Below, piece after piece: positions 1 through 51,702 of a stretch of DNA of 51,702 nucleotides; position 1 is the first letter of the stretch, and every line of letters starts with the position of its first letter. Below the pieces are notes generated by a model. That model was not told the origin of the DNA, searched no databases, and was given only the letters and a program-made list of their open reading frames with translations. The stretch covers positions 1-51,702 of the forward strand of contig CAJYRQ010000087.1 of NCBI GenBank assembly GCA_913777465.1. The letters are read 5' to 3'. The stretch is from an uncultured Chryseobacterium sp. (GTDB taxonomy: Bacteria; Bacteroidota; Bacteroidia; Flavobacteriales; Weeksellaceae). The translations under genes were made by a program, and so were the position numbers.

Positions 1-228
1 AACAGGAACCTGAAAGATTTCATAGTGGATCTGCAACATTCCGTTGATCTGAAAAACAGGCTACCCGAAGGAATTTTATCTGTCGCCGAAAGCGGTATTT
101 ACAGCGAAGAAGATTTTAAATACCTCAAAGAAAAGGGCTTTGACGGATTTTTAATGGGCGAATACTTTATGAAAAATGAAAACCCGGGAAATAAATTCTC
201 TGAATTTGTTTCTAATGTAACAATATAA
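1..228 (+). CDS. trpC: Indole-3-glycerol-phosphate synthase, C-terminal part (cut by window edge)
   Basis: Tryptophan pathway enzyme that closes the indole ring of indole-3-glycerol phosphate. The open frame runs in from base 1 and shows the end of the (beta/alpha)8 barrel: NNRNL-like NRNLKDF at the edge, then SVAESGIYS and the phosphate-binding strand GFDGFLMGEYFM. The start lies outside the window. trpF begins about 36 bases after the stop, so this is the usual trpC-trpF order inside a trp operon. The identification rests on these motifs and on the neighbours. Confidence 0.92.
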   Translation, partial: NRNLKDFIVDLQHSVDLKNRLPEGILSVAESGIYSEEDFKYLKEKGFDGFLMGEYFMKNENPGNKFSEFVSNVTI

Positions 229-264
229 TAATTTACCAATATAGCAATGATGGAAAGCAAGCGA

Positions 265-897
265 ATGAAACTTAAAATCTGCGGATTGACCCGGATCGGG
301 CAGATTCAGGAACTGATTTTGATGGAAACCGATTTCCTGGGTTTTATTTTCTATGAAAAATCGCCGCGGTATGTACTGAATCACCTAACGTTGGAAGAAA
401 TTTCAATGATCGGCCATCAGGCAAAGGTCGGGGTTTTTGTAAATGAAAGTCCGGAAAAGATAGCAGAAACAGCAGATAAAGCAAAACTGGATTTTATTCA
501 GCTGCATGGTGACGAAGATGAATATTTTATGGCTGAACTGAGAAAAATGCTCAATCCTGAAACCGGAATTATTAAAGTCATCAGAATAGGAGATCAAAAG
601 CCGGATGAATTACAGAGAATAATCAACAATGGTAGGTCAATGGTCAATTACCTGTTGTTTGATACCGACTCCAAAGCGTTTGGAGGAACCGGGAAAACAT
701 TTGACTGGGATCTCCTGAACAAAATGGAAATCCCTCTCCCCTATTTTTTAAGCGGCGGGATTTCAGAAGAAAATATTGACCGCGTCGGAATACTGCATCA
801 AAAGCCTTTTGCTGTAGATATCAATTCTAAATTTGAAATAGGACCGGGTATGAAGGACGTAGAAAAAATAAAAAATTTTAAAAGTAAGATCCAGTAA
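265..897 (+). CDS. trpF: Phosphoribosylanthranilate isomerase
   Basis: Catalyses the Amadori rearrangement of N-(5-phosphoribosyl)anthranilate in tryptophan synthesis; cytoplasmic TIM barrel. The N-terminal KICGLT signature carries the catalytic Cys, IQLHGDE follows near the middle, LLFDTD and GGTGKTFDW carry the catalytic Asp region, and LSGGISEEN is the phosphate site. I chose the ATG at 265 because family members begin one to three residues before KICGLT; ATGs at 247 and 250 are in frame and would add five or six residues. About 210 residues is normal. Lies between trpC and an unrecognised operon gene. Confidence 0.93.
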   Translation: MKLKICGLTRIGQIQELILMETDFLGFIFYEKSPRYVLNHLTLEEISMIGHQAKVGVFVNESPEKIAETADKAKLDFIQLHGDEDEYFMAELRKMLNPETGIIKVIRIGDQKPDELQRIINNGRSMVNYLLFDTDSKAFGGTGKTFDWDLLNKMEIPLPYFLSGGISEENIDRVGILHQKPFAVDINSKFEIGPGMKDVEKIKNFKSKIQ

Positions 898-974
898 AGA
901 AAATTTTGAAGGAAGGCTTACAACAGAACTGGATAAAATCCGATTTATCCAATATTTAAAACACAAAAACAACA

Positions 975-1538
975 ATGAAAAAACATTATTCGAGGAAGCT
1001 GAAGCTTTTAAAATTCAGAAAGCCTGATTTTGATGGCATAGAAAGAAAAGTGTACCGGGTTTTATTTCCCTGCAAATTTAAAAATGAAAAAGTACGGCTG
1101 CTGCATGATTTTGTTTCAAAAAACGATGTCAACACAGATTATTGGTATCCGGAAGGTTTGCTGGGCGATTTTATTAGAATCATTAAAGACTTCACTCCGG
1201 AAGACATTCATTATTTTTTTGAAACCATCAACTTTTGGGACAGTTATCATTTGGTGGTGATCGCTGATAAACTGCTCGACAATCATGTAAAAGAAAGTGT
1301 GAAGTATGATTTCGGAACAGTATACTGCAAAATTTTCTGTCAGTATGAAAAATTTGATTCATATTATTTGGTTGATAATCTTGAAATGGCAATTAACAGG
1401 TATCATTCTAAACCGGATGTTATGCTGCTTATCGACCTTACGGCCAAAGTGCAATTATTATATAACCACCAAAGGATCGGAAAACAACAATTTGATTATA
1501 CCCTTTTATTAATAAAAAAATTACAAAATGAATTATAA
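975..1538 (+). CDS. Unrecognised 187-residue protein inside the trp operon
   Basis: I do not recognise this protein. It has a basic N-terminus ([16 protein letters not shown]), many aromatic residues, no signal peptide and no membrane segment, so it is probably cytoplasmic and helical. It starts 77 bases after trpF and its last 11 bases overlap the trpB start, so translation of trpB is probably coupled to it. That position means it is transcribed with the trp genes. A role in tryptophan synthesis (for example a subunit partner or a regulator) is only a guess from location. Confidence 0.8.
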
Positions 1539-2706
1539 AAACCCGGATGGAAACGGATATTACGGAGAATTCGGAGGGGCATTTATCCCCGAGATGCTGT
1601 ATCCGAATGTAGAAGAATTACAGAAAAGCTACATCGAGATTATTGAATCGGAGGATTTCCGGCAGGAATACGAGGAGCTGCTGAAAAATTATGTCGGCCG
1701 TGCGACACCCCTGTATTTTTCGAGGAATTTAAGCCAGAAATACCGCACCAAAATATATCTAAAGCGGGAAGACCTCAACCATACCGGAGCCCATAAGATC
1801 AACAATGCTTTGGGACAGGTTTTATTGGCGAAACGGCTTGGAAAAAACAGGATTATTGCAGAAACCGGTGCCGGGCAACACGGCGTGGCCACCGCAACGG
1901 CCTGCGCGTTGCTGGGACTGGAATGCATCGTCTATATGGGAGAAGTCGATATCCAGCGCCAGGCCCCAAATGTAGCGCGGATGAAAATGCTTGGGGCAAA
2001 AGTCGTTCCCGCCACTTCAGGTTCGAAAACCCTGAAAGACGCGGTGAATGAAGCTTTACGAGACTGGATCAACAATCCCGTAACCACCCATTATGTAATC
2101 GGAAGTGTGGTCGGTCCACACCCTTTCCCGGATCTGGTGGCAAGATTTCAGAGCATCATTTCAAAGGAAATCAAAGAACAGCTTTTGGAGCAGGCCGGGC
2201 GGGAAAATCCGGACTATGTGATTGCCTGTGTCGGCGGCGGAAGCAACGCAGCGGGAACCTTTTACCATTTCGTGAACGAGGCAGACGTCAGAATCATTGC
2301 GGCTGAAGCCGGAGGTTTCGGCGTGGACTCCGGGAAATCGGCCGCGACGACCTTTCTTGGAACATTAGGCGTTTTACATGGCAGCAAAAGCCTGGTAATG
2401 CAGACGCCGGACGGACAGGTGATCGAACCGCACTCCATTTCCGCAGGACTGGATTATCCGGGAATCGGACCCTTCCACGCCAATCTGTTCATGGAAAAAC
2501 GCGCTGAGTTTTTCAGCATTACGGATGACGAAGCATTACGGTCGGCCTTTGAACTCACCAAACTGGAGGGGATCATCCCTGCACTGGAAAGCGCCCATGC
2601 CCTGGCTGTTTTAGATAAAAAAGAGTTTGACGAAAACGATATTGTAGTGATTTGCCTGAGCGGCCGCGGTGATAAGGATATGGAAACGTATCTGAAAAAT
2701 TTGTAA
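1528..2706 (+). CDS. trpB: Tryptophan synthase beta chain
   Basis: PLP enzyme that joins indole and L-serine to make tryptophan, in an alpha2-beta2 complex with TrpA. The 392 residues are full length. The PLP lysine is K90 in the HTGAHKINN motif; the phosphate-binding loop [10 protein letters not shown] is near residue 235; HPFPD and the C-terminal CLSGRGDKD are typical TrpB1. The start overlaps the end of the preceding gene by 11 bases. trpA follows after 95 bases that contain a hairpin. Confidence 0.98.
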
Positions 2707-2723
2707 AACGTAAAAAGTATGAC

Positions 2724-2770
2724 TGTAAAAAGTATGATGATGCAAATACATGGTAATTATACTTTTTACA
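2724..2770 (+). repeat. Hairpin and direct repeat between trpB and trpA
   Basis: A perfect 12-bp inverted repeat, TGTAAAAAGTAT (2724-2735) and ATACTTTTTACA (2759-2770), encloses a 23-nt loop. An extra GTAAAAAGTATGA copy lies just upstream at 2710-2722. It sits inside the operon, so it may tune trpB/trpA levels or protect the transcript, or it may be one of the stuttering spacer repeats seen elsewhere in this window. Confidence 0.6.
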
Positions 2771-2801
2771 TGATACAATAATACATTGTACATTCAGCAT
2801 T

Positions 2802-3536
2802 ATGAAAAAATTAAACATCTACTTTACCGCAGGAGTTCCGCAACTGGAAGATACTGCAGATATTATAAGACTGATTCAAGATTCCGGAGCGGACATGATG
2901 GAAATCGGGATGCCGTATTCGGATCCGGTGGCGGACGGACCGGTTATCCAGCAGGCCCATGAACGCGCCCTGCAAAACGGAATGACCATTGAAAAACTGT
3001 TTACCCAGCTGAAATCCGTTAAAAATGAAATCACCGTTCCTGTGATATTAATGGGGTATATCAATCCTGTTCTGAGCTTCGGCTTTGAGAATTTCTGCCG
3101 GGAATGTTCGGAAAGCGGGGTTTCAGGACTGATTATTCCCGATTTACCGCCGATCGAATTTGAGAAAAAATACCGGGACGTTTTAAATCAGTACCAACTG
3201 AATTTCACCTTTCTGGTCACTCCCGAGACATCGGATGAAAGGATTCTGTACCTGGATTCTTTAAGCTCGGGATTTCTGTACGCCGTCAGTTCCTCATCCA
3301 CCACAGGAAATGAAAATACGGTTCTGAAAAACGAAAGCTACCTTTCAAGACTGGCCGCGCTTCCGCTAGAAAATCCGGTGATGATCGGTTTCGGCATTAA
3401 ATCCAGGGAAGATTTTGAAAACGTGACGGAAAAAGCAGCCGGCGGAATTATCGGAACTGCGTTCGTGAATGTCCTTTTACAGCATGAAGACTGGAAGAAC
3501 AAAGCCGCTGATTTCATCCGTTCCATTAACGGCTAA
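2802..3536 (+). CDS. trpA: Tryptophan synthase alpha chain
   Basis: Cleaves indole-3-glycerol phosphate to indole and glyceraldehyde 3-phosphate and channels indole to TrpB. The catalytic pair is visible: Glu34 in MEIGMPYSD and Asp45 in PVADGP, followed by QQAHERAL. The C-terminal phosphate sites GFGIKSRE and GGIIGTAFV are present. At 244 residues it is slightly shorter than the E. coli protein, which is usual in Bacteroidetes. Last gene of the trp operon; lipB follows 32 bases later with its own promoter-like box. Confidence 0.97.
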   Translation: MKKLNIYFTAGVPQLEDTADIIRLIQDSGADMMEIGMPYSDPVADGPVIQQAHERALQNGMTIEKLFTQLKSVKNEITVPVILMGYINPVLSFGFENFCRECSESGVSGLIIPDLPPIEFEKKYRDVLNQYQLNFTFLVTPETSDERILYLDSLSSGFLYAVSSSSTTGNENTVLKNESYLSRLAALPLENPVMIGFGIKSREDFENVTEKAAGGIIGTAFVNVLLQHEDWKNKAADFIRSING

Positions 3537-3543
3537 AAATCAC

Positions 3544-3551
3544 TAAATTTG
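3544..3551 (+). promoter_or_regulatory. Promoter -7 box of lipB
   Basis: TAAATTTG fits the Bacteroidetes -7 consensus TAnnTTTG and ends 17 bases before the lipB ATG, predicting a very short leader. No clear -33 TTG was found at the right spacing. Confidence 0.45.
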
Positions 3552-3568
3552 TACAGTCAAAAAAGGAT

Positions 3569-4303
3569 ATGAATACCATTCAGAATAAAACCGTCGCATT
3601 TGAAGATTTAGGAACCCGGGATTACCAGTCGGCCTGGGATTACCAGGAGTCGCTGATGAAGAACATCATTGATCTTAAAATCAGAAACCGTGATCTTCCT
3701 GCCGGGGAGCATCTGGCAACGCCCAACCATTTTTTACTGGTGGAACACCCGCACGTTTATACGCTGGGCAAAAGCGGCCACGAAGAAAATATGCTGGCCG
3801 GAATCGATAAACTGAAGGAAATCGATGCTACTTTTGTGAAAGTCAACCGCGGCGGCGATATTACCTATCACGGTTACGGGCAGATTGTCGGCTATCCGAT
3901 CCTGGACCTGGAGAATTTCTTTACCGATATCCACAAATACATGCGGAACCTGGAGGAAGTTATCATCCGCACCATTGCCGAATACGGCCTTAAAGGTGAA
4001 CGTTCCCCGGGTGAAACCGGCGTCTGGCTGGATGTGGGAAAACCGTACGCCCGGAAAATCTGCGCGATGGGCGTAAAAGCGTCCCGCTGGGTAACGCTGC
4101 ACGGTTTTGCGCTGAATGTAAACACCGATATGCGGTATTTCGAATACATCATTCCGTGCGGGATCAGAGACAAGCAGGTGACTTCGCTGAAAAGGGAGCT
4201 TGAAAGGGAACTGACGCCTGAGGAAATGGAAGAACTCAAAGCGAAAATCCGGAAGCATTTTGAGCAGGTTTTCGAAGCGGAACTTCAATTCACTAGCTTA
4301 TAG
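3569..4303 (+). CDS. lipB: Lipoyl(octanoyl) transferase LipB
   Basis: Transfers octanoate from acyl-carrier protein to lipoyl domains of 2-oxoacid dehydrogenases and the glycine cleavage system; cytoplasmic. The substrate-binding motif RGGDITYHGYGQ is at 94-105. The catalytic dyad is Lys163 (in RKICAMG) and Cys197 (in IIPCGI). HGFALNVN near 179-185 is also characteristic. Normal length at 244 residues. A strong terminator follows at 4350. The N-terminal 20 residues are longer than in E. coli LipB but align with family members from Bacteroidetes as I remember them. Confidence 0.96.
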   Translation: MNTIQNKTVAFEDLGTRDYQSAWDYQESLMKNIIDLKIRNRDLPAGEHLATPNHFLLVEHPHVYTLGKSGHEENMLAGIDKLKEIDATFVKVNRGGDITYHGYGQIVGYPILDLENFFTDIHKYMRNLEEVIIRTIAEYGLKGERSPGETGVWLDVGKPYARKICAMGVKASRWVTLHGFALNVNTDMRYFEYIIPCGIRDKQVTSLKRELERELTPEEMEELKAKIRKHFEQVFEAELQFTSL

Positions 4304-4349
4304 CAACAGCATCAGATGATTTTAAAATTCTCTGATTTCATCAATACTC

Positions 4350-4380
4350 ATCCCGTCATCTGTATGACGGGATAATTTTT
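4350..4380 (+). terminator. Intrinsic terminator after lipB
   Basis: Perfect 10-bp stem ATCCCGTCAT / ATGACGGGAT with loop CTGT, followed by AATTTTTT. It separates lipB from the serine hydrolase gene. Confidence 0.85.
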
Positions 4381-4423
4381 TACCCTGTTCATCATTTTTA
4401 AGGCAGGATTGAATTATTAATTT

Positions 4424-4431
4424 TATTTTTG
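4424..4431 (+). promoter_or_regulatory. Promoter -7 box of the serine hydrolase gene
   Basis: TATTTTTG fits TAnnTTTG and lies 18 bases before the ATG at 4450, just after the lipB terminator. Confidence 0.45.
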
Positions 4432-4449
4432 CCGCTTAAATAAAACTTA

Positions 4450-5481
4450 ATGACACGGACCTTCAGATGCCTCTGCCTTTTCCTATTTTTATCCTTCGTC
4501 AACGCCTTTGCCCAGAGCCCATATATTTTTGAGATCGACAGCCTGATCAGTACTAGAAACCCCAGGAATTTCAACGGTGTAATCCTGATTACCAAAAAAG
4601 GGAAAATACAATATTCGAGAGCTTACGGAATTAAAGACATCTACAATCCGGCTCCGCTGAAAATGGACGACCCGTTCGAAATTATGTCGAATACCAAACA
4701 GATCACGGCCGTTCTATTGCTGCAGGAAGCGGAAAAAGGAAAAATCGATCTTCAGTCTCCTGTCGGCAGGTATCTGGATGACCTTACCCAACCGTGGGCG
4801 GATTCCGTTACCATTCATCAGCTGCTGAACCATACCCACGGAATTACAGATCTTAATAAACCTTTGGCATTTAAACCCGGATCGGATTTTAGATACGGCA
4901 ATCTTTCCACTATTCTTTTAGGAAAAATCATCGAAAAAGTATCGGGACAATCCTATAAATCAACAGCCGAAAATTTATTCCGGAAATTGGGTATGAATGA
5001 TACTTTTTTCTATTCGAAAGATGGCAACAGAAAACCGGTAACCGGACAGATGGCCGACCGTAATGTGTTCAGCGCAGTTGAAGAATCTTTTATTACGGAC
5101 GAAAACCTGCCGGCAGACGGTGTCGTTACAACAGCGAAAGACCTTTCGATATGGAATGAAGCCCTTCACAAAGGAAAAATCCTGACTCCTGAGATGTATG
5201 GGCTAATGACAACTCCATCAGCCATGTCTCAGCATGATGTCTTCGGGAAAGAAAAAACAGGCTACGGTTACAATATCAGAATAGTAAACGATCAGGAAAT
5301 ACCCTACTACGGGCATACGGGTCTTGGCGACGGCTTTACTTCGCTTAACATCTATTTTCCCGAAAGCGAGGTGAGCCTGATTATTCTGGAAAACCAGATG
5401 AATGAAAACAGTGATCTGTATTATTACTTTGAAAAAGAAATCAAAAACATCATTTTAAGCAGTAATCTGGTAAAAGAATAA
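4450..5481 (+). CDS. Exported serine hydrolase, beta-lactamase / DD-peptidase family
   Basis: Class C beta-lactamase-like fold (penicillin-binding protein type serine hydrolase). Residues 1-21 form a signal peptide ending AFA-Q, so it acts in the periplasm or outside. The catalytic SxxK is SNTK (Ser80, Lys83), the second motif is YGN at 149-151, and the KTG equivalent is HTG at 289-291. The HTG variant and 343-residue length suit esterase or D-aminopeptidase-like members better than a resistance beta-lactamase. The substrate cannot be named. Monocistronic, between a terminator and a long AT-rich spacer. Confidence 0.85.
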   Translation: MTRTFRCLCLFLFLSFVNAFAQSPYIFEIDSLISTRNPRNFNGVILITKKGKIQYSRAYGIKDIYNPAPLKMDDPFEIMSNTKQITAVLLLQEAEKGKIDLQSPVGRYLDDLTQPWADSVTIHQLLNHTHGITDLNKPLAFKPGSDFRYGNLSTILLGKIIEKVSGQSYKSTAENLFRKLGMNDTFFYSKDGNRKPVTGQMADRNVFSAVEESFITDENLPADGVVTTAKDLSIWNEALHKGKILTPEMYGLMTTPSAMSQHDVFGKEKTGYGYNIRIVNDQEIPYYGHTGLGDGFTSLNIYFPESEVSLIILENQMNENSDLYYYFEKEIKNIILSSNLVKE

Positions 5482-5710
5482 TTGATTAGCACCTTTTAAA
5501 AACCGGTGCCCCCTCAAAACTTTCCGCCTTCTGCGCTTCTTGTTATCCCTTTAAATAACAGTAATTTACCTGTATTCCGCGAAATATTCGGCATCCGGTT
5601 ATTTTTCAACAAAAATATTTTTTGTATTCATTTTTTTTATTACATTTAATATCACAAAACAGTGAACTAATAAACAGGTTCACTACATATTAACTAAACA
5701 AAATAAAACT

Positions 5711-6664
5711 ATGAAACAACTTCTGTTATCCATGATGGCATTTGTGACCATTGCGTCCTTCAATGCCTGTGCAGATTCAAATGCCGGCCAGGATCCTGTG
5801 CCTGCAAAAGAATTCAGTGAAAATGTCCAAAACTTCGGAAGAACGGTTCCGGTAACGATGGAAAAAGAAAACGGCAAATACCGGGTGAACTTTATCATTA
5901 CCGCCCAGAATTTTGAAATCCGGGACAGCCAGGAGAATCAGGAATACATCTCCATGATCCGGGAGGCGGTAAAAAACGAGACGCCCATCCATGTTTTCCT
6001 CAAAGCCAATACCCTGGAAATCGTAAAGGTCGATCAACCGACCGATGAAGACATCCGCTATTTCAAATCCCTGCTTACCAAAGAAACCGGTACGGAAACA
6101 CAGAAAGCCGTAAGTGTAATTCCGAACCAGGCTACGCTGACCAGCCTTTTCAACCAGATCAAAAATCAATCCTGCGGTACATCCACCGCCTCTTCTCCGT
6201 GCATTACCTTCAGATATGCGGTTGACGGCTGCTATGCCCGAGCCCATAAGATGAGACAGATTCTCCTGAATGCCGGCTACGACTGTGAAAAACAGTTTGT
6301 TTACGGAAACCTGAGAGCTTCCACCGGTACCTGCTGCGTATCTTGGGGCTACCATGTGGCCATATTGGTAAGCTTTAGAAACGCTTCGGGAGTTGTTGAA
6401 AAAAGGATCATCGACCCTTCCCTGTTCACCAGCGGACCGGTAACGGACACTGCCTGGAGAAATGCCTGTGTGAATACGAGCTGCGGGTCTGCATCTGCCT
6501 CGTCTTATGCGAACACCGCCGGAACGGTCTACTACAGAAGCCCATCGGGATCGTTATTGTATGACAACAATTATGTGAATACCAATTGTGTACTGACTAC
6601 TTTCGCTTCTCTTTCCGGATGCTCACCAAGTCCGGCACCAAGCGTATCAAGCTGTGGATTTTAA
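5711..6664 (+). CDS. Protein-glutaminase, prepro form
   Basis: Secreted enzyme that deamidates glutamine side chains in folded proteins (EC 3.5.1.44). The last 185 residues follow the Chryseobacterium proteolyticum enzyme almost residue for residue as I remember it, for example NQIKNQSCGT, GCYARAHKMRQ, DTAWRNACVN and the end SSCGF. The catalytic triad is Cys174, His215 and Asp235, equal to mature Cys42, His83 and Asp103. Residues 1-20 are a signal peptide (FNAC could also be a lipobox). Residues 22-132 are the inhibitory propeptide. Mature protein would begin near residue 133. No protease gene to process it is adjacent. Own terminator at 6680. Confidence 0.93.
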   Translation: MKQLLLSMMAFVTIASFNACADSNAGQDPVPAKEFSENVQNFGRTVPVTMEKENGKYRVNFIITAQNFEIRDSQENQEYISMIREAVKNETPIHVFLKANTLEIVKVDQPTDEDIRYFKSLLTKETGTETQKAVSVIPNQATLTSLFNQIKNQSCGTSTASSPCITFRYAVDGCYARAHKMRQILLNAGYDCEKQFVYGNLRASTGTCCVSWGYHVAILVSFRNASGVVEKRIIDPSLFTSGPVTDTAWRNACVNTSCGSASASSYANTAGTVYYRSPSGSLLYDNNYVNTNCVLTTFASLSGCSPSPAPSVSSCGF

Positions 6665-6679
6665 TGAAAAATATAATAG

Positions 6680-6710
6680 AGCTCCTGTATTTTGCAGGAG
6701 CTTTTAATTT
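6680..6710 (+). terminator. Intrinsic terminator after the protein-glutaminase gene
   Basis: Stem AGCTCCTG / CAGGAGCT with a 7-nt loop and a T-rich tail. The tail runs directly into the left end of the repeat element at 6704. Confidence 0.85.
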
Positions 6711-7041
6711 AACGTGAATCCGATAGTATTTATTTTATTTTCAATAATTTAAACCCGCGGTATAAATTACTCAGCCCTGAATGGGCGTAATCATTAAACA
6801 AATGGTGTCGTGCAGATAAGCCTGCGGGATTTCATTATTTCTTCTTCATCTCAATAAATAGGTTTCGCCCCTTCAGGGCTCATTGCTGTCGGGTGCTTTC
6901 TTTAAACCACGGGTTTCACCTGGGGATATGATCATGGTGCCCCTATGGGGCGGATTCACCTGCTGTTCTTTTAGTTATATTTCATGTGAAGGCTTTCAAA
7001 AATATTAATCTGATCCCTTCTCCGAATTCACGTTAAATTAA
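6704..7041. repeat. MITE-like element 1 with 20-bp terminal inverted repeats
   Basis: A 338-bp gene-free segment. The left end TTAATTTAACGTGAATCCGA (6704-6723) and the reverse complement of the right end (7022-7041) agree at 18 of 20 positions. The interior holds GC-rich REP-like hairpins (see 6754-6952). No coding frame of note. It is a non-autonomous repeat by structure; copies elsewhere in the genome would have to be found to prove it. Confidence 0.6.
6754..6952. repeat. REP-like palindromic cluster
   Basis: Two halves in inverted orientation: CCCGCGGT...CAGCCCTGAATGGGCG (6754-6787) and CGCCCCTTCAGGGCT...ACCACGGG (6866-6913). They are followed by GCCCCTATGGGGC (6939-6951). Short hairpins of the GCCCTGAAGGGGC type recur in Bacteroidetes intergenic DNA. 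A similar CGTCCCTCCGGGAT lies at 7198-7211. Confidence 0.55.
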
Positions 7042-7050
7042 CGTGAATTC
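7024..7050. repeat. 27-bp near-perfect palindrome at the junction of two repeat elements
   Basis: Arms GAATTCACGTTAA and TTAACGTGAATTC pair perfectly around a single central base. It is formed by the right end of element 1 and the left end of element 2 placed head to head. Confidence 0.8.
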
Positions 7051-7421
7051 AACCCTATCAAAATCATATTCAGACATTTATTTAATTTAAAGATAAGATT
7101 AATACTGATTCAGTAAGGATTATGAATGGAATGCCTCTGAATAAAAGGAGTAACAATTCACGCTTCTGACAGGATTTTGTCCTATCCTATAATAAGCCGT
7201 CCCTCCGGGATTTTAAAACAATATAAATGAGACCTTGTTTTAAAAATAAACTAAGATTGTTTTATTCAGGATTAAATAAAAACTTCCATTGATAGAATGA
7301 CAATATGTTCAGTTTGATGATCAAGGCTTCCAAAACTATTCCTGAAAGGAGAGACTTTCGGTATTGGCTTCCCTCTTCCAGCCTGTTAACTCCTGTTCTT
7401 CTTTGAGTTCACATTAATTTA
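7033..7421. repeat. MITE-like element 2
   Basis: Left end TTAAATTAACGTGAATTC (7033-7050). Right end GAGTTCACATTAATTTA (7405-7421) is its reverse complement with two mismatches. The 389-bp interior is AT-rich and non-coding. Near the right end it holds CTTCCCTCTTCCAGCC, a stutter that also ends a related copy at 11539-11580. The remaining 7422-7540 is plain AT-rich DNA. Confidence 0.5.
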
Positions 7422-7546
7422 CTAAACTTCCGGGATCAAGCTCCTCCTTTTTTATTCCCCTCTTTTTCAACCGCTTATTCTATATTTATTTAAAAGAATC
7501 TTAAACTTAATAGACCAAAGAAATAATCCATTTAGATAAATTTAAC

Positions 7547-7573
7547 AAAATTAAATTGTACACAATTCAATTT
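7547..7573 (+). promoter_or_regulatory. OhrR-type operator
   Basis: The core AATTGTACACAATT (7554-7567) is a perfect 6-2-6 dyad, flanked by AATTAA and CAATTTG half-sites. This resembles the TACAATT/AAATTGTA OhrR box of Bacillus and Xanthomonas as I recall it. It overlaps the -33 TTG of the promoter, a position suited to repression by the OhrR encoded at 8280. Confidence 0.65.
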
Positions 7574-7578
7574 GGCAA

Positions 7579-7586
7579 TATCTTTG
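7579..7586 (+). promoter_or_regulatory. Promoter -7 box of the nitroreductase-ohrR-ohr operon
   Basis: TATCTTTG matches TAnnTTTG exactly. The TTG at 7556-7558 lies 20 bases upstream as a -33 element. Predicted start of transcription near 7592, giving a leader of about 27 bases. Confidence 0.65.
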
Positions 7587-7618
7587 CAACATAAAATTCA
7601 ACAAAAAAATTTAACAAC

Positions 7619-8251
7619 ATGTCATTAATAGAAGATTTAAACTGGAGACACGCGGTAAAAGCTTATGATCCGTCCAAAAAAGTATCGGAAGAAGATTTAA
7701 ATAAAATCCTGGAGTCGGCGAGGCTTGCCCCTACTTCATCCGGACTGCAGCCTTTCCGTGTTATCGTAGTGGAAAATCAGGAATTAAAAGAAAAAATGGT
7801 TCAGGGCGCGTTGAATCCGGAAGTGATGAGAGATTCTTCCCACGTATTGGTCTTTGCCGCCTGGGACAGCTATTCCGATGAAAAAATCGACAAGGTGTAT
7901 GACCATCATACCGATGTAAGAGATTTACCTAGAGGCCGTTTTTCAAGCTATACCGACAAGATCAAGGAGATGTACGGAGCACAGACTCCTGAAGAACATT
8001 TTGCCCATACCGCCAGACAAACCTATATTGCCCTAGGATTGGCAATGGCTCAGGCTGCCGAACTTAAAGTAGATACGACTCCCGCGGAAGGTTTCAGCAA
8101 TGAAGTGGTAGATGAAATTTTAGGATTAAGAAAACTGGGATTAAAAAGTGTAAGTTTACTGTACATCGGCTACCGTGACGAAAAGAACGACTGGCTTTCC
8201 CACATGAAGAAAGTGAGAATTCCGATGGAGGAATTTATCATTAAAATGTAA
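7619..8251 (+). CDS. NAD(P)H-dependent oxidoreductase, nitroreductase (NfsB-like) family
   Basis: FMN flavoenzyme that reduces nitro compounds, quinones or similar electrophiles with NAD(P)H; cytoplasmic homodimer. The N-terminal WRHAVKAYDP is the FMN phosphate-binding region, followed by ARLAPTSSGLQPFRV; the C-terminal part has LGLAMAQAAELK and GLRKLGLKSVSLLYIGYRDE. 210 residues is normal. First gene of an operon with ohrR and ohr behind an OhrR-like operator, so I infer induction by organic peroxides or electrophiles. The physiological substrate is unknown. Confidence 0.9.
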   Translation: MSLIEDLNWRHAVKAYDPSKKVSEEDLNKILESARLAPTSSGLQPFRVIVVENQELKEKMVQGALNPEVMRDSSHVLVFAAWDSYSDEKIDKVYDHHTDVRDLPRGRFSSYTDKIKEMYGAQTPEEHFAHTARQTYIALGLAMAQAAELKVDTTPAEGFSNEVVDEILGLRKLGLKSVSLLYIGYRDEKNDWLSHMKKVRIPMEEFIIKM

Positions 8252-8279
8252 AAAAATTCAACTTTCAGTTTCAGAAATT

Positions 8280-8714
8280 ATGGAAAATCCCGAATGCTTA
8301 AAACTTGATAATCAGCTCTGCTTTCCGTTGTACGTGATTGCCAAAGAGATGACGGGGCTTTACCGTCCGTTTCTGGATGAGCTCGATATTACCTATCCGC
8401 AATACCTGGTCATGATGATCCTTTGGGAGCATGACGGCCTTCCGGTAAGCAGTATCGGCGAGAAGCTCTATCTGGACAGCGGTACCCTGACGCCCCTGCT
8501 GAAGAGGCTTGAAGCCAAAGGATTTATCTCCCGGAAACGGAAAAAAGAGGACGAACGGGTGGTTGAAGTATTCATCACCGAAACCGGAAAGGCATTGCAG
8601 CAGAAAGCCTGTGAAATCCCCGGGAAGCTTCTGCAGAAGATTGATGCTGCCCCCGAAGACTGGATCGCCCTCAAAGAAAGTGTTCAGAAAATATTAAACA
8701 AAATAGAAAAATAA
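8280..8714 (+). CDS. ohrR: Organic hydroperoxide sensor/repressor OhrR (MarR family)
   Basis: MarR-family winged-helix repressor that releases DNA when its reactive cysteine is oxidised by organic hydroperoxides. The family hallmark LDNQLCFPLYV is present with sensing Cys14; a second Cys6 lies nearby. LYLDSGTLTPLLKRLEAKGFISRKRKKEDER is close to the Bacillus subtilis OhrR recognition helix and wing. No second C-terminal cysteine is present, so it looks like the one-Cys type, unless Cys6 or Cys107 takes part. It stops one codon before the ohr start, with no spacer. Likely autoregulated through 7547-7573. Confidence 0.93.
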   Translation: MENPECLKLDNQLCFPLYVIAKEMTGLYRPFLDELDITYPQYLVMMILWEHDGLPVSSIGEKLYLDSGTLTPLLKRLEAKGFISRKRKKEDERVVEVFITETGKALQQKACEIPGKLLQKIDAAPEDWIALKESVQKILNKIEK

Positions 8715-9137
8715 ATGAAAACCTTATACACCACAAAAGTTACGGCTACCGGAGGAAGAAACGGCCACGTAAAAAGCGAAAACGGAATCCTTGATCTTGA
8801 AGTAAAAATGCCGAAAGCTCTGGGAGGAGCCAATGACGATTTCACCAATCCTGAAATGCTTTTTGCAGCCGGATATGCTGCCTGCTTCGACAGTGCTTTG
8901 AACAGGGTCATTTCCCTTTCTAAGACACAAACCGGAGAAACTACGGTAACTGCAGAAGTAAGCATCGGCCAACTGGATAACGGCGGCTTCGGACTGGCAG
9001 TTCAGCTGGACGTTAACATTCCCGGCGTTTCCCAGGAGGAGGCCCAGTCGCTGACGGAAAAAGCCCATGAAATCTGTCCGTACTCCAACGCCACGCGAAA
9101 CAATATCGAAGTGAAACTTTCGGTAACGAATAATTAA
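8715..9137 (+). CDS. ohr: Organic hydroperoxide resistance protein Ohr (OsmC family)
   Basis: Thiol peroxidase that reduces organic hydroperoxides, usually recharged by lipoylated proteins. The two catalytic cysteines are Cys57 in AAGYAACFDSA and Cys121 in HEICPYSNATRNN; NPEMLF supplies the conserved Glu48. The N-terminal TATGGRNGHVKSENG is typical of Ohr rather than OsmC. 140 residues is full length. It starts directly after the ohrR stop and ends in a terminator at 9161. Confidence 0.95.
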   Translation: MKTLYTTKVTATGGRNGHVKSENGILDLEVKMPKALGGANDDFTNPEMLFAAGYAACFDSALNRVISLSKTQTGETTVTAEVSIGQLDNGGFGLAVQLDVNIPGVSQEEAQSLTEKAHEICPYSNATRNNIEVKLSVTNN

Positions 9138-9160
9138 GATTATATCTTTTGAATTATAGG

Positions 9161-9189
9161 AAATCTGCTTTTTAGAAAGCGGATTTTTT
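9161..9189 (+). terminator. Intrinsic terminator after ohr
   Basis: Stem AAATCTGCTTT / AAAGCGGATTT with one G-T pair, loop TTAG, and a run of T. Confidence 0.8.
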
Positions 9190-9256
9190 GTTTGAGGTTT
9201 AATGAAAGTAATTTTACATAACTTCACATTGGGAATAATTGATTAAAAAATATCAG

Positions 9257-9264
9257 TATGTTTG
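9257..9264 (+). promoter_or_regulatory. Promoter -7 box of the lactonase gene
   Basis: TATGTTTG fits TAnnTTTG and lies 34 bases before the TTG start codon at 9299. Confidence 0.5.
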
Positions 9265-9298
9265 CCAAACAAAAAAATCTCTCTTTTAAACGATACCC

Positions 9299-10420
9299 TT
9301 GAAACCAATCCTCTCCTTTATAATTTCAATTTTAAGCTTATCTTATATCCATGCCCAGCACACCTATGCTTTCTTCGGTTCTTTCAACCGGGATAAAGAT
9401 ACGGAAGGCCTCTATGTTTACGAACTGGATACCCTCAGCGGGAAATTATCGAAAGTCACTTCATTTACAGGAATGCTCAATCCTTCTTTTCTTACGGTTT
9501 CACCCAATGGAAAATATGTTTTCGCCTGCACGGAAAGCAAGACGAAAAACGGCGGAAGTGTCAGCAGCTTTGCATTTGATCGTGAAAAAAAGTTACTCAC
9601 GCTGCTCAGCAAACAGAAAAGTGGCGGTGAGAATCCCGTTTATCTCACCGTCCACCCAAATGGAAAATGGCTGGTGAACGGAAATTATACGGAAGGCAGC
9701 GTTTCGGTGTATCCTATTTCTGAGGACGGACAAATCCAGCCATATGTCCAGAATTTCCAGTTTTCGGAAGGAAGTGTAGACCCGGACAGACAGGAGCGGG
9801 CGCACATCCATTCTACCGTTTTTTCTCCGAACTTTAATTATTTGTTTCTTCCGGATTTAGGAGCAGACAAAATCCGGGCTTACCGGTTTGATAGTGGAAA
9901 TAGTCAGCCGCTACAACCTGCCGCGATTCCTTTCACAGCAACAGTTCCCGGAAGCGGGCCGAGACATTTGACCTTTCATCCCAACGGGAAATTTGCCTAC
10001 TGCATCGAAGAGATGGGCGGTGCAATAGATGTTTATTCGTATGACAACGGAACGCTGAACAGTCTGCAGCGCATCAACACCCATTCTGAAAAATATAGGG
10101 AAAATTTTGAGGGGTCGGATTTGCACGTTTCACCCGACGGCAGATTCCTGTATGCTTCCAACCGCGGGAACGAAAACAACATAGCGATTTTTTCAATCCG
10201 GGATGACGGAACTTTAAAAACCGTCGGTTACCAATCCACCAAAGGAAAGCATCCAAGGGTTTTCAATCTGGATCCGGACGGCAAATTTTTAATTGCCACC
10301 AATGCCGGAACCGGAACCGTAGTAGTATTCAGAAGAAATCCGGAAACAGGATTGCTGAAGAAAGTGGGTAGAAAGATTAAAATTAAGAGTGTTTCGTGTG
10401 TGGAGATTAGGAGATATTAA
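9299..10420 (+). CDS. Exported lactonase, 6-phosphogluconolactonase-type beta-propeller
   Basis: Seven-bladed beta-propeller of the lactonase (YbhE/Pgl-like) family. Repeated blade motifs are visible: VSPNGKYVFA, VHPNGKWLVNG, FHPNGKFAYCIEE, VSPDGRFLYASNRG and LDPDGKFLIATNAG. The start is TTG: no in-frame ATG lies between the promoter box and the signal peptide. Residues 1-19 (ending IHAQ) are a signal peptide, so it is extracytoplasmic, which speaks against a pentose-phosphate role. The true substrate is unknown. Length 373, normal. Confidence 0.85.
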   Translation: MKPILSFIISILSLSYIHAQHTYAFFGSFNRDKDTEGLYVYELDTLSGKLSKVTSFTGMLNPSFLTVSPNGKYVFACTESKTKNGGSVSSFAFDREKKLLTLLSKQKSGGENPVYLTVHPNGKWLVNGNYTEGSVSVYPISEDGQIQPYVQNFQFSEGSVDPDRQERAHIHSTVFSPNFNYLFLPDLGADKIRAYRFDSGNSQPLQPAAIPFTATVPGSGPRHLTFHPNGKFAYCIEEMGGAIDVYSYDNGTLNSLQRINTHSEKYRENFEGSDLHVSPDGRFLYASNRGNENNIAIFSIRDDGTLKTVGYQSTKGKHPRVFNLDPDGKFLIATNAGTGTVVVFRRNPETGLLKKVGRKIKIKSVSCVEIRRY

Positions 10421-10450
10421 TCTTATCTTTATTCCTTCTAAACTTTTGAT

Positions 10451-10765
10451 ATGAAAATGTACATTATTATCCTGAATAATGTTCCCGATAAGCTGGTTCC
10501 CGTCATCGCTGCTCACGCGTCACTGGCATGCTATAAGAAATATGAAAATAGTGAAAATATGAAGAAATGGATGAACGGTATTTTTAGGAAAGTCGTATGC
10601 ACAGCCAATACAACAGAATTTGAAAATCTTAAAAATGAAACTGATTTTGTCTTGTTAACAGAATCCGCATTGGATAATCAGGAAGTTGCATTAGCCTTTT
10701 CTCCAAGAGAAGAATATCCTAAAAAATTTAAATTTCTTAAAATGTGGACGCCACAGCATATTTAA
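10451..10765 (+). CDS. Small PTH2-like protein
   Basis: 104 residues with the layout of the peptidyl-tRNA hydrolase 2 / DUF2000 fold: a first strand KMYIIILNNV, then an AAHASLACY helix that resembles the PTH2 AHASLG motif, a KVVCTANTTEFENLKN strand-helix pair, and VALAFSPREE near the end. It lacks the clear catalytic signature of true PTH2, and bacteria use the unrelated Pth, so a housekeeping hydrolase role is unlikely. The function is unknown. Follows the lactonase gene by 30 bases and might be co-transcribed. Confidence 0.65.
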   Translation: MKMYIIILNNVPDKLVPVIAAHASLACYKKYENSENMKKWMNGIFRKVVCTANTTEFENLKNETDFVLLTESALDNQEVALAFSPREEYPKKFKFLKMWTPQHI

Positions 10766-10824
10766 ATCATGTTATTCAATGTATTATAGACAACTATTGG
10801 ATTGCTTTTAATAATCAAATCATT

Positions 10825-10832
10825 TATTTTTG
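10825..10832 (+). promoter_or_regulatory. Promoter -7 box of the gene at 10879
   Basis: TATTTTTG fits TAnnTTTG, 46 bases before the ATG. Confidence 0.45.
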
Positions 10833-10878
10833 ATTTAGAAGTCCAACACAATAATTATCTAAATAAATAATTACTTTC

Positions 10879-11319
10879 ATGAAAGAAATTGAGTTTTTAG
10901 ATCTCTTACGAAAATCAACGATGGAATGTTACGAATTTGCAAAGAATTATGTTGCAGATGATCTTCCCGACTGCTTTATTTATAGTGTTTCGCTCAACGT
11001 TTCCTGTGACGATCTCAATCTTACAGGATTTGATATTTACCCGGAAGACAATAATCGCAAACTTGGCATGCTAAAGGATACGGATGTTGCAGAGCTTCTA
11101 TACAGGAAAGGCAAAATACCGGTTTGGATCGACATTTCCGTAGAATGTGTTTACATGAACAAAACCGTTATCCAGCTTTTGTGTGCAGGACGTTATTCCG
11201 ATAAAAGTGAAGACTATTATTATAACCATCATGATATCGTGTCTCCATTTGGCATTAAAGGCCCTTCTCTTCCTTTCGGTCATAAAGAGGGAGAAAAAAT
11301 CAGATTAAAAAACAGGTAA
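10879..11319 (+). CDS. Unrecognised 146-residue cytoplasmic protein
   Basis: I do not recognise a family. It is acidic with scattered Cys residues (SVSLNVSCDDLNLTGFD, ISVECVYMNKTVIQLLCAGRYSD), lacks a signal peptide and membrane segments, and ends basic. The size and mixed alpha/beta look recall single immunity-type proteins in Bacteroidetes, but no toxin gene is adjacent, so this is only a thought. It has its own promoter-like box and is followed by a repeat-rich spacer. Confidence 0.7.
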   Translation: MKEIEFLDLLRKSTMECYEFAKNYVADDLPDCFIYSVSLNVSCDDLNLTGFDIYPEDNNRKLGMLKDTDVAELLYRKGKIPVWIDISVECVYMNKTVIQLLCAGRYSDKSEDYYYNHHDIVSPFGIKGPSLPFGHKEGEKIRLKNR

Positions 11320-11394
11320 AAAAGTCTTTTTTAAATAGGCTTAAAGCAGCATTCAATTGGTGACCAATAAGATAATAAGAAATTGGAAGAACGT

Positions 11395-11606
11395 TAAAAC
11401 AACGTGAATTTGATCATATATAATTCGTTTTGAGAAGACCGAATAAATAAGAATGGTGAGAATTTATTACAGTTTTCAGCCTAATGAAAAAAGTCATTTT
11501 AATATTCAAGACACTCAAAAATTAGTATGACAAAAGATACTTCCAGCATCCGGCACCCTTCTTCCAGCCTTTTAACCCTGTTCAACTTCGACTTTATATC
11601 AATTTA
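11395..11606. repeat. Degenerate copy of the MITE-like repeat family
   Basis: Begins AAACAACGTGAATTTGATC (near 11398), like the ends at 6704 and 7033. It finishes with CTTCTTCCAGCCTTTTAACCCTGTTC (in parts, 11560-11585) and TTCGACTTTATATC. The order of words matches the right part of element 2 at 7372-7421. No coding frame. The rest of the 11320-11606 spacer is AT-rich. Confidence 0.4.
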
Positions 11607-12227
11607 TCACAGCATCACTTTCTTAAAAGCCTCCACCTTCTGATAGTGATCATTGGATTCCTTTTCCTTTTTATCGGTAATCAGGATACCGGAAAGATGG
11701 TCGATTTCATGCTGGAAGATCACGGCGGTGAATCCTTCGACGATTTCCGAATATTTCTGCCCTTCCAGATCAACATATTCCAGCTGAATGACCTGGCTGC
11801 GGTAAAACTGGTCCCGGAATTCGGGAATCGAAAGATCGCCTTCAGGCCCGAGGTTCTGGATTTCGGATTTCCAGGTAATCAGGGGGTTGATGAAATATTC
11901 CAGCGGTTCTTCCGGTTTGTCGAAACGCTGTACCCAGATCACTTTCCGGTTGATCCCGACCTGCGGTGCCGCAATGCCTACCCCACCGTCCGTAGATAAC
12001 AAAGATTCCTTCATTCTATTTACCAGGACTGCTGTATTCTTATCCAGCGGATCGATTTCAGAGGAAAGGCTCAGCAAAGTTTTGTGCTGATGTTCATCGG
12101 TGGTCTGGTAAATCGGCAAAGCCGTTCGTATATCCCCCTGGCTGATCAGGGAAACCTCATCAGCAGTGAGCTTCTGGGCATTGATGAAACCGATGAAGAA
12201 GATGAAAAGTAAAGAAAGTTTTCTCAT
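11607..12227 (-). CDS. Exported peptide-deformylase-like protein with a Cys-to-Asp metal ligand change
   Basis: Peptide deformylase fold: motif 1 GGVGIAAPQVG (81-91), motif 2 EGDLSIPE (129-136), motif 3 QHEIDHLSG (172-180). In true deformylases motif 2 is EGCLS and the Cys binds the metal; here codon 131 is GAT, Asp. The two His ligands and the catalytic Glu of HEIDH (173-177) are kept. Residues 1-17 (ending INAQ) look like a signal peptide, so it would act in the periplasm, where no formyl-methionine removal is expected. I infer an exported metallo-hydrolase with a different substrate, not the housekeeping Def. Stands alone with its own promoter box. Confidence 0.85.
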   Translation of the reverse strand: MRKLSLLFIFFIGFINAQKLTADEVSLISQGDIRTALPIYQTTDEHQHKTLLSLSSEIDPLDKNTAVLVNRMKESLLSTDGGVGIAAPQVGINRKVIWVQRFDKPEEPLEYFINPLITWKSEIQNLGPEGDLSIPEFRDQFYRSQVIQLEYVDLEGQKYSEIVEGFTAVIFQHEIDHLSGILITDKKEKESNDHYQKVEAFKKVML

Positions 12228-12244
12228 ATTACTGGAATATAGAG

Positions 12245-12252
12245 CAAAGATA
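12245..12252 (-). promoter_or_regulatory. Promoter -7 box of the deformylase-like gene
   Basis: On the minus strand TATCTTTG fits TAnnTTTG exactly, 17 bases before the ATG. Confidence 0.55.
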
Positions 12253-12284
12253 AATGATGTTTTTAATATTTTAGCTACCGATTT

Positions 12285-12480
12285 TCAAAGATGGCTTCGG
12301 CTCCGCTCAGCCAACGTAATCTGAAATTCAGCATTTTATTTGTCATTCTGCAGGAATCCCAACATCTTATTTGAGAATAGCTTATGAATTAATGCCTGAG
12401 TTAAAAGAAGAGTTTCCGGCTTAAAACTGACTTTTTATACTTTAACTTCCACTTGGTACTTTTTATTTTCCCTTGAATTT
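12285..12480. repeat. Stuttering intergenic DNA
   Basis: Contains GGCTTCGGCTCCGCTCAGCC (12291-12310) and TGTCATTCTGCAGGAATCCC (12341-12360). Phrases of this type recur between genes in Bacteroidetes genomes as I remember them. No gene seen. Confidence 0.35.
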
Positions 12481-13353
12481 TTAATAAGTTTTCGTCATAT
12501 CCGCAGGAATCACCAGATTAAAATCCGTCGGGACATAGTCTTTTTCCGGTACTTTCAGTTCGGGATCTTCGGATTCAAAGACCGAGATCACCGCCATTTT
12601 CAGGTCCGGATTTTTCTGTTTGAGATACCAGTAGATACCGCCGAATTCCTTGCTGTGGTAATTTCCGTTGTAATGGATAAACGTCTTTCCGGGCTGAAGA
12701 TTTTTCAGGATCGATTCTGCCATGGTTGCATCTTTGATGGCCTGGGCCGAAATAAAATTCATGACCTTCATTTCTTCTGCGTGATCGCCCATCATTTTTT
12801 TCATTTCGGGATAACCGGGCGTTTCCAGAGTCACTTTAACCGGCAGTCGGGCGATATAGGCTTTATCTTTTGCCGGCAGTGTATTCAGGGACACCAGTCC
12901 TTCTTTCGCGGTTTGGGACGCGTATCTTCTGGGAACGTTAGTCGCAATAAACGGTAGTTTTTTATCTTTCGCAAAATCAACCAGCGGCTGATAATCCGTT
13001 GCAAAGTTATTCCACAGTCTTGCGGAATCCTTTAAGGTTTTGGCATCAAACGTTCCGCTTAAGTATTTATTTAATTGGGGCTGATTGTCCCGTTCAAACA
13101 TTTCCGCGCCTAAGATTAACTGCCCGTTTTTCTTCTGATACAAAGCTTCGGTAATTTTCAGCTGCAGCCAGTGATTGATGGAATTGTTATGGTTTTCGCC
13201 GAAGAATACGACATCGTAATCGGCCAGTTCATGTACCAGTTTTTCCGTTCTTACTTCATTCCCTTTTTTATCATAAAACTGATAAGCCTTAAAATCCTGT
13301 GCAGGAAGCGAACAGAAAGCGACCAGCAATATAGAGATAATCATATTTTTCAT
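12481..13353 (-). CDS. ChaN-like heme-binding / Tiki-superfamily protein
   Basis: Member of the ChaN (haem-binding uptake, PhuW-like) family with the EreA/Tiki-type fold. The hallmark is DYDVVFFGENHNN near residues 46-57, followed by GAEMFERD, NVPRRYA and FIHYNGNYHS. Residues 1-18 after the chosen ATG (13353) form a signal peptide ending LPAQ; an upstream ATG at 13407 would add 18 residues of unlike sequence. ChaN relatives bind heme as dimers at the outer membrane, and this gene lies directly downstream of the hmu operon but after a terminator. A heme role is inferred; a protease-like role of Tiki proteins is the alternative. Confidence 0.85.
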   Translation of the reverse strand: MKNMIISILLVAFCSLPAQDFKAYQFYDKKGNEVRTEKLVHELADYDVVFFGENHNNSINHWLQLKITEALYQKKNGQLILGAEMFERDNQPQLNKYLSGTFDAKTLKDSARLWNNFATDYQPLVDFAKDKKLPFIATNVPRRYASQTAKEGLVSLNTLPAKDKAYIARLPVKVTLETPGYPEMKKMMGDHAEEMKVMNFISAQAIKDATMAESILKNLQPGKTFIHYNGNYHSKEFGGIYWYLKQKNPDLKMAVISVFESEDPELKVPEKDYVPTDFNLVIPADMTKTY

Positions 13354-13439
13354 ACTGAATAATTTTTTAACGCAAATAACACCAATAGGAATCACAAAGA
13401 TCACCATATAATTTTAAAGATAACTTCTGAATTTTTAAA

Positions 13440-13590
13440 TAATACATTTACATTTATCAGGCAAACAAATCTGCGGAATCTGCCAAATCTGCGTGAATAT
13501 AAAAACAATACAAATGTACAATCGGCTTAAACTTAATTTCAAATCAGCCGTGTCATTCGTGAAACTATTTGTGACATTTGTGTTTAAACT
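13440..13590. repeat. Stuttering spacer between the ChaN-like gene and hmuS
   Basis: Repeats of CTGCGGAATCTGCCAAATCTGCG (in parts, 13471-13493) and CATTCGTGAAACTATTTGTGACATTTGTG (in parts). The near-copies of AATCTGCG and TTTGTG follow each other at irregular spacing. No gene. Confidence 0.4.
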
Positions 13591-13591
13591 G

Positions 13592-13626
13592 AAAAAAAAG
13601 CCGCCCCGCAAAGAAACAGGACGGCC
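13592..13626 (-). terminator. Terminator of the hmu operon
   Basis: On the minus strand GCCGTCC and GGGGCGGC pair around a loop of about ten bases (one G-T pair and one slip) and are followed by eight T. It lies about 20 bases after hmuS. Confidence 0.75.
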
Positions 13627-13647
13627 TTAAAAAAATAATCTAACTAT

Positions 13648-14676
13648 TTATTTTTCCAGCCCTGCCACGAGGTCTTTCCATTCCTGCAGCTCAGGGATTC
13701 CCGGTTTTCTTTTCCCGAAAAACTGAACGATAAAATCCCCTTGTTTGTTGAATACTTCAATCGCCGTTACTTCGCCATCTTCCGTAGGTTTCTTTACGAT
13801 CCAGGCTTCCGCTATTTTGGTAACATCAAGGTGCAGGTTGAAATCCGGGTCCATGACGTTGAACCATTGCTGATGCCATAAAGTTTTCTTTACATTTCCG
13901 GTGTGGATCTGGATAATTCCCCTGTTTCCTACGAAGATCATGATCGGAAGCTCTTTTTCCGAAGCGTCTTCCAGGACATTGACCACTTTCGAGCTGTCGA
14001 TCTTTTGGGTAAAGCCTTCCGGTGCCAGTCTCAGGGCCTGGGTTCTGCTCACCCCGAATTTCCGGGTCATCATAAAGAAATCATGGGTATCTTTCAATGA
14101 TTTCCATGCGTTTTGGAAACCTTCCACATCAATTTCTGCATCCGGCTTTTCTTCCGCTTTCGGAGCCACCGCTTCAGATTCAAAAGAAGTATCCTGCTCA
14201 TCAGCCCTGAATTTTTCAACCAATGCATCAAAGGCCGCTTCGTTGCTGTCTTTGGTCAGGTAAATCTTATGAAGCGCCAGTCCGTCTTTTCCGAAGAACT
14301 GCATACTTTTCCGGTCTCCTTCCTCTACGGCAAAAGCAAATTTCCAGTGGTTCAGGAAAATCCTCAGGTCGATGTCTTCCCCGACAAAAAGCTGGGCGTG
14401 CGGACTGCTGAAATCGCCGTTTTGGTAAATTCCTTTTCTTTCGTGAACGCATTCGTCGTTACGGGTAAGCGCCATTACTTTTCCCAACCGCTCAGCTTCC
14501 GTCAAGATATTCTGAAATTCCGGTTTCAGCACCGTTACCCCTTCCCCAACACCGGTTGCCAGCAATTCGGCTTCGCTTACGCCAAGTTCTTCTGCTGCAT
14601 TTCTTATTCTCACGTGCGGATTTTCAGCTTTAAGAGCTTCCCATTTTTCTTTCAGATCGTGTACTAATGTGCTCAT
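13648..14676 (-). CDS. hmuS: Hemin-degrading / heme-carrier factor HmuS (HemS family)
   Basis: Cytoplasmic protein of the HemS/HmuS/ChuS family that takes heme from the ABC importer and stores or degrades it. The 342 residues hold the two related halves expected: the first with RIRNAAEELGVSEAELLATG and VMALTRNDECVHERKG, the second from about residue 185 with DTHDFFMMTRKFGVSRTQALRLAP and IHTGNVKKTLWHQQWFNVMDPDFNLHL. It is the last gene of the hmu operon, four bases after the methyltransferase stop. Whether it degrades heme or only carries it cannot be told from sequence. Confidence 0.93.
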   Translation of the reverse strand: MSTLVHDLKEKWEALKAENPHVRIRNAAEELGVSEAELLATGVGEGVTVLKPEFQNILTEAERLGKVMALTRNDECVHERKGIYQNGDFSSPHAQLFVGEDIDLRIFLNHWKFAFAVEEGDRKSMQFFGKDGLALHKIYLTKDSNEAAFDALVEKFRADEQDTSFESEAVAPKAEEKPDAEIDVEGFQNAWKSLKDTHDFFMMTRKFGVSRTQALRLAPEGFTQKIDSSKVVNVLEDASEKELPIMIFVGNRGIIQIHTGNVKKTLWHQQWFNVMDPDFNLHLDVTKIAEAWIVKKPTEDGEVTAIEVFNKQGDFIVQFFGKRKPGIPELQEWKDLVAGLEK

Positions 14677-14680
14677 TATT

Positions 14681-15331
14681 TTATTTTTTTATGGTTAAAA
14701 TCGTGTAATTTCTTGTTATGGTTTCGTGTCCTGTTTTGCTTTTTACTTCTTCTTGCCTCTCGGAAACGGTCATTCTGCTGAAATGGCTTTTGGAAACCAT
14801 CTCTTCCATTTCATCGGTATTGTAAAGAATAAAACCGAATGGGGTGAACGGCAGCTTCTCCATGAAATCCCTCTGACCGAACGTCAGGACAAAAGTTCCT
14901 GTCTTTTTCAGGACCCTGTAAATTTCATTTAAATAGTCCACCGGCTGTTTCCAGAAATAGACGGTGTTCACGGTAAATATTTTATCAAACGTCTTATCTT
15001 CAAAAGGAAGCTTTTCGCCTCCGTACAATACAAAATTTGCCTGCTCCCTGAAGACTTCGTTTAATTTTTTGGCTTCATTGTGCATAGTAACGGAAATATC
15101 AATTCCCGTATATTTTATATTTTGCGCTCTGTTCAGGATGCTTTTCACATGGCCAGCATTTCCGTGGCCGATCTCGAGAATCTGCTCGTTGTCTTCGATC
15201 AGAAGTGCTTTAATGCTTTCCAGCGTCATTCCGATGTTAGTGGCATTCATCATCTCACCGATCTCAATGCCTTTTTCGCCTTCAGGATTCGCCAGGTTTC
15301 TTGCTAATATTTTTAGTTTTTCCTGGTCCAT
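14681..15331 (-). CDS. Class I SAM-dependent methyltransferase in the hmu operon
   Basis: Rossmann-fold methyltransferase. Motif I is QILEIGHGNAGH near residues 50-61, followed by YTGIDIS, FEDKTFDKIFTVNTVYFW and a YRVLKKTGTFVLTF strand. It resembles the UbiE/type 11 group but no substrate can be named. The start ATG shares one base with the hmuV stop (TAATG), and hmuS begins four bases after its stop, so it is translated as part of the heme uptake operon. I infer a link to heme or tetrapyrrole handling; this is not a standard hmu gene. Confidence 0.85.
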   Translation of the reverse strand: MDQEKLKILARNLANPEGEKGIEIGEMMNATNIGMTLESIKALLIEDNEQILEIGHGNAGHVKSILNRAQNIKYTGIDISVTMHNEAKKLNEVFREQANFVLYGGEKLPFEDKTFDKIFTVNTVYFWKQPVDYLNEIYRVLKKTGTFVLTFGQRDFMEKLPFTPFGFILYNTDEMEEMVSKSHFSRMTVSERQEEVKSKTGHETITRNYTILTIKK

Positions 15332-16101
15332 TATCCGAAAATAATCATAGGGTTATGGGTTACCGGATGTTCGCAAATGGTACATGGAAAATTGTAAGCC
15401 CTGCTGATGTTTTCAGCGGTGAAAACTTCTTCCGGCGTTCCATAGGCGACGGTCTTTCCCGATTTCATTAATAGTATTTTATCGGCATACTGCGCAGCAA
15501 GATTCAGATCATGAAGCACGACCACCGCCGAATTGGCCTTTCGGGTAAATTTCCTGATGCTTTCCAGCGTTTTATACTGATGTTTTACATCCAGGTTATT
15601 CAGAGGTTCGTCCAGGAAAAGAAGCTTATGCGCCATTCGGTTCTGCAGCTGGGCCATCACCCTCGAAAGGTGCACCCGCTGTTTTTCCCCGCCCGATAAG
15701 GTATTGTATTCCCGGTCCTTCAGATGATAAACATCGGTTTCGTACATCATCCGGTTCATGGCTTCAAGGTCTTCCTGCCGGGGCTGGGCATCAAAATACG
15801 GATACCGTCCCATCATCACCACATCTTTCACTTCAAGCGGGATGTCGCTGCTGTTGTGCTGGGAAAATTTGGCTTTATGCCTGGACAGTTCCTGCACCGA
15901 CCAGTCGCTGATGTTTTTATCTTTAAATACAATCGGCTGACTGCATTTCACTTCATTGGCCAGCATACTCAGCAGGCTGGATTTTCCGGCTCCGTTCGGA
16001 CCCACAATCGCGAGGAATTCGCCATACTCCAGATGAACATCCACGGCATCCAGGATATGGAAGTCCTTATGTTTATACGTAATCTGATGAGCCCTGATCA
16101 T
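15331..16101 (-). CDS. hmuV: Heme ABC importer ATP-binding protein HmuV
   Basis: ATPase that drives heme uptake through the inner-membrane permease HmuU. Walker A GPNGAGKSS is at 34-42, the signature LSGGEKQRV at 135-143, Walker B LLFLDEP at 160-166 and the H-loop VVLHDLN follows near 195. 256 residues is the usual FecE/HmuV size. The gene overlaps hmuU by 4 bases (ATGA) and the methyltransferase gene by 1, so all three are translationally coupled. Confidence 0.95.
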   Translation of the reverse strand: MIRAHQITYKHKDFHILDAVDVHLEYGEFLAIVGPNGAGKSSLLSMLANEVKCSQPIVFKDKNISDWSVQELSRHKAKFSQHNSSDIPLEVKDVVMMGRYPYFDAQPRQEDLEAMNRMMYETDVYHLKDREYNTLSGGEKQRVHLSRVMAQLQNRMAHKLLFLDEPLNNLDVKHQYKTLESIRKFTRKANSAVVVLHDLNLAAQYADKILLMKSGKTVAYGTPEEVFTAENISRAYNFPCTICEHPVTHNPMIIFG

Positions 16102-17141
16102 GCGAGTGATTTTTTAAATTTAATTAAAATTGAAATAAAGATCGGCCCGCCCATCAAGGCGGTGAGAATCCCGATCGGCAGTTCCGAAGGTTCTACAATG
16201 CTCCTGCTGAATGTATCGGCAGTTAACAATAAAATACTGCCGCAAATTGCCGACAACGGCAGGATGAAAGCATAATCGGATTTGAACAGCAGCCTTAAAA
16301 TATAAGGCACAATAAGCCCCACGAACCCAATCGTCCCCGAAAATGCCACACAACTTCCGATCATCAGCGCCGTTAGAAGGATAATCTGTTTCTTCAGCCG
16401 TTCTACATGGATTCCCAAATGCTGCGCATCTTTTTCACCCAGCATCATGGCATTCAACGCTTTGCCCTTCGGCAATAGAATAAGGTAGGATATGACGAGG
16501 ACAATCGCCAGAATAATATTCTTCGTCCAGGTGGCTGCTGCAAGGCTTCCCAGGTTCCAGAACGTTAAATCCCTCAGCTGGTCGTCTTTTGAAATGTAGA
16601 TCAGGAAACCGGTGATGGAGAATCCGATCGCTGTAATCGCAACACCGCTCAGCAGCATCATGACCACATTGGTTTTACCTCCGCTGGTCGAAATCCTGTA
16701 GACCAGCAGCATGGATAAGAAAGAACCTATGAAAGCAGCGATTCCCACCAGTGAAAACTGTACCGCTTCAGGAAGATACTGCTTGAAGTGCCCTCCTAAA
16801 ACGATGGTAACAGCGGCAAGTAATGTTGCTCCCGAGGTAAGCCCTATCAGATCCCCTGTGGCCAGCGGATTTTTAAACAATCCCTGCAGACTTGTCCCTG
16901 AAACGGCCAGCATGCTCCCGATCAGGATTGCCATCACAATCCTTGAAGCCCTTACGTCCCATACGACATATTGGTCGCTCAAAGCCAAACCCGGATCCCC
17001 TGTTATCATTTTACCGAGCACTTCAAAGGCGGATTTCCCGCCGAAATCGTAAACTCCGGTATTAAGAGACCATACTGCTGCAATAGCAAGCAGTATGGTA
17101 CTTATGGTGACGTAAACGTATAATTTACTTGGTGTTCTCAA
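16098..17141 (-). CDS. hmuU: Heme ABC importer permease HmuU (FecCD family)
   Basis: Inner-membrane permease of the BtuC/FecCD family with about ten transmembrane helices. Family features include LAVSGTSLQGLFKNPLATGDLIG, VMMLLSGVAITAIG, LGSLAAATW, MMLGEKDAQHLG and the C-terminal GFVGLIVPYILRLL with SELPIGILTALMGGPIF (quoted here in parts). 347 residues is normal. It overlaps hmuT by 17 bases upstream and hmuV by 4 bases downstream. Heme is inferred as substrate from the neighbours hmuR, hmuY and hmuS. Confidence 0.94.
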   Translation of the reverse strand: MRTPSKLYVYVTISTILLAIAAVWSLNTGVYDFGGKSAFEVLGKMITGDPGLALSDQYVVWDVRASRIVMAILIGSMLAVSGTSLQGLFKNPLATGDLIGLTSGATLLAAVTIVLGGHFKQYLPEAVQFSLVGIAAFIGSFLSMLLVYRISTSGGKTNVVMMLLSGVAITAIGFSITGFLIYISKDDQLRDLTFWNLGSLAAATWTKNIILAIVLVISYLILLPKGKALNAMMLGEKDAQHLGIHVERLKKQIILLTALMIGSCVAFSGTIGFVGLIVPYILRLLFKSDYAFILPLSAICGSILLLTADTFSRSIVEPSELPIGILTALMGGPIFISILIKFKKSLA

Positions 17142-18003
17142 CTAAAAGTTTGTTTAATCCTACAGCAGCTTCTCCCAATCTCGGTCCGAAACCTGAAACG
17201 AGGCCTCCGTCCATGGCGATGATCTTTTTGTTTTTCCCGGCATTGGTCTGGGAAACACCCGGCATCTTCAGAGCCCCTTCGTTTCCTCCTGCACCCTGCA
17301 ATCCGCTGGTAAAAAAAAACAGCACATCGGGGTTGGCTTTCACCACTGCTTCCGGGGTTAAAGGTTTAAAGTCTTCAAAATCGTTAACAGCATTTTCTCC
17401 GCCTGCAATTTCAATTAAGGAAGCCATCGGTGTATTTTTTCCGGAAACCATCAGCATATTCCCTCTGGCATAGATGAACAGGATTTTCGGCTTCTTAGCA
17501 ATTGGCTGGATCTGCTTCAGATCGGCATCTATCCTATCATTCAGCTTCTGGTAATCGTTGCTTCCGATGGTTTTGGCTACGTCGGCAATTAATTTTTTGG
17601 TTCCGTCTACGGTAAATTCCTGCTTGAAAATTTCGGTTTTAATTCCGGAAGATTTTATTTTGCCCATTAATGCCGGATTGATGTCTTTATCCGAAGCTAA
17701 AATCAGGGTCGGGGAAACGGCCATGATCGGCTCAATGGTCATCGACCGTACGTGTCCCAAATCAACGGCTGTCGCTTTCAGCGATTCCGGATATGTGCTG
17801 GTAACATCGGTTCCCACAATTTCTTTTTCATGGCCCAGCGCTGCAACGATTTCTGTAATCCCTCCGTTCAGGGTGACGATCTTGTTGTTGGATTTCGGGG
17901 CCTCCGGGCTTACTTCCGTAGCATTTCCTGTTTTGGCGCTTTCCTCTTTTTTACATGAGTACACAGCAACCAGTACAGAAGCGGCAAGAATGATTTTTTT
18001 CAT
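17125..18003 (-). CDS. hmuT: Heme-binding periplasmic lipoprotein HmuT
   Basis: Substrate-binding protein of the HmuTUV importer. A lipoprotein signal ends VAVYSC with the lipid Cys at residue 17, so it is tethered to a membrane. The TroA/BtuF-like fold is shown by KIVTLNGGITEIVAALG, EIVGTDVTSTYP, GHVRSMTIEPIMAVSPTLILAS and a GGENAVNDFEDFKPLTPEAV region (quoted in parts). The hmuU start lies inside its last 17 bases. 292 residues is standard. Confidence 0.94.
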   Translation of the reverse strand: MKKIILAASVLVAVYSCKKEESAKTGNATEVSPEAPKSNNKIVTLNGGITEIVAALGHEKEIVGTDVTSTYPESLKATAVDLGHVRSMTIEPIMAVSPTLILASDKDINPALMGKIKSSGIKTEIFKQEFTVDGTKKLIADVAKTIGSNDYQKLNDRIDADLKQIQPIAKKPKILFIYARGNMLMVSGKNTPMASLIEIAGGENAVNDFEDFKPLTPEAVVKANPDVLFFFTSGLQGAGGNEGALKMPGVSQTNAGKNKKIIAMDGGLVSGFGPRLGEAAVGLNKLLVENTK

Positions 18004-18027
18004 AATCTACTTATTATCTGATTTATA

Positions 18028-19113
18028 TTATAAAGGTTTGTATTCGAACTGGGGGAAGCCTCTTACCCCTTCAGTATTTGTAATTCTTGTAAATCTTAAT
18101 TTAAAGTAAAAGCCTTCAGCATCTTTGATGATGTAAAAACGGTCGCCGTATACTTCCAGGCCGTTTGCACCCACAGGATTTCTCCAGTTGGACCCGATGA
18201 CCCGCTGATCATTATAAATAAATTTGGAAGGATCAATATCGGAGGTTTTAAAGTTGGTAAAAGCTTCCACTCCTGATGCCGGTGCCGGAACCACCACTTC
18301 ATAAGCTCCTGCCCCGCCTACATTATTGATCGTTACAAAATCCGCAAAAATATAGCTTCCCGCCCCGGTGATGGTATTGGTGAATACGGTAAAGCAAAGA
18401 TCCCATTTTTTCTTTTCAGGCTGGATGACCACTTCTTTTTTGTTTTTTAAACTGACAAAACTGTAATTGTAGGCGGTATTTTTATGTACAGTCACCTCAT
18501 AATAATTATCTCCGTTAAGGTCCGCAGATTTTACTTTATACCCTTCTCCAGCGCGCACGATCTGTACTTTTTTCCAGCCACGGCTGTTTCCGCCGGTTGC
18601 TACAGAACCCACAGGAACATTACCCGCGAAAATATCTTTTCCCATATTGACAAGATAAACGGCGTTTTCGGAATCATTGGCTTTGATTTCATCAATGGCC
18701 GTATAACCTGAAGGGAAGTTTCCTTTTACATCATCGATATACGTTACATTGGAAGGATTGAAATTGGCCACCTGAACCTGCGGCTGCAGAGAAGCCACGC
18801 TTGCTTCGGTAACGGCATCGATATCCGTAGCATTAAGAATCTTGCCTGCAGCCATCATGATGGATGAGTTTAGCACTACTCTGAAATCGTTTCCCGAATA
18901 AAAAGCAAGATCCCAATCCGTCCTTTTGGTAAGCATCTGCGAATTGGTTCCCAGATCGAACCAAACCTGGTTCGGCTGTGTTGCACCACCAACATTAGGA
19001 TCTACTCTTGCCCCATCTGAACGCATTACTACCACAGGGTCTTCGTTATCATTGATACACGATTGTGAAATAAAGGAAGCCCCGGCAAGTAAGCAAAATA
19101 GTATTTTTTTCAT
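18028..19113 (-). CDS. hmuY: HmuY-family heme-binding lipoprotein
   Basis: HmuY-type hemophore that captures heme at the cell surface and hands it to HmuR. A lipoprotein signal ends FISQSC (Cys19). Two HmuY-like blocks are seen: VWFDL...TDWDLAFY (50-72) and KKWDLCF (from W237), followed by RFYIIKD and FYFKLRFT near the C-terminus. At 361 residues it is longer than the Porphyromonas protein, apparently by duplication of the block. It sits 10 bases after hmuR and 24 before hmuT. A paralogue with a T9SS domain is encoded at 22463. Confidence 0.88.
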   Translation of the reverse strand: MKKILFCLLAGASFISQSCINDNEDPVVVMRSDGARVDPNVGGATQPNQVWFDLGTNSQMLTKRTDWDLAFYSGNDFRVVLNSSIMMAAGKILNATDIDAVTEASVASLQPQVQVANFNPSNVTYIDDVKGNFPSGYTAIDEIKANDSENAVYLVNMGKDIFAGNVPVGSVATGGNSRGWKKVQIVRAGEGYKVKSADLNGDNYYEVTVHKNTAYNYSFVSLKNKKEVVIQPEKKKWDLCFTVFTNTITGAGSYIFADFVTINNVGGAGAYEVVVPAPASGVEAFTNFKTSDIDPSKFIYNDQRVIGSNWRNPVGANGLEVYGDRFYIIKDAEGFYFKLRFTRITNTEGVRGFPQFEYKPL

Positions 19114-19123
19114 TTTTATGGAT

Positions 19124-21259
19124 TTAAAAATTGTAATTTAAACGGGCAAAAAAGCTTCTGCCGTAGAACAGGTTCTGTTGGCGTGCGGCTGCATTGTGGG
19201 TACCTCCGGATTGGACGGTATTTCTCACGCTGGTAACGTCGAAAATATTTTTTATTCCCGCGCTTATTTCAAAATGGTTCTTAAAGAAAGGCTGGCTCAC
19301 GGTAAAGTTCAGCATATTGAAATCGCCGATTTCACCCAGAATGTACTGTCCAGGATCAGTCGGGTTATTTGTATCCCCGACATGCGTGTATCTCCGCTGG
19401 GCTCCGGTATATTTGTAGTATAGGGCAAACAGCGTCCCGGCAGACGGTAAGGTATAGTTGGCCGCCAGGTTGGCTTCTGTGTAATAATTGTAATCATCCG
19501 GTGAGGTAAGCCTTCCCGTGCTTAAGACCTGGGAAATTCCCATCACCGAAACACCGGCATTTAATGAAAAAGCTTCTTTTCTGAGATTTACTCCGCCTCC
19601 GAATAATATGGATTTGTAATCATCTACATTCAGATAAGTAATCTGTAACGGACTGTTGTTGATGATCACATCTTCAATTCTGTTCTGGACATCCAGGTAC
19701 ATTCCCGAGAGGCTGAAATTGAATTTCCAGCCTTTGTCGCTGGTTAAGGCATAATCCCAGAACGCAGCAGCCGAGTATCCGGTTTCAGGCTTCAGGTTTT
19801 CATTTCCCCTGATGTCGTGGTTGTTGTCGACAACATAGGTATACAGTTCGTCATACGTCGGGAACCGGTTGGCTGATCCGAAGACCGTACGGATATCCGA
19901 AGTTTCCGAAGTTTTAAACCGTAAAGTGCCGGAATAATTGTATTGGGAATTAAATTTATCGCTTAAAGCCATCCTTACCCCCGGACGGAATGAAAGCCAG
20001 CTGTTGATGTTGCATTCTGCCGACAGGAAATTGGCGTAATTAAAGACCGAGCGTTCGATGCTTCTTCCGTTGTTGTTGCTTTCAAAAGTGGTGGCATCGG
20101 CAAAGCCTTTGGTCCTGTCCAGTTCATACCCGATCTGGAAATTCACTTTTTCGCTGTCCAGAAAATTGCTGAACATTCCTCTTGAGTAGAGTACATCCGA
20201 TTTGTAGAATGTAATTTCAGCATCTCTCAAAATTTCCTTCCGGTTGGGAATATCATAGCTGTACTGCTGTGATTTTCTTTCCTGGCTCTGATAAGAAAAA
20301 TCCCCTATATAGTTGATCCTTCCCAGCTTGCTCTGGATGTTGAACTGGTGGATCCACCGGTTGGTATGGTAATCTTTGTCATTGGCCGTATACGTCCTGT
20401 TGCCTCCTCCGAGATAAAATTCATTAACGATGGGATTGTAATAGTTTATTTTTTCGGTAAGAAAATTAAGCTTGTAGAAAAAGCTTGTGTTGTTCTTGCT
20501 GTAACGGATGGTACCGTTCGCAGTCAGCTGGTCCTTCGGCTGCCAGTCATAGCCCCGTTGTCCGTCGTTGCTTTCGCTGAAATATTTATAGCCGTTGAGC
20601 GATCCCTTGTATCCCTGGAAATCGTTATGGTTGACATCGGCAGCAACCGACCAGTGGTCATTGATCCGGTAGCCCAGATTCAATGACTGGATGTGCCGGC
20701 CGTTCCCTTTTTTGAACCAGTCGTAGTTATTTCTCACCGTTTCTTCCTGCAGAGAAGCCATGGCCGTAAATTTTTTGGCGTACGTTTTTTTGGTAATGAT
20801 GTTGATGACACCGGCAACGGCATTGTTTCCGTATTCAACACCCATGGAACCCTTTACAACCTCTATTCTCTCAACGTTATTCACATTAATTTTGGTAAGG
20901 TCTACGATATTCCCCATTCCTTCGTCGCTTACTACCGGAATGTTATCGATAAGGATTTTGGTATATTTACCGCTCAGTCCCATAATACTGGCATTGGAAT
21001 TCCCCGAGCCTTTGCTGGGTTCTATTAAAATATTGAGATTCTGATTAAGTACTTCCGCAACATTGGCCACGGCCATATTTTTGATCTGCTGCGCATCAAT
21101 CACCTCCACCTTATAGATAGACTTGTTGATGGACTGCTGGGTGTATTGTCCGGTAACCACCACTTCCTCGATCTGCTTCTGTTTTACAGAATCATTTTCC
21201 TGTGCACTCATCCATAAAACAGTGGACAAAGAGAGAATGGAAAGCACTTTCTTCTTCAT
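19124..21259 (-). CDS. hmuR: TonB-dependent heme receptor HmuR
   Basis: Outer-membrane receptor, 711 residues, with signal peptide ending WMSA-QE, a TonB-box-like IEEVVVTGQ near 31-39, a plug domain (IMGLSGKYTKILIDNIPV, VERIEVVKG, GNNAVAGVINIITKK) and a 22-strand barrel ending in Phe (LNYNF). The heme-receptor motif pair is seen as FPTYDELY and GNENLKPE, with His481 between them (NNHDIRGNENL), like the FRAP/NPNL-His arrangement of HmuR/HemR. First gene of the hmu operon. Its promoter region carries iron-box-like dyads shared with the divergent gene at 21356. Confidence 0.94.
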   Translation of the reverse strand: MKKKVLSILSLSTVLWMSAQENDSVKQKQIEEVVVTGQYTQQSINKSIYKVEVIDAQQIKNMAVANVAEVLNQNLNILIEPSKGSGNSNASIMGLSGKYTKILIDNIPVVSDEGMGNIVDLTKINVNNVERIEVVKGSMGVEYGNNAVAGVINIITKKTYAKKFTAMASLQEETVRNNYDWFKKGNGRHIQSLNLGYRINDHWSVAADVNHNDFQGYKGSLNGYKYFSESNDGQRGYDWQPKDQLTANGTIRYSKNNTSFFYKLNFLTEKINYYNPIVNEFYLGGGNRTYTANDKDYHTNRWIHQFNIQSKLGRINYIGDFSYQSQERKSQQYSYDIPNRKEILRDAEITFYKSDVLYSRGMFSNFLDSEKVNFQIGYELDRTKGFADATTFESNNNGRSIERSVFNYANFLSAECNINSWLSFRPGVRMALSDKFNSQYNYSGTLRFKTSETSDIRTVFGSANRFPTYDELYTYVVDNNHDIRGNENLKPETGYSAAAFWDYALTSDKGWKFNFSLSGMYLDVQNRIEDVIINNSPLQITYLNVDDYKSILFGGGVNLRKEAFSLNAGVSVMGISQVLSTGRLTSPDDYNYYTEANLAANYTLPSAGTLFALYYKYTGAQRRYTHVGDTNNPTDPGQYILGEIGDFNMLNFTVSQPFFKNHFEISAGIKNIFDVTSVRNTVQSGGTHNAAARQQNLFYGRSFFARLNYNF

Positions 21260-21278
21260 AAACTCAAAAAATTTTCGA

Positions 21279-21286
21279 CAAATATA
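21279..21286 (-). promoter_or_regulatory. Promoter -7 box of the hmu operon
   Basis: On the minus strand TATATTTG fits TAnnTTTG, 19 bases before the hmuR ATG. The dyad half at 21292-21313 covers its -33 region, where a repressor would block it. Confidence 0.55.
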
Positions 21287-21290
21287 ATGC

Positions 21291-21345
21291 TTTATTTAGA
21301 ATAGTTAAAAATAAATATATATTTTTGTGGAATAATTCTAAATAA
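21291..21345. promoter_or_regulatory. 55-bp iron-box-like promoter/operator, copy 1 (hmuR / 21356 divergent)
   Basis: Identical at 51 of 55 positions to 22391-22445. It contains a left half TATTTAGAATAGTTAAAAAT, a plus-strand -7 box TATTTTTG (21320-21327) and a right dyad TGGAATAATTCTA (21328-21340). The AGAATnATTCT core looks like the Fur boxes of Flavobacteriia as I remember them. It lies between hmuR and the T9SS gene and can control both. Confidence 0.7.
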
Positions 21346-21355
21346 AAATAACAGT

Positions 21356-22183
21356 ATGAAATCAGGATTACTTTTTGGAAGTTTAATGCTGGCAGCAGTT
21401 TCGCTTAATGCACAGGTAGCTATAATTGATGAAAATTTTGAGAGTGCAATTGTATCGTCTCCGGTAAACTATAATAACCTTGTTAACGGTTGGATAAAAA
21501 AAACAACCGTTAACCATAATATTTATGTCGATAAAAACACGACAACGAATAACCAATATGCACAGTTTTATGCAGCAGGTTCATTAAGCACGGATGTATT
21601 TCTGGTTTCGCCACAGATTGTAGTTCCGGACGGTTCAAAAAAAATAACGTTTACTGTGACCCCTACGGGCGGATCTACCCTTGAGGTAGGATTAATAGAT
21701 GATCCTTCTAATCTTACAGCAGGGAGTGGAGTACCTGCATCTTATCAATTGTTGCAATCATTTACATTTACCGATACAGCTACCGAAACTACAGTTTCCC
21801 CTATTACCGTACCTGCATCAACAAAACAGTATATCGTTTTCAGGTTCCGAAACCCTTTAGCCACATTTCCGGGGTCTTCCCACTCCGCACTGGCTGTCGA
21901 TAACATAAAATACAATAATTCATCTGTACTGAGTACTTCTGAACACACAAAATCACAAGAAGAGATCAGGTTTGCCGTAAATGCCGACAACACTGCCTTG
22001 GAATTTATTGCTAAAAAAGCCCCTAAGAATATCCAGGTTTATTCGGCAGGAGGCCGAAAGGTAGCCGGTGGAAAGTTATCGGGAAGATCTTTTGACATCA
22101 GTACACTCCAGACCGGTGTTTACTACCTTCTTATCGAAACCGCGGAAGGAATAATAGTGAAATCAAAATTCATTAAGAAATAA
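21356..22183 (+). CDS. T9SS-exported choice-of-anchor J / cleaved-adhesin-like protein
   Basis: 275 residues: signal peptide to SLNAQ (about 20), then one choice-of-anchor J (cleaved adhesin-like) beta-sandwich with IIDENFESA, VFLVSPQIVVPDGSKKITFTV and SALAVDNIKYN, then a type A T9SS sorting domain from about 200 (IQVYSAGGRKV, GVYYLLIETAEG, IKSKFIKK-like end). So it is secreted or attached to the surface. It is divergent from hmuR and shares its iron-box-like operator. In Porphyromonas gingipains, cleaved adhesin domains bind hemoglobin or heme; a similar job is inferred here. Terminator at 22211. Confidence 0.85.
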   Translation: MKSGLLFGSLMLAAVSLNAQVAIIDENFESAIVSSPVNYNNLVNGWIKKTTVNHNIYVDKNTTTNNQYAQFYAAGSLSTDVFLVSPQIVVPDGSKKITFTVTPTGGSTLEVGLIDDPSNLTAGSGVPASYQLLQSFTFTDTATETTVSPITVPASTKQYIVFRFRNPLATFPGSSHSALAVDNIKYNNSSVLSTSEHTKSQEEIRFAVNADNTALEFIAKKAPKNIQVYSAGGRKVAGGKLSGRSFDISTLQTGVYYLLIETAEGIIVKSKFIKK

Positions 22184-22210
22184 GATTGATCAGACCACTT
22201 TTACAATTGA

Positions 22211-22240
22211 ACTGATTTATGATTTCATAGATCAGTTTTT
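22211..22240 (+). terminator. Intrinsic terminator after the 21356 gene
   Basis: Stem ACTGATTTATGA / TCATAGATCAGT (one G-T pair) with a tiny loop and a run of T. Confidence 0.75.
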
Positions 22241-22390
22241 TATTGGACTGATCTAAATTAAATTTCATCAGTCAGTTTAACGATATCACGAAAATTAAAA
22301 ATATTTAGAAATAAATACAACAAGCTGTAAAACAACTATTTAATAAACATTTACAGTAAAACAAATTTGAAACACGATAAAAATAATGTT

Positions 22391-22445
22391 TCTATTTAGA
22401 ATAATTAAAAATAAATATATAGTTTTGTAGAATAATTCTAAATAA
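22391..22445 (+). promoter_or_regulatory. 55-bp iron-box-like promoter/operator, copy 2
   Basis: Second copy of the element at 21291. The -7 box is TAGTTTTG (22420-22427). Right after it TAGAATAATTCTA (22428-22440) is a perfect 6-1-6 palindrome over the expected transcription start. The upstream half TATTTAGAATAATTAAAAAT covers the -33 region. This is a good repressor site in front of the HmuY-like T9SS gene. Confidence 0.72.
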
Positions 22446-22462
22446 CAAACAAGCCTTATATT

Positions 22463-23773
22463 ATGAAAACAAAATTACTTTTTACAACCATGCTGGCGTT
22501 GGGGGTACAGCAAACTGTACTGGCCCAGACCGATGCCAACGGATATACTACGGTAAATATGACCATGGGATCAGGTTACCAGAACCGGGTATTCTTTGAC
22601 CTGAGTGACAATACAATGGTATCCCAACCGGCAAATACCTGGGATATCGCTTTTTACAGGAATTCAAGCATGAATTTCGGAACCCGGATCAATGATGCCC
22701 AGAATATTGAAGTCTACCAGGCTTCCAACAACCCGAACGACTGGAACAGCATTACCACCAACAGTGTTGCTTCATACGGATCGCCGTTATACAACCTGGA
22801 TAATACAACAACGATTCAGAAAGGTGCTTTCGAACAGGGAACGGCAACGTACGGTTGGGGAGAATACAATCCGGGAAACCACCATATCGAAGGTAAAGTG
22901 ATCTTTATCCTGAAATATGCTTCCACCAACACGTATTATAAGTTTATGATCGATGATTATTTCGGCGGTTATACTTTTAAATATGCCAAATGGAATGCAG
23001 CCAGTTCTTCCTGGGATACCACCACTTCCAAAACCATCGCCAACGGAAACGATGACGCTTATTTCAATTATTTCTCTTTCACAACCGGAGATAAGGTGCC
23101 GGGTCTTGAGCCTTCAAAAGCGGGCTGGGACATGATGTTCACGAGATACTGGACCGATTATCCGTACACGGATCCCAACACGGGACAACCTGCCACCATG
23201 AAATACCGGATGGCAGGTGTGATTCAGAATACGAACATTACCGTGGCCAAAGTACAGCCCGAAACCCAGGCTACTTCTTCTTCTGCCCTGCCTGCCTCAA
23301 CCGCATTTTCAAATAATATCACAGCCGTCGGGCATTCCTGGAAACCGGCCATGGGCGCACCTTATTCCGATATCGTCTATTATGTGAAGCAGGGCTCGGA
23401 ATACTACCGGATGTATTTTACTTCCAGCGAAGGATCTTCTACCGGAAATATGTATTTCAAATATAAAAACATCACTTCTTCTTTAGGAACGACGGATGTG
23501 GCTTCCAAAAAAGCAGGTTTCGGAATTTACCCGAACCCGACAACGGCAGACCGGCAGGTAACGGTTTTATTTGATGTTAAAGAAAAGGTGAACAGCAAAG
23601 GCCAGGTAGAAGTTTATGACCTTTCCGGGAAAAGAGTTTATTCGACAGAACTGACGAACCAAACCGGTTTCTACAAGCAGGACCTGAATCTTTCCCACCT
23701 GTCTTCCGGAAACTATCTGGTGAAAATCACCTTCGGCGGAAGCACGGAAACAAAAAAGCTGATCGTGAAATAG
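22463..23773 (+). CDS. T9SS-exported HmuY-like protein (putative secreted hemophore)
   Basis: 436 residues: signal peptide to LAQ (about 22), a HmuY-like region, and a type A T9SS sorting domain from about 351 (GIYPNPT, VEVYDLSGKRVYS, SGNYLVKI, KKLIVK). The HmuY-like region matches the hmuY product at 18028: VFFDL...TWDIAFY (43-65) against VWFDL...DWDLAFY, GWDMMF (221-226) against KWDLCF, DIVYYVKQ and YYRMYFT against RFYIIKD and FYFKLRFT, and FKYK against FEYK. A surface lipoprotein anchor is thus replaced by T9SS export. The shared iron-box-like promoter supports a heme role. Heme ligands cannot be assigned by eye. Confidence 0.8.
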   Translation: MKTKLLFTTMLALGVQQTVLAQTDANGYTTVNMTMGSGYQNRVFFDLSDNTMVSQPANTWDIAFYRNSSMNFGTRINDAQNIEVYQASNNPNDWNSITTNSVASYGSPLYNLDNTTTIQKGAFEQGTATYGWGEYNPGNHHIEGKVIFILKYASTNTYYKFMIDDYFGGYTFKYAKWNAASSSWDTTTSKTIANGNDDAYFNYFSFTTGDKVPGLEPSKAGWDMMFTRYWTDYPYTDPNTGQPATMKYRMAGVIQNTNITVAKVQPETQATSSSALPASTAFSNNITAVGHSWKPAMGAPYSDIVYYVKQGSEYYRMYFTSSEGSSTGNMYFKYKNITSSLGTTDVASKKAGFGIYPNPTTADRQVTVLFDVKEKVNSKGQVEVYDLSGKRVYSTELTNQTGFYKQDLNLSHLSSGNYLVKITFGGSTETKKLIVK

Positions 23774-23902
23774 GTGAACGGTGAATTGTCAATGGTCAAT
23801 TGTGAATTGTGAATTACTGAAGGGAAATTACGAATTTAAAATTGACTTATAGACCATTTACCATTCACTTCTAAAATAATACTTTCTATTTTTTCTAATA
23901 AG
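23774..23902. repeat. Stuttering spacer
   Basis: GTGAACGGTGAATTGTCAATGGTCAATTGTGAATTGTGAATT (in parts) repeats GAATTGT/CAATGGT words. The inverse words ACCATTTACCATTCAC follow at 23855-23870. No gene. Confidence 0.4.
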
Positions 23903-23947
23903 GAAGCTGTCCAAAATTTTGGCAGCTTCTTTTTTTTAAGGGACATT
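23903..23947 (+). terminator. Intrinsic terminator after the HmuY-like T9SS gene
   Basis: Stem GAAGCTG / CAGCTTC continued by CCAAAA / TTTTGG inside, followed by eight or more T. Confidence 0.9.
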
Positions 23948-24038
23948 CCTAAGTTGTAAAGCAGCAGAACCTCAGAAATTGATCATTTTCATCTGGCGTT
24001 TCACGGTGATCATCACATTTATTACAGATCAGAATGAT

Positions 24039-24046
24039 TACCTTTG
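24039..24046 (+). promoter_or_regulatory. Promoter -7 box left in front of the pseudogene
   Basis: TACCTTTG fits TAnnTTTG, 54 bases before the ATG at 24100. Probably the promoter of the former Crp/Fnr gene. Confidence 0.45.
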
Positions 24047-24099
24047 ATCCCTTCATTTGGAAATTACCTGCCGCCTTAACAAATACACCGAAAACTAAA

Positions 24100-24661
24100 A
24101 TGTACAGCCAGTTAGAAAAATATATTAAAACCAGAACAGCCATTGATGAGAAAACGCTTTCTTACATCTGTTCGTATTTTCAATTCAAAAAAACAAAACG
24201 AAACGAATTCCTGGTAAAAGAAGGTGAAACCTGCAGGCATTACTATTTTGTAAAGAAACGGGAACTTTCTTTTTACCCATGGACGGAGATTATCAATTCC
24301 CGCAAATCGCCATCAGGGACATTGCTGCAAAAGCTATAGAATTTTTAACGGATCAGACCTGGACAGGCGTTGAAGGGTTTGCAGTTCACGGTCCGGAAGA
24401 CCTCAGCTATCATGAAATTGCCGACAGATGGGTGAATTAACGGAAAAGCCCATCCTTTTTCAGCAGGTTTCAAAAGAAGATTATATAAAGACACTTCTGG
24501 AAAAGCATCATACGAGTGAAGCGTTTGCAAACGCTCTGACCGAAATGCTGACGGCCATCGGCAACGGCCTGCATGATACGGAACCAAGAACGGAAGCCTC
24601 TACAACACCGACTACCATCAAAGAATGGATGCATGAACATCTGGTTTATCAGCTAAAATAA
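24100..24661 (+). pseudogene. Chimeric pseudogene: Crp/Fnr N-terminus joined to NmrA-like C-terminus
   Basis: Three pieces in three frames. 24100-24278 encodes the start of a Crp/Fnr regulator (QLEKYIKTRT, FLVKEGETCRHYYFVKKREL), the N-terminal half of its cNMP-binding domain. At about 24279 the frame of an NmrA-like NAD(P)-binding protein begins (FPQIAIRDIAAKAIEFL, VHGPEDLSYHEIADR) and stops at 24438. After a one-base loss near 24427 the same protein continues in another frame (KPILFQQVSKEDY, TTPTTIKEWMHEHL) to 24661. I infer a deletion that removed the regulator's DNA-binding half and the NmrA protein's cofactor half, then a frameshift. Neither piece can be functional. Confidence 0.8.
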
Positions 24662-24708
24662 AGCGGGATAGCCAACCATACAGAAACCGGTAAAATGGCT
24701 GTAAAAAA

Positions 24709-24782
24709 AGGTTTTGCAATATCGGGCATCCGTTCAAAATCTGAATGTTTCATACTTTGAGTACCCAATATTGCAAAACTTT
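24709..24782. repeat. Long-armed inverted repeat downstream of the pseudogene
   Basis: Left arm AGGTTTTGCAATATCGGG (24709-24726) and right arm CCCAATATTGCAAAACTT (24764-24782) pair with two mismatches around a 37-nt loop. The origin is unknown: old insertion end, operator or long terminator for either strand. Confidence 0.55.
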
Positions 24783-24839
24783 TAATAATAATTCGTAATC
24801 TTGAAAAAGATCACTTTTCGATGATTATCTATAACTTAA

Positions 24840-25130
24840 TTACAGCGTCTTAAATCCTTTATGCACCATCGTTGAGCTTTCCAGCATTTTGGAAACGTTT
24901 CTTCTGAAATCCAGCAGGTGATCCTGCCCGTTGTGGCGGTTCAGGTGCTCCTCGCTTTCCCATAGTTCCACCATGAAAAAAGTTCCTTTGTTGTCTTTAT
25001 CCTCGATGAGGTCGTACTGAAGACAGCCCTCTTCCTTTCTGGTTTCCCGTACCAGCGTCTGAAAAAGTTCCACCGCTTCCATCAGGTAATTTTCGTTAAA
25101 TTTAAAAAGCGCAACTACATGTATATTCAT
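24840..25130 (-). CDS. Antibiotic biosynthesis monooxygenase-fold protein (YgiN-like)
   Basis: 96-residue dimeric ferredoxin-like ABM-domain protein: NIHVVALFKFNENYLMEA, TRKEEGCLQYDLIEDKDNKGTFFMVELWESEEHL (in parts), HLLDFR. Relatives are quinol or small-aromatic monooxygenases without cofactor. The IsdG-type heme oxygenases share the fold, but the Asn-Trp-His triad cannot be made out here, so I do not assign a heme role despite the nearby hmu locus. Single gene, not linked to the cys genes upstream of it. Confidence 0.8.
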   Translation of the reverse strand: MNIHVVALFKFNENYLMEAVELFQTLVRETRKEEGCLQYDLIEDKDNKGTFFMVELWESEEHLNRHNGQDHLLDFRRNVSKMLESSTMVHKGFKTL

Positions 25131-25222
25131 TGTTAATTTTTTAGCGGTGTAAATGTAGAATATTTTAAAGCCTGAATGGATATTTTGCAGCTTTATTTTT
25201 CAATATTTCTCCGTATTTATCC

Positions 25223-26107
25223 CTAAAAAACTGATTTATAAATGGTAATGCAACTCATAATGATCACCAAAGTGCCTATAACTGCAAACATGCTTTTCAC
25301 CGGAAGTTTCGCTGTGAGCATGGCCGAAAAAGGAGCCGTAACGATACCGCCGATCAGCAGTCCCAGAATAATATTCCAATGCTGGATGCCGAGCGTAAAA
25401 ATAAAGGTGATGGCAGCCGTTAAAGTCAGGATAAATTTGGCCACCGTAGAGCTTCCTACGGCAAACCTTGGAGTAAATGAATTTTTAATTAATGTTCCCG
25501 TCACCAAAGGTCCCCAGCCGCCTCCGGCAAAAGAATCGATAAATCCGCCGATGAGCCCGAGCTTGGTAAGGTTGGTTTTCCTCTTAAGTTTTTTATCCTG
25601 CTTTTCCTTAAAGGCATTTGATAAGATCTGAACTCCGAGATACAGTGTATAAAAAGAAATGACGCTTTTCGTGATTTTAGAATAATATTCCCCGAGATAG
25701 GTAAGCGAAACGGCACCGATCACCGCACCGATCACGGCCGGAACAGCCAGTCTTTTCACCAGGCTTTTGCTTACGTTTTTCAGCCTGATGTGGCTGATGC
25801 TTCCTGCTGCCGTCGTAAAACTTTCAGCCGAATGGATGCTGGCACTCACCGCGTGCGGCGGAATTCCCAGGAATAAAAGGGTTGTGGTACAGATGACGCC
25901 ATACCCCATTCCCATAGAGCCGGCCACGATTTCCGCCAGAAACCCGACCAGAAGCATCCAGTAGAAAATGTAGTTGTCCTTCGCCAGAACATTCAGCAGT
26001 TCATTGAGATAACCCATTTCGTACATGGAAAAAACGATAAGGGCTAGCGCCGCAACCGTAATAAAAAAAACATTGAGCCTGAGCTGCACTTTTCTTGAGA
26101 TTACCAT
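25223..26107 (-). CDS. Sulfite exporter TauE/SafE family membrane protein
   Basis: 294 residues with about eight hydrophobic helices in two similar halves: AEIVAGSMGMGYGVICTTTLLFLGIPPHAVSASIHSAESFTTAAGSISH and IGGFIDSFAGGGWGPLVTGTLI, both quoted in parts. The two G-G-G-P/G motifs are the family mark. It is the last gene of the cys operon, 10 bases after cysN. That context suggests export or uptake of sulfite, sulfate or a sulfur compound during sulfate assimilation; direction of transport is unknown. Confidence 0.88.
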   Translation of the reverse strand: MVISRKVQLRLNVFFITVAALALIVFSMYEMGYLNELLNVLAKDNYIFYWMLLVGFLAEIVAGSMGMGYGVICTTTLLFLGIPPHAVSASIHSAESFTTAAGSISHIRLKNVSKSLVKRLAVPAVIGAVIGAVSLTYLGEYYSKITKSVISFYTLYLGVQILSNAFKEKQDKKLKRKTNLTKLGLIGGFIDSFAGGGWGPLVTGTLIKNSFTPRFAVGSSTVAKFILTLTAAITFIFTLGIQHWNIILGLLIGGIVTAPFSAMLTAKLPVKSMFAVIGTLVIIMSCITIYKSVF

Positions 26108-26117
26108 CCGATTCAGT

Positions 26118-27359
26118 TTATAAAATCATTACCGCTCCTACCGTGGAGTTGCCGGTTTCGTCAATCAGAATGGCATTGCCTGTAGCGTTGCTCTCTTCAA
26201 AGCGGTCGTAGACCAGAGGCGATGCTGTTTTCAGGCGGATTTTTACCACTTCATTCAGCTTTATACTTTCCGAAACAGGGATTTTTTCCAGGGTATTGAC
26301 ATCGATTTTATAGTCGATTTCTTTTACAATGGCTTTCAGCAGCCTGCTTTTATGCTGGATATAATATTTATTGCCCTCCTGCAGTTCTTTTTTATCCAGC
26401 CAGCAGACCACGGCTTCAACCTCACTTTCCGTTTTCGGAAGACTTTCCGTTTTTACGAGAAAATCGCCGCGGCTGATGTCGATATCATCTTCCGTATGCA
26501 GCACGGCAGGCTGATGCGCAAAAACGGCTTCTACTTCTTTTCCGCCGGTTTCAATTTTTGAAATCCGGGTCTGAATGTTTTGCGGAAGCACGGTTATTTC
26601 ATCCCCTTTTTTATATGTCCCGGAAATCACTTCTCCCGCATAACCTCGGTAATCATGGAGTTCATCGGTCTGCGGACGGATCACATACTGCACCTGGAAT
26701 CTCGGGCTGTCAAAATTTTCGGCTGAACCGATTTCAACGGTTTCAAGGAAATCCAGCAATGCCGGGCCTTCATACCAAGACATTTTTTCAGATCTGCCGA
26801 CGATATTATCTCCGTGAAAAGCCGAAATCGGGAAATAACTTACCTGTTCCAGCCCCAGCTTCTGAACCACCAGCTCATATTGTGCTTTGATGTCATTAAA
26901 AACTTCCTCCGAATAATCCACCAGGTCCATTTTATTAATCGCCACCACCACATTTTTCATCTTAAGCAGGGAAGCAATAATCGAATGCCTTCTGGTCTGT
27001 TCGATCACTCCCTGCCTGGCATCAACAAGAATGATGATCAGCTGGGAGTTGGAAGCCCCCGTAATCATATTCCGCGTATACTGGATGTGTCCCGGCGCAT
27101 CGGCGATAATGAATTTTCTTTTCGGGGTCGAAAAATAGCGGTAGGCCACATCAATTGTAATACCCTGCTCCCTTTCGGCTCTCAGACCGTCCGTTAAAAT
27201 GGCAAGGTCAATTCCGTTTTCATTTTTATTTTTAGACTGCTTTTCCAGCGCTTCAAGCTGGTCGATCAGGATGTTTTTGCTGTCGTAGAGAAGCCTTCCG
27301 ATCAGGGTACTTTTCCCGTCGTCCACGCTTCCGGCCGTGATGAATCTTAATATGTCCAT
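26118..27359 (-). CDS. cysN: Sulfate adenylyltransferase subunit 1 (GTPase)
   Basis: GTPase subunit of ATP sulfurylase; GTP hydrolysis drives APS formation by CysD. EF-Tu-like G motifs: GSVDDGKST (10-18), DAPGH (87-91), NKMD (142-145), followed by the beta-barrel domains with VQYVIRPQ and GYAGEVISG. At 413 residues there is no fused CysC kinase, so APS is presumably reduced directly by the APS-type CysH upstream. Follows cysD by 156 bases of stuttering sequence. Confidence 0.96.
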   Translation of the reverse strand: MDILRFITAGSVDDGKSTLIGRLLYDSKNILIDQLEALEKQSKNKNENGIDLAILTDGLRAEREQGITIDVAYRYFSTPKRKFIIADAPGHIQYTRNMITGASNSQLIIILVDARQGVIEQTRRHSIIASLLKMKNVVVAINKMDLVDYSEEVFNDIKAQYELVVQKLGLEQVSYFPISAFHGDNIVGRSEKMSWYEGPALLDFLETVEIGSAENFDSPRFQVQYVIRPQTDELHDYRGYAGEVISGTYKKGDEITVLPQNIQTRISKIETGGKEVEAVFAHQPAVLHTEDDIDISRGDFLVKTESLPKTESEVEAVVCWLDKKELQEGNKYYIQHKSRLLKAIVKEIDYKIDVNTLEKIPVSESIKLNEVVKIRLKTASPLVYDRFEESNATGNAILIDETGNSTVGAVMIL

Positions 27360-27515
27360 GTTTTTATATGGGTAATAAGTATTGGGTAATGAGTAATTGA
27401 TTCATTAGCCCTGCTACCTATCCGTTTTTTAGTTTATATTTTAATTTTTGTAAGTGAATTTTATCTGATGTAAAAATGCATCTGATATTACCCATCACTG
27501 ATTGCTCATTACTCA
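27360..27515. repeat. Stuttering spacer between cysD and cysN
   Basis: GGGTAATA (27370-27377) and TAATGAGTAAT (27387-27397) recur as reverse complements TATTACCC (27486-27493) and ATTACTCATTA (27508-27518). The order is not that of one nested hairpin. It interrupts an otherwise compact operon; function unknown. Confidence 0.45.
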
Positions 27516-28424
27516 TTAAAAGTAGCCTCCTTTTTTCCGGTCTTCCATTGCTGCTTCGGTTACTTTATCGTCGATCCGGGTTTCGCCCCGCTCGGAAATT
27601 CTTGAGGCCGTAATTTCGCTAACAACTTCATCGAGTGTTCCGGCATGGCTTTCCACGGCAGCGGTGCAGGTCATGTCGCCTACGGTCCGGTAACGGACTT
27701 TTTTGTTGACCACCGTATCATTTTCATCGATCCTGATAAAATCTGAGACGGCAATCCATTGGCCTTCATGCTCGATTACGTCGCGGTCATGGGCAAAATA
27801 GATCGGCGGCAATGCAATGTTTTCCCTTTTAATATAGTTCCAGACATCAAGCTCCGTCCAGTTCGAAATCGGGAAAACTCTTACATTTTCCCCTTTGTTG
27901 ATCCTGCCGTTATAAATGTTCCACAGTTCGGGCCGCTGCAGCTTCGGATCCCACTGCCCGAATTCATCGCGTACCGAGAAAAACCGTTCTTTGGCCCTGG
28001 CTTTCTCTTCATCCCTTCTGGCTCCGCCGATACAGGCGTCAAACCCGAACTCTTCGATCGTATCCAGCAGGGTATGGGTCTGCAGCCAGTTCCGGGAAGC
28101 GAATTTCCCTTTGGGCTCGGTTAAATTTTTAGCTTTAATGGTGTCTTCCACTTTTCTTACGATCAGTTCGGCACCGATGCTTTCGGCCAGTTCGTCCCTG
28201 AACCGAAGGGCTTCCGGGAAATTATGCCCGGTATCGATATGAACCAGCGGAAAAGGAATTTTCATCGGGGCAAATGCTTTTATGGCTAAATGGACCAAGG
28301 TGATGGAATCTTTTCCGCCGCTGAAAAGCAGGGCCGGTTTTTCAAACTGAGCCGCAACTTCACGCATGATGTAAATGCTTTCGGCTTCCAGCTGTTCCAG
28401 ATAGTCCGGTTGATAAGTGTTCAT
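27516..28424 (-). CDS. cysD: Sulfate adenylyltransferase subunit 2
   Basis: Catalytic subunit of ATP sulfurylase that makes APS from sulfate and ATP with CysN. The PP-loop SGGKDS is at 35-40; HIDTGHNFPEALRFRDE, GGARRDEEKARAKER and the C-terminal GGYF are typical. I chose the ATG at 28424 (MNTYQPDYLEQLE); the longer frame back to 28493 runs into the cysH end and is unlike the family. 302 residues is standard. Confidence 0.96.
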   Translation of the reverse strand: MNTYQPDYLEQLEAESIYIMREVAAQFEKPALLFSGGKDSITLVHLAIKAFAPMKIPFPLVHIDTGHNFPEALRFRDELAESIGAELIVRKVEDTIKAKNLTEPKGKFASRNWLQTHTLLDTIEEFGFDACIGGARRDEEKARAKERFFSVRDEFGQWDPKLQRPELWNIYNGRINKGENVRVFPISNWTELDVWNYIKRENIALPPIYFAHDRDVIEHEGQWIAVSDFIRIDENDTVVNKKVRYRTVGDMTCTAAVESHAGTLDEVVSEITASRISERGETRIDDKVTEAAMEDRKKGGYF

Positions 28425-28447
28425 TTCTTCGTTTAATTTTTTTTGAA

Positions 28448-29140
28448 TTAGTGTGCATGCAGACCGCATTCTTTTTGTGAGCTTTCCCACCACCAGCGTC
28501 CGGCACGGGGATTTTCTCCTTCCGCAATCGCCCGCGTACAGGGCTGGCAGCCAACACTGATAAATCCTTTTTTGTGCAGGGACAATTCCTGAACTTTATA
28601 TTCGGCCAGGTAATCCAGCACCTGCTGATAGCTCCAGTGAATCAGCGGATTGTATTTATAGAGCTGTCTTTCTTCGTCCCATTCGATCACCGGCATATGT
28701 TCACGGTTTTCCGACTGTTCCGCTCTTAATCCTGTAATCCAGACCTTCGCCTGCTGCAAGGCGCGGTTTAAAGGTTTAACCTTCCGGATGAAACAGCATT
28801 CTTTCCGGTTTTCAACAGAATGATAAAAGGCATTAATCCCTTTCTCATTTACGTATTGCTCCACATCGGAACTTTCCGGAAAATAGACTTCCGTTTTTCT
28901 TTTGTAGCGGGCATTGTTCCGGGACAGTAATTCGTAATGTTCGTAAAAAAGCCTTCCGGTATCCAGGGTGAATACTTTGACGGGAAGTGCATTCCTGAAA
29001 ATGATGTCGGTAATCACCTGGTCTTCCTGACCGAGCGAGGTGGAAAACACGGCTCCCTGCGGGAATTTTGATGACATCAGTTTCAATCCCTCTTCCGGCG
29101 GAAGCTGTTTCAGAATATCTGCCTCTTCTTTTGAAATCAT
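28448..29140 (-). CDS. cysH: Assimilatory adenylylsulfate (APS) reductase, thioredoxin-dependent
   Basis: Reduces APS to sulfite and AMP. The iron-sulfur cluster cysteines typical of the APS type are present: Cys115-Cys116 (ECCFIRK) and Cys198/Cys201 (GCQPC). The catalytic Cys225 sits in the C-terminal ECGLH. The PP-loop region STSLGQEDQ and TLDTGRLF are also seen. So PAPS and CysC are not needed, which fits a CysN without a kinase domain. First structural gene of the operon, behind a large dyad at 29177. Confidence 0.94.
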   Translation of the reverse strand: MISKEEADILKQLPPEEGLKLMSSKFPQGAVFSTSLGQEDQVITDIIFRNALPVKVFTLDTGRLFYEHYELLSRNNARYKRKTEVYFPESSDVEQYVNEKGINAFYHSVENRKECCFIRKVKPLNRALQQAKVWITGLRAEQSENREHMPVIEWDEERQLYKYNPLIHWSYQQVLDYLAEYKVQELSLHKKGFISVGCQPCTRAIAEGENPRAGRWWWESSQKECGLHAH

Positions 29141-29176
29141 AATTTATCCATTTGAAGTATAACAAATATCCGATAA

Positions 29177-29211
29177 AATAATTATCCTACCAAACGAGTA
29201 GACTAATTATT
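29177..29211. promoter_or_regulatory. 35-bp dyad in front of cysH, putative Rrf2-type operator
   Basis: AATAATTA (29177-29184), CTAC (29187-29190), 7-nt centre, GTAG (29198-29201), TAATTATT (29204-29211). The outer eight and inner four pairs are perfect, with two unpaired positions between. It lies in the 88-bp gap between the Rrf2 regulator and cysH, 37-71 bases before the cysH ATG. Confidence 0.6.
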
Positions 29212-29228
29212 CCAAAAAAACGACCGGG

Positions 29229-29636
29229 CTAATCCACCAGATCCATTAAAGTTCTTTGCTCAAGAATATTCAGTGAAGCGTCCCGGACTTCGATCAGCAC
29301 ATCGTGGAGGCCACAGTGGTCTTCGGTGCAGTCATCGCATTTTTCGTAAAAATTCAGGCTGACGCATGGCAGAAGGGCAATCGGTCCGTTGACCAGCCGG
29401 ATGATTCGGGCAAGCTTTACGTTTTCAGGATTTTCCTTAAAAAAATATCCGCCGCCTTTCCCTTTTTTACTGTCGAGGATATCCGCTTTTTTAAGTTCAA
29501 GCAGGATATTTTCCAAAAACTTTAGGGGGATTTTCTTACGGTCTGCAATTTCGGAAATAAGAACCGGGCCGTCATTCCTTTTTTCTACCAGGTATGACAG
29601 TGCTTTAAAAGCATATTGGGATTTTTTAGAAAGCAT
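29229..29636 (-). CDS. Rrf2-family transcriptional regulator (CymR/IscR-like)
   Basis: 135-residue winged-helix regulator. MLSKKSQYAFKALSYL starts the family domain, IPLKFLENILLELKKADIL is the recognition region and SKKGKGGGYF the wing. Four cysteines (91, 100, 103, 108) lie in the stretch PCVSLNFYEKCDDCTEDHC, as in Rrf2 proteins that bind an Fe-S cluster. ATG 29636 is chosen; the frame also opens with GTG two codons earlier. Upstream of cysH on the same strand, it is the natural candidate regulator of the cys operon. The -7 box TATTTTTG at 29642-29649 would give a nearly leaderless mRNA. Confidence 0.9.
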   Translation of the reverse strand: MLSKKSQYAFKALSYLVEKRNDGPVLISEIADRKKIPLKFLENILLELKKADILDSKKGKGGGYFFKENPENVKLARIIRLVNGPIALLPCVSLNFYEKCDDCTEDHCGLHDVLIEVRDASLNILEQRTLMDLVD

Positions 29637-29844
29637 TACCACAAAAATAAGGAAAAAAAATAATTAATAAGCCAACTAAAAAGGCAAAAGAATCAGGGAG
29701 AAAAAACCATTAAGATCTGATAAGGTTTTTAGGAACATTAAGATGAGCTTCGCTTTAAGCATAATGCTGAATAAGAATCTTCGATTTTATTAATTAACCT
29801 TACTATTTTCATATCTCTTAATGGCTTAAACGGTATTTCATCCG

Positions 29845-29918
29845 GCTCTTCTTACTTTCTTCCTGGCTTCTTCCCTTTAGCTCTTTTACTTTAAACTTGG
29901 CTCTTTCTACTTTTTCCC
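29845..29918. repeat. CTTCTT-rich stuttering spacer
   Basis: Irregular repeats of GGCTCTTCTTACTTTCTTCC, GGCTTCTTCCC and GGCTCTTTC. Similar TTCCAGC/CTTCC word strings occur at 7372, 11539, 34111 and, inverted, 33954 and 44943. Confidence 0.4.
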
Positions 29919-29926
29919 TACCTTTG
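29919..29926 (+). promoter_or_regulatory. Promoter -7 box of the DUF4268 gene, possibly leaderless
   Basis: TACCTTTG fits TAnnTTTG and ends only four bases before the ATG, so transcription would begin at or next to the start codon. It lies in a small CCTAC/GTAGG dyad. Confidence 0.45.
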
Positions 29927-29930
29927 TAGG

Positions 29931-30359
29931 ATGTTCAGCAAACAGGAAGCACAGCAGTTAAAAAAGGAGTTTTGGACGGCTTTCGGGAAGTCTTTCCCGA
30001 GAAAATGGATTCTGTACGATACCAAAGTTAAGGACATGTCGTTTAAATTTTATGCAGACAATAAAAAAGCGGAAGTTTCCCTGGATATCGAAATGAAGGA
30101 CGAAATTTTCAGGAATGCCTATTACGAGAAGATCTGGTCTCTGGAGGACATCCTGAAAGATTTTATCGGGGATTTCCATAAAGACGAATATTACACCCTG
30201 GAAAACGGTAAGGTAATGGCAAGGATCTGGGTGGAAAAACACCAGGTTTCCATCTTCAATAAAAATACCTGGCAGGAAGTATTCAAATTCTTTGTAGAAA
30301 AAATGGACGGTTTTGAACGGTTCTATTATGAATACGAAGATTTCATCAAGGATATTTAG
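29931..30359 (+). CDS. DUF4268 domain protein
   Basis: 142-residue cytoplasmic protein that I recognise as the DUF4268 type: FWTAFGKSFPRKWILYDTKVKDMSFKFYADNKKAEVSLDIE (in parts) and FKFFVEKMDGFERFYYEYEDFIKDI (in parts). It is rich in aromatic and acidic residues. DUF4268 also occurs at the C-terminus of some nuclease-like proteins, but the free-standing form has no known activity. Probably transcribed alone from a promoter right at the start codon. Confidence 0.8.
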   Translation: MFSKQEAQQLKKEFWTAFGKSFPRKWILYDTKVKDMSFKFYADNKKAEVSLDIEMKDEIFRNAYYEKIWSLEDILKDFIGDFHKDEYYTLENGKVMARIWVEKHQVSIFNKNTWQEVFKFFVEKMDGFERFYYEYEDFIKDI

Positions 30360-30481
30360 TACCGACCGGAAAATCAGCAATCTATTTTAATCGTATGCTC
30401 GAATTAAGGGGGACGCTTACTATATTTTACAGCAGAACTTTTTTTACATTCACCAAATTAATCACAAACCTATTAAATACC

Positions 30482-31303
30482 ATGGAAAACAACCCCATCT
30501 TTTTCGCAGACGGTGCAGACCCGAAAATGCTTGATGCTTACAGAAAAGCGCAGGAAACCTTCAGATACTTCTGGCGGGAGCAATCCTGGGAATACCGGAG
30601 GATTATTCCGGCACTTACGGTGTCCTGTGTAAAGGTGGCTTTCTCTCAGGAAGATCCGTCCTCCGACACCCCTATCGTTGAACATATGTGGATCAACGAT
30701 ATTAATTTCGACGGTGATTTTATCAAAGGATACCTCATCAACAATCCGAATACGCTGACCAATGTTGCGGTCGGGGATTATGTGGAAATTTCCCTGAATG
30801 AAATCAGCGACTGGCTTTTTGCCATGCCCCAAAAGACAAAAAAAGCGGCCGGGCTTTCAAAGTTATTTTCATCTTCTTCAAAATCACCGCTTCCGAAAGT
30901 ATACGGAGGATTCACCATTCAGACCATGCGTTCGGATATGTCCGCTGCCGAAAGAAAGGCTCATGACGAAGCATGGCAGATGGATTTCGGAGATTTTAAC
31001 GATATTGAAATCGTTTACGAACAAAAAGAACATCCTGACAACCTCATCGAACATCCGATGAGCAGAAATATGAGGGATGAACTTGTAAAATTCATCAATG
31101 AGAATCCTGATGAAATTACAGATCAGGACAGTAACGGCTACACCCTTCTTCACACCGAAACCATTGCCGGAAACCTTAGCTCTGTGGAAGTGATCCTGAA
31201 AGCAGGAGCCGATAAAAATCTAAAGACGAACTCAGGAAAAACCGCTCTTGATTTTGCCAGGCAGCTAAAGTGGGAACACCTGATTCCTGTTCTGGAAGAT
31301 TAG
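30482..31303 (+). CDS. DUF2314 protein with C-terminal ankyrin repeats
   Basis: 273 residues from the ATG at 30482 (MENNPIFFADGADPKML); the frame extends upstream to 30395 but that part is AT-rich leader-like sequence. Residues 20-125 look like a DUF2314 domain (YFWREQSWEYRRIIPAL, VEHMWINDINFDGDFIKGYLINNP, VGDYVEISLNEISDWLF, in parts). Residues 195-270 hold about two ankyrin repeats (NGYTLLHTETIAGNLSSVEVILKAGADKN and SGKTALDFARQ, in parts). Cytoplasmic. Ankyrin-DUF2314 proteins in Bacteroidetes are often near polymorphic toxins as possible immunity proteins, but no toxin is adjacent. Confidence 0.78.
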   Translation: MENNPIFFADGADPKMLDAYRKAQETFRYFWREQSWEYRRIIPALTVSCVKVAFSQEDPSSDTPIVEHMWINDINFDGDFIKGYLINNPNTLTNVAVGDYVEISLNEISDWLFAMPQKTKKAAGLSKLFSSSSKSPLPKVYGGFTIQTMRSDMSAAERKAHDEAWQMDFGDFNDIEIVYEQKEHPDNLIEHPMSRNMRDELVKFINENPDEITDQDSNGYTLLHTETIAGNLSSVEVILKAGADKNLKTNSGKTALDFARQLKWEHLIPVLED

Positions 31304-31625
31304 ATTCGGATTAAAAGTTTGGAAAAGGGAGCTGTAGGCTGAATGTTTTTTATTTTTTCTGGAATTTATTTTTAAATAATGGGAATTTAATGTAAATCCG
31401 GGCTATTCGGATATTCAAATTATTGAAAATCAATTTAGTAACAGTAAATCTACATAAATAGATCTATTTCCTGCCACCACTTTAATTCTTGTGACCACAA
31501 TCATAAATCATAATAAAGAGAATTATTATTTTTGACGCAATCGGTTATCGCTCTGATTATTAGGACAAAAATTTTGTTGACCTACAGCAGCGGCAAACTC
31601 ATGCTTAAATTATTTAATTTCTTTT
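31304..31625. other. Gene-free stretch with promoter of the 31626 gene
   Basis: AT-rich. Holds the perfect 5-2-5 dyad TTGTGACCACAA (31489-31500) and, 27 bases further, the -7 box TATTTTTG (31527-31534). This gives a leader of about 85 bases. Nothing else seen. Confidence 0.5.
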
Positions 31626-33119
31626 ATGATGAATTTTTACACTCCCAGGAATCCGGGAATCTCTTTATCCCTGGTTCTTTTACTGATATTCCTGACGGGC
31701 AAAGCCCAAGTGGGAATAGGAACAACTACTCCCGACGCAAGCGCTGTACTGGATCTGAACTCTACGACACGGGGAATGCTGGCCCCGAGAATGACTACTG
31801 CACAGCGAACCGCCATCGTCGCTCCTGCAGATGGGCTTATGGTATACGATACCACGGCAAAACTGTTCTACTATTATGCAGGCTCTACAGCTTCATGGTC
31901 TCCTATCGCCAGCAGCCTGACCGGAAGATCTAATTTCAAGCGCATCAAATCAACCGATGTGCTTTCAACGGTACTGGCTGCGGAACGGGCGGCCGGCAAC
32001 GGGACCAAATATGTACTGGATGCCAATACCCTGTATGAAATCAACGGCCAGATCAATTTTGACCTGCCCATCGATATCAACAATGCCTACATCTCTGGGC
32101 TGGATTCTGAAAACGATATCATATCGCGGACTGCCGGCAACATTTTCGACGGAGCTACGGGAGGCAGCATCAGAAGCTTAACGATGACGGCTCCCGGCGG
32201 TACAGTCTTCAATCTTAACGCCACGGCTACCCAGAATCTGGTCGTCCGGGACTGTATCGTTGCCAATTCCAACAGCGTAGGCACCATTGCAGGATACGGA
32301 TTGGTGTTCGCAAGCATTATCCAGTTTACAGGAAATACAAACGGGATCACCTACAGCAACATCACCCAGCTGCTGCTCAGCAATATGGGCTGGTTCGGAA
32401 ACAACAGCGGGACTTACGAACGGCTGACCGGTACTTTTACGCTGGTAGAAAAACAGGGAGGCTTCAGCCAGGTAAACGGTACTGCCATAGGATTCGACGT
32501 TTCTGCTTCCGGTCTTACCATTACCGGTGATGCGGTGCTGGAATCCGTAGTCTTTACAGGCACCAATACGGCAGGCTATGTAAGGGCTTATACAACCGGA
32601 ACCTACACCGGATACAACTTCAACAACAGCTGGAATGTACGTGCTGCCGGGATCCCGACGGAGACCGATGCCAATGCGGTAGGCGATTTTACGGTAGATT
32701 ATGCTGTGGGCAGTGGAATCGGGGTAAGCTTTAACACGTCGAATCCCAGTAATATCGTAAAAATAGGAACGGCTTCTTCCGTATCTACCTCCTCCAATTT
32801 ATTCAGGTTTGCCACAGACGGCGTACCGAACCGGCTGAGATACGTAGGTAAGAAGAAAAGAATTTTCCAGGTATCGGGATCGGTTTCCTTCCAGGTACCG
32901 GCCGCAGGAACGTATATTATTTATATTGCCAAAAACGGCACGGCCCTTACCCAATATAAAGTTTACGGCCGGGGGTCTGCGACCAATGACATCGTTGTAC
33001 TTCCGATCAACGGGACGACCGAATTAAATACAAATGACTATATTGAAATATTTGCCCAGCGGTATACCGGATCTACCGGTGATATTGTGGTTCCCAATAT
33101 GAGCATTACGATTAAGTAA
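31626..33119 (+). CDS. Secreted tail-fibre-like / beta-helix protein
   Basis: 497 residues. Signal peptide of about 27 (SLVLLLIFLTGKAQ), then the Bacteroidetes cap VGIGTTTPDASAVLDLNSTTRGMLAPRMT (in parts) found on many surface and phage-tail-like proteins. The middle is a repeat-rich parallel beta-helix-like region full of Asn, Thr and Gly (GNTNGITYSNITQLLLSNMGWF and so on). The last 95 residues (RLRYVGKKKRIFQVSGSVSF to NMSITIK) look like a trimeric C-terminal head of the TNF/C1q type. No T9SS sorting domain. A binding role at the surface is inferred. Confidence 0.75.
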   Translation: MMNFYTPRNPGISLSLVLLLIFLTGKAQVGIGTTTPDASAVLDLNSTTRGMLAPRMTTAQRTAIVAPADGLMVYDTTAKLFYYYAGSTASWSPIASSLTGRSNFKRIKSTDVLSTVLAAERAAGNGTKYVLDANTLYEINGQINFDLPIDINNAYISGLDSENDIISRTAGNIFDGATGGSIRSLTMTAPGGTVFNLNATATQNLVVRDCIVANSNSVGTIAGYGLVFASIIQFTGNTNGITYSNITQLLLSNMGWFGNNSGTYERLTGTFTLVEKQGGFSQVNGTAIGFDVSASGLTITGDAVLESVVFTGTNTAGYVRAYTTGTYTGYNFNNSWNVRAAGIPTETDANAVGDFTVDYAVGSGIGVSFNTSNPSNIVKIGTASSVSTSSNLFRFATDGVPNRLRYVGKKKRIFQVSGSVSFQVPAAGTYIIYIAKNGTALTQYKVYGRGSATNDIVVLPINGTTELNTNDYIEIFAQRYTGSTGDIVVPNMSITIK

Positions 33120-33257
33120 TACAAAATCAGGTAGTAAAAACATAGAAATGAAGATGAGGGCCGGAATTTTTATCAGAATCACTAAAGGCATTATGCTTTT
33201 CACCCTTCAAAATTACGCTTTGTAAATTTCTAATATTTCAGGAATTAATTGATATCC

Positions 33258-33289
33258 GGTAAAGCCGTCTTATGATGGCTTTACCTTTT
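33258..33289 (+). terminator. Intrinsic terminator after the tail-fibre-like gene
   Basis: Stem GGTAAAGCC / GGCTTTACC with a 10-nt loop, followed by TTTTC. Confidence 0.8.
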
Positions 33290-33331
33290 CATTTCATAAG
33301 GATATTTTTTAATTTTAGAGGCGATGGAAAA

Positions 33332-33349
33332 ATTTGTCAAATGACAAAT
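33332..33349 (+). promoter_or_regulatory. Crp/Fnr-type palindrome in front of the 33382 gene
   Basis: ATTTGTCA-AA-TGACAAAT is a perfect 8-2-8 palindrome 32 bases before the ATG. A near-copy lies in front of the SDR gene at 34146-34163. The position suggests autoregulation. Confidence 0.65.
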
Positions 33350-33381
33350 GATGAACGCTAAAGTTTACCTAAATTGCCTGT

Positions 33382-33954
33382 ATGAAAGCATTATTTGATT
33401 TTATCCTGACCTTCGGGAACCTCAACCCGCAGCAGATGGATTTTATTACGGCAAAAGCCCGGGAAATCACCATTCCCAAAGAAGAATATTTTTCTGAAGC
33501 GGGTAAAATAGCCAGACAGGTAGGATTTATTACCGAAGGCATTCTCCGGGTTTGTTATTACAACAATAAAAGCGAAGAGATCACCAAATATTTCATCGAG
33601 GAAAACAATTTAGTCGTTGATCTGGAAAGTTTCGACAACCAGATCTCTTCCAGCTCTTATGTGCAGGCCGTCACCGACTGTACGCTGATTGTCTTTGAAA
33701 GAAAAGACTGGCTGGAGCTGTTACAGACGATCGTAGGTTTTGACGCTATCGTCCATAAAATTATTGCAAGAGCATTGATGCAGAAAGTGGAGCGTCGAAG
33801 CCCGCTCGTTTCGGAAGACGCCACCACACGTTACCTGAAATTCATGGAGATCTACCCTTCTGCTGTCAACCGGATCCCGCTTTCGTATGTCGCATCTTAT
33901 CTTGGCGTAACCCAGTCGTCGCTGAGCAGGATCAGGAAGAATGTGAAGCTGTAG
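33382..33954 (+). CDS. Crp/Fnr-family transcriptional regulator
   Basis: 190 residues. N-terminal cNMP-binding-like beta-barrel (FITAKAREITIPKEEYFSEAGKIARQVGFITEGILRVCYYNN in parts, YFIEENNLVVDLESF), a dimer helix, and a C-terminal helix-turn-helix (IPLSYVASYLGVTQSSLSRIRKN). The ligand-contacting Arg-Ser pair of CRP is not conserved and there is no Fnr cysteine cluster, so the signal is unknown. The palindromes at 33332 and 34146 suggest that it controls itself and the downstream SDR gene. Confidence 0.88.
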   Translation: MKALFDFILTFGNLNPQQMDFITAKAREITIPKEEYFSEAGKIARQVGFITEGILRVCYYNNKSEEITKYFIEENNLVVDLESFDNQISSSSYVQAVTDCTLIVFERKDWLELLQTIVGFDAIVHKIIARALMQKVERRSPLVSEDATTRYLKFMEIYPSAVNRIPLSYVASYLGVTQSSLSRIRKNVKL

Positions 33955-34134
33955 AGGCTGGAAGCTGGGTGCAGGATGCCGGAAGTCTGAAGTCTGATGA
34001 GTATCGAAGTCTGATATCTGATTCTGGTATAAAATATTTAGCAATAATAAATTAGCAAAAAGCAGATAATAAAGAGAGAAGATGAAAACCGGACTCCCCT
34101 AACCTCCCGCATCCATCTTCCATCTTCCAGCCCC
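33954..34134. repeat. Inverted stuttering repeat between regulator and SDR genes
   Basis: Left arm 33954-33982 (GAGGCTGGAAGCTGG...GGATGCCGG) and right arm 34107-34134 (CCGCATCC...CTTCCAGCCCC) are imperfect reverse complements, roughly 22 of 28. Between them AAGTCTGAAGTCTGATG repeats. The left arm begins at the last base of the Crp/Fnr stop codon. Confidence 0.5.
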
Positions 34135-34145
34135 TATCCCACTCT

Positions 34146-34163
34146 TTTTGTCAAATGGCAAAT
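34146..34163 (+). promoter_or_regulatory. Crp/Fnr-type palindrome in front of the SDR gene
   Basis: TTTTGTCA-AA-TGGCAAAT agrees with the site at 33332-33349 at 16 of 18 positions and lies 58 bases before the SDR ATG. Confidence 0.6.
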
Positions 34164-34221
34164 GCCGGTCCGGGAAATTGGCGGAATTTTGCTCCAGTAA
34201 TTCATTAAAATAAAAAACAAT

Positions 34222-34959
34222 ATGCAAACCGTACTTATTACAGGAGCGAACAGAAGCATCGGACTGGAAACCGTGAAACAGCTTTCAGGAAAAGAATTAT
34301 TCATTTATTTAGGCAGCAGGAACCTTACCAAAGGGGAAGAAGTTGTAAAAGAGCTGAATGAAAAGGGATTTCAAAATATCAAAGCCATTGAGATTGATGT
34401 TACCAACCCGCAATCTGTGTTGAAAGCGAAAGAACAGATTGAAAAGGAGCAGGGAAAACTGGATATCCTGATCAACAATGCCGGGATTCTGGGTGTTCAG
34501 CCACAGACGGCAGAAGCGACAGCCGTTGCAGACATCAAGGAAGTTTTTGAAACCAATTTCTTCGGGGTTATCAATGTCACGCGGGCTTTTCTGGAACTGC
34601 TTAAAAAATCGGACTGTCCCAGAATCAGCAATATTACTTCAGGATTGGGTTCGCTCACCCTGCACAGCGATCCGGAATGGAAATATTACCACGTTAAAAG
34701 TGCAGCTTACGGACCTTCGAAATCCGCTTTGAATGCCTACACCATTGTTCTGGCCTATGAACTTCGGGACCTTCCTTTCAAAGTGAATGTGATTGATCCC
34801 GGTTATACCGCAACCGATTTCAACCATCACAGCGGACCGGGTTCCTTGGAAAGTGCCGCATCCTTTATCATCAAACATACATTAACCGATGAAAATGGAC
34901 CTACCGGCCAATATTTCAGCAATGATATTGAGGACGAAACCGGAATCAGTCCGTGGTAA
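34222..34959 (+). CDS. SDR-family NAD(P)-dependent oxidoreductase
   Basis: Classical short-chain dehydrogenase, 245 residues, cytoplasmic. Cofactor motif TGANRSIG at 7-14 (Ser replaces the more usual Gly of TGxxxGIG), LINNAG near 86, catalytic Ser in NITSGLG and YGPSK for Tyr/Lys. The insert LTLHSDPEWKYYHVKSAAYG resembles carbonyl-reductase-like SDRs. The substrate is unknown. The shared palindrome suggests control by the Crp/Fnr protein encoded upstream. Terminator at 34985. Confidence 0.9.
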   Translation: MQTVLITGANRSIGLETVKQLSGKELFIYLGSRNLTKGEEVVKELNEKGFQNIKAIEIDVTNPQSVLKAKEQIEKEQGKLDILINNAGILGVQPQTAEATAVADIKEVFETNFFGVINVTRAFLELLKKSDCPRISNITSGLGSLTLHSDPEWKYYHVKSAAYGPSKSALNAYTIVLAYELRDLPFKVNVIDPGYTATDFNHHSGPGSLESAASFIIKHTLTDENGPTGQYFSNDIEDETGISPW

Positions 34960-34984
34960 ACCGGTCCGTACATTTACAATTCAG

Positions 34985-35010
34985 GAGAAACTTTCGGGTT
35001 TCTCTTTTTT
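34985..35010 (+). terminator. Intrinsic terminator after the SDR gene
   Basis: Stem GAGAAAC / GTTTCTC, loop TTTCGG, then six T. Confidence 0.88.
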
Positions 35011-35055
35011 ATTTGGAGACAATTCAGCATATTTGATATGATCAAACCGGATTTT

Positions 35056-35553
35056 ATGAAAAAAGCTTCTATCCTGTCAGCCTTCTTTTGCATCATGCTT
35101 ATGATGTCCTCGTGCAACAGAGAAAACAAGGCTGCTCCAAAGGCTGTGGCAAACGGAGAAACAGCAGACCATCAAAAAACTCAGGTTTCAATACCGGTAT
35201 TGAAAGGCGACTATTGTTTTTTAAAAGCTGAAAATAAAGATACGACCTCTGTACATCTTACCATCTCCGGTAATAAAGTGAACGGCGAAATGACTTGGCA
35301 GCCGTGGGAAAAGGACGGTGCGGCAGGTACGCTTTCAGGAAAACTTATTTCAGACAGTGAAATGGAAGTGTTGTATAATTATACGATTGAAGGCAGTAAA
35401 CAGACGGAAACCAAGATCATGAAAATCGGTCAGGATAAACTGTACATCAAAGCCGGTGAACTTACCGATCCTGAAAATAATGGCAACCTGGTTTACAAAG
35501 ACCCTTCGAATGCGGTCTATAATGAAATACTTAACAAAGTTTCATGTAAATAA
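35056..35553 (+). CDS. Small lipoprotein of unknown function
   Basis: 165 residues from the ATG at 35056; an ATG at 35038 would only lengthen the n-region. The lipoprotein signal is MKKASILSAFFCIMLMMSSC with the lipid Cys at residue 20. The mature part is a beta-rich domain (GDYCFLKAENKDTTSVHLTISGNKVNGEMTWQPWEKDGAAGTLSG in parts, KIGQDKLYIKAGELTDPENNGNLVYKD in parts) that resembles lipocalin-like or DUF-type lipoproteins of Bacteroidetes. No function can be named. Own unit after a terminator. Confidence 0.82.
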   Translation: MKKASILSAFFCIMLMMSSCNRENKAAPKAVANGETADHQKTQVSIPVLKGDYCFLKAENKDTTSVHLTISGNKVNGEMTWQPWEKDGAAGTLSGKLISDSEMEVLYNYTIEGSKQTETKIMKIGQDKLYIKAGELTDPENNGNLVYKDPSNAVYNEILNKVSCK

Positions 35554-35603
35554 TATCCGGAACAGGCACACATGTTGTGCAGACTTTATTTATAATTCAT
35601 TCT

Positions 35604-35921
35604 ATGAAAACAAAATATCACTTTACCGCTCTGCTTACCTACGATTCTACGGAAAATGGCGGGCTTACTGCTCCTGTATCCTCAGACCACAGACCTATTA
35701 TTAAGTTTCCGTTCGATGAAAACCTGTTTATTGCCATTCAGAAATTCAGCGGCGAGGAAGATCTGGTGTTTCCCGGGGACACCGTTACTTCAGAAGTTAC
35801 CCTGCTTCAGCCGGAAAAGCTGACGGGAAGCCTGTACGAAGGAATGGATTTCGACTTTTTCGAGGGAGATAAACCGATAGGACACGGCACGATTACCGGA
35901 CTTTACAATACCAGTCAATAA
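35604..35921 (+). CDS. EF-Tu domain III-like small protein
   Basis: 105 residues from ATG 35604 (MKTKYHFTALLTYDSTENGG); an ATG at 35577 is in frame but adds a leader without similarity. The order YHFTALLTYDSTENGGLTAP, SDHRPIIKF, LVFPGDTVTSEVTL and GSLYEGMDFDFFEGDKPIGHGTI (in parts) follows the C-terminal beta-barrel of EF-Tu (EGGR..PF.SNYRPQF, MVMPGDNV, GLRFAIREGGRTVGAG). There is no GTPase domain. The function is unknown; a tRNA- or toxin-mimic idea would be speculation. A two-way terminator follows. Confidence 0.75.
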   Translation: MKTKYHFTALLTYDSTENGGLTAPVSSDHRPIIKFPFDENLFIAIQKFSGEEDLVFPGDTVTSEVTLLQPEKLTGSLYEGMDFDFFEGDKPIGHGTITGLYNTSQ

Positions 35922-35958
35922 AAATACGCTCCTTAAAAATGAGGGAGCGTATTTTTTT
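35921..35958. terminator. Bidirectional terminator
   Basis: AAAATACGCTCC / GGAGCGTATTTT with an 11-nt loop. T runs exist on both strands, so it serves the EF-Tu-like gene (plus) and the convergent gene ending at 36011 (minus). Confidence 0.85.
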
Positions 35959-36010
35959 AATTTGATTTATAGATTAAACAAATTGTTGTTGACCTTTCCA
36001 CCAGAAATAT

Positions 36011-36748
36011 TTAATTGGAAACTTTGGATATATTAAAGTTGGCCGTGCTGACATTGAAATTACTACTATCCAAATTAGCAGCATTCGTGACCCCAAAGGA
36101 AATTTTATCCCCTGCCTGCAGGGGATACAGCGCGTCTAATGTTTCCTGCGCTATAGCAACCGTCATGTTGTTCCCGATGGTTTCACTCATAAAATTGCGG
36201 GAATCAATCAGTGTTGAAACGGCATTTCTTGTACGGACTATTCCTACTCCCGCAGTAACTGTCTGTCCAAATAATCCCCGGCCGTATCTGAAAGTATAAT
36301 TGATTTTGTACACTCCTGTACTTGGAACGATATAGGTGTTATCAATATCAGAAAATACCGCCGTAGAACCTACGGTCCTTTCGGAATTAACAAAATTTAC
36401 AGCCTGGAAACCGGATGGAAAAACAGTGGCAGAAAATAATGTAACCCCTGCTGTTTTCCGGGCCGAATATACCGATGCCGGAATACCGGTTACGCCCCCT
36501 TGCGTTGCCAGGTCTGCGATAAGTTGTGGGTTTATTCTGGTTACCTCGAAATCGCCGCCTGTATTCTGGTTAACGGCCAGAATCTGGAATCCCGTAGTGG
36601 TGGCAGCCGTAGGCATCTGCCTGATTTTCATATTCCCGTTTACATCCAAAGTAGATTGTGGTGTAGATGTATTAATGCCTACCTGAGCCATCATTAACGA
36701 TGAAGAGGAAAAAAGGCATAATGCCGCTGTAATCATGTTAGTTTTCAT
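36011..36748 (-). CDS. Secreted C1q/TNF-like surface protein
   Basis: 245 residues from ATG 36748 (MKTNMITAALCLFSSSSLMMAQ signal, in parts). The start of the mature part, VGINTSTPQSTLDVNGNMKIRQ, is the same cap seen on the 31626 product. The C-terminal 140 residues (VTLFSATVFPSGFQAVNF, TYIVPSTGVYKINYTFRYGRG, LYPLQAGDKISFGVTN) look like a C1q/TNF-type jelly roll. No T9SS sorting domain. Such proteins are common in Chryseobacterium; the binding partner is unknown. The -7 box TATATTTG is at 36765-36772 on the minus strand. Confidence 0.75.
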   Translation of the reverse strand: MKTNMITAALCLFSSSSLMMAQVGINTSTPQSTLDVNGNMKIRQMPTAATTTGFQILAVNQNTGGDFEVTRINPQLIADLATQGGVTGIPASVYSARKTAGVTLFSATVFPSGFQAVNFVNSERTVGSTAVFSDIDNTYIVPSTGVYKINYTFRYGRGLFGQTVTAGVGIVRTRNAVSTLIDSRNFMSETIGNNMTVAIAQETLDALYPLQAGDKISFGVTNAANLDSSNFNVSTANFNISKVSN

Positions 36749-36764
36749 ATCGTACAATTTGGCG

Positions 36765-36772
36765 CAAATATA
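36765..36772 (-). promoter_or_regulatory. Promoter -7 box of the C1q-like gene
   Basis: On the minus strand TATATTTG fits TAnnTTTG, 16 bases before the ATG at 36748. Confidence 0.5.
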
Positions 36773-36947
36773 TCGATATAAAGCTAAACATCTCCTATTT
36801 TATGTTAAATAATTATTATATGAGGATTAAACCCTCCACGCAAAGATCATCCACTCACGATCCGGATACATCCTTCGCGGATCCGGTTACTTTTTTCTTT
36901 GGTTAACTTCCCATCTTTGTCCCATTAATTAAAACAAATATTTAGAA

Positions 36948-37787
36948 ATGGAAACAAACAAAGTATGGTTCGTTACAGGAGCCTCCAAAGGATTAGGATT
37001 TGAAATGGTTAAAAAATTGTTGTCGGAAGGATTCCGGGTAGCGGCCACCAGCCGTACGGTTGAGTCGCTGGTTTCTTCTTTCGGGGAAGCTTCGGAAAAC
37101 TTTCTGCCGCTGGGCATGAATATTAGCGATAATGATGATGTAAAACGATCAGTTGCCAAAACCGTTGAACATTTCGGAAATCTTAACGTCATCGTAAACA
37201 ATGCGGGCTACGGCCAGATCGGAACATTGGAAGAGCTGACGGACGGCGAAGCCAGGGCAAACTTTGAGGTGAATGTTTTCGGAAGCCTGAATGTGATCCG
37301 CAATGCCATGCCTTACCTTAGAAAACAGCAATCGGGAAATATTTTCAACATTTCTTCCATTGGTGGTTATGCGGGGAATTTTCCGGGCTGGGGCATTTAT
37401 TGTTCTACCAAATTTGCGGTAGCCGGGTTTACGGAAGCCCTGGCAGAAGAAGCCAGACCTTTCGGGATTCATGCAACCGTTGTTTATCCCGGTTACTTCC
37501 GGACAGATTTTTTAACCCAGGAATCGGCAAAAACCCCGGCTCAGACCATCGAAGCCTATGAATCGGCCAGAAATTCTGAACAGGCCCACCTGAATGAGAT
37601 CAACGGCAACCAGCCGAACGATCCTGTAAAAGCTGCAGATGCTTTGATCGCCTTAAGCAAAGAGCAAAATCCGCCGGTCCATTTCCTGCTGGGTATTGAA
37701 ACCAATGATGTTCTGCAACAGAAGATCGAAGCCATAACTAAAGATGCGGAAAACTGGAAAGATCTTACGGAATCTACTGCCCTTTAA
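36948..37787 (+). CDS. SDR-family oxidoreductase
   Basis: 279-residue classical short-chain dehydrogenase. TGASKGLG at 10-17, VNNAGYG near 84, catalytic Ser in ISSIGG and the YCSTK active site. The C-terminal extension to 279 residues with TPAQTIEAYESAR and NGNQPNDPVKAADALI fits the group often named oxidoreductase/3-ketoacyl reductase-like that acts on unknown carbonyls. Single gene, no clear promoter box. Confidence 0.9.
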   Translation: METNKVWFVTGASKGLGFEMVKKLLSEGFRVAATSRTVESLVSSFGEASENFLPLGMNISDNDDVKRSVAKTVEHFGNLNVIVNNAGYGQIGTLEELTDGEARANFEVNVFGSLNVIRNAMPYLRKQQSGNIFNISSIGGYAGNFPGWGIYCSTKFAVAGFTEALAEEARPFGIHATVVYPGYFRTDFLTQESAKTPAQTIEAYESARNSEQAHLNEINGNQPNDPVKAADALIALSKEQNPPVHFLLGIETNDVLQQKIEAITKDAENWKDLTESTAL

Positions 37788-37824
37788 CATTTTATCTTAA
37801 AAATTAGGCCTTATTGTCCGAATG

Positions 37825-37898
37825 TTAAAAGCTGTTTAAATTATTTTTGAATAGACAGAAAGGAAGACACTGCTTAACTTAATTCAAACAGCTTTTAA
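37825..37898 (+). promoter_or_regulatory. Promoter inside a long-armed dyad
   Basis: Arms 37825-37843 (TTAAAAGCTGTTTAAATTA) and 37880-37898 (TAATTCAAACAGCTTTTAA) pair with one mismatch in 19. The -7 box TATTTTTG (37842-37849) overlaps the left arm, and the predicted transcription start (about 37856) lies between the arms. Suggests a two-site operator. Confidence 0.5.
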
Positions 37899-37913
37899 TT
37901 ATTTATATTTTCC

Positions 37914-38012
37914 ATGGCTATCGGCACAAATTATGAAGTTCTAACCGAAGTAATTTCCGGCAGGAAAACCGGACCGATTGGTCATTCGCCAACTGACCCG
38001 GAAAAAGTTTAA
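37914..38012 (+). CDS. Possible 32-residue small ORF before the quinone reductase gene
   Basis: ATG at 37914 opens a frame of 32 codons (MAIGTNYEVLTEVISGRKTG, then PIGHSPTDPEKV) that stops two bases before the ATG at 38014. The composition looks protein-like and GC content is higher than the spacer around it. I do not recognise it. It could be a leader peptide, a remnant of a lost gene or chance. Confidence 0.35.
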   Translation: MAIGTNYEVLTEVISGRKTGPIGHSPTDPEKV

Positions 38013-38031
38013 AATGAAACTTCGTACAAAA

Positions 38032-39000
38032 ATGAAAGCAGTAGTTATCACAAAATCCGGAGGACCGGAGGTTTTAGCATTAAAAGAATATCCGACACCC
38101 GAAATATCGGGAGATCAGGTATTGATAGAAGTAAAAGCGGCAGGGCTTAACCGCCTGGATGTTTTCCAGCGTGAAGGAAATTATCCGGCTCCGGCTGGTG
38201 TTCCCGACGATATTTTAGGGTTGGAAGTCGCCGGAACGGTGGTTCAATGCGGACCTGAGGTAACCGGTTTTAAAACCGGTGATAAAGTCTGTGCTCTTTT
38301 GGGCGGCGGCGGGTATGCGGAATTTGTCAGCGTACGTGAAGGCCAGTGCCTTCCGGTTCCTGAAGGGCTGGGTTTTGCGGAAGCGGCCAGTTTGCCTGAA
38401 ACGGTTTTCACCGTTTGGTCCAATATTTTTCAGAGGGGAAATCTTCAGCCCGGAGAAACCCTTCTGCTTCATGGCGGGAACAGCGGCATCGGCATCACCG
38501 GAATTCAGGTTGCCAATGCTCTCGGCTCGAAAGTAATAGTCACCGTCGGTTCCGAAGAAAAAGGGAAGACCTGCCTCGATCTGGGAGCGGATTCTTATAT
38601 TAATTATAAAACCCAGAATTTTGAAGACGAACTGCAAAGTGAAGGTGTAGATGTGATTCTGGATATGATCGGCGGTGACTATTTAGCTAAAAACATCAAC
38701 ATCTTAAAACCCGACGGCAGGCTTGTCCACATCAATGCCGTAGACCAAAACCCGCCCCGTCTCGATATCAAGAAAGTAATGACCAAACGTTTAACGGTCA
38801 CAGGAAGCACCCTCCGGAGCAGAGGATACGAATTCAAAAAACAACTGGCAAAAGAAGTTCAGAAATACGTCTGGCCGTTGATCGGATCGAAACAGCTCAA
38901 GCCTGTAATATTTAGGACTTTTCCTTTTTCGGAAGCTTCTGAAGCACACCGATTATTAGAAAACGGGACGCATACCGGTAAAATTATTCTGGTAAACTAA
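38032..39000 (+). CDS. Zinc-independent quinone oxidoreductase (QOR family, MDR superfamily)
   Basis: 322 residues from ATG 38032 (MKAVVITKSGGPEVL); ATGs at 38014 and 37978 would add non-conserved residues. GroES-like N-terminal domain with LNRLDVFQREG and VPDDILGLEVAGTV, then NADPH-binding LLLHGGNSGIGITGIQVANALG (in parts). Zinc ligand cysteines are absent, as in QOR and PIG3-type enzymes that reduce quinones or enals with NADPH. The promoter region holds a strong dyad at 37825. Confidence 0.9.
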   Translation: MKAVVITKSGGPEVLALKEYPTPEISGDQVLIEVKAAGLNRLDVFQREGNYPAPAGVPDDILGLEVAGTVVQCGPEVTGFKTGDKVCALLGGGGYAEFVSVREGQCLPVPEGLGFAEAASLPETVFTVWSNIFQRGNLQPGETLLLHGGNSGIGITGIQVANALGSKVIVTVGSEEKGKTCLDLGADSYINYKTQNFEDELQSEGVDVILDMIGGDYLAKNINILKPDGRLVHINAVDQNPPRLDIKKVMTKRLTVTGSTLRSRGYEFKKQLAKEVQKYVWPLIGSKQLKPVIFRTFPFSEASEAHRLLENGTHTGKIILVN

Positions 39001-39414
39001 ACTCAAATTAGAAAAGTGATTTGATCTAAAATAATTCATTGATATTTATATCATTATCCAACGTCGATCTTATTGCAATCAGTCTGGTCTGATGATGACA
39101 ACAAAATTAGCTTTAGCCAAAATTATTACATTTTGGCTAAAGTTGATTATCATACATGATTAGGTAAATGGGCCATTTACTTTTCTTTTGTTCTACAACA
39201 AACAACCTGTTATCATGAAATATTTACTTTCGAAAGACTATAAAAAATAGTTTTTAAATGAAAGTAAATACGCTGGCCTTAACTCATAAACCAATATAAA
39301 GCTTTACATATATCAGTAAAAATCAGCTTCTTTCAAAAAAAATTGTGCTAAAATCAGACCCATGGCGGTCCCGCTTTTGATGCTCCTATTTTATCACCAA
39401 CAAAATATAAATAT
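39001..39414. other. Gene-free stretch with three dyads
   Basis: 39111-39142: perfect 12-bp arms CTTTAGCCAAAA / TTTTGGCTAAAG, 8-nt loop. 39164-39180: GTAAATGG-G-CCATTTAC. 39187-39202: TTTGTT-CTAC-AACAAA. No gene or standard terminator. The dyads look like operators or an RNA structure upstream of the dehydrogenase gene at 39415. Confidence 0.6.
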
Positions 39415-40566
39415 ATGTTAGCAATGAATTTCCGCGGATCTTTCCGCGTGCGTGCAGACCGCAATATGCCTGAGCCGCAGATAGAACATCCGGAAGACGC
39501 CATCGTGCGGGTCTTAAGATCCTGTATCTGCGGCTCGGACCTGCATCTTTATCATGGCCTTGTTCCCGATACCCGTGTCGGTACTACGTTTGGCCACGAA
39601 TTTATTGGGGAAGTGGTTGAAATAGGTTCTTCTGTACAAAAACTGAAAGTGGGCGATAAGGTCATGGTACCTTTCAATATTTCCTGCGGAAAATGTGCTT
39701 TCTGCAAGCAGGAACTTTATGGCAACTGCCATGAATCGAATCCGATGGCGACTGCGGTAGGCGGTATTTTCGGGTATTCCCATACAGCCGGAGGCTATCA
39801 GGGCGGGCAGGCAGAATATGCCCGCGTGCCTTATGCAGATGTAGGCCCAACCGTAATTCCCGACTGGATGGATCCTGACGATGCCGTGCTGCTTACCGAC
39901 GTGGTGCCTACCGGCTATCAGGCGGCAGAAATGGCGGGTATACAAAAAGGCGATACGGTAGTAGTTTTCGGTGCAGGACCCATCGGCATTATGGCCGCTA
40001 AATCAGCATGGCTTTTTGGTGCAGGACGGGTTATTGTAATCGACGAGCTGGAATACCGACTCGATTTTGTCGCCAAATATGCACAGTGCGAGGCTTATAA
40101 TTTTAACAGCATCGGCGACCCCGTGGTCTTTATTAAAACACAGACCGATTCTCTGGGAGCAGATGTCTGCATCGATGCCGTAGGCTGCGAGGCAAAAGGC
40201 AATCTGACGAATACGATCCTGGGAACAAAGCTCCTTTTGCAGGGCGGTTCTACTACGGCGCTGCACTGGGCCATTAATTCGGTAAAGAAAGGCGGAATTG
40301 TTTCTGTTGTAGGCGTCTATGGTCCTACGGATGCCTTGGTACCGATTGGTAATGTGGTGAATAAAGGGATTACGATCCGTGCCAACCAGGCAGCTGTAAA
40401 ACGTCACCTGCCCAAGCTGATTGAACATGTAAAAAACGGTATCCTGGATCCGAAACAGATCATCACTCACCGGGTTCCCCTAGAAGAGGTAGCCGATGCC
40501 TATCATATATTTTCACGCAAGCTGGACGGATGTATCAAAACCGTGCTTATTCCGCCGACTGCATAA
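39415..40566 (+). CDS. Zinc-dependent alcohol dehydrogenase, formaldehyde dehydrogenase-like
   Basis: 383-residue MDR enzyme. Catalytic zinc ligands in CICGSDLHLYHG and GHEFIGEVVEIG; structural zinc cysteines in CGKCAFCKQELYGNC; NAD-binding VFGAGPIGIMAAKSAWLFGAGRVIVID (in parts). The long insertion with GGIFGYSHTAGGYQGGQAEYARVPYAD (in parts) and the DAVGCEAKG region resemble glutathione-independent formaldehyde dehydrogenases. It probably forms a unit with the gene 29 bases downstream. True substrate unknown; an aldehyde or alcohol detoxification role is inferred. Confidence 0.88.
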   Translation: MLAMNFRGSFRVRADRNMPEPQIEHPEDAIVRVLRSCICGSDLHLYHGLVPDTRVGTTFGHEFIGEVVEIGSSVQKLKVGDKVMVPFNISCGKCAFCKQELYGNCHESNPMATAVGGIFGYSHTAGGYQGGQAEYARVPYADVGPTVIPDWMDPDDAVLLTDVVPTGYQAAEMAGIQKGDTVVVFGAGPIGIMAAKSAWLFGAGRVIVIDELEYRLDFVAKYAQCEAYNFNSIGDPVVFIKTQTDSLGADVCIDAVGCEAKGNLTNTILGTKLLLQGGSTTALHWAINSVKKGGIVSVVGVYGPTDALVPIGNVVNKGITIRANQAAVKRHLPKLIEHVKNGILDPKQIITHRVPLEEVADAYHIFSRKLDGCIKTVLIPPTA

Positions 40567-40594
40567 CAAGTTTTTAACTAAAAAATATTACAAC

Positions 40595-41122
40595 ATGCTT
40601 ACAGACGAAACAAAGCCGTCCGACTTTAAAAAAAGCGAACAGGCAGATTATACGCATATAAGAGGCTGGGGAATCGATGCAGATCCTGAAAACGATCCCG
40701 TCTACCCTATGAAGAAACGGACCAACGAAGAACATGAAGGTTATGCATGGGAACGCCCGGAACAACAGCCTGAAAAGGTTGAAATTCTAAAGTCCGTAGA
40801 GCGGCCGAACCTAACCGCTACATTCGGTACGGCATCGCCTCCGGAAGGCGTGAACGGAGCCATCCGAAAAATGGCCTTCCGTTACAGTGAATCCAGCTAT
40901 GGCCGATGGCTTCCGCTGGTGTTGGCAGACCGTGTAGGAGCAGTCGAAGGAATTATTGATGACTTAAAAAACGGTCATGTCCCCAATATTTTCGCCGAAC
41001 GCGGCTGGGGCGCCGAATGGAAGTACAACAAGAGAAACTTTCTACTGAAAATAGCGGCAGCCACTGCAGTAACGGCCGTTGCCATCAGCCTGCTATCTTC
41101 AAAAAACAAACACGAAGATTAG
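40595..41122 (+). CDS. Tail-anchored protein of unknown function, dehydrogenase partner
   Basis: 175 residues from ATG 40595; the open frame continues upstream into the dehydrogenase gene but that part is not real. Mostly polar with HIRGWGIDADPENDPVYPMKK near the N-terminus and YSESSYGRWLPLVLADRVGAVEGIIDDL (in parts). A single membrane helix near the end (FLLKIAAATAVTAVAISLLSS, in parts) is followed by a short charged tail. I recognise it only as a conserved hypothetical that often follows this type of dehydrogenase. Terminator at 41132. Confidence 0.75.
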   Translation: MLTDETKPSDFKKSEQADYTHIRGWGIDADPENDPVYPMKKRTNEEHEGYAWERPEQQPEKVEILKSVERPNLTATFGTASPPEGVNGAIRKMAFRYSESSYGRWLPLVLADRVGAVEGIIDDLKNGHVPNIFAERGWGAEWKYNKRNFLLKIAAATAVTAVAISLLSSKNKHED

Positions 41123-41131
41123 TTTATTAGA

Positions 41132-41160
41132 GCCGGAAGAAATTCCGGCCATTTTATATT
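41132..41160 (+). terminator. Terminator after the tail-anchored protein gene
   Basis: Stem GCCGGAA / TTCCGGC, loop GAAA, tail CATTTTATATTTT. Confidence 0.7.
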
Positions 41161-41201
41161 TTAAAATTCTTCGGATACATCCTTTACATACAACATTGTT
41201 C

Positions 41202-41238
41202 AACTTTGTCAAAGTTCTGAACTTTGACAAAGTTTTTC
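41202..41238. terminator. Second hairpin before the AraC gene
   Basis: Perfect 15-bp arms AACTTTGTCAAAGTT / AACTTTGACAAAGTT around CTG, followed by TTT. Each arm is itself nearly palindromic. It works as a terminator by shape; an operator for the AraC gene 50 bases downstream is the alternative. Confidence 0.65.
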
Positions 41239-41290
41239 AAATAAGTCTTCAGCTTCCTATCTCATATTTTAATTAAATAACTTAGCTTCT

Positions 41291-42205
41291 ATGAAAGAAA
41301 CTTTCCGTTTTAATTCCATTTCTGATTTCCATACATTCTGCGGTTTGCCAAAGCCGGAACATCCGCTGATCAGCCTGATCGATTACAGCAAGGTGCAATA
41401 CCCGGTGAATGACGACGAAATGAAATGGATTCAGAATTATTACTCGATCGGACTCAAAAGGAATGTGAACGCCCGGTTCAATTACGGCCAGCAGGAATAT
41501 GATTTCGATTCCGGCGTGCTTTGTTTTGTTTCTCCGCTCCAGTTTCTTCGTATTGAGATGAAGCCGGATGTGGAAGTGGAACCGACCGGCTATCTGCTGC
41601 TGATTCATCCCGATTTTCTCTGGGGAACTTCTCTGGCAAAAAAGATGAAATCCTATGAATTCTTCAGCTACCGGATCAACGAAGCCCTCTTCCTGTCGGA
41701 AAAAGAAGAAAACATTATTGTCGGCCTCTTTAAAAATATAGAGAAAGAATACCAGAACAACCTCGATAAATTTACCCAGGAACTGATTGTCGCCCAGCTG
41801 GAACTGTTCCTGATCTACTCCGAACGTTTTTACGAACGCCAGTTCCTTACCCGGAAAAAATCAAGCCACGAACTACTTGATAAGTTTGAGGAAGTCCTTT
41901 CCGGTTATTTTGAAAGCGGAAACCTTCTGGAAAAAGGGATTCCTTCCGTAACCACCATCGCCGACCAGCTGAATATTTCGCCCAATTACCTCGGAAGTCT
42001 GCTGCGCATCCATACCCAACAGAACACCCAGCAGCATATCCAGAACAAGCTCATCGATTATGCCAAGGAACGCCTGAGCACCACTACCCTATCCGTCAGC
42101 GAAATTGCCTATGAGCTGGGATTTGAGCATCCGCAATCCTTCAGTAAATTGTTTAAGCAGAAGGTGAAGCAATCGCCGGGTGAGTTTCGGAAGTTGTTTG
42201 GCTGA
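41291..42205 (+). CDS. AraC-family transcriptional regulator
   Basis: 304 residues. The N-terminal 170 form a ligand-binding cupin-like part (YDFDSGVLCFVSPLQFL, TGYLLLIHPDFLWGTSLAKKMK, in parts). The C-terminal two helix-turn-helix units are PSVTTIADQLNISPNYLGSLLRIHT (in parts) and LSVSEIAYELGFEHPQSFSKLFKQKVKQSPGEFR (in parts), the classic AraC/XylS signature. The ligand is unknown. Neighbouring dehydrogenase genes upstream are on the same strand and could be targets. Confidence 0.92.
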   Translation: MKETFRFNSISDFHTFCGLPKPEHPLISLIDYSKVQYPVNDDEMKWIQNYYSIGLKRNVNARFNYGQQEYDFDSGVLCFVSPLQFLRIEMKPDVEVEPTGYLLLIHPDFLWGTSLAKKMKSYEFFSYRINEALFLSEKEENIIVGLFKNIEKEYQNNLDKFTQELIVAQLELFLIYSERFYERQFLTRKKSSHELLDKFEEVLSGYFESGNLLEKGIPSVTTIADQLNISPNYLGSLLRIHTQQNTQQHIQNKLIDYAKERLSTTTLSVSEIAYELGFEHPQSFSKLFKQKVKQSPGEFRKLFG

Positions 42206-42515
42206 AAAATAATAAGCATCCCTAAATCAGAATAAAAATGATCTAAAAGAAGCAGATATTGTTGTTTGCTTATGTTTTATCTCACTTTATTATGGGTTAG
42301 AAAAAACTCCGGAACATCAGCTTTTAAGGACAACAAAGAATAATAAGTCAAAATATTCTTATTCAAAACACCTATCTGTTAATACTTTACATTTAAATTT
42401 TAACTAAAAAAAATCACTTCCACGTGAAAATAATCAAAAAAAAATATTTACCTTAGCTTCAGAAGCGGTATCCGAAAAGCTTAAACAGAGTAGGAAAAAC
42501 TAAAACAATATTACC
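42206..42515. other. AT-rich spacer
   Basis: 310 bases without a gene. It must hold the promoter of the 42516 gene. I see no exact TAnnTTTG box; TATTTACC at 42448-42455 is the nearest. Nothing else convincing. Confidence 0.5.
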
Positions 42516-42704
42516 ATGAAAAATTTGAAAAAACTTTCAAGAAATCAGATGAAATTCGTATCAGGAGCTATTGCTGCGCCTTGTGACGGTTGGAAACTTT
42601 GTCATGCCAATGATGACGGAAGTTACGGCTGGGGAATGTGCCCGCCTTCCACCGGAGGAACAAGCTGCCATAACTATGCCTGCGGAGGAGGATTCTGGTG
42701 CTAA
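42516..42704 (+). CDS. Bacteriocin-like leader peptide with Cys-rich core
   Basis: 62 residues. The leader MKNLKKLSRNQMKFVSGA is of the double-glycine-like type (here VSGA instead of GG) that precedes small secreted peptides in Chryseobacterium. The core of about 44 residues (from IAAPC) carries six cysteines at 23, 29, 42, 51, 56 and 62 and many Gly and Trp, which suits disulfides or metal binding. Such leaders are normally cut and exported by a C39-peptidase ABC transporter; none lies in this window. Antibacterial action is not shown by sequence. Confidence 0.75.
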   Translation: MKNLKKLSRNQMKFVSGAIAAPCDGWKLCHANDDGSYGWGMCPPSTGGTSCHNYACGGGFWC

Positions 42705-42788
42705 TTAAATCTTGAGAATGAATGGTTGAGATCAACTGTTCATTCTCTTAAAATGATACTTTTACAATCATCACAAACTACAATCATT

Positions 42789-43232
42789 ATGAAAAAAATA
42801 TACTTTCTTTTTCTAATCCTGGTATTCGGGACCGGATTTGCGCAACAGGCAAAGAAAGAAGTAAGGACAAAAGATAAATTTGAATCCAGGCAGCCACAGG
42901 ATCTGTCTGTTCCACCTCCGCCTACAATTGCTTTTCCTGCCCAATATCCAGGGGGCAATAAGACCTTCATCAGCAACGTCAGCAAAAATCTCGATAAATC
43001 AACTCTGAAAACTCTTGGTAAAGATTTAAAAACAAAAATCATTCTTAAGATCGGTGCGGATGGAAAGGTGCTGAACGTTTCTACTTACGGAAGCAACGAA
43101 ACCTTCAACAGTGAAGTTAAGAAAGCTGCTGAAAAGGTTACAGCCGGTACGCAGTGGGATCCCGGAAAAAACAACAAAGGCGAAAAAGTAATTGATATTG
43201 TAAATCTGCCTTTTGCCAACAGCAACAAATAA
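42789..43232 (+). CDS. Exported TonB C-terminal-domain-like protein
   Basis: 147 residues from ATG 42789. Signal peptide to GFAQ (about 18), a short Pro-rich segment VPPPPTIAFPAQYPGG, and a TonB_C-like domain (NKTFISNVSKNL, TKIILKIGADGKVLNVSTYGSNETFNSEVKKAAEKV in parts, QWDPGKNNKGEKV). There is no inner-membrane anchor, so it cannot transduce energy like TonB. Solitary TonB_C proteins of this kind are frequent in Bacteroidetes with unknown function. It follows the leader peptide gene by 84 bases, perhaps in one unit. Confidence 0.75.
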   Translation: MKKIYFLFLILVFGTGFAQQAKKEVRTKDKFESRQPQDLSVPPPPTIAFPAQYPGGNKTFISNVSKNLDKSTLKTLGKDLKTKIILKIGADGKVLNVSTYGSNETFNSEVKKAAEKVTAGTQWDPGKNNKGEKVIDIVNLPFANSNK

Positions 43233-43338
43233 AGATGTGAGCTGATAAAAGGAGTCGGTCCCACAACTAAATGATGTGGGTTGAGAATCAAATGTATGAA
43301 AATCATTCTCGGAGGAAGTCGAGAAAAATCATAAAAAA

Positions 43339-43370
43339 AGTCCGTTTTCACTAGTTGTGAGACGGACTCT
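43339..43370. terminator. Bidirectional terminator
   Basis: AGTCCGT...TCAC / GTGA...ACGGACT stem-loop. The minus strand has seven T after it, the plus strand CTTTCTTTTT. It serves the TonB_C-like gene and the convergent PI-PLC gene. Confidence 0.85.
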
Positions 43371-43401
43371 TTCTTTTTAAAAGATTAATCAACTGATCCC
43401 A

Positions 43402-44790
43402 TCAATAGTTCGACTGGATAATGTTGTTGATCAGGCCGTTTTCGTTGGGATTATCACCACCGTTATTATAAAAATCGAGTGGGATGATGCCGAATCGTTT
43501 TTTCCCGGAATAAGGGGTATAATTTCTCAGCCACGGATTCATCGCTGGATCTACGCCTAATCCGCCCCACGCATATTGGTAAGGCGTATGTGCTCCGACG
43601 GCAATGCTGTTGAAAGTAACATACAGGATCTGCTGATTGGCAGCATCGGTTTTCACTGCTTTTTCCAGATTGGCTTTCACTTCATCAGCCTTTTTATGGG
43701 TGTCGTTGCTCTTATAATTGTCTTCAATATAAAATTTCTGGCCCTGGACATTTGCAGATTCAAAGGTCGCATTATCTTGCCAAGCACCAAAACTTACGCC
43801 CACAGCATTTTTATCTATGCCCGAGTTCCCAACATTAAGATCGAACCGGTAAAAGAAGATGATCTTGCCTTTTGCGTGCTGAAGATCAGGAACGGTATTC
43901 CCTCTATAATACAGGGAGTTGTATTTGTTGAGATAGGTTATAAAGTTAGCGGAAATATCCGACCCGTCTTCATTTTTTACCGACATCAGGATTACTTCGG
44001 AAGGATTTTCTTTCAGGAAAGCATCACAGGCATTGAGCACTTCCCCAAAACTTACATCGCAAGGGACAAACCCGTGGTAAAGGACCAGCGGATCGGAAGA
44101 GTTGGAACCGTTTACCAGCCGGATATCATAAAAACGGATACCGTCTTCCAGCTGCGTTCTGATATTATAATTCTGGCATCTCGCTCCTACAACTACGGAA
44201 GGAATCTTATAAGTTCCAGAATCATGGGTACCGGGAATGCTTAAAGACAGCAGGGAGGTATCCGGATCAATTTTGCCCATCCATTGCATCATATTCAGGG
44301 AGAAAAAGAATTCGTTTACGCCCGATACGGCAATATTGCAGTTGAAGTCAGTACCGGAACTGGTAGACAACCTATTAACCGTCCCGATTTCCTTCAGCTG
44401 CTTACTACCGATCCACCAGTTGTTCTCAGACTTCCAGTTGTGTCCCTGTCCGATGACGATATTGGGGAGCTGGCAGCGTTTGTTCCTATAATCAAAAGAA
44501 ATAGTACAGGTAAAGGCAAAATTCAGTTCACCCGGCATGCTTTCGGAGGTGCTGCATCCGATGGCACTGCCGCCGGTAATCTGGTTCCTGAACCAGTCGG
44601 CTACCCCGCTGCTGCCTTTTCTTCCTGCCCGTACCGTAATTTTCCAGGTATTGTTTCCGGTTCCGGCTACAGAAGGGGTATTTTCCCAGGGCTGACCGGA
44701 AGTAATGGAATGACCGGTAATGGAAATCTGAAGGTTGGTGACTCCCTCCATCATATAAAGGATAAAATCGTTGTCGCGAATTGTTGGCAT
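43402..44790 (-). CDS. Phosphatidylinositol-specific phospholipase C-like protein with extra N-terminal domain
   Basis: 462 residues. Residues 175-462 are a PI-PLC X domain: SIPGTHDSGT with catalytic His189, RFYDIRL (Arg224) and LYHGFV with His239, then LKENPSEVILMSVKNEDGS (in parts). It probably cleaves glycosyl-phosphoinositides or GPI anchors. Residues 1-170 are a beta-rich domain I do not recognise (TNLQISITGHSITSGQPW, FAFTCTISFDYRNKRCQLPN); its look recalls aegerolysin- or actinoporin-like membrane binders, weakly. There is no signal peptide, unlike other bacterial PI-PLCs. Single gene with a shared terminator. Confidence 0.85.
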   Translation of the reverse strand: MPTIRDNDFILYMMEGVTNLQISITGHSITSGQPWENTPSVAGTGNNTWKITVRAGRKGSSGVADWFRNQITGGSAIGCSTSESMPGELNFAFTCTISFDYRNKRCQLPNIVIGQGHNWKSENNWWIGSKQLKEIGTVNRLSTSSGTDFNCNIAVSGVNEFFFSLNMMQWMGKIDPDTSLLSLSIPGTHDSGTYKIPSVVVGARCQNYNIRTQLEDGIRFYDIRLVNGSNSSDPLVLYHGFVPCDVSFGEVLNACDAFLKENPSEVILMSVKNEDGSDISANFITYLNKYNSLYYRGNTVPDLQHAKGKIIFFYRFDLNVGNSGIDKNAVGVSFGAWQDNATFESANVQGQKFYIEDNYKSNDTHKKADEVKANLEKAVKTDAANQQILYVTFNSIAVGAHTPYQYAWGGLGVDPAMNPWLRNYTPYSGKKRFGIIPLDFYNNGGDNPNENGLINNIIQSNY

Positions 44791-45131
44791 ATTATTTAGG
44801 ATTTAAGTTTACGGTCTTATGTTGATGCAATCTTCATCAGCACTTCAAAATTAGGAGGAAATATTTTCTTTCAACTGAGGGTAAATACTGATTTTTAAAA
44901 ACGGGGGTTTGTACTAAGTTAAGTGGGAGCCAGATTAATGGCCGGAAGAAGGAAGCTGGATGCCTGAAGTCTTCTAAGTTAAAATGAACAGGCTCTTAAT
45001 TTATTATCCTGATCAGGAAAAAAGGTTGGCCTCATCTACTTATTGAAAATCAACTTTTCGTCAATATTTTGTATTTCATTTTAAAATACAGATTAAAAAT
45101 TAATTTGTAATTTTGATTTAAATAAATAGTT
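44791..45131. other. Spacer with stutter and toxin-antitoxin promoter
   Basis: Contains GGCCGGAAGAAGGAAGCTGG (44941-44960), a member of the GGAAG stutter class. It also has the dyad GTATTT-CATTTTA-AAATAC (45071-45089) and the -7 box TAATTTTG (45108-45115), 17 bases before the antitoxin ATG. The dyad is a candidate autoregulatory operator. Confidence 0.5.
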
Positions 45132-45368
45132 ATGGATCTTCAAACTCGAAAATCAAATTTAATCACATATCTTGCTCAAATACAGGATGAGCATTTCTTC
45201 GATAAAATAGAAGAATATATATTGGCAAGATTAAAAAGAGAAGACTACCTCAAGGCTCTTTCGTTTAAAGAACTGAATAAAAGAATTGATCAATCATTGG
45301 AGGATTCTAAAAGTAATAACATGACGGAATCTAATGACTTACTTTCTGAAATAAAGCAATGGCAATAA
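45132..45368 (+). CDS. Antitoxin of a ParE-type toxin-antitoxin pair
   Basis: 78-residue acidic, helical protein (NLITYLAQIQDEHFFDKIEEYILARL, in parts; LSEIKQWQ end). It overlaps the toxin gene by 10 bases, the usual type II arrangement with antitoxin first. No ribbon-helix-helix is obvious; Bacteroidetes antitoxins of this size often have only a short DNA-binding part. The GC content of this pair is clearly lower than that of its neighbours, a sign of recent transfer. Confidence 0.75.
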   Translation: MDLQTRKSNLITYLAQIQDEHFFDKIEEYILARLKREDYLKALSFKELNKRIDQSLEDSKSNNMTESNDLLSEIKQWQ

Positions 45369-45688
45369 AAGTTTTCTGGACAAATTTTGCTAAGGAACAA
45401 TTAAGTAATATTTTTGATTATTACAAAACAAAAGCAAACCAAAGAACAGCTAGAGATCTGGTTACCGGAATAGTTGAAAAAACAAAAACTCTTGAATTTC
45501 AAAAAGAAGCAGGACAAAAAGAAGAACTTCTTTTATCAAGAAAAGAAAATTTCAGATACCTTATCTATAAAAATTATAAAATTATTTATTGGTTTAATAC
45601 TGAAAAAAACAGAATTGAGATTAACGATATTTTTGACACTAGGCAAAATCCTGTTAAAATGATTGATGAAACACGGAATACGGAATAA
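45359..45688 (+). CDS. RelE/ParE-superfamily toxin
   Basis: 109 residues of the ParE/RelE fold: KVFWTNFAKEQLSNIFDYYKTKANQRTARDLVTGIV (in parts), then RKENFRYLIYKNYKIIYWFNTEKNRIEINDIFDTRQNP (in parts). The Y-K-I-I-Y-W strand and the D-I-F-D-T-R-Q-N-P end are the family marks. ParE toxins poison gyrase and RelE toxins cut ribosome-bound mRNA; which applies cannot be told. Start overlaps the antitoxin end. Confidence 0.88.
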   Translation: MAIKVFWTNFAKEQLSNIFDYYKTKANQRTARDLVTGIVEKTKTLEFQKEAGQKEELLLSRKENFRYLIYKNYKIIYWFNTEKNRIEINDIFDTRQNPVKMIDETRNTE

Positions 45689-45717
45689 AAAAAGAGAAGC
45701 CTAAAACTTCTCTTTTT
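45689..45717. terminator. Bidirectional terminator
   Basis: AAAAAGAGAAG / CTTCTCTTTTT around CCTAAAA (45689-45717), with T runs on both strands, between the toxin gene and the convergent gldG. Confidence 0.88.
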
Positions 45718-45726
45718 CAATATCAT

Positions 45727-47397
45727 TTACTCAAACTTTCTTTTCCTCAGCCAGAAGAACAATCCTCCCAGGATTCCGATGATGGCTAACGGCAAAAGCA
45801 GGTTGAACCATTGCCAGTTTGTTTTCTCTTCGGTAATCCTTTGGCGGTCCAAAAGCCTTTCTTCGATGTTCCGGTTTCTCAGCTCCATCAGATTGCTGTC
45901 GTCCAAAAGATAGTCTAAGGCATTTCGCAGGAACTGCTCGTTTCCGAACTGTTCGTTGGTCAGCAGATCGACACCTAATGGAAGCGGTTCGCCTTTCAGT
46001 ACCTTGTTCCGGCCTACGTCTCCGTCGGCAATGATGATCATTTTATTTTCAGGGCTTGTGGTCTTGAACCCCGGATATGATTTCCTTTCGATTCTTGAAG
46101 CATACGCCGAATTGAACTTTCCTTCCAGAGACACTGCATAAATTTTCGGGGTGCTTGGTTTTTCCATCTGCCCAAGACTGTCGACACTGGAAATTTCTTT
46201 CAGGTCTACGTAATTCGGAACCTGCTTCAGCAGGGTACGTTCGCTGGATTCAAATAATACGCGGGTTTTGATATTCTTTCTTCCGCCTAATGTATCGATG
46301 GAAGTCGGGAATTCAAACTTTACCGGGTTGATGTTTTTGGTGATCGGGTTATCTTTTTCCGCAATTCCCAGCGGGAAATACGGCCATGGAAGGCTCGTGT
46401 ACTGCGGATTTCCGCTCACTTCTCCGGTCACCAGTCTCAACAATGCAAATTTCTTTACATCCTTCACTAAGGCCGGATTGATTCTTACCCCGTAATTGAA
46501 GAAAAAGTCGGTCATATTGATGTCCACCGGGAAAGGCATTACCTTCTGGGACCTCATCAGCGTATCCATTTCAGCATTCACGGCATCGATCATCCAAAGG
46601 GTTTTCCCGCCGTTCATGATGTACTGGTCCAGAATTACTTTTTCACCGTCGGTAAAAGCTTTTCTCGGTTTTGCAATGACCAGGGCGTTCATCTGCTTTA
46701 AAGTAGGAACATCCGCCAATGTAAGTTCGGTATTGTTTTTAGGAATGATCGGGCCGGCATCATAACTTTCGGTAGCCAGCTGCATAAAGCCCTGGAATTC
46801 CCTCGGATTCAGTTCGTCCTGGTTCACGAGAATCCCTATTTTCTTTCTTTTATTGGCGGCAATGTTCTTAATATTGGAAACGAGATTGTATTCCAGGTTT
46901 TCAATGGATTTAGTCAGCTGCTGATCGGCATCGATTCCCGTCTGCTGAACCACCAATGGAATGGAAACGCCTTTTTTATCATATTTTACCACCGCATATG
47001 GGAAAAGCATGATCTGGGAAACCTTTCCGTCCTTGATATCCGGAAGCATGGAAGGCTGCATGCCCATTGCCATCAAAGTATCTTTTGACATCTTGGTTTT
47101 GATAGGATCAATAAATTTAAAATCGATCTTCGGATTTATTTTCCTGAATTCTTCCAGCATAAACTTCGTTTCGCTCTGCAGCTGCTTGAAGCTTGCCGGG
47201 AAATCCCCTTCCAGGTAAACATCCACCACCAAAGGCTTGTTTACCGATTCCAGAACCTTGATGGTATTATCGGAAAGGGTATATCTTTTTTCTTTGGTTA
47301 AATCCAGCCTGATGCCGGAAACTGCAAGAATAACGGCCAGAGGCAGGACAATGAAAAGTAAAATTCCTAACGGAGACTTAAATGATATCTTCTTCAT
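45727..47397 (-). CDS. gldG: Gliding-motility ABC transporter accessory protein GldG
   Basis: Partner of GldA and GldF in the ABC complex needed for gliding in Flavobacterium. 556 residues from ATG 47397 (MKKISFKSPLGILLF); the frame extends to 47475 but into gldF. One N-terminal and one C-terminal membrane helix (LLPLAIIGILGGLFFWLRKRKFE, in parts) flank a large periplasmic DUF4350/Gld-type domain with DLTKEKRYTLSDNT and VDVYLEGDFPASFKQLQSE (in parts). Starts four bases after the gldF stop. gldA is not in this window. Confidence 0.93.
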   Translation of the reverse strand: MKKISFKSPLGILLFIVLPLAVILAVSGIRLDLTKEKRYTLSDNTIKVLESVNKPLVVDVYLEGDFPASFKQLQSETKFMLEEFRKINPKIDFKFIDPIKTKMSKDTLMAMGMQPSMLPDIKDGKVSQIMLFPYAVVKYDKKGVSIPLVVQQTGIDADQQLTKSIENLEYNLVSNIKNIAANKRKKIGILVNQDELNPREFQGFMQLATESYDAGPIIPKNNTELTLADVPTLKQMNALVIAKPRKAFTDGEKVILDQYIMNGGKTLWMIDAVNAEMDTLMRSQKVMPFPVDINMTDFFFNYGVRINPALVKDVKKFALLRLVTGEVSGNPQYTSLPWPYFPLGIAEKDNPITKNINPVKFEFPTSIDTLGGRKNIKTRVLFESSERTLLKQVPNYVDLKEISSVDSLGQMEKPSTPKIYAVSLEGKFNSAYASRIERKSYPGFKTTSPENKMIIIADGDVGRNKVLKGEPLPLGVDLLTNEQFGNEQFLRNALDYLLDDSNLMELRNRNIEERLLDRQRITEEKTNWQWFNLLLPLAIIGILGGLFFWLRKRKFE

Positions 47398-47401
47398 AAT
47401 T

Positions 47402-48130
47402 CTACTTTTTTTTATTGATAAAATGATTTGACAATGCCAAGGCAACCCCAATGATGAAAACGAAATAGGCAACATCCTTAAAATCGATAAGCCCTCTCGT
47501 AAATCCTAGGAAATGCTGATAAAAACCTATGTTCTGCAAAATGAAATCTGCTCCTCCCAATAATTTGTAGCTAGCCAGCTGCTCAATTCCGAAATACAGG
47601 ATAAAGCACATGAAAACCCCAAGCAGATAAGCCATGATCTGGTTTTGGGAAAGCGACGACGCGAGAATCCCCACACCGGAAAAGGCCGCGATAAGGATTA
47701 TTAACCCTACATAACTGCCGAACGTCATTCCAAGATCGATATTTCCTTCCGGAACACCTAACACATAAACAGTGTATAAATAAATCAGCGAAGGAATCAG
47801 GCAAAGAATCCCGACGATCCATACCGAAAGGAACTTTCCGAATACAAGATCCGAAACTTTCAGAGGCTGGGAAAACAGCCAGTTCAGGGTGCCGGTCTGC
47901 TGTTCTTCCGCAAAGGTCTTCATGGAAAGCGCCGGAATGATGAACATCAGCAGCCAGGGAACCAAAACGAAATAGCTTTGTAAGGAAGCCATCCCGATCT
48001 CAAAAATGTTGGAATCGTTTTCGAAAAAAAACAGAAACAGCGTCGCGATCAGACTGAAAGCTGCGATAATGATCCACGCGCTCCAGTTGCCGAAATAGCT
48101 CCAAAGTTCTTTTTTTAAAATTGCAATCAT
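47402..48130 (-). CDS. gldF: Gliding-motility ABC transporter permease GldF
   Basis: 242-residue ABC-2 type permease with about six membrane helices (WSAWIIIAAFSLIATLFLFFF, FVLVPWLLMFIIPALSMKTFAEEQQTGTL, in parts). The EEQQTGTLNWLFSQPLKVSDLVFGKF segment (in parts) is typical of GldF. Together with GldG it forms the transporter; the substrate is unknown. Upstream 98 bases hold a stuttering TTGTTGATTGTTAATGGTTG-like spacer (48131-48200). Confidence 0.93.
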   Translation of the reverse strand: MIAILKKELWSYFGNWSAWIIIAAFSLIATLFLFFFENDSNIFEIGMASLQSYFVLVPWLLMFIIPALSMKTFAEEQQTGTLNWLFSQPLKVSDLVFGKFLSVWIVGILCLIPSLIYLYTVYVLGVPEGNIDLGMTFGSYVGLIILIAAFSGVGILASSLSQNQIMAYLLGVFMCFILYFGIEQLASYKLLGGADFILQNIGFYQHFLGFTRGLIDFKDVAYFVFIIGVALALSNHFINKKK

Positions 48131-48228
48131 AGTTTTTATTGTCAGATGTTGATTGTTAATGGTTGTCAGTTAATTGTTGATCGTTTTAGATTTTTTATAT
48201 TTAACCATAAACGGCAACGGTTAACCGA

Positions 48229-48780
48229 TTATTTATTTTTCTTGTTTTTATTCACCAGTTTCACGGTCATCATAATCAAAAATACCAGAACGAAAAATCC
48301 GGCAATTAATTGCCACCAATATTCAATAACCTGCGATTTTAGAATCACGGTAAAAACGACCAGGAATAAAATAAAGGTTGCGATTTCGTTGGCCTGCCGA
48401 ATTTTGATATTGGCCGTTTCGAGAGTATTTCCGTTAAGTTCTTTTAGCTGAAGGACTTTTTTCCAGCACCAGTAATGATAAATGGCCAGGCCGACCAGGA
48501 AGGTCAGCTTCAGATGAAACCAAGGAGTCTTCATCAGTCCGGTGTTCAGAAAAATCATGACCAGACCACAAATTGCCATGATTACGCCTGCCGGAACCGT
48601 AATGATGTTCCATAGCCGGCGGGCCATGAAAATATACTGCTCCCTAAGAATTCTTTTTTTATCTTCTGCAAAAGCATCGGTGTCTTTATAATACACGAAT
48701 ATTCTTACCAGGTAAAAAATCCCTGCAAAATAGCTTACCATGAAGATAATATGAAGCGCTTTGATGATGGTGTAAAGCAT
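48229..48780 (-). CDS. hemJ: Protoporphyrinogen IX oxidase HemJ (CopD-like)
   Basis: 183-residue membrane protein with four to five helices, converts protoporphyrinogen IX to protoporphyrin IX in heme synthesis. Family features: IIKALHIIFMVSYFAGIFYLVRIFVY (in parts; conserved His), RLWNIITVPAGVIMAICG, LKLTFLVGLAIYHYW and an NEIATFILFLVVFTVI segment. A C-terminal helix plus Lys tail is present. Single gene with the -7 box TATCTTTG at 48797-48804. Confidence 0.9.
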   Translation of the reverse strand: MLYTIIKALHIIFMVSYFAGIFYLVRIFVYYKDTDAFAEDKKRILREQYIFMARRLWNIITVPAGVIMAICGLVMIFLNTGLMKTPWFHLKLTFLVGLAIYHYWCWKKVLQLKELNGNTLETANIKIRQANEIATFILFLVVFTVILKSQVIEYWWQLIAGFFVLVFLIMMTVKLVNKNKKNK

Positions 48781-48796
48781 CTTAAAAATTTGTTTG

Positions 48797-48804
48797 CAAA
48801 GATA
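48797..48804 (-). promoter_or_regulatory. Promoter -7 box of hemJ
   Basis: On the minus strand TATCTTTG fits TAnnTTTG exactly, 16 bases before the ATG at 48780. Confidence 0.55.
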
Positions 48805-48898
48805 AGTTATTTCACAAAAAAAGAACGTTTAATATGAAAAAATGACGGGGAATAAAGAAGCCTTCTGATAAATTAAAAAAGAATGTTTTTTCTGCCAT

Positions 48899-49612
48899 TT
48901 AAAATTTAAAAACAAATTTCATATCGATATTGGCCATAAAACGCATTCCACTCTGTTCACGGTCAAATTGTGGGAAAAACGGAAAGGCATCCAGAGGTTC
49001 AGGGCTTGGATCCCGGCCTTCTATGTTACGGTAAGTAATGCTGCGGTGGGTAATGCCAATTCCTATTTTAGGCATGAAGCCAAACCATGAGGATTCCCGG
49101 TGAAGCAGAATGCTGTAGTTGATGCTTAGCCCTTTCCGTATTCTTTTAAAATCAGCGGAAGTAAAGTTGTAATACTGTCCGCTGTGGTCATAATATCCCG
49201 CGTCCGTTCTCTCGGATCTATGATTCAGGTAAGAAATTTCTGCTGAAATAAAATGCTTCAGCCGGGAATTTGGATTCAGGCTGTAATAAAGCTCCGGTTT
49301 TATTTCAAATATTTTAAAATCCCCTTCAAATCCGAGATTGTATGGAGTCATTCCTTTCTGTCCGTAAGCGAGCTCTGTCCCGATCCACCATCTTTTGTTC
49401 AGCTGGTGCATGTATCCGGCATTCCACCGTTGGTCGCGCAGGGGTGCAAATCCGCTGACGGTAAGTATTGAATGATAATTTCCCTGTTTATACTGCTGGG
49501 ATTCTACCGGCTGCTGAAGCGCTTGTGGTTTTTGTGATGGTGGCGGCAATTCCTGTGCGGAAACAGCTGTTCCCAGAATAAACGGAATGCAAAGGAGTAT
49601 TCTTTTTCTCAT
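48899..49612 (-). CDS. Outer-membrane beta-barrel protein of unknown function
   Basis: 237 residues. Signal peptide ending AVSAQE (about 18), a Pro/Gln-rich linker (LPPPSQKPQALQQPVESQQ, 22-40), then alternating beta strands (YHSILTVSGFAPL, RWWIGTELAYG, FEIKPELYYSLN, LKHFISAEISYLNH, LSINYSILLHRESSW) and a terminal Phe (MKFVFKF), as in outer-membrane barrels. I see no enzyme motif. The -7 box TATTTTTG is at 49632-49639 on the minus strand. Single gene. Confidence 0.78.
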   Translation of the reverse strand: MRKRILLCIPFILGTAVSAQELPPPSQKPQALQQPVESQQYKQGNYHSILTVSGFAPLRDQRWNAGYMHQLNKRWWIGTELAYGQKGMTPYNLGFEGDFKIFEIKPELYYSLNPNSRLKHFISAEISYLNHRSERTDAGYYDHSGQYYNFTSADFKRIRKGLSINYSILLHRESSWFGFMPKIGIGITHRSITYRNIEGRDPSPEPLDAFPFFPQFDREQSGMRFMANIDMKFVFKF

Positions 49613-49700
49613 GGTTTTATTTAAGATGGTTCAAAAATATAGATTTTCTGCCTACCACAAAAATATTTCAAAATGAGTAAGAAAAATATTCTGATGTTCC

Positions 49701-50141
49701 CTATTGCTTTACCATTGAGATACTGTCGGTCTTCTGTCCGAGCCGGTAATTTTTTATATAAAGCAGCTTTCCGTTTTCACCATAATATTTCCATGGCCCA
49801 AAATAAAACCAATGCCTTTCACGATCTGAAATTTCCAGCCTGGACTGCCCTTTTTCCATGATGCTGCCATTGGGAAAATACTTTTTGGTTTTGGTTACCT
49901 CTTTCTTGATCACATCTTTCTGAAATTTCCTTCCATCAAAAGAAGTTTTCCAGATTCCCACCTTTTCGCCGTTCCTGTATCTTCCGGAAGCCACCAGCGA
50001 GCCTTCATCTGCTGAATATTCTTCTACCCATTTTCCGTTCCGTCTGTTAACTTTCCGGTCGTCCTGAATATATTGATTAAGTCTTGTCTTACAGGAAATA
50101 AAGGACAGCATCATTAAAACGGGGATATAAAGTTTCTTCAT
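49701..50141 (-). CDS. Lipoprotein with MORN-like repeats
   Basis: 146 residues from ATG 50141; the frame opens at 50162 but those residues lie within the kbl terminator. Lipoprotein signal MKKLYIPVLMMLSFISC with lipid Cys17. The mature part has MORN/YwqK-like strands: RRNGKWVEEYSADEGSLVASGRYRNGEKVGIWKTSF (in parts), KKYFPNGSIMEKGQS and GPWKYYGENGKLLYIKNYRLGQK (in parts). Binding role unknown. Its -7 box lies in the loop of the upstream kbl terminator. Confidence 0.75.
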   Translation of the reverse strand: MKKLYIPVLMMLSFISCKTRLNQYIQDDRKVNRRNGKWVEEYSADEGSLVASGRYRNGEKVGIWKTSFDGRKFQKDVIKKEVTKTKKYFPNGSIMEKGQSRLEISDRERHWFYFGPWKYYGENGKLLYIKNYRLGQKTDSISMVKQ

Positions 50142-50142
50142 A

Positions 50143-50182
50143 AAAAAACAGGATTTCCGCAAATATAAGAAATCCTGTTTTT
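50143..50182 (-). terminator. kbl terminator with an embedded promoter
   Basis: Left arm AAAAAACAGGATTT (50143-50156) and right arm AAATCCTGTTTTT (50170-50182). On the minus strand this is a good intrinsic terminator for kbl. Its loop holds TATATTTG (50167-50160), an exact -7 box placed 19 bases before the ATG of the lipoprotein gene. Confidence 0.8.
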
Positions 50183-50210
50183 ATTCTACAAATGTAGAGC
50201 TATTTATTTT

Positions 50211-51407
50211 TTAAGAAATCACATTCAGTTCTTTTCCTACTTTCTCAAAAGCGGCAATGGCCTTATCCAGATGCTCTCTGGTATGAGCCGCAGAAAGCTG
50301 AACCCTGATTCTTGCCTTTCCTTTCGGCACCACCGGATAGAAGAATCCGATTACGTAAATTCCTTCATCCATAAGCTTTTCCGCCATTTTCTGGGCTAAA
50401 GGCGCATCGTAAAGCATCACCGGTACAATCGCGGCATCACCATCAGGAATATCGAAACCTTTGGCTTTCATTTCAGTTCTGAAGTACTCGGCATTTTCCA
50501 TCACTTTATCCCGGAGTGAAGTATCTTCGGAAATCATATCCAATACTTTCAGTGCTGCCCCTACGATTCCCGGAGCAAGTGAATTGGAAAACAGGTACGG
50601 TCTGGAACGCTGTCTCAGCATATCGATGATCTCTTTTTTACCGGCAGTAAACCCGCCCAAAGCTCCACCCAAAGCTTTTCCTAAAGTTGAGGTAATGATA
50701 TCTACCCTGCCCATGACGTCATTGGCTTCGTGCGTTCCGCGGCCAGTCTTTCCGATGAACCCGGTAGCATGGGAATCGTCTACCATCACCAGGGCATCGT
50801 ATTTATCGGCCAGGTCACAAACTCCTTTCAGGTCGGCTACGATACCGTCCATCGAGAAAACACCATCGGTTACGATAATTTTAAAACGGTGATTTTTTTC
50901 GGAAGCGGCGATCAATTGTGCTTCCAGGTCCTCCATATTGTTGTTTTTATAGCGATATCTTGCCGCTTTACATAGGCGAACTCCATCGATGATTGAAGCA
51001 TGATTCAGCTCATCCGAAATAATGGCGTCCTCATCCGTAAACAAAGGTTCGAAAACCCCGCCATTCGCGTCGAAGCAGGCAGCATACAGGATCGTATCCT
51101 CAAGACCTAAAAAGTCGGCAATCTTCTGCTCCAGTTGCTTGTGGATATCCTGGGTTCCGCAGATGAAACGTACCGAAGACATTCCGTAGCCGTGGGATTC
51201 AATCATATCCCGGGAAGCCTTCATCACGTCCGGGTTATTGGATAATCCCAGATAATTGTTGGCACAGAAATTCAGAAGTTTCTTTCCATTGGCTTCTATT
51301 TCCGCGCTCTGCTGGGATGTGATGATCCGTTCTTTTTTGTAAAGCCCGTCGTTCTCAATATTCTGTAGTTCGTTCCGTAAATTTTCAAGATACTTTTCAG
51401 AGATCAT
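50211..51407 (-). CDS. kbl: Glycine C-acetyltransferase (2-amino-3-ketobutyrate CoA ligase)
   Basis: PLP enzyme of threonine breakdown: 2-amino-3-oxobutanoate + CoA gives glycine + acetyl-CoA. 398 residues, full length. PLP lysine K244 in [16 protein letters not shown] at 210-216; [23 protein letters not shown] (in parts) at the N-terminal side is the subfamily signature. The other step enzyme, threonine dehydrogenase (tdh), is not adjacent. An insertion sequence ends about 60 bases upstream of the start and may have changed its promoter. Confidence 0.94.
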
Positions 51408-51467
51408 TTCTAGTAATTTTTATGATGTGCTAATTTAATAAAAAAAGCCGTTTCCTCTTTATGAAAC

Positions 51468-51490
51468 TAGGGCAAACGCATGAAATTATG
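51468..51490. repeat. Putative terminal inverted repeat of the ISAs1-family element
   Basis: CTAGGGCAAACGCATGAAAT lies just past the transposase stop. It looks like the CAGGGCAAACGCAT-type ends of ISAs1 elements as I remember them. The other end is outside the window, so it cannot be checked here. Confidence 0.45.
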
Positions 51491-51702
51491 AGATTAAGTC
51501 TTTTAGATATTGTACATCATATGCAGCTCTTACCTTTCGCTTCTTGAGGCTTAGTTTATCATCATGCTCCTTGAGGATTTGCAAAGCAAACTTTCTCATG
51601 GTAGAGAGGTTTTCCGGAGCATATCCTTTTCTTGCTCTGCAGGCATCTTCTCTGAAAGTGACATCCAAATGCCAGTGAAGATGGTTTTCTATTCCCCAAT
51701 GT
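51486..51702 (-). mobile_element. ISAs1-family transposase, C-terminal part (cut by window edge)
   Basis: The minus-strand frame enters from the window edge and reads WGIENHLHWHLDVTFREDACRARKG (in parts), the conserved end of ISAs1 DDE transposases with the catalytic Glu in WGIEN. It then runs through NLSTMRKFALQILK to the stop at 51486. The apparent start at 51668 is a TTG inside the gene. The visible part is intact, with no stop or frameshift, so the element may be active. Confidence 0.88.

Follow-up and report, generated by a model that had tools for sequence, protein, structure and literature searches.

The window analysed here, i.e. the whole stretch of 51,702 nucleotides from an uncultured Chryseobacterium sp. 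(contig CAJYRQ010000087.1), carries an hmu locus on the minus strand and, on the plus strand, two genes for proteins tagged for the type 9 secretion system (T9SS). The genome is 4.4 Mb in size. Among named organisms its closest relatives belong to Chryseobacterium, e.g. strain SN22, with 94% identity over the body of the secreted protein. The features are as follows:

12481..13407, minus strand: ChaN/Tiki-type haem-binding protein (PF04187)
13648..14676, minus strand: HemS/ChuX-type haem-handling protein (PF05171, PF06228)
15331..16101, minus strand: haem ABC transporter ATPase, HmuV (NF010068, 280.9 bits, cut-off 261)
16098..17141, minus strand: FecCD permease, HmuU-type (PF01032)
17125..18003, minus strand: substrate-binding protein, HmuT-type (PF01497)
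18028..19113, minus strand: HmuY lipoprotein (PF14064, 102.6 bits in two stretches; fold match to HmuY structures)
19124..21259, minus strand: HmuR-type TonB-dependent receptor (PF07715 and PF00593)
21293..21348, no strand assigned: promoter copy 1, located where hmuR and the 21356 gene diverge (sites resembling the Fur box at 21294-21312 and 21325-21343)
21356..22183, plus strand: second protein with a T9SS tag, 275 aa (weak match to Cleaved_Adhesin, 14.9 bits versus a cut-off of 21.4)
22393..22448, plus strand: promoter copy 2, upstream of the secreted gene (sites resembling the Fur box at 22394-22412 and 22425-22443)
22463..23773, plus strand: T9SS-tagged HmuY-like protein (ATG start, ORF of 436 aa)
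22463..22525, plus strand: its signal peptide, residues 1-21 (read by eye)
22526..23497, plus strand: its HmuY-like body, residues 22-345, with WD motifs at 59-65 and 221-226
23525..23770, plus strand: its type A T9SS C-terminal sorting domain, residues 355-436 (TIGR04183, PF18962)

The signal sequence of the HmuY lipoprotein ends in ...ISQSC, in which a lipobox was recognised by eye. The receptor owes the name HmuR-type to its position before hmuY; it passed no curated haem-receptor cut-off (TIGR01785, 56.6 bits versus a cut-off of 316.85), and both receptor and permease gave sub-cut-off scores against cobalamin and siderophore families too. Such scores would fit a secreted protein whose ligand is a different TonB substrate (cobalamin, another porphyrin or a siderophore) and which serves the same receptor. 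We consider this improbable, as the locus contains a haem ATPase scoring over its cut-off, HemS/ChuX and ChaN proteins and a Pfam HmuY.

The gene at 21356-22183 lies between hmuR and the gene of the secreted HmuY-like protein. A PDB search with its product returned spurious-looking matches only (repeat proteins, residues 14-49). Among relatives its length varies from about 260 to 430 aa, and it is retained in nine loci without secreted HmuY. A 101-aa ORF at 24034-24339 matches residues 3-80 of a 206-aa protein from a related locus (L056), which looks Crp/Fnr-like by reading; the window has just the start of such a gene there. Scans for promoters (23 sites versus 15.3, sd 4.4, in shuffled sequences) and terminators (7 versus 7.3) were given no weight.

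The preliminary description of this DNA, made from the letters alone, had ascribed to the 436-aa protein a signal peptide and a type A T9SS sorting domain, and had expected automatic annotation to recognise the latter only. The sorting domain scored 60.5 bits with TIGR04183 in NCBIfam (cut-off 23) and 55.5 bits with PF18962 in Pfam (cut-off 27), it was the only domain that the two libraries detected in this protein, and its predicted structure matches solved T9SS sorting domains. The C-terminal domain of T9SS substrates directs their passage through the system and is removed at the cell surface. SprA, the sole T9SS core gene looked for, was found in the genome with 2041 bits. The mature N terminus is probably Gln22, which is present in all 50 rows of an alignment of close secreted relatives (the window protein and 49 secreted ORFs, drawn from the 75 that reach 400 aa or more in 79 loci). 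The corresponding lipoprotein alignment comprised 44 of 75 proteins longer than 340 aa, plus the window, out of the same 79 loci.

The same description had noted ordered motifs shared with the HmuY lipoprotein about 3.3 kb away. The start codons of the two genes are 3.35 kb apart, and all five motif pairs were found with their order kept: VFFDL 43, TWDIAFY 59, GWDMMF 221, YYRMYFT 314 and FKYK 332 in the secreted protein, and VWFDL 50, DWDLAFY 66, KWDLCF 236, FYFKLRFT 335 and FEYK 356 in the lipoprotein. BLASTP aligned the secreted body with the lipoprotein at 42.0 bits and 25% identity over about 300 residues, while the best of 1000 shuffled bodies reached 25.0 bits. A profile-profile comparison (hhalign) of the secreted protein with HmuY gave a probability of 99.1%, and PF14064 was matched by 10 of 25 relatives of the secreted protein, which serve as intermediates; L049 and L052 score over the Pfam cut-off. 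Several results count against the relationship: PF14064 gave no match to the window protein at E 1, nor to its body at E 0.1, and in a PDB profile search, where 8b6a alone stood out (1e-4), HmuY itself scored 0.061, little better than unrelated chains at 0.1 to 0.17. As PF14064 is not matched, the protein is filed as a member of an HmuY-like, diverged sister group and not of the Pfam HmuY family.

The check by predicted structure was also run. When the model was realigned with 1000 chains, its best matches were HmuY-type crystal structures, aligned over 129-155 residues that are spread across model residues 15-341; a Foldseek search with the full model listed no HmuY structure among its best 50 matches, the top ones of which look spurious, and this counts against the relationship. 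Profiles, intermediates and the predicted fold agree, and support the view that the secreted protein is a distant sister of HmuY. The proposal that one organism has two HmuY-type proteins thus stands, with a Pfam HmuY lipoprotein and a T9SS-tagged HmuY-like protein at the same locus.

The protein had further been described as an HmuY "rebuilt" for export, and in the sense of a local or recent conversion this was not borne out. In a maximum-likelihood tree of 67 bodies, from which permuted and cut rows were excluded, a single branch with 100/100 support separates all 34 secreted rows from all 33 lipoprotein rows, so local conversion of HmuY into the secreted form was rejected and the window pair is taken as an old pair of paralogues. 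The split is not fully independent evidence, because the row labels were set by profile scores. A check with simple patterns proved noisy: the lipobox pattern, which rejects window-type ...QSC signals, missed 12 of the 33 lipoproteins and matched one of the 34 secreted rows, and the sorting-domain motif missed six of the 34 secreted rows and falsely matched eight of the 33 lipoproteins. The six missed secreted rows do have matches to a sorting-domain profile, L043 and L044 in NCBIfam and L045, L233, L234 and L235 with our own profile.

A search among named relatives kept 80 of 119, and 79 named loci were examined, from Chryseobacterium, Epilithonimonas, Kaistella, one Flavobacterium and two Weeksellaceae MAGs. 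An HmuR-type receptor, so called by its place, adjoins the secreted gene or stands one gene off in 79/79; the HmuY lipoprotein is present in 77/79 (the remaining two loci end at contig ends), and in 68/79 the second T9SS-tagged gene separates the secreted gene from hmuR. In Chryseobacterium the secreted gene is oriented away from hmuR-hmuY-hmuTUV. In 13 of 14 loci from other families of the order, hmuR follows it immediately and in the same direction; in L043 genes for haem transport stand between the two. Counting these 14, an HmuR-type gene was found in 31 of 34 further loci, and its absence from the stretches fetched for L229, L231 and L240 counts against the linkage. L240 (genome G210) holds a second secreted HmuY copy, beside the normal one in L239. 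In L156, L228 and L233-L237 the lipoprotein HmuY is extended at its N terminus by about 110-160 residues, and the secreted HmuY comes after it, co-directional with hmuR.

Within its own family the secreted protein was matched at E 1e-3 by 190 of 320 genomes, 14 of which have a weak lipoprotein-type match only; across the order, profile A1 found matches at 1e-5 in 126 of 395 genomes, lipoprotein-type matches counted in. The gene is absent from nine hmu loci of the genus, which counts against the haemophore reading. In six genomes (G130, G141, G169, G162, G146 and G183) the secreted protein is the sole match of PF14064, and A1 gave one match each. Four of the six are less than 90% complete, and the absence of the lipoprotein is no proof, as Pfam missed in G191 a lipoprotein that phmmer found.

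These six genomes bear on the question of what is captured. His140 is present in 50/50 close rows and 20/25 broad rows; position 291 is His in 47 of the 50 close rows and Tyr in the rest, and among the 25 broad rows it is His in 14 and Tyr in eight. By conservation, the two positions are candidate haem ligands. No axial ligand is universal in the secreted group, close and broad rows together, which counts against the haemophore reading and would suit a protein that captures haemoproteins (e.g. haemoglobin) at the surface and leaves free haem to the lipoprotein HmuY alone; the weak Cleaved_Adhesin match of the neighbouring T9SS gene points the same way. We think this unlikely, given the HmuY-type predicted fold and the six genomes, where the secreted form, as the only HmuY-type protein found, would have to do the job of HmuY.

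The upstream region of the secreted gene suggests when it would be made. Promoter copies 1 and 2 are 93% identical over 56 nt, and their 28-nt core occurs at two positions of the genome only, i.e. in these copies, with up to three mismatches allowed. In Riemerella anatipestifer, where the Fur box is ATTTAGAATTATTCTAAAT, Fur bound an hmuR promoter fragment in a gel shift (PMC5609570). The best matches of the two copies to this box are 17/19 and 16/19. Taking a match of at least 15/19 within 150 bp of an ORF start, we found a Fur-box-like site at 78 of 82 secreted-gene ORF starts in the named loci, compared with 3/82 in shuffled regions. The four misses are Flavobacterium L156, in which the secreted gene closes a row of genes with the same direction, and a single ORF from each of L152, L155 and L157, where the gene is split. 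No match was found upstream of the lipoprotein gene (0/78), hmuV (0/71), the methyltransferase gene (0/68) or the SulP-labelled 25223 gene (0/66). Among the order-level loci only 8/14 have a match, and the six without one (L041, L042, L046, L047, L048 and L053) count against the haemophore reading. Of 68 testable loci, 52 have an ungapped 40-mer common to both promoter regions with 32 identities or more, a number that never exceeded 28 in shuffles; the promoter copy is therefore old. Fur control of the secreted gene is what these sites suggest.

Nine loci (L047, L048 and L221-L227), which come from five genera within a single family of the order, have the modules of the protein in the order middle, second, first, sorting domain, instead of the usual first, middle, second, sorting domain. 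NCBIfam detected the sorting domain in L048 and L225, and in L047 the PF14064 profile positions 3-37 fall at residues 281-309, which agrees with a circular permutation. L041 and L230, from the same family, are not permuted. The permutation would fit a fold that packs its first strands against its last ones, and we found no paper on a circularly permuted HmuY in the open-access literature.

The comparison with known systems draws on parts of the papers cited. A secreted HmuY is not new as a kind: C6N29_01035 of the fish pathogen Flavobacterium columnare, with HmuY_like and Por_Secre_tail domains, was described in 2022 as T9SS-secreted (PMC9618737), and in the open-access literature the two domains were met together in that paper only. 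The likeness to the window protein, compared by description, lies in the HmuY domain, the Por_Secre_tail and T9SS secretion; as a difference, the main text does not mention HmuR (PMC9618737). Deletion of the F. columnare gene left low-iron growth and virulence unchanged (PMC9618737). This counts against the haemophore reading and would be expected if the secreted protein were a paralogue that is redundant or in decay and plays no real part in haem uptake. The absence of the gene from part of the genus would agree with this, and so would its division into two ORFs in each of L152, L155 and L157, although L155 looks like a sequencing error. We judge this very improbable, as an ORF of at least 400 aa is kept in 75/79 named loci, the gene has a Fur-like promoter, and relatives recur through the family and the order. 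The shorter ORFs are the three split ones and that of L129, which stops before the sorting domain. Chryseobacterium sp. E1 has an hmu locus (L080 and L155) that is broken into many short ORFs, probably by sequencing errors.

HmuY of Porphyromonas gingivalis, Tfo, PinO and HfpY, the haem-binding HmuY relative of F. psychrophilum (PMC9331221), resemble the secreted clade in fold, linkage to a TonB receptor and iron-type regulation. They differ in that the sections consulted do not describe them as T9SS substrates, whereas the secreted clade has the T9SS domain, and in body size, about 320 residues in the secreted clade versus about 175-200 in solved HmuY-type chains. The lipoprotein too may occur outside the cell, as the HmuY lipoprotein of Tenacibaculum maritimum (locus in PMC5561996) was detected in the secretome (PMC10288586). 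HBP35 of P. gingivalis, named a T9SS haem-binding effector in a review, is likewise a type A substrate that binds haem (PMC10202324); it differs in the thioredoxin activity given in the title of its paper, and was set beside the secreted HmuY by description.

RhuH of R. anatipestifer (8XJC) is also a secreted haemophore next to a receptor locus, rhuR-rhuA, with a shared Fur-box promoter; the available part of its report does not mention a sorting domain (PMC11967795). The idea that RhuH is the same gene as the secreted HmuY was rejected, as RhuH belongs to the unrelated family DUF6607, on which no paper was found in the open-access literature. In a PDB search that included 8XJC, this structure matched neither the secreted protein nor profile A1 at E 10. 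A search of the window genome, run without a positive control, found no RhuH-type gene. In L245 a neighbour of hmuRY matches 8XJC at 5.8e-95 and was assigned to DUF6607; this gene (7300-8199) lies directly behind hmuY, and no secreted HmuY was seen in that stretch. After L245, RhuH-type haemophores and the secreted HmuY may be alternatives at the hmu locus.

We propose, with a probability of roughly 0.7, that the protein is a haemophore of the HmuY superfamily that is secreted, is co-produced with the hmu operon and passes haem to HmuR. This reading is supported computationally by homology, the predicted fold, the sorting domain, SprA, the conserved neighbourhood and the copied promoter with its Fur-like sites, while haem as the ligand, actual control by Fur, the hand-over and the final location are parts that we infer. 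Under iron limitation Fur would leave the promoter, and the secreted protein would be made along with the hmu operon. Its Sec signal would be removed, and the C-terminal domain would carry it through the T9SS and then be cleaved at the cell surface, so that the HmuY-like body would remain outside, surface-bound or released. There it may capture haem, or haem on a haemoprotein, and hand it to HmuR directly or via the lipoprotein HmuY. Carrying the haem inward would then fall to HmuR, the ABC transporter and HemS.

On sequence grounds, the gene is thus a real, widespread and probably functional one for a secreted HmuY-like haemophore, whose ligand would be haem. A wider reading, to which we give somewhat less than an even chance with all its parts taken jointly, is that Flavobacteriales have an ancient second branch of the HmuY superfamily that is built for export through the T9SS, that its Chryseobacterium form is Fur-controlled via its own copy of the hmuR promoter, that a far-reaching (secreted) and a docked (lipoprotein) haemophore share one receptor, that the secreted form is the sole HmuY of the receptor in some lineages, and that its body tolerates natural circular permutation.

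In the open-access literature, with subscription papers outside its scope, we found no paper evidently devoted to a paired secreted and lipoprotein HmuY system. The conserved arrangement of two paralogues, the copied iron promoter and the circular permutation in five genera are apparently undescribed. The bacterium probably collects haem with two related proteins, the lipid-anchored HmuY and its secreted sister. HmuY serves as a model haemophore in Bacteroidota, and a widespread sister exported by the T9SS, with the same receptor and apparently the same iron control, would offer a clean genetic system; the paired genes raise the question of whether distant capture of haem is followed by a relay. 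For annotation, a gene that stands beside hmuR under the label 'T9SS type A sorting domain-containing protein' may encode a haemophore.
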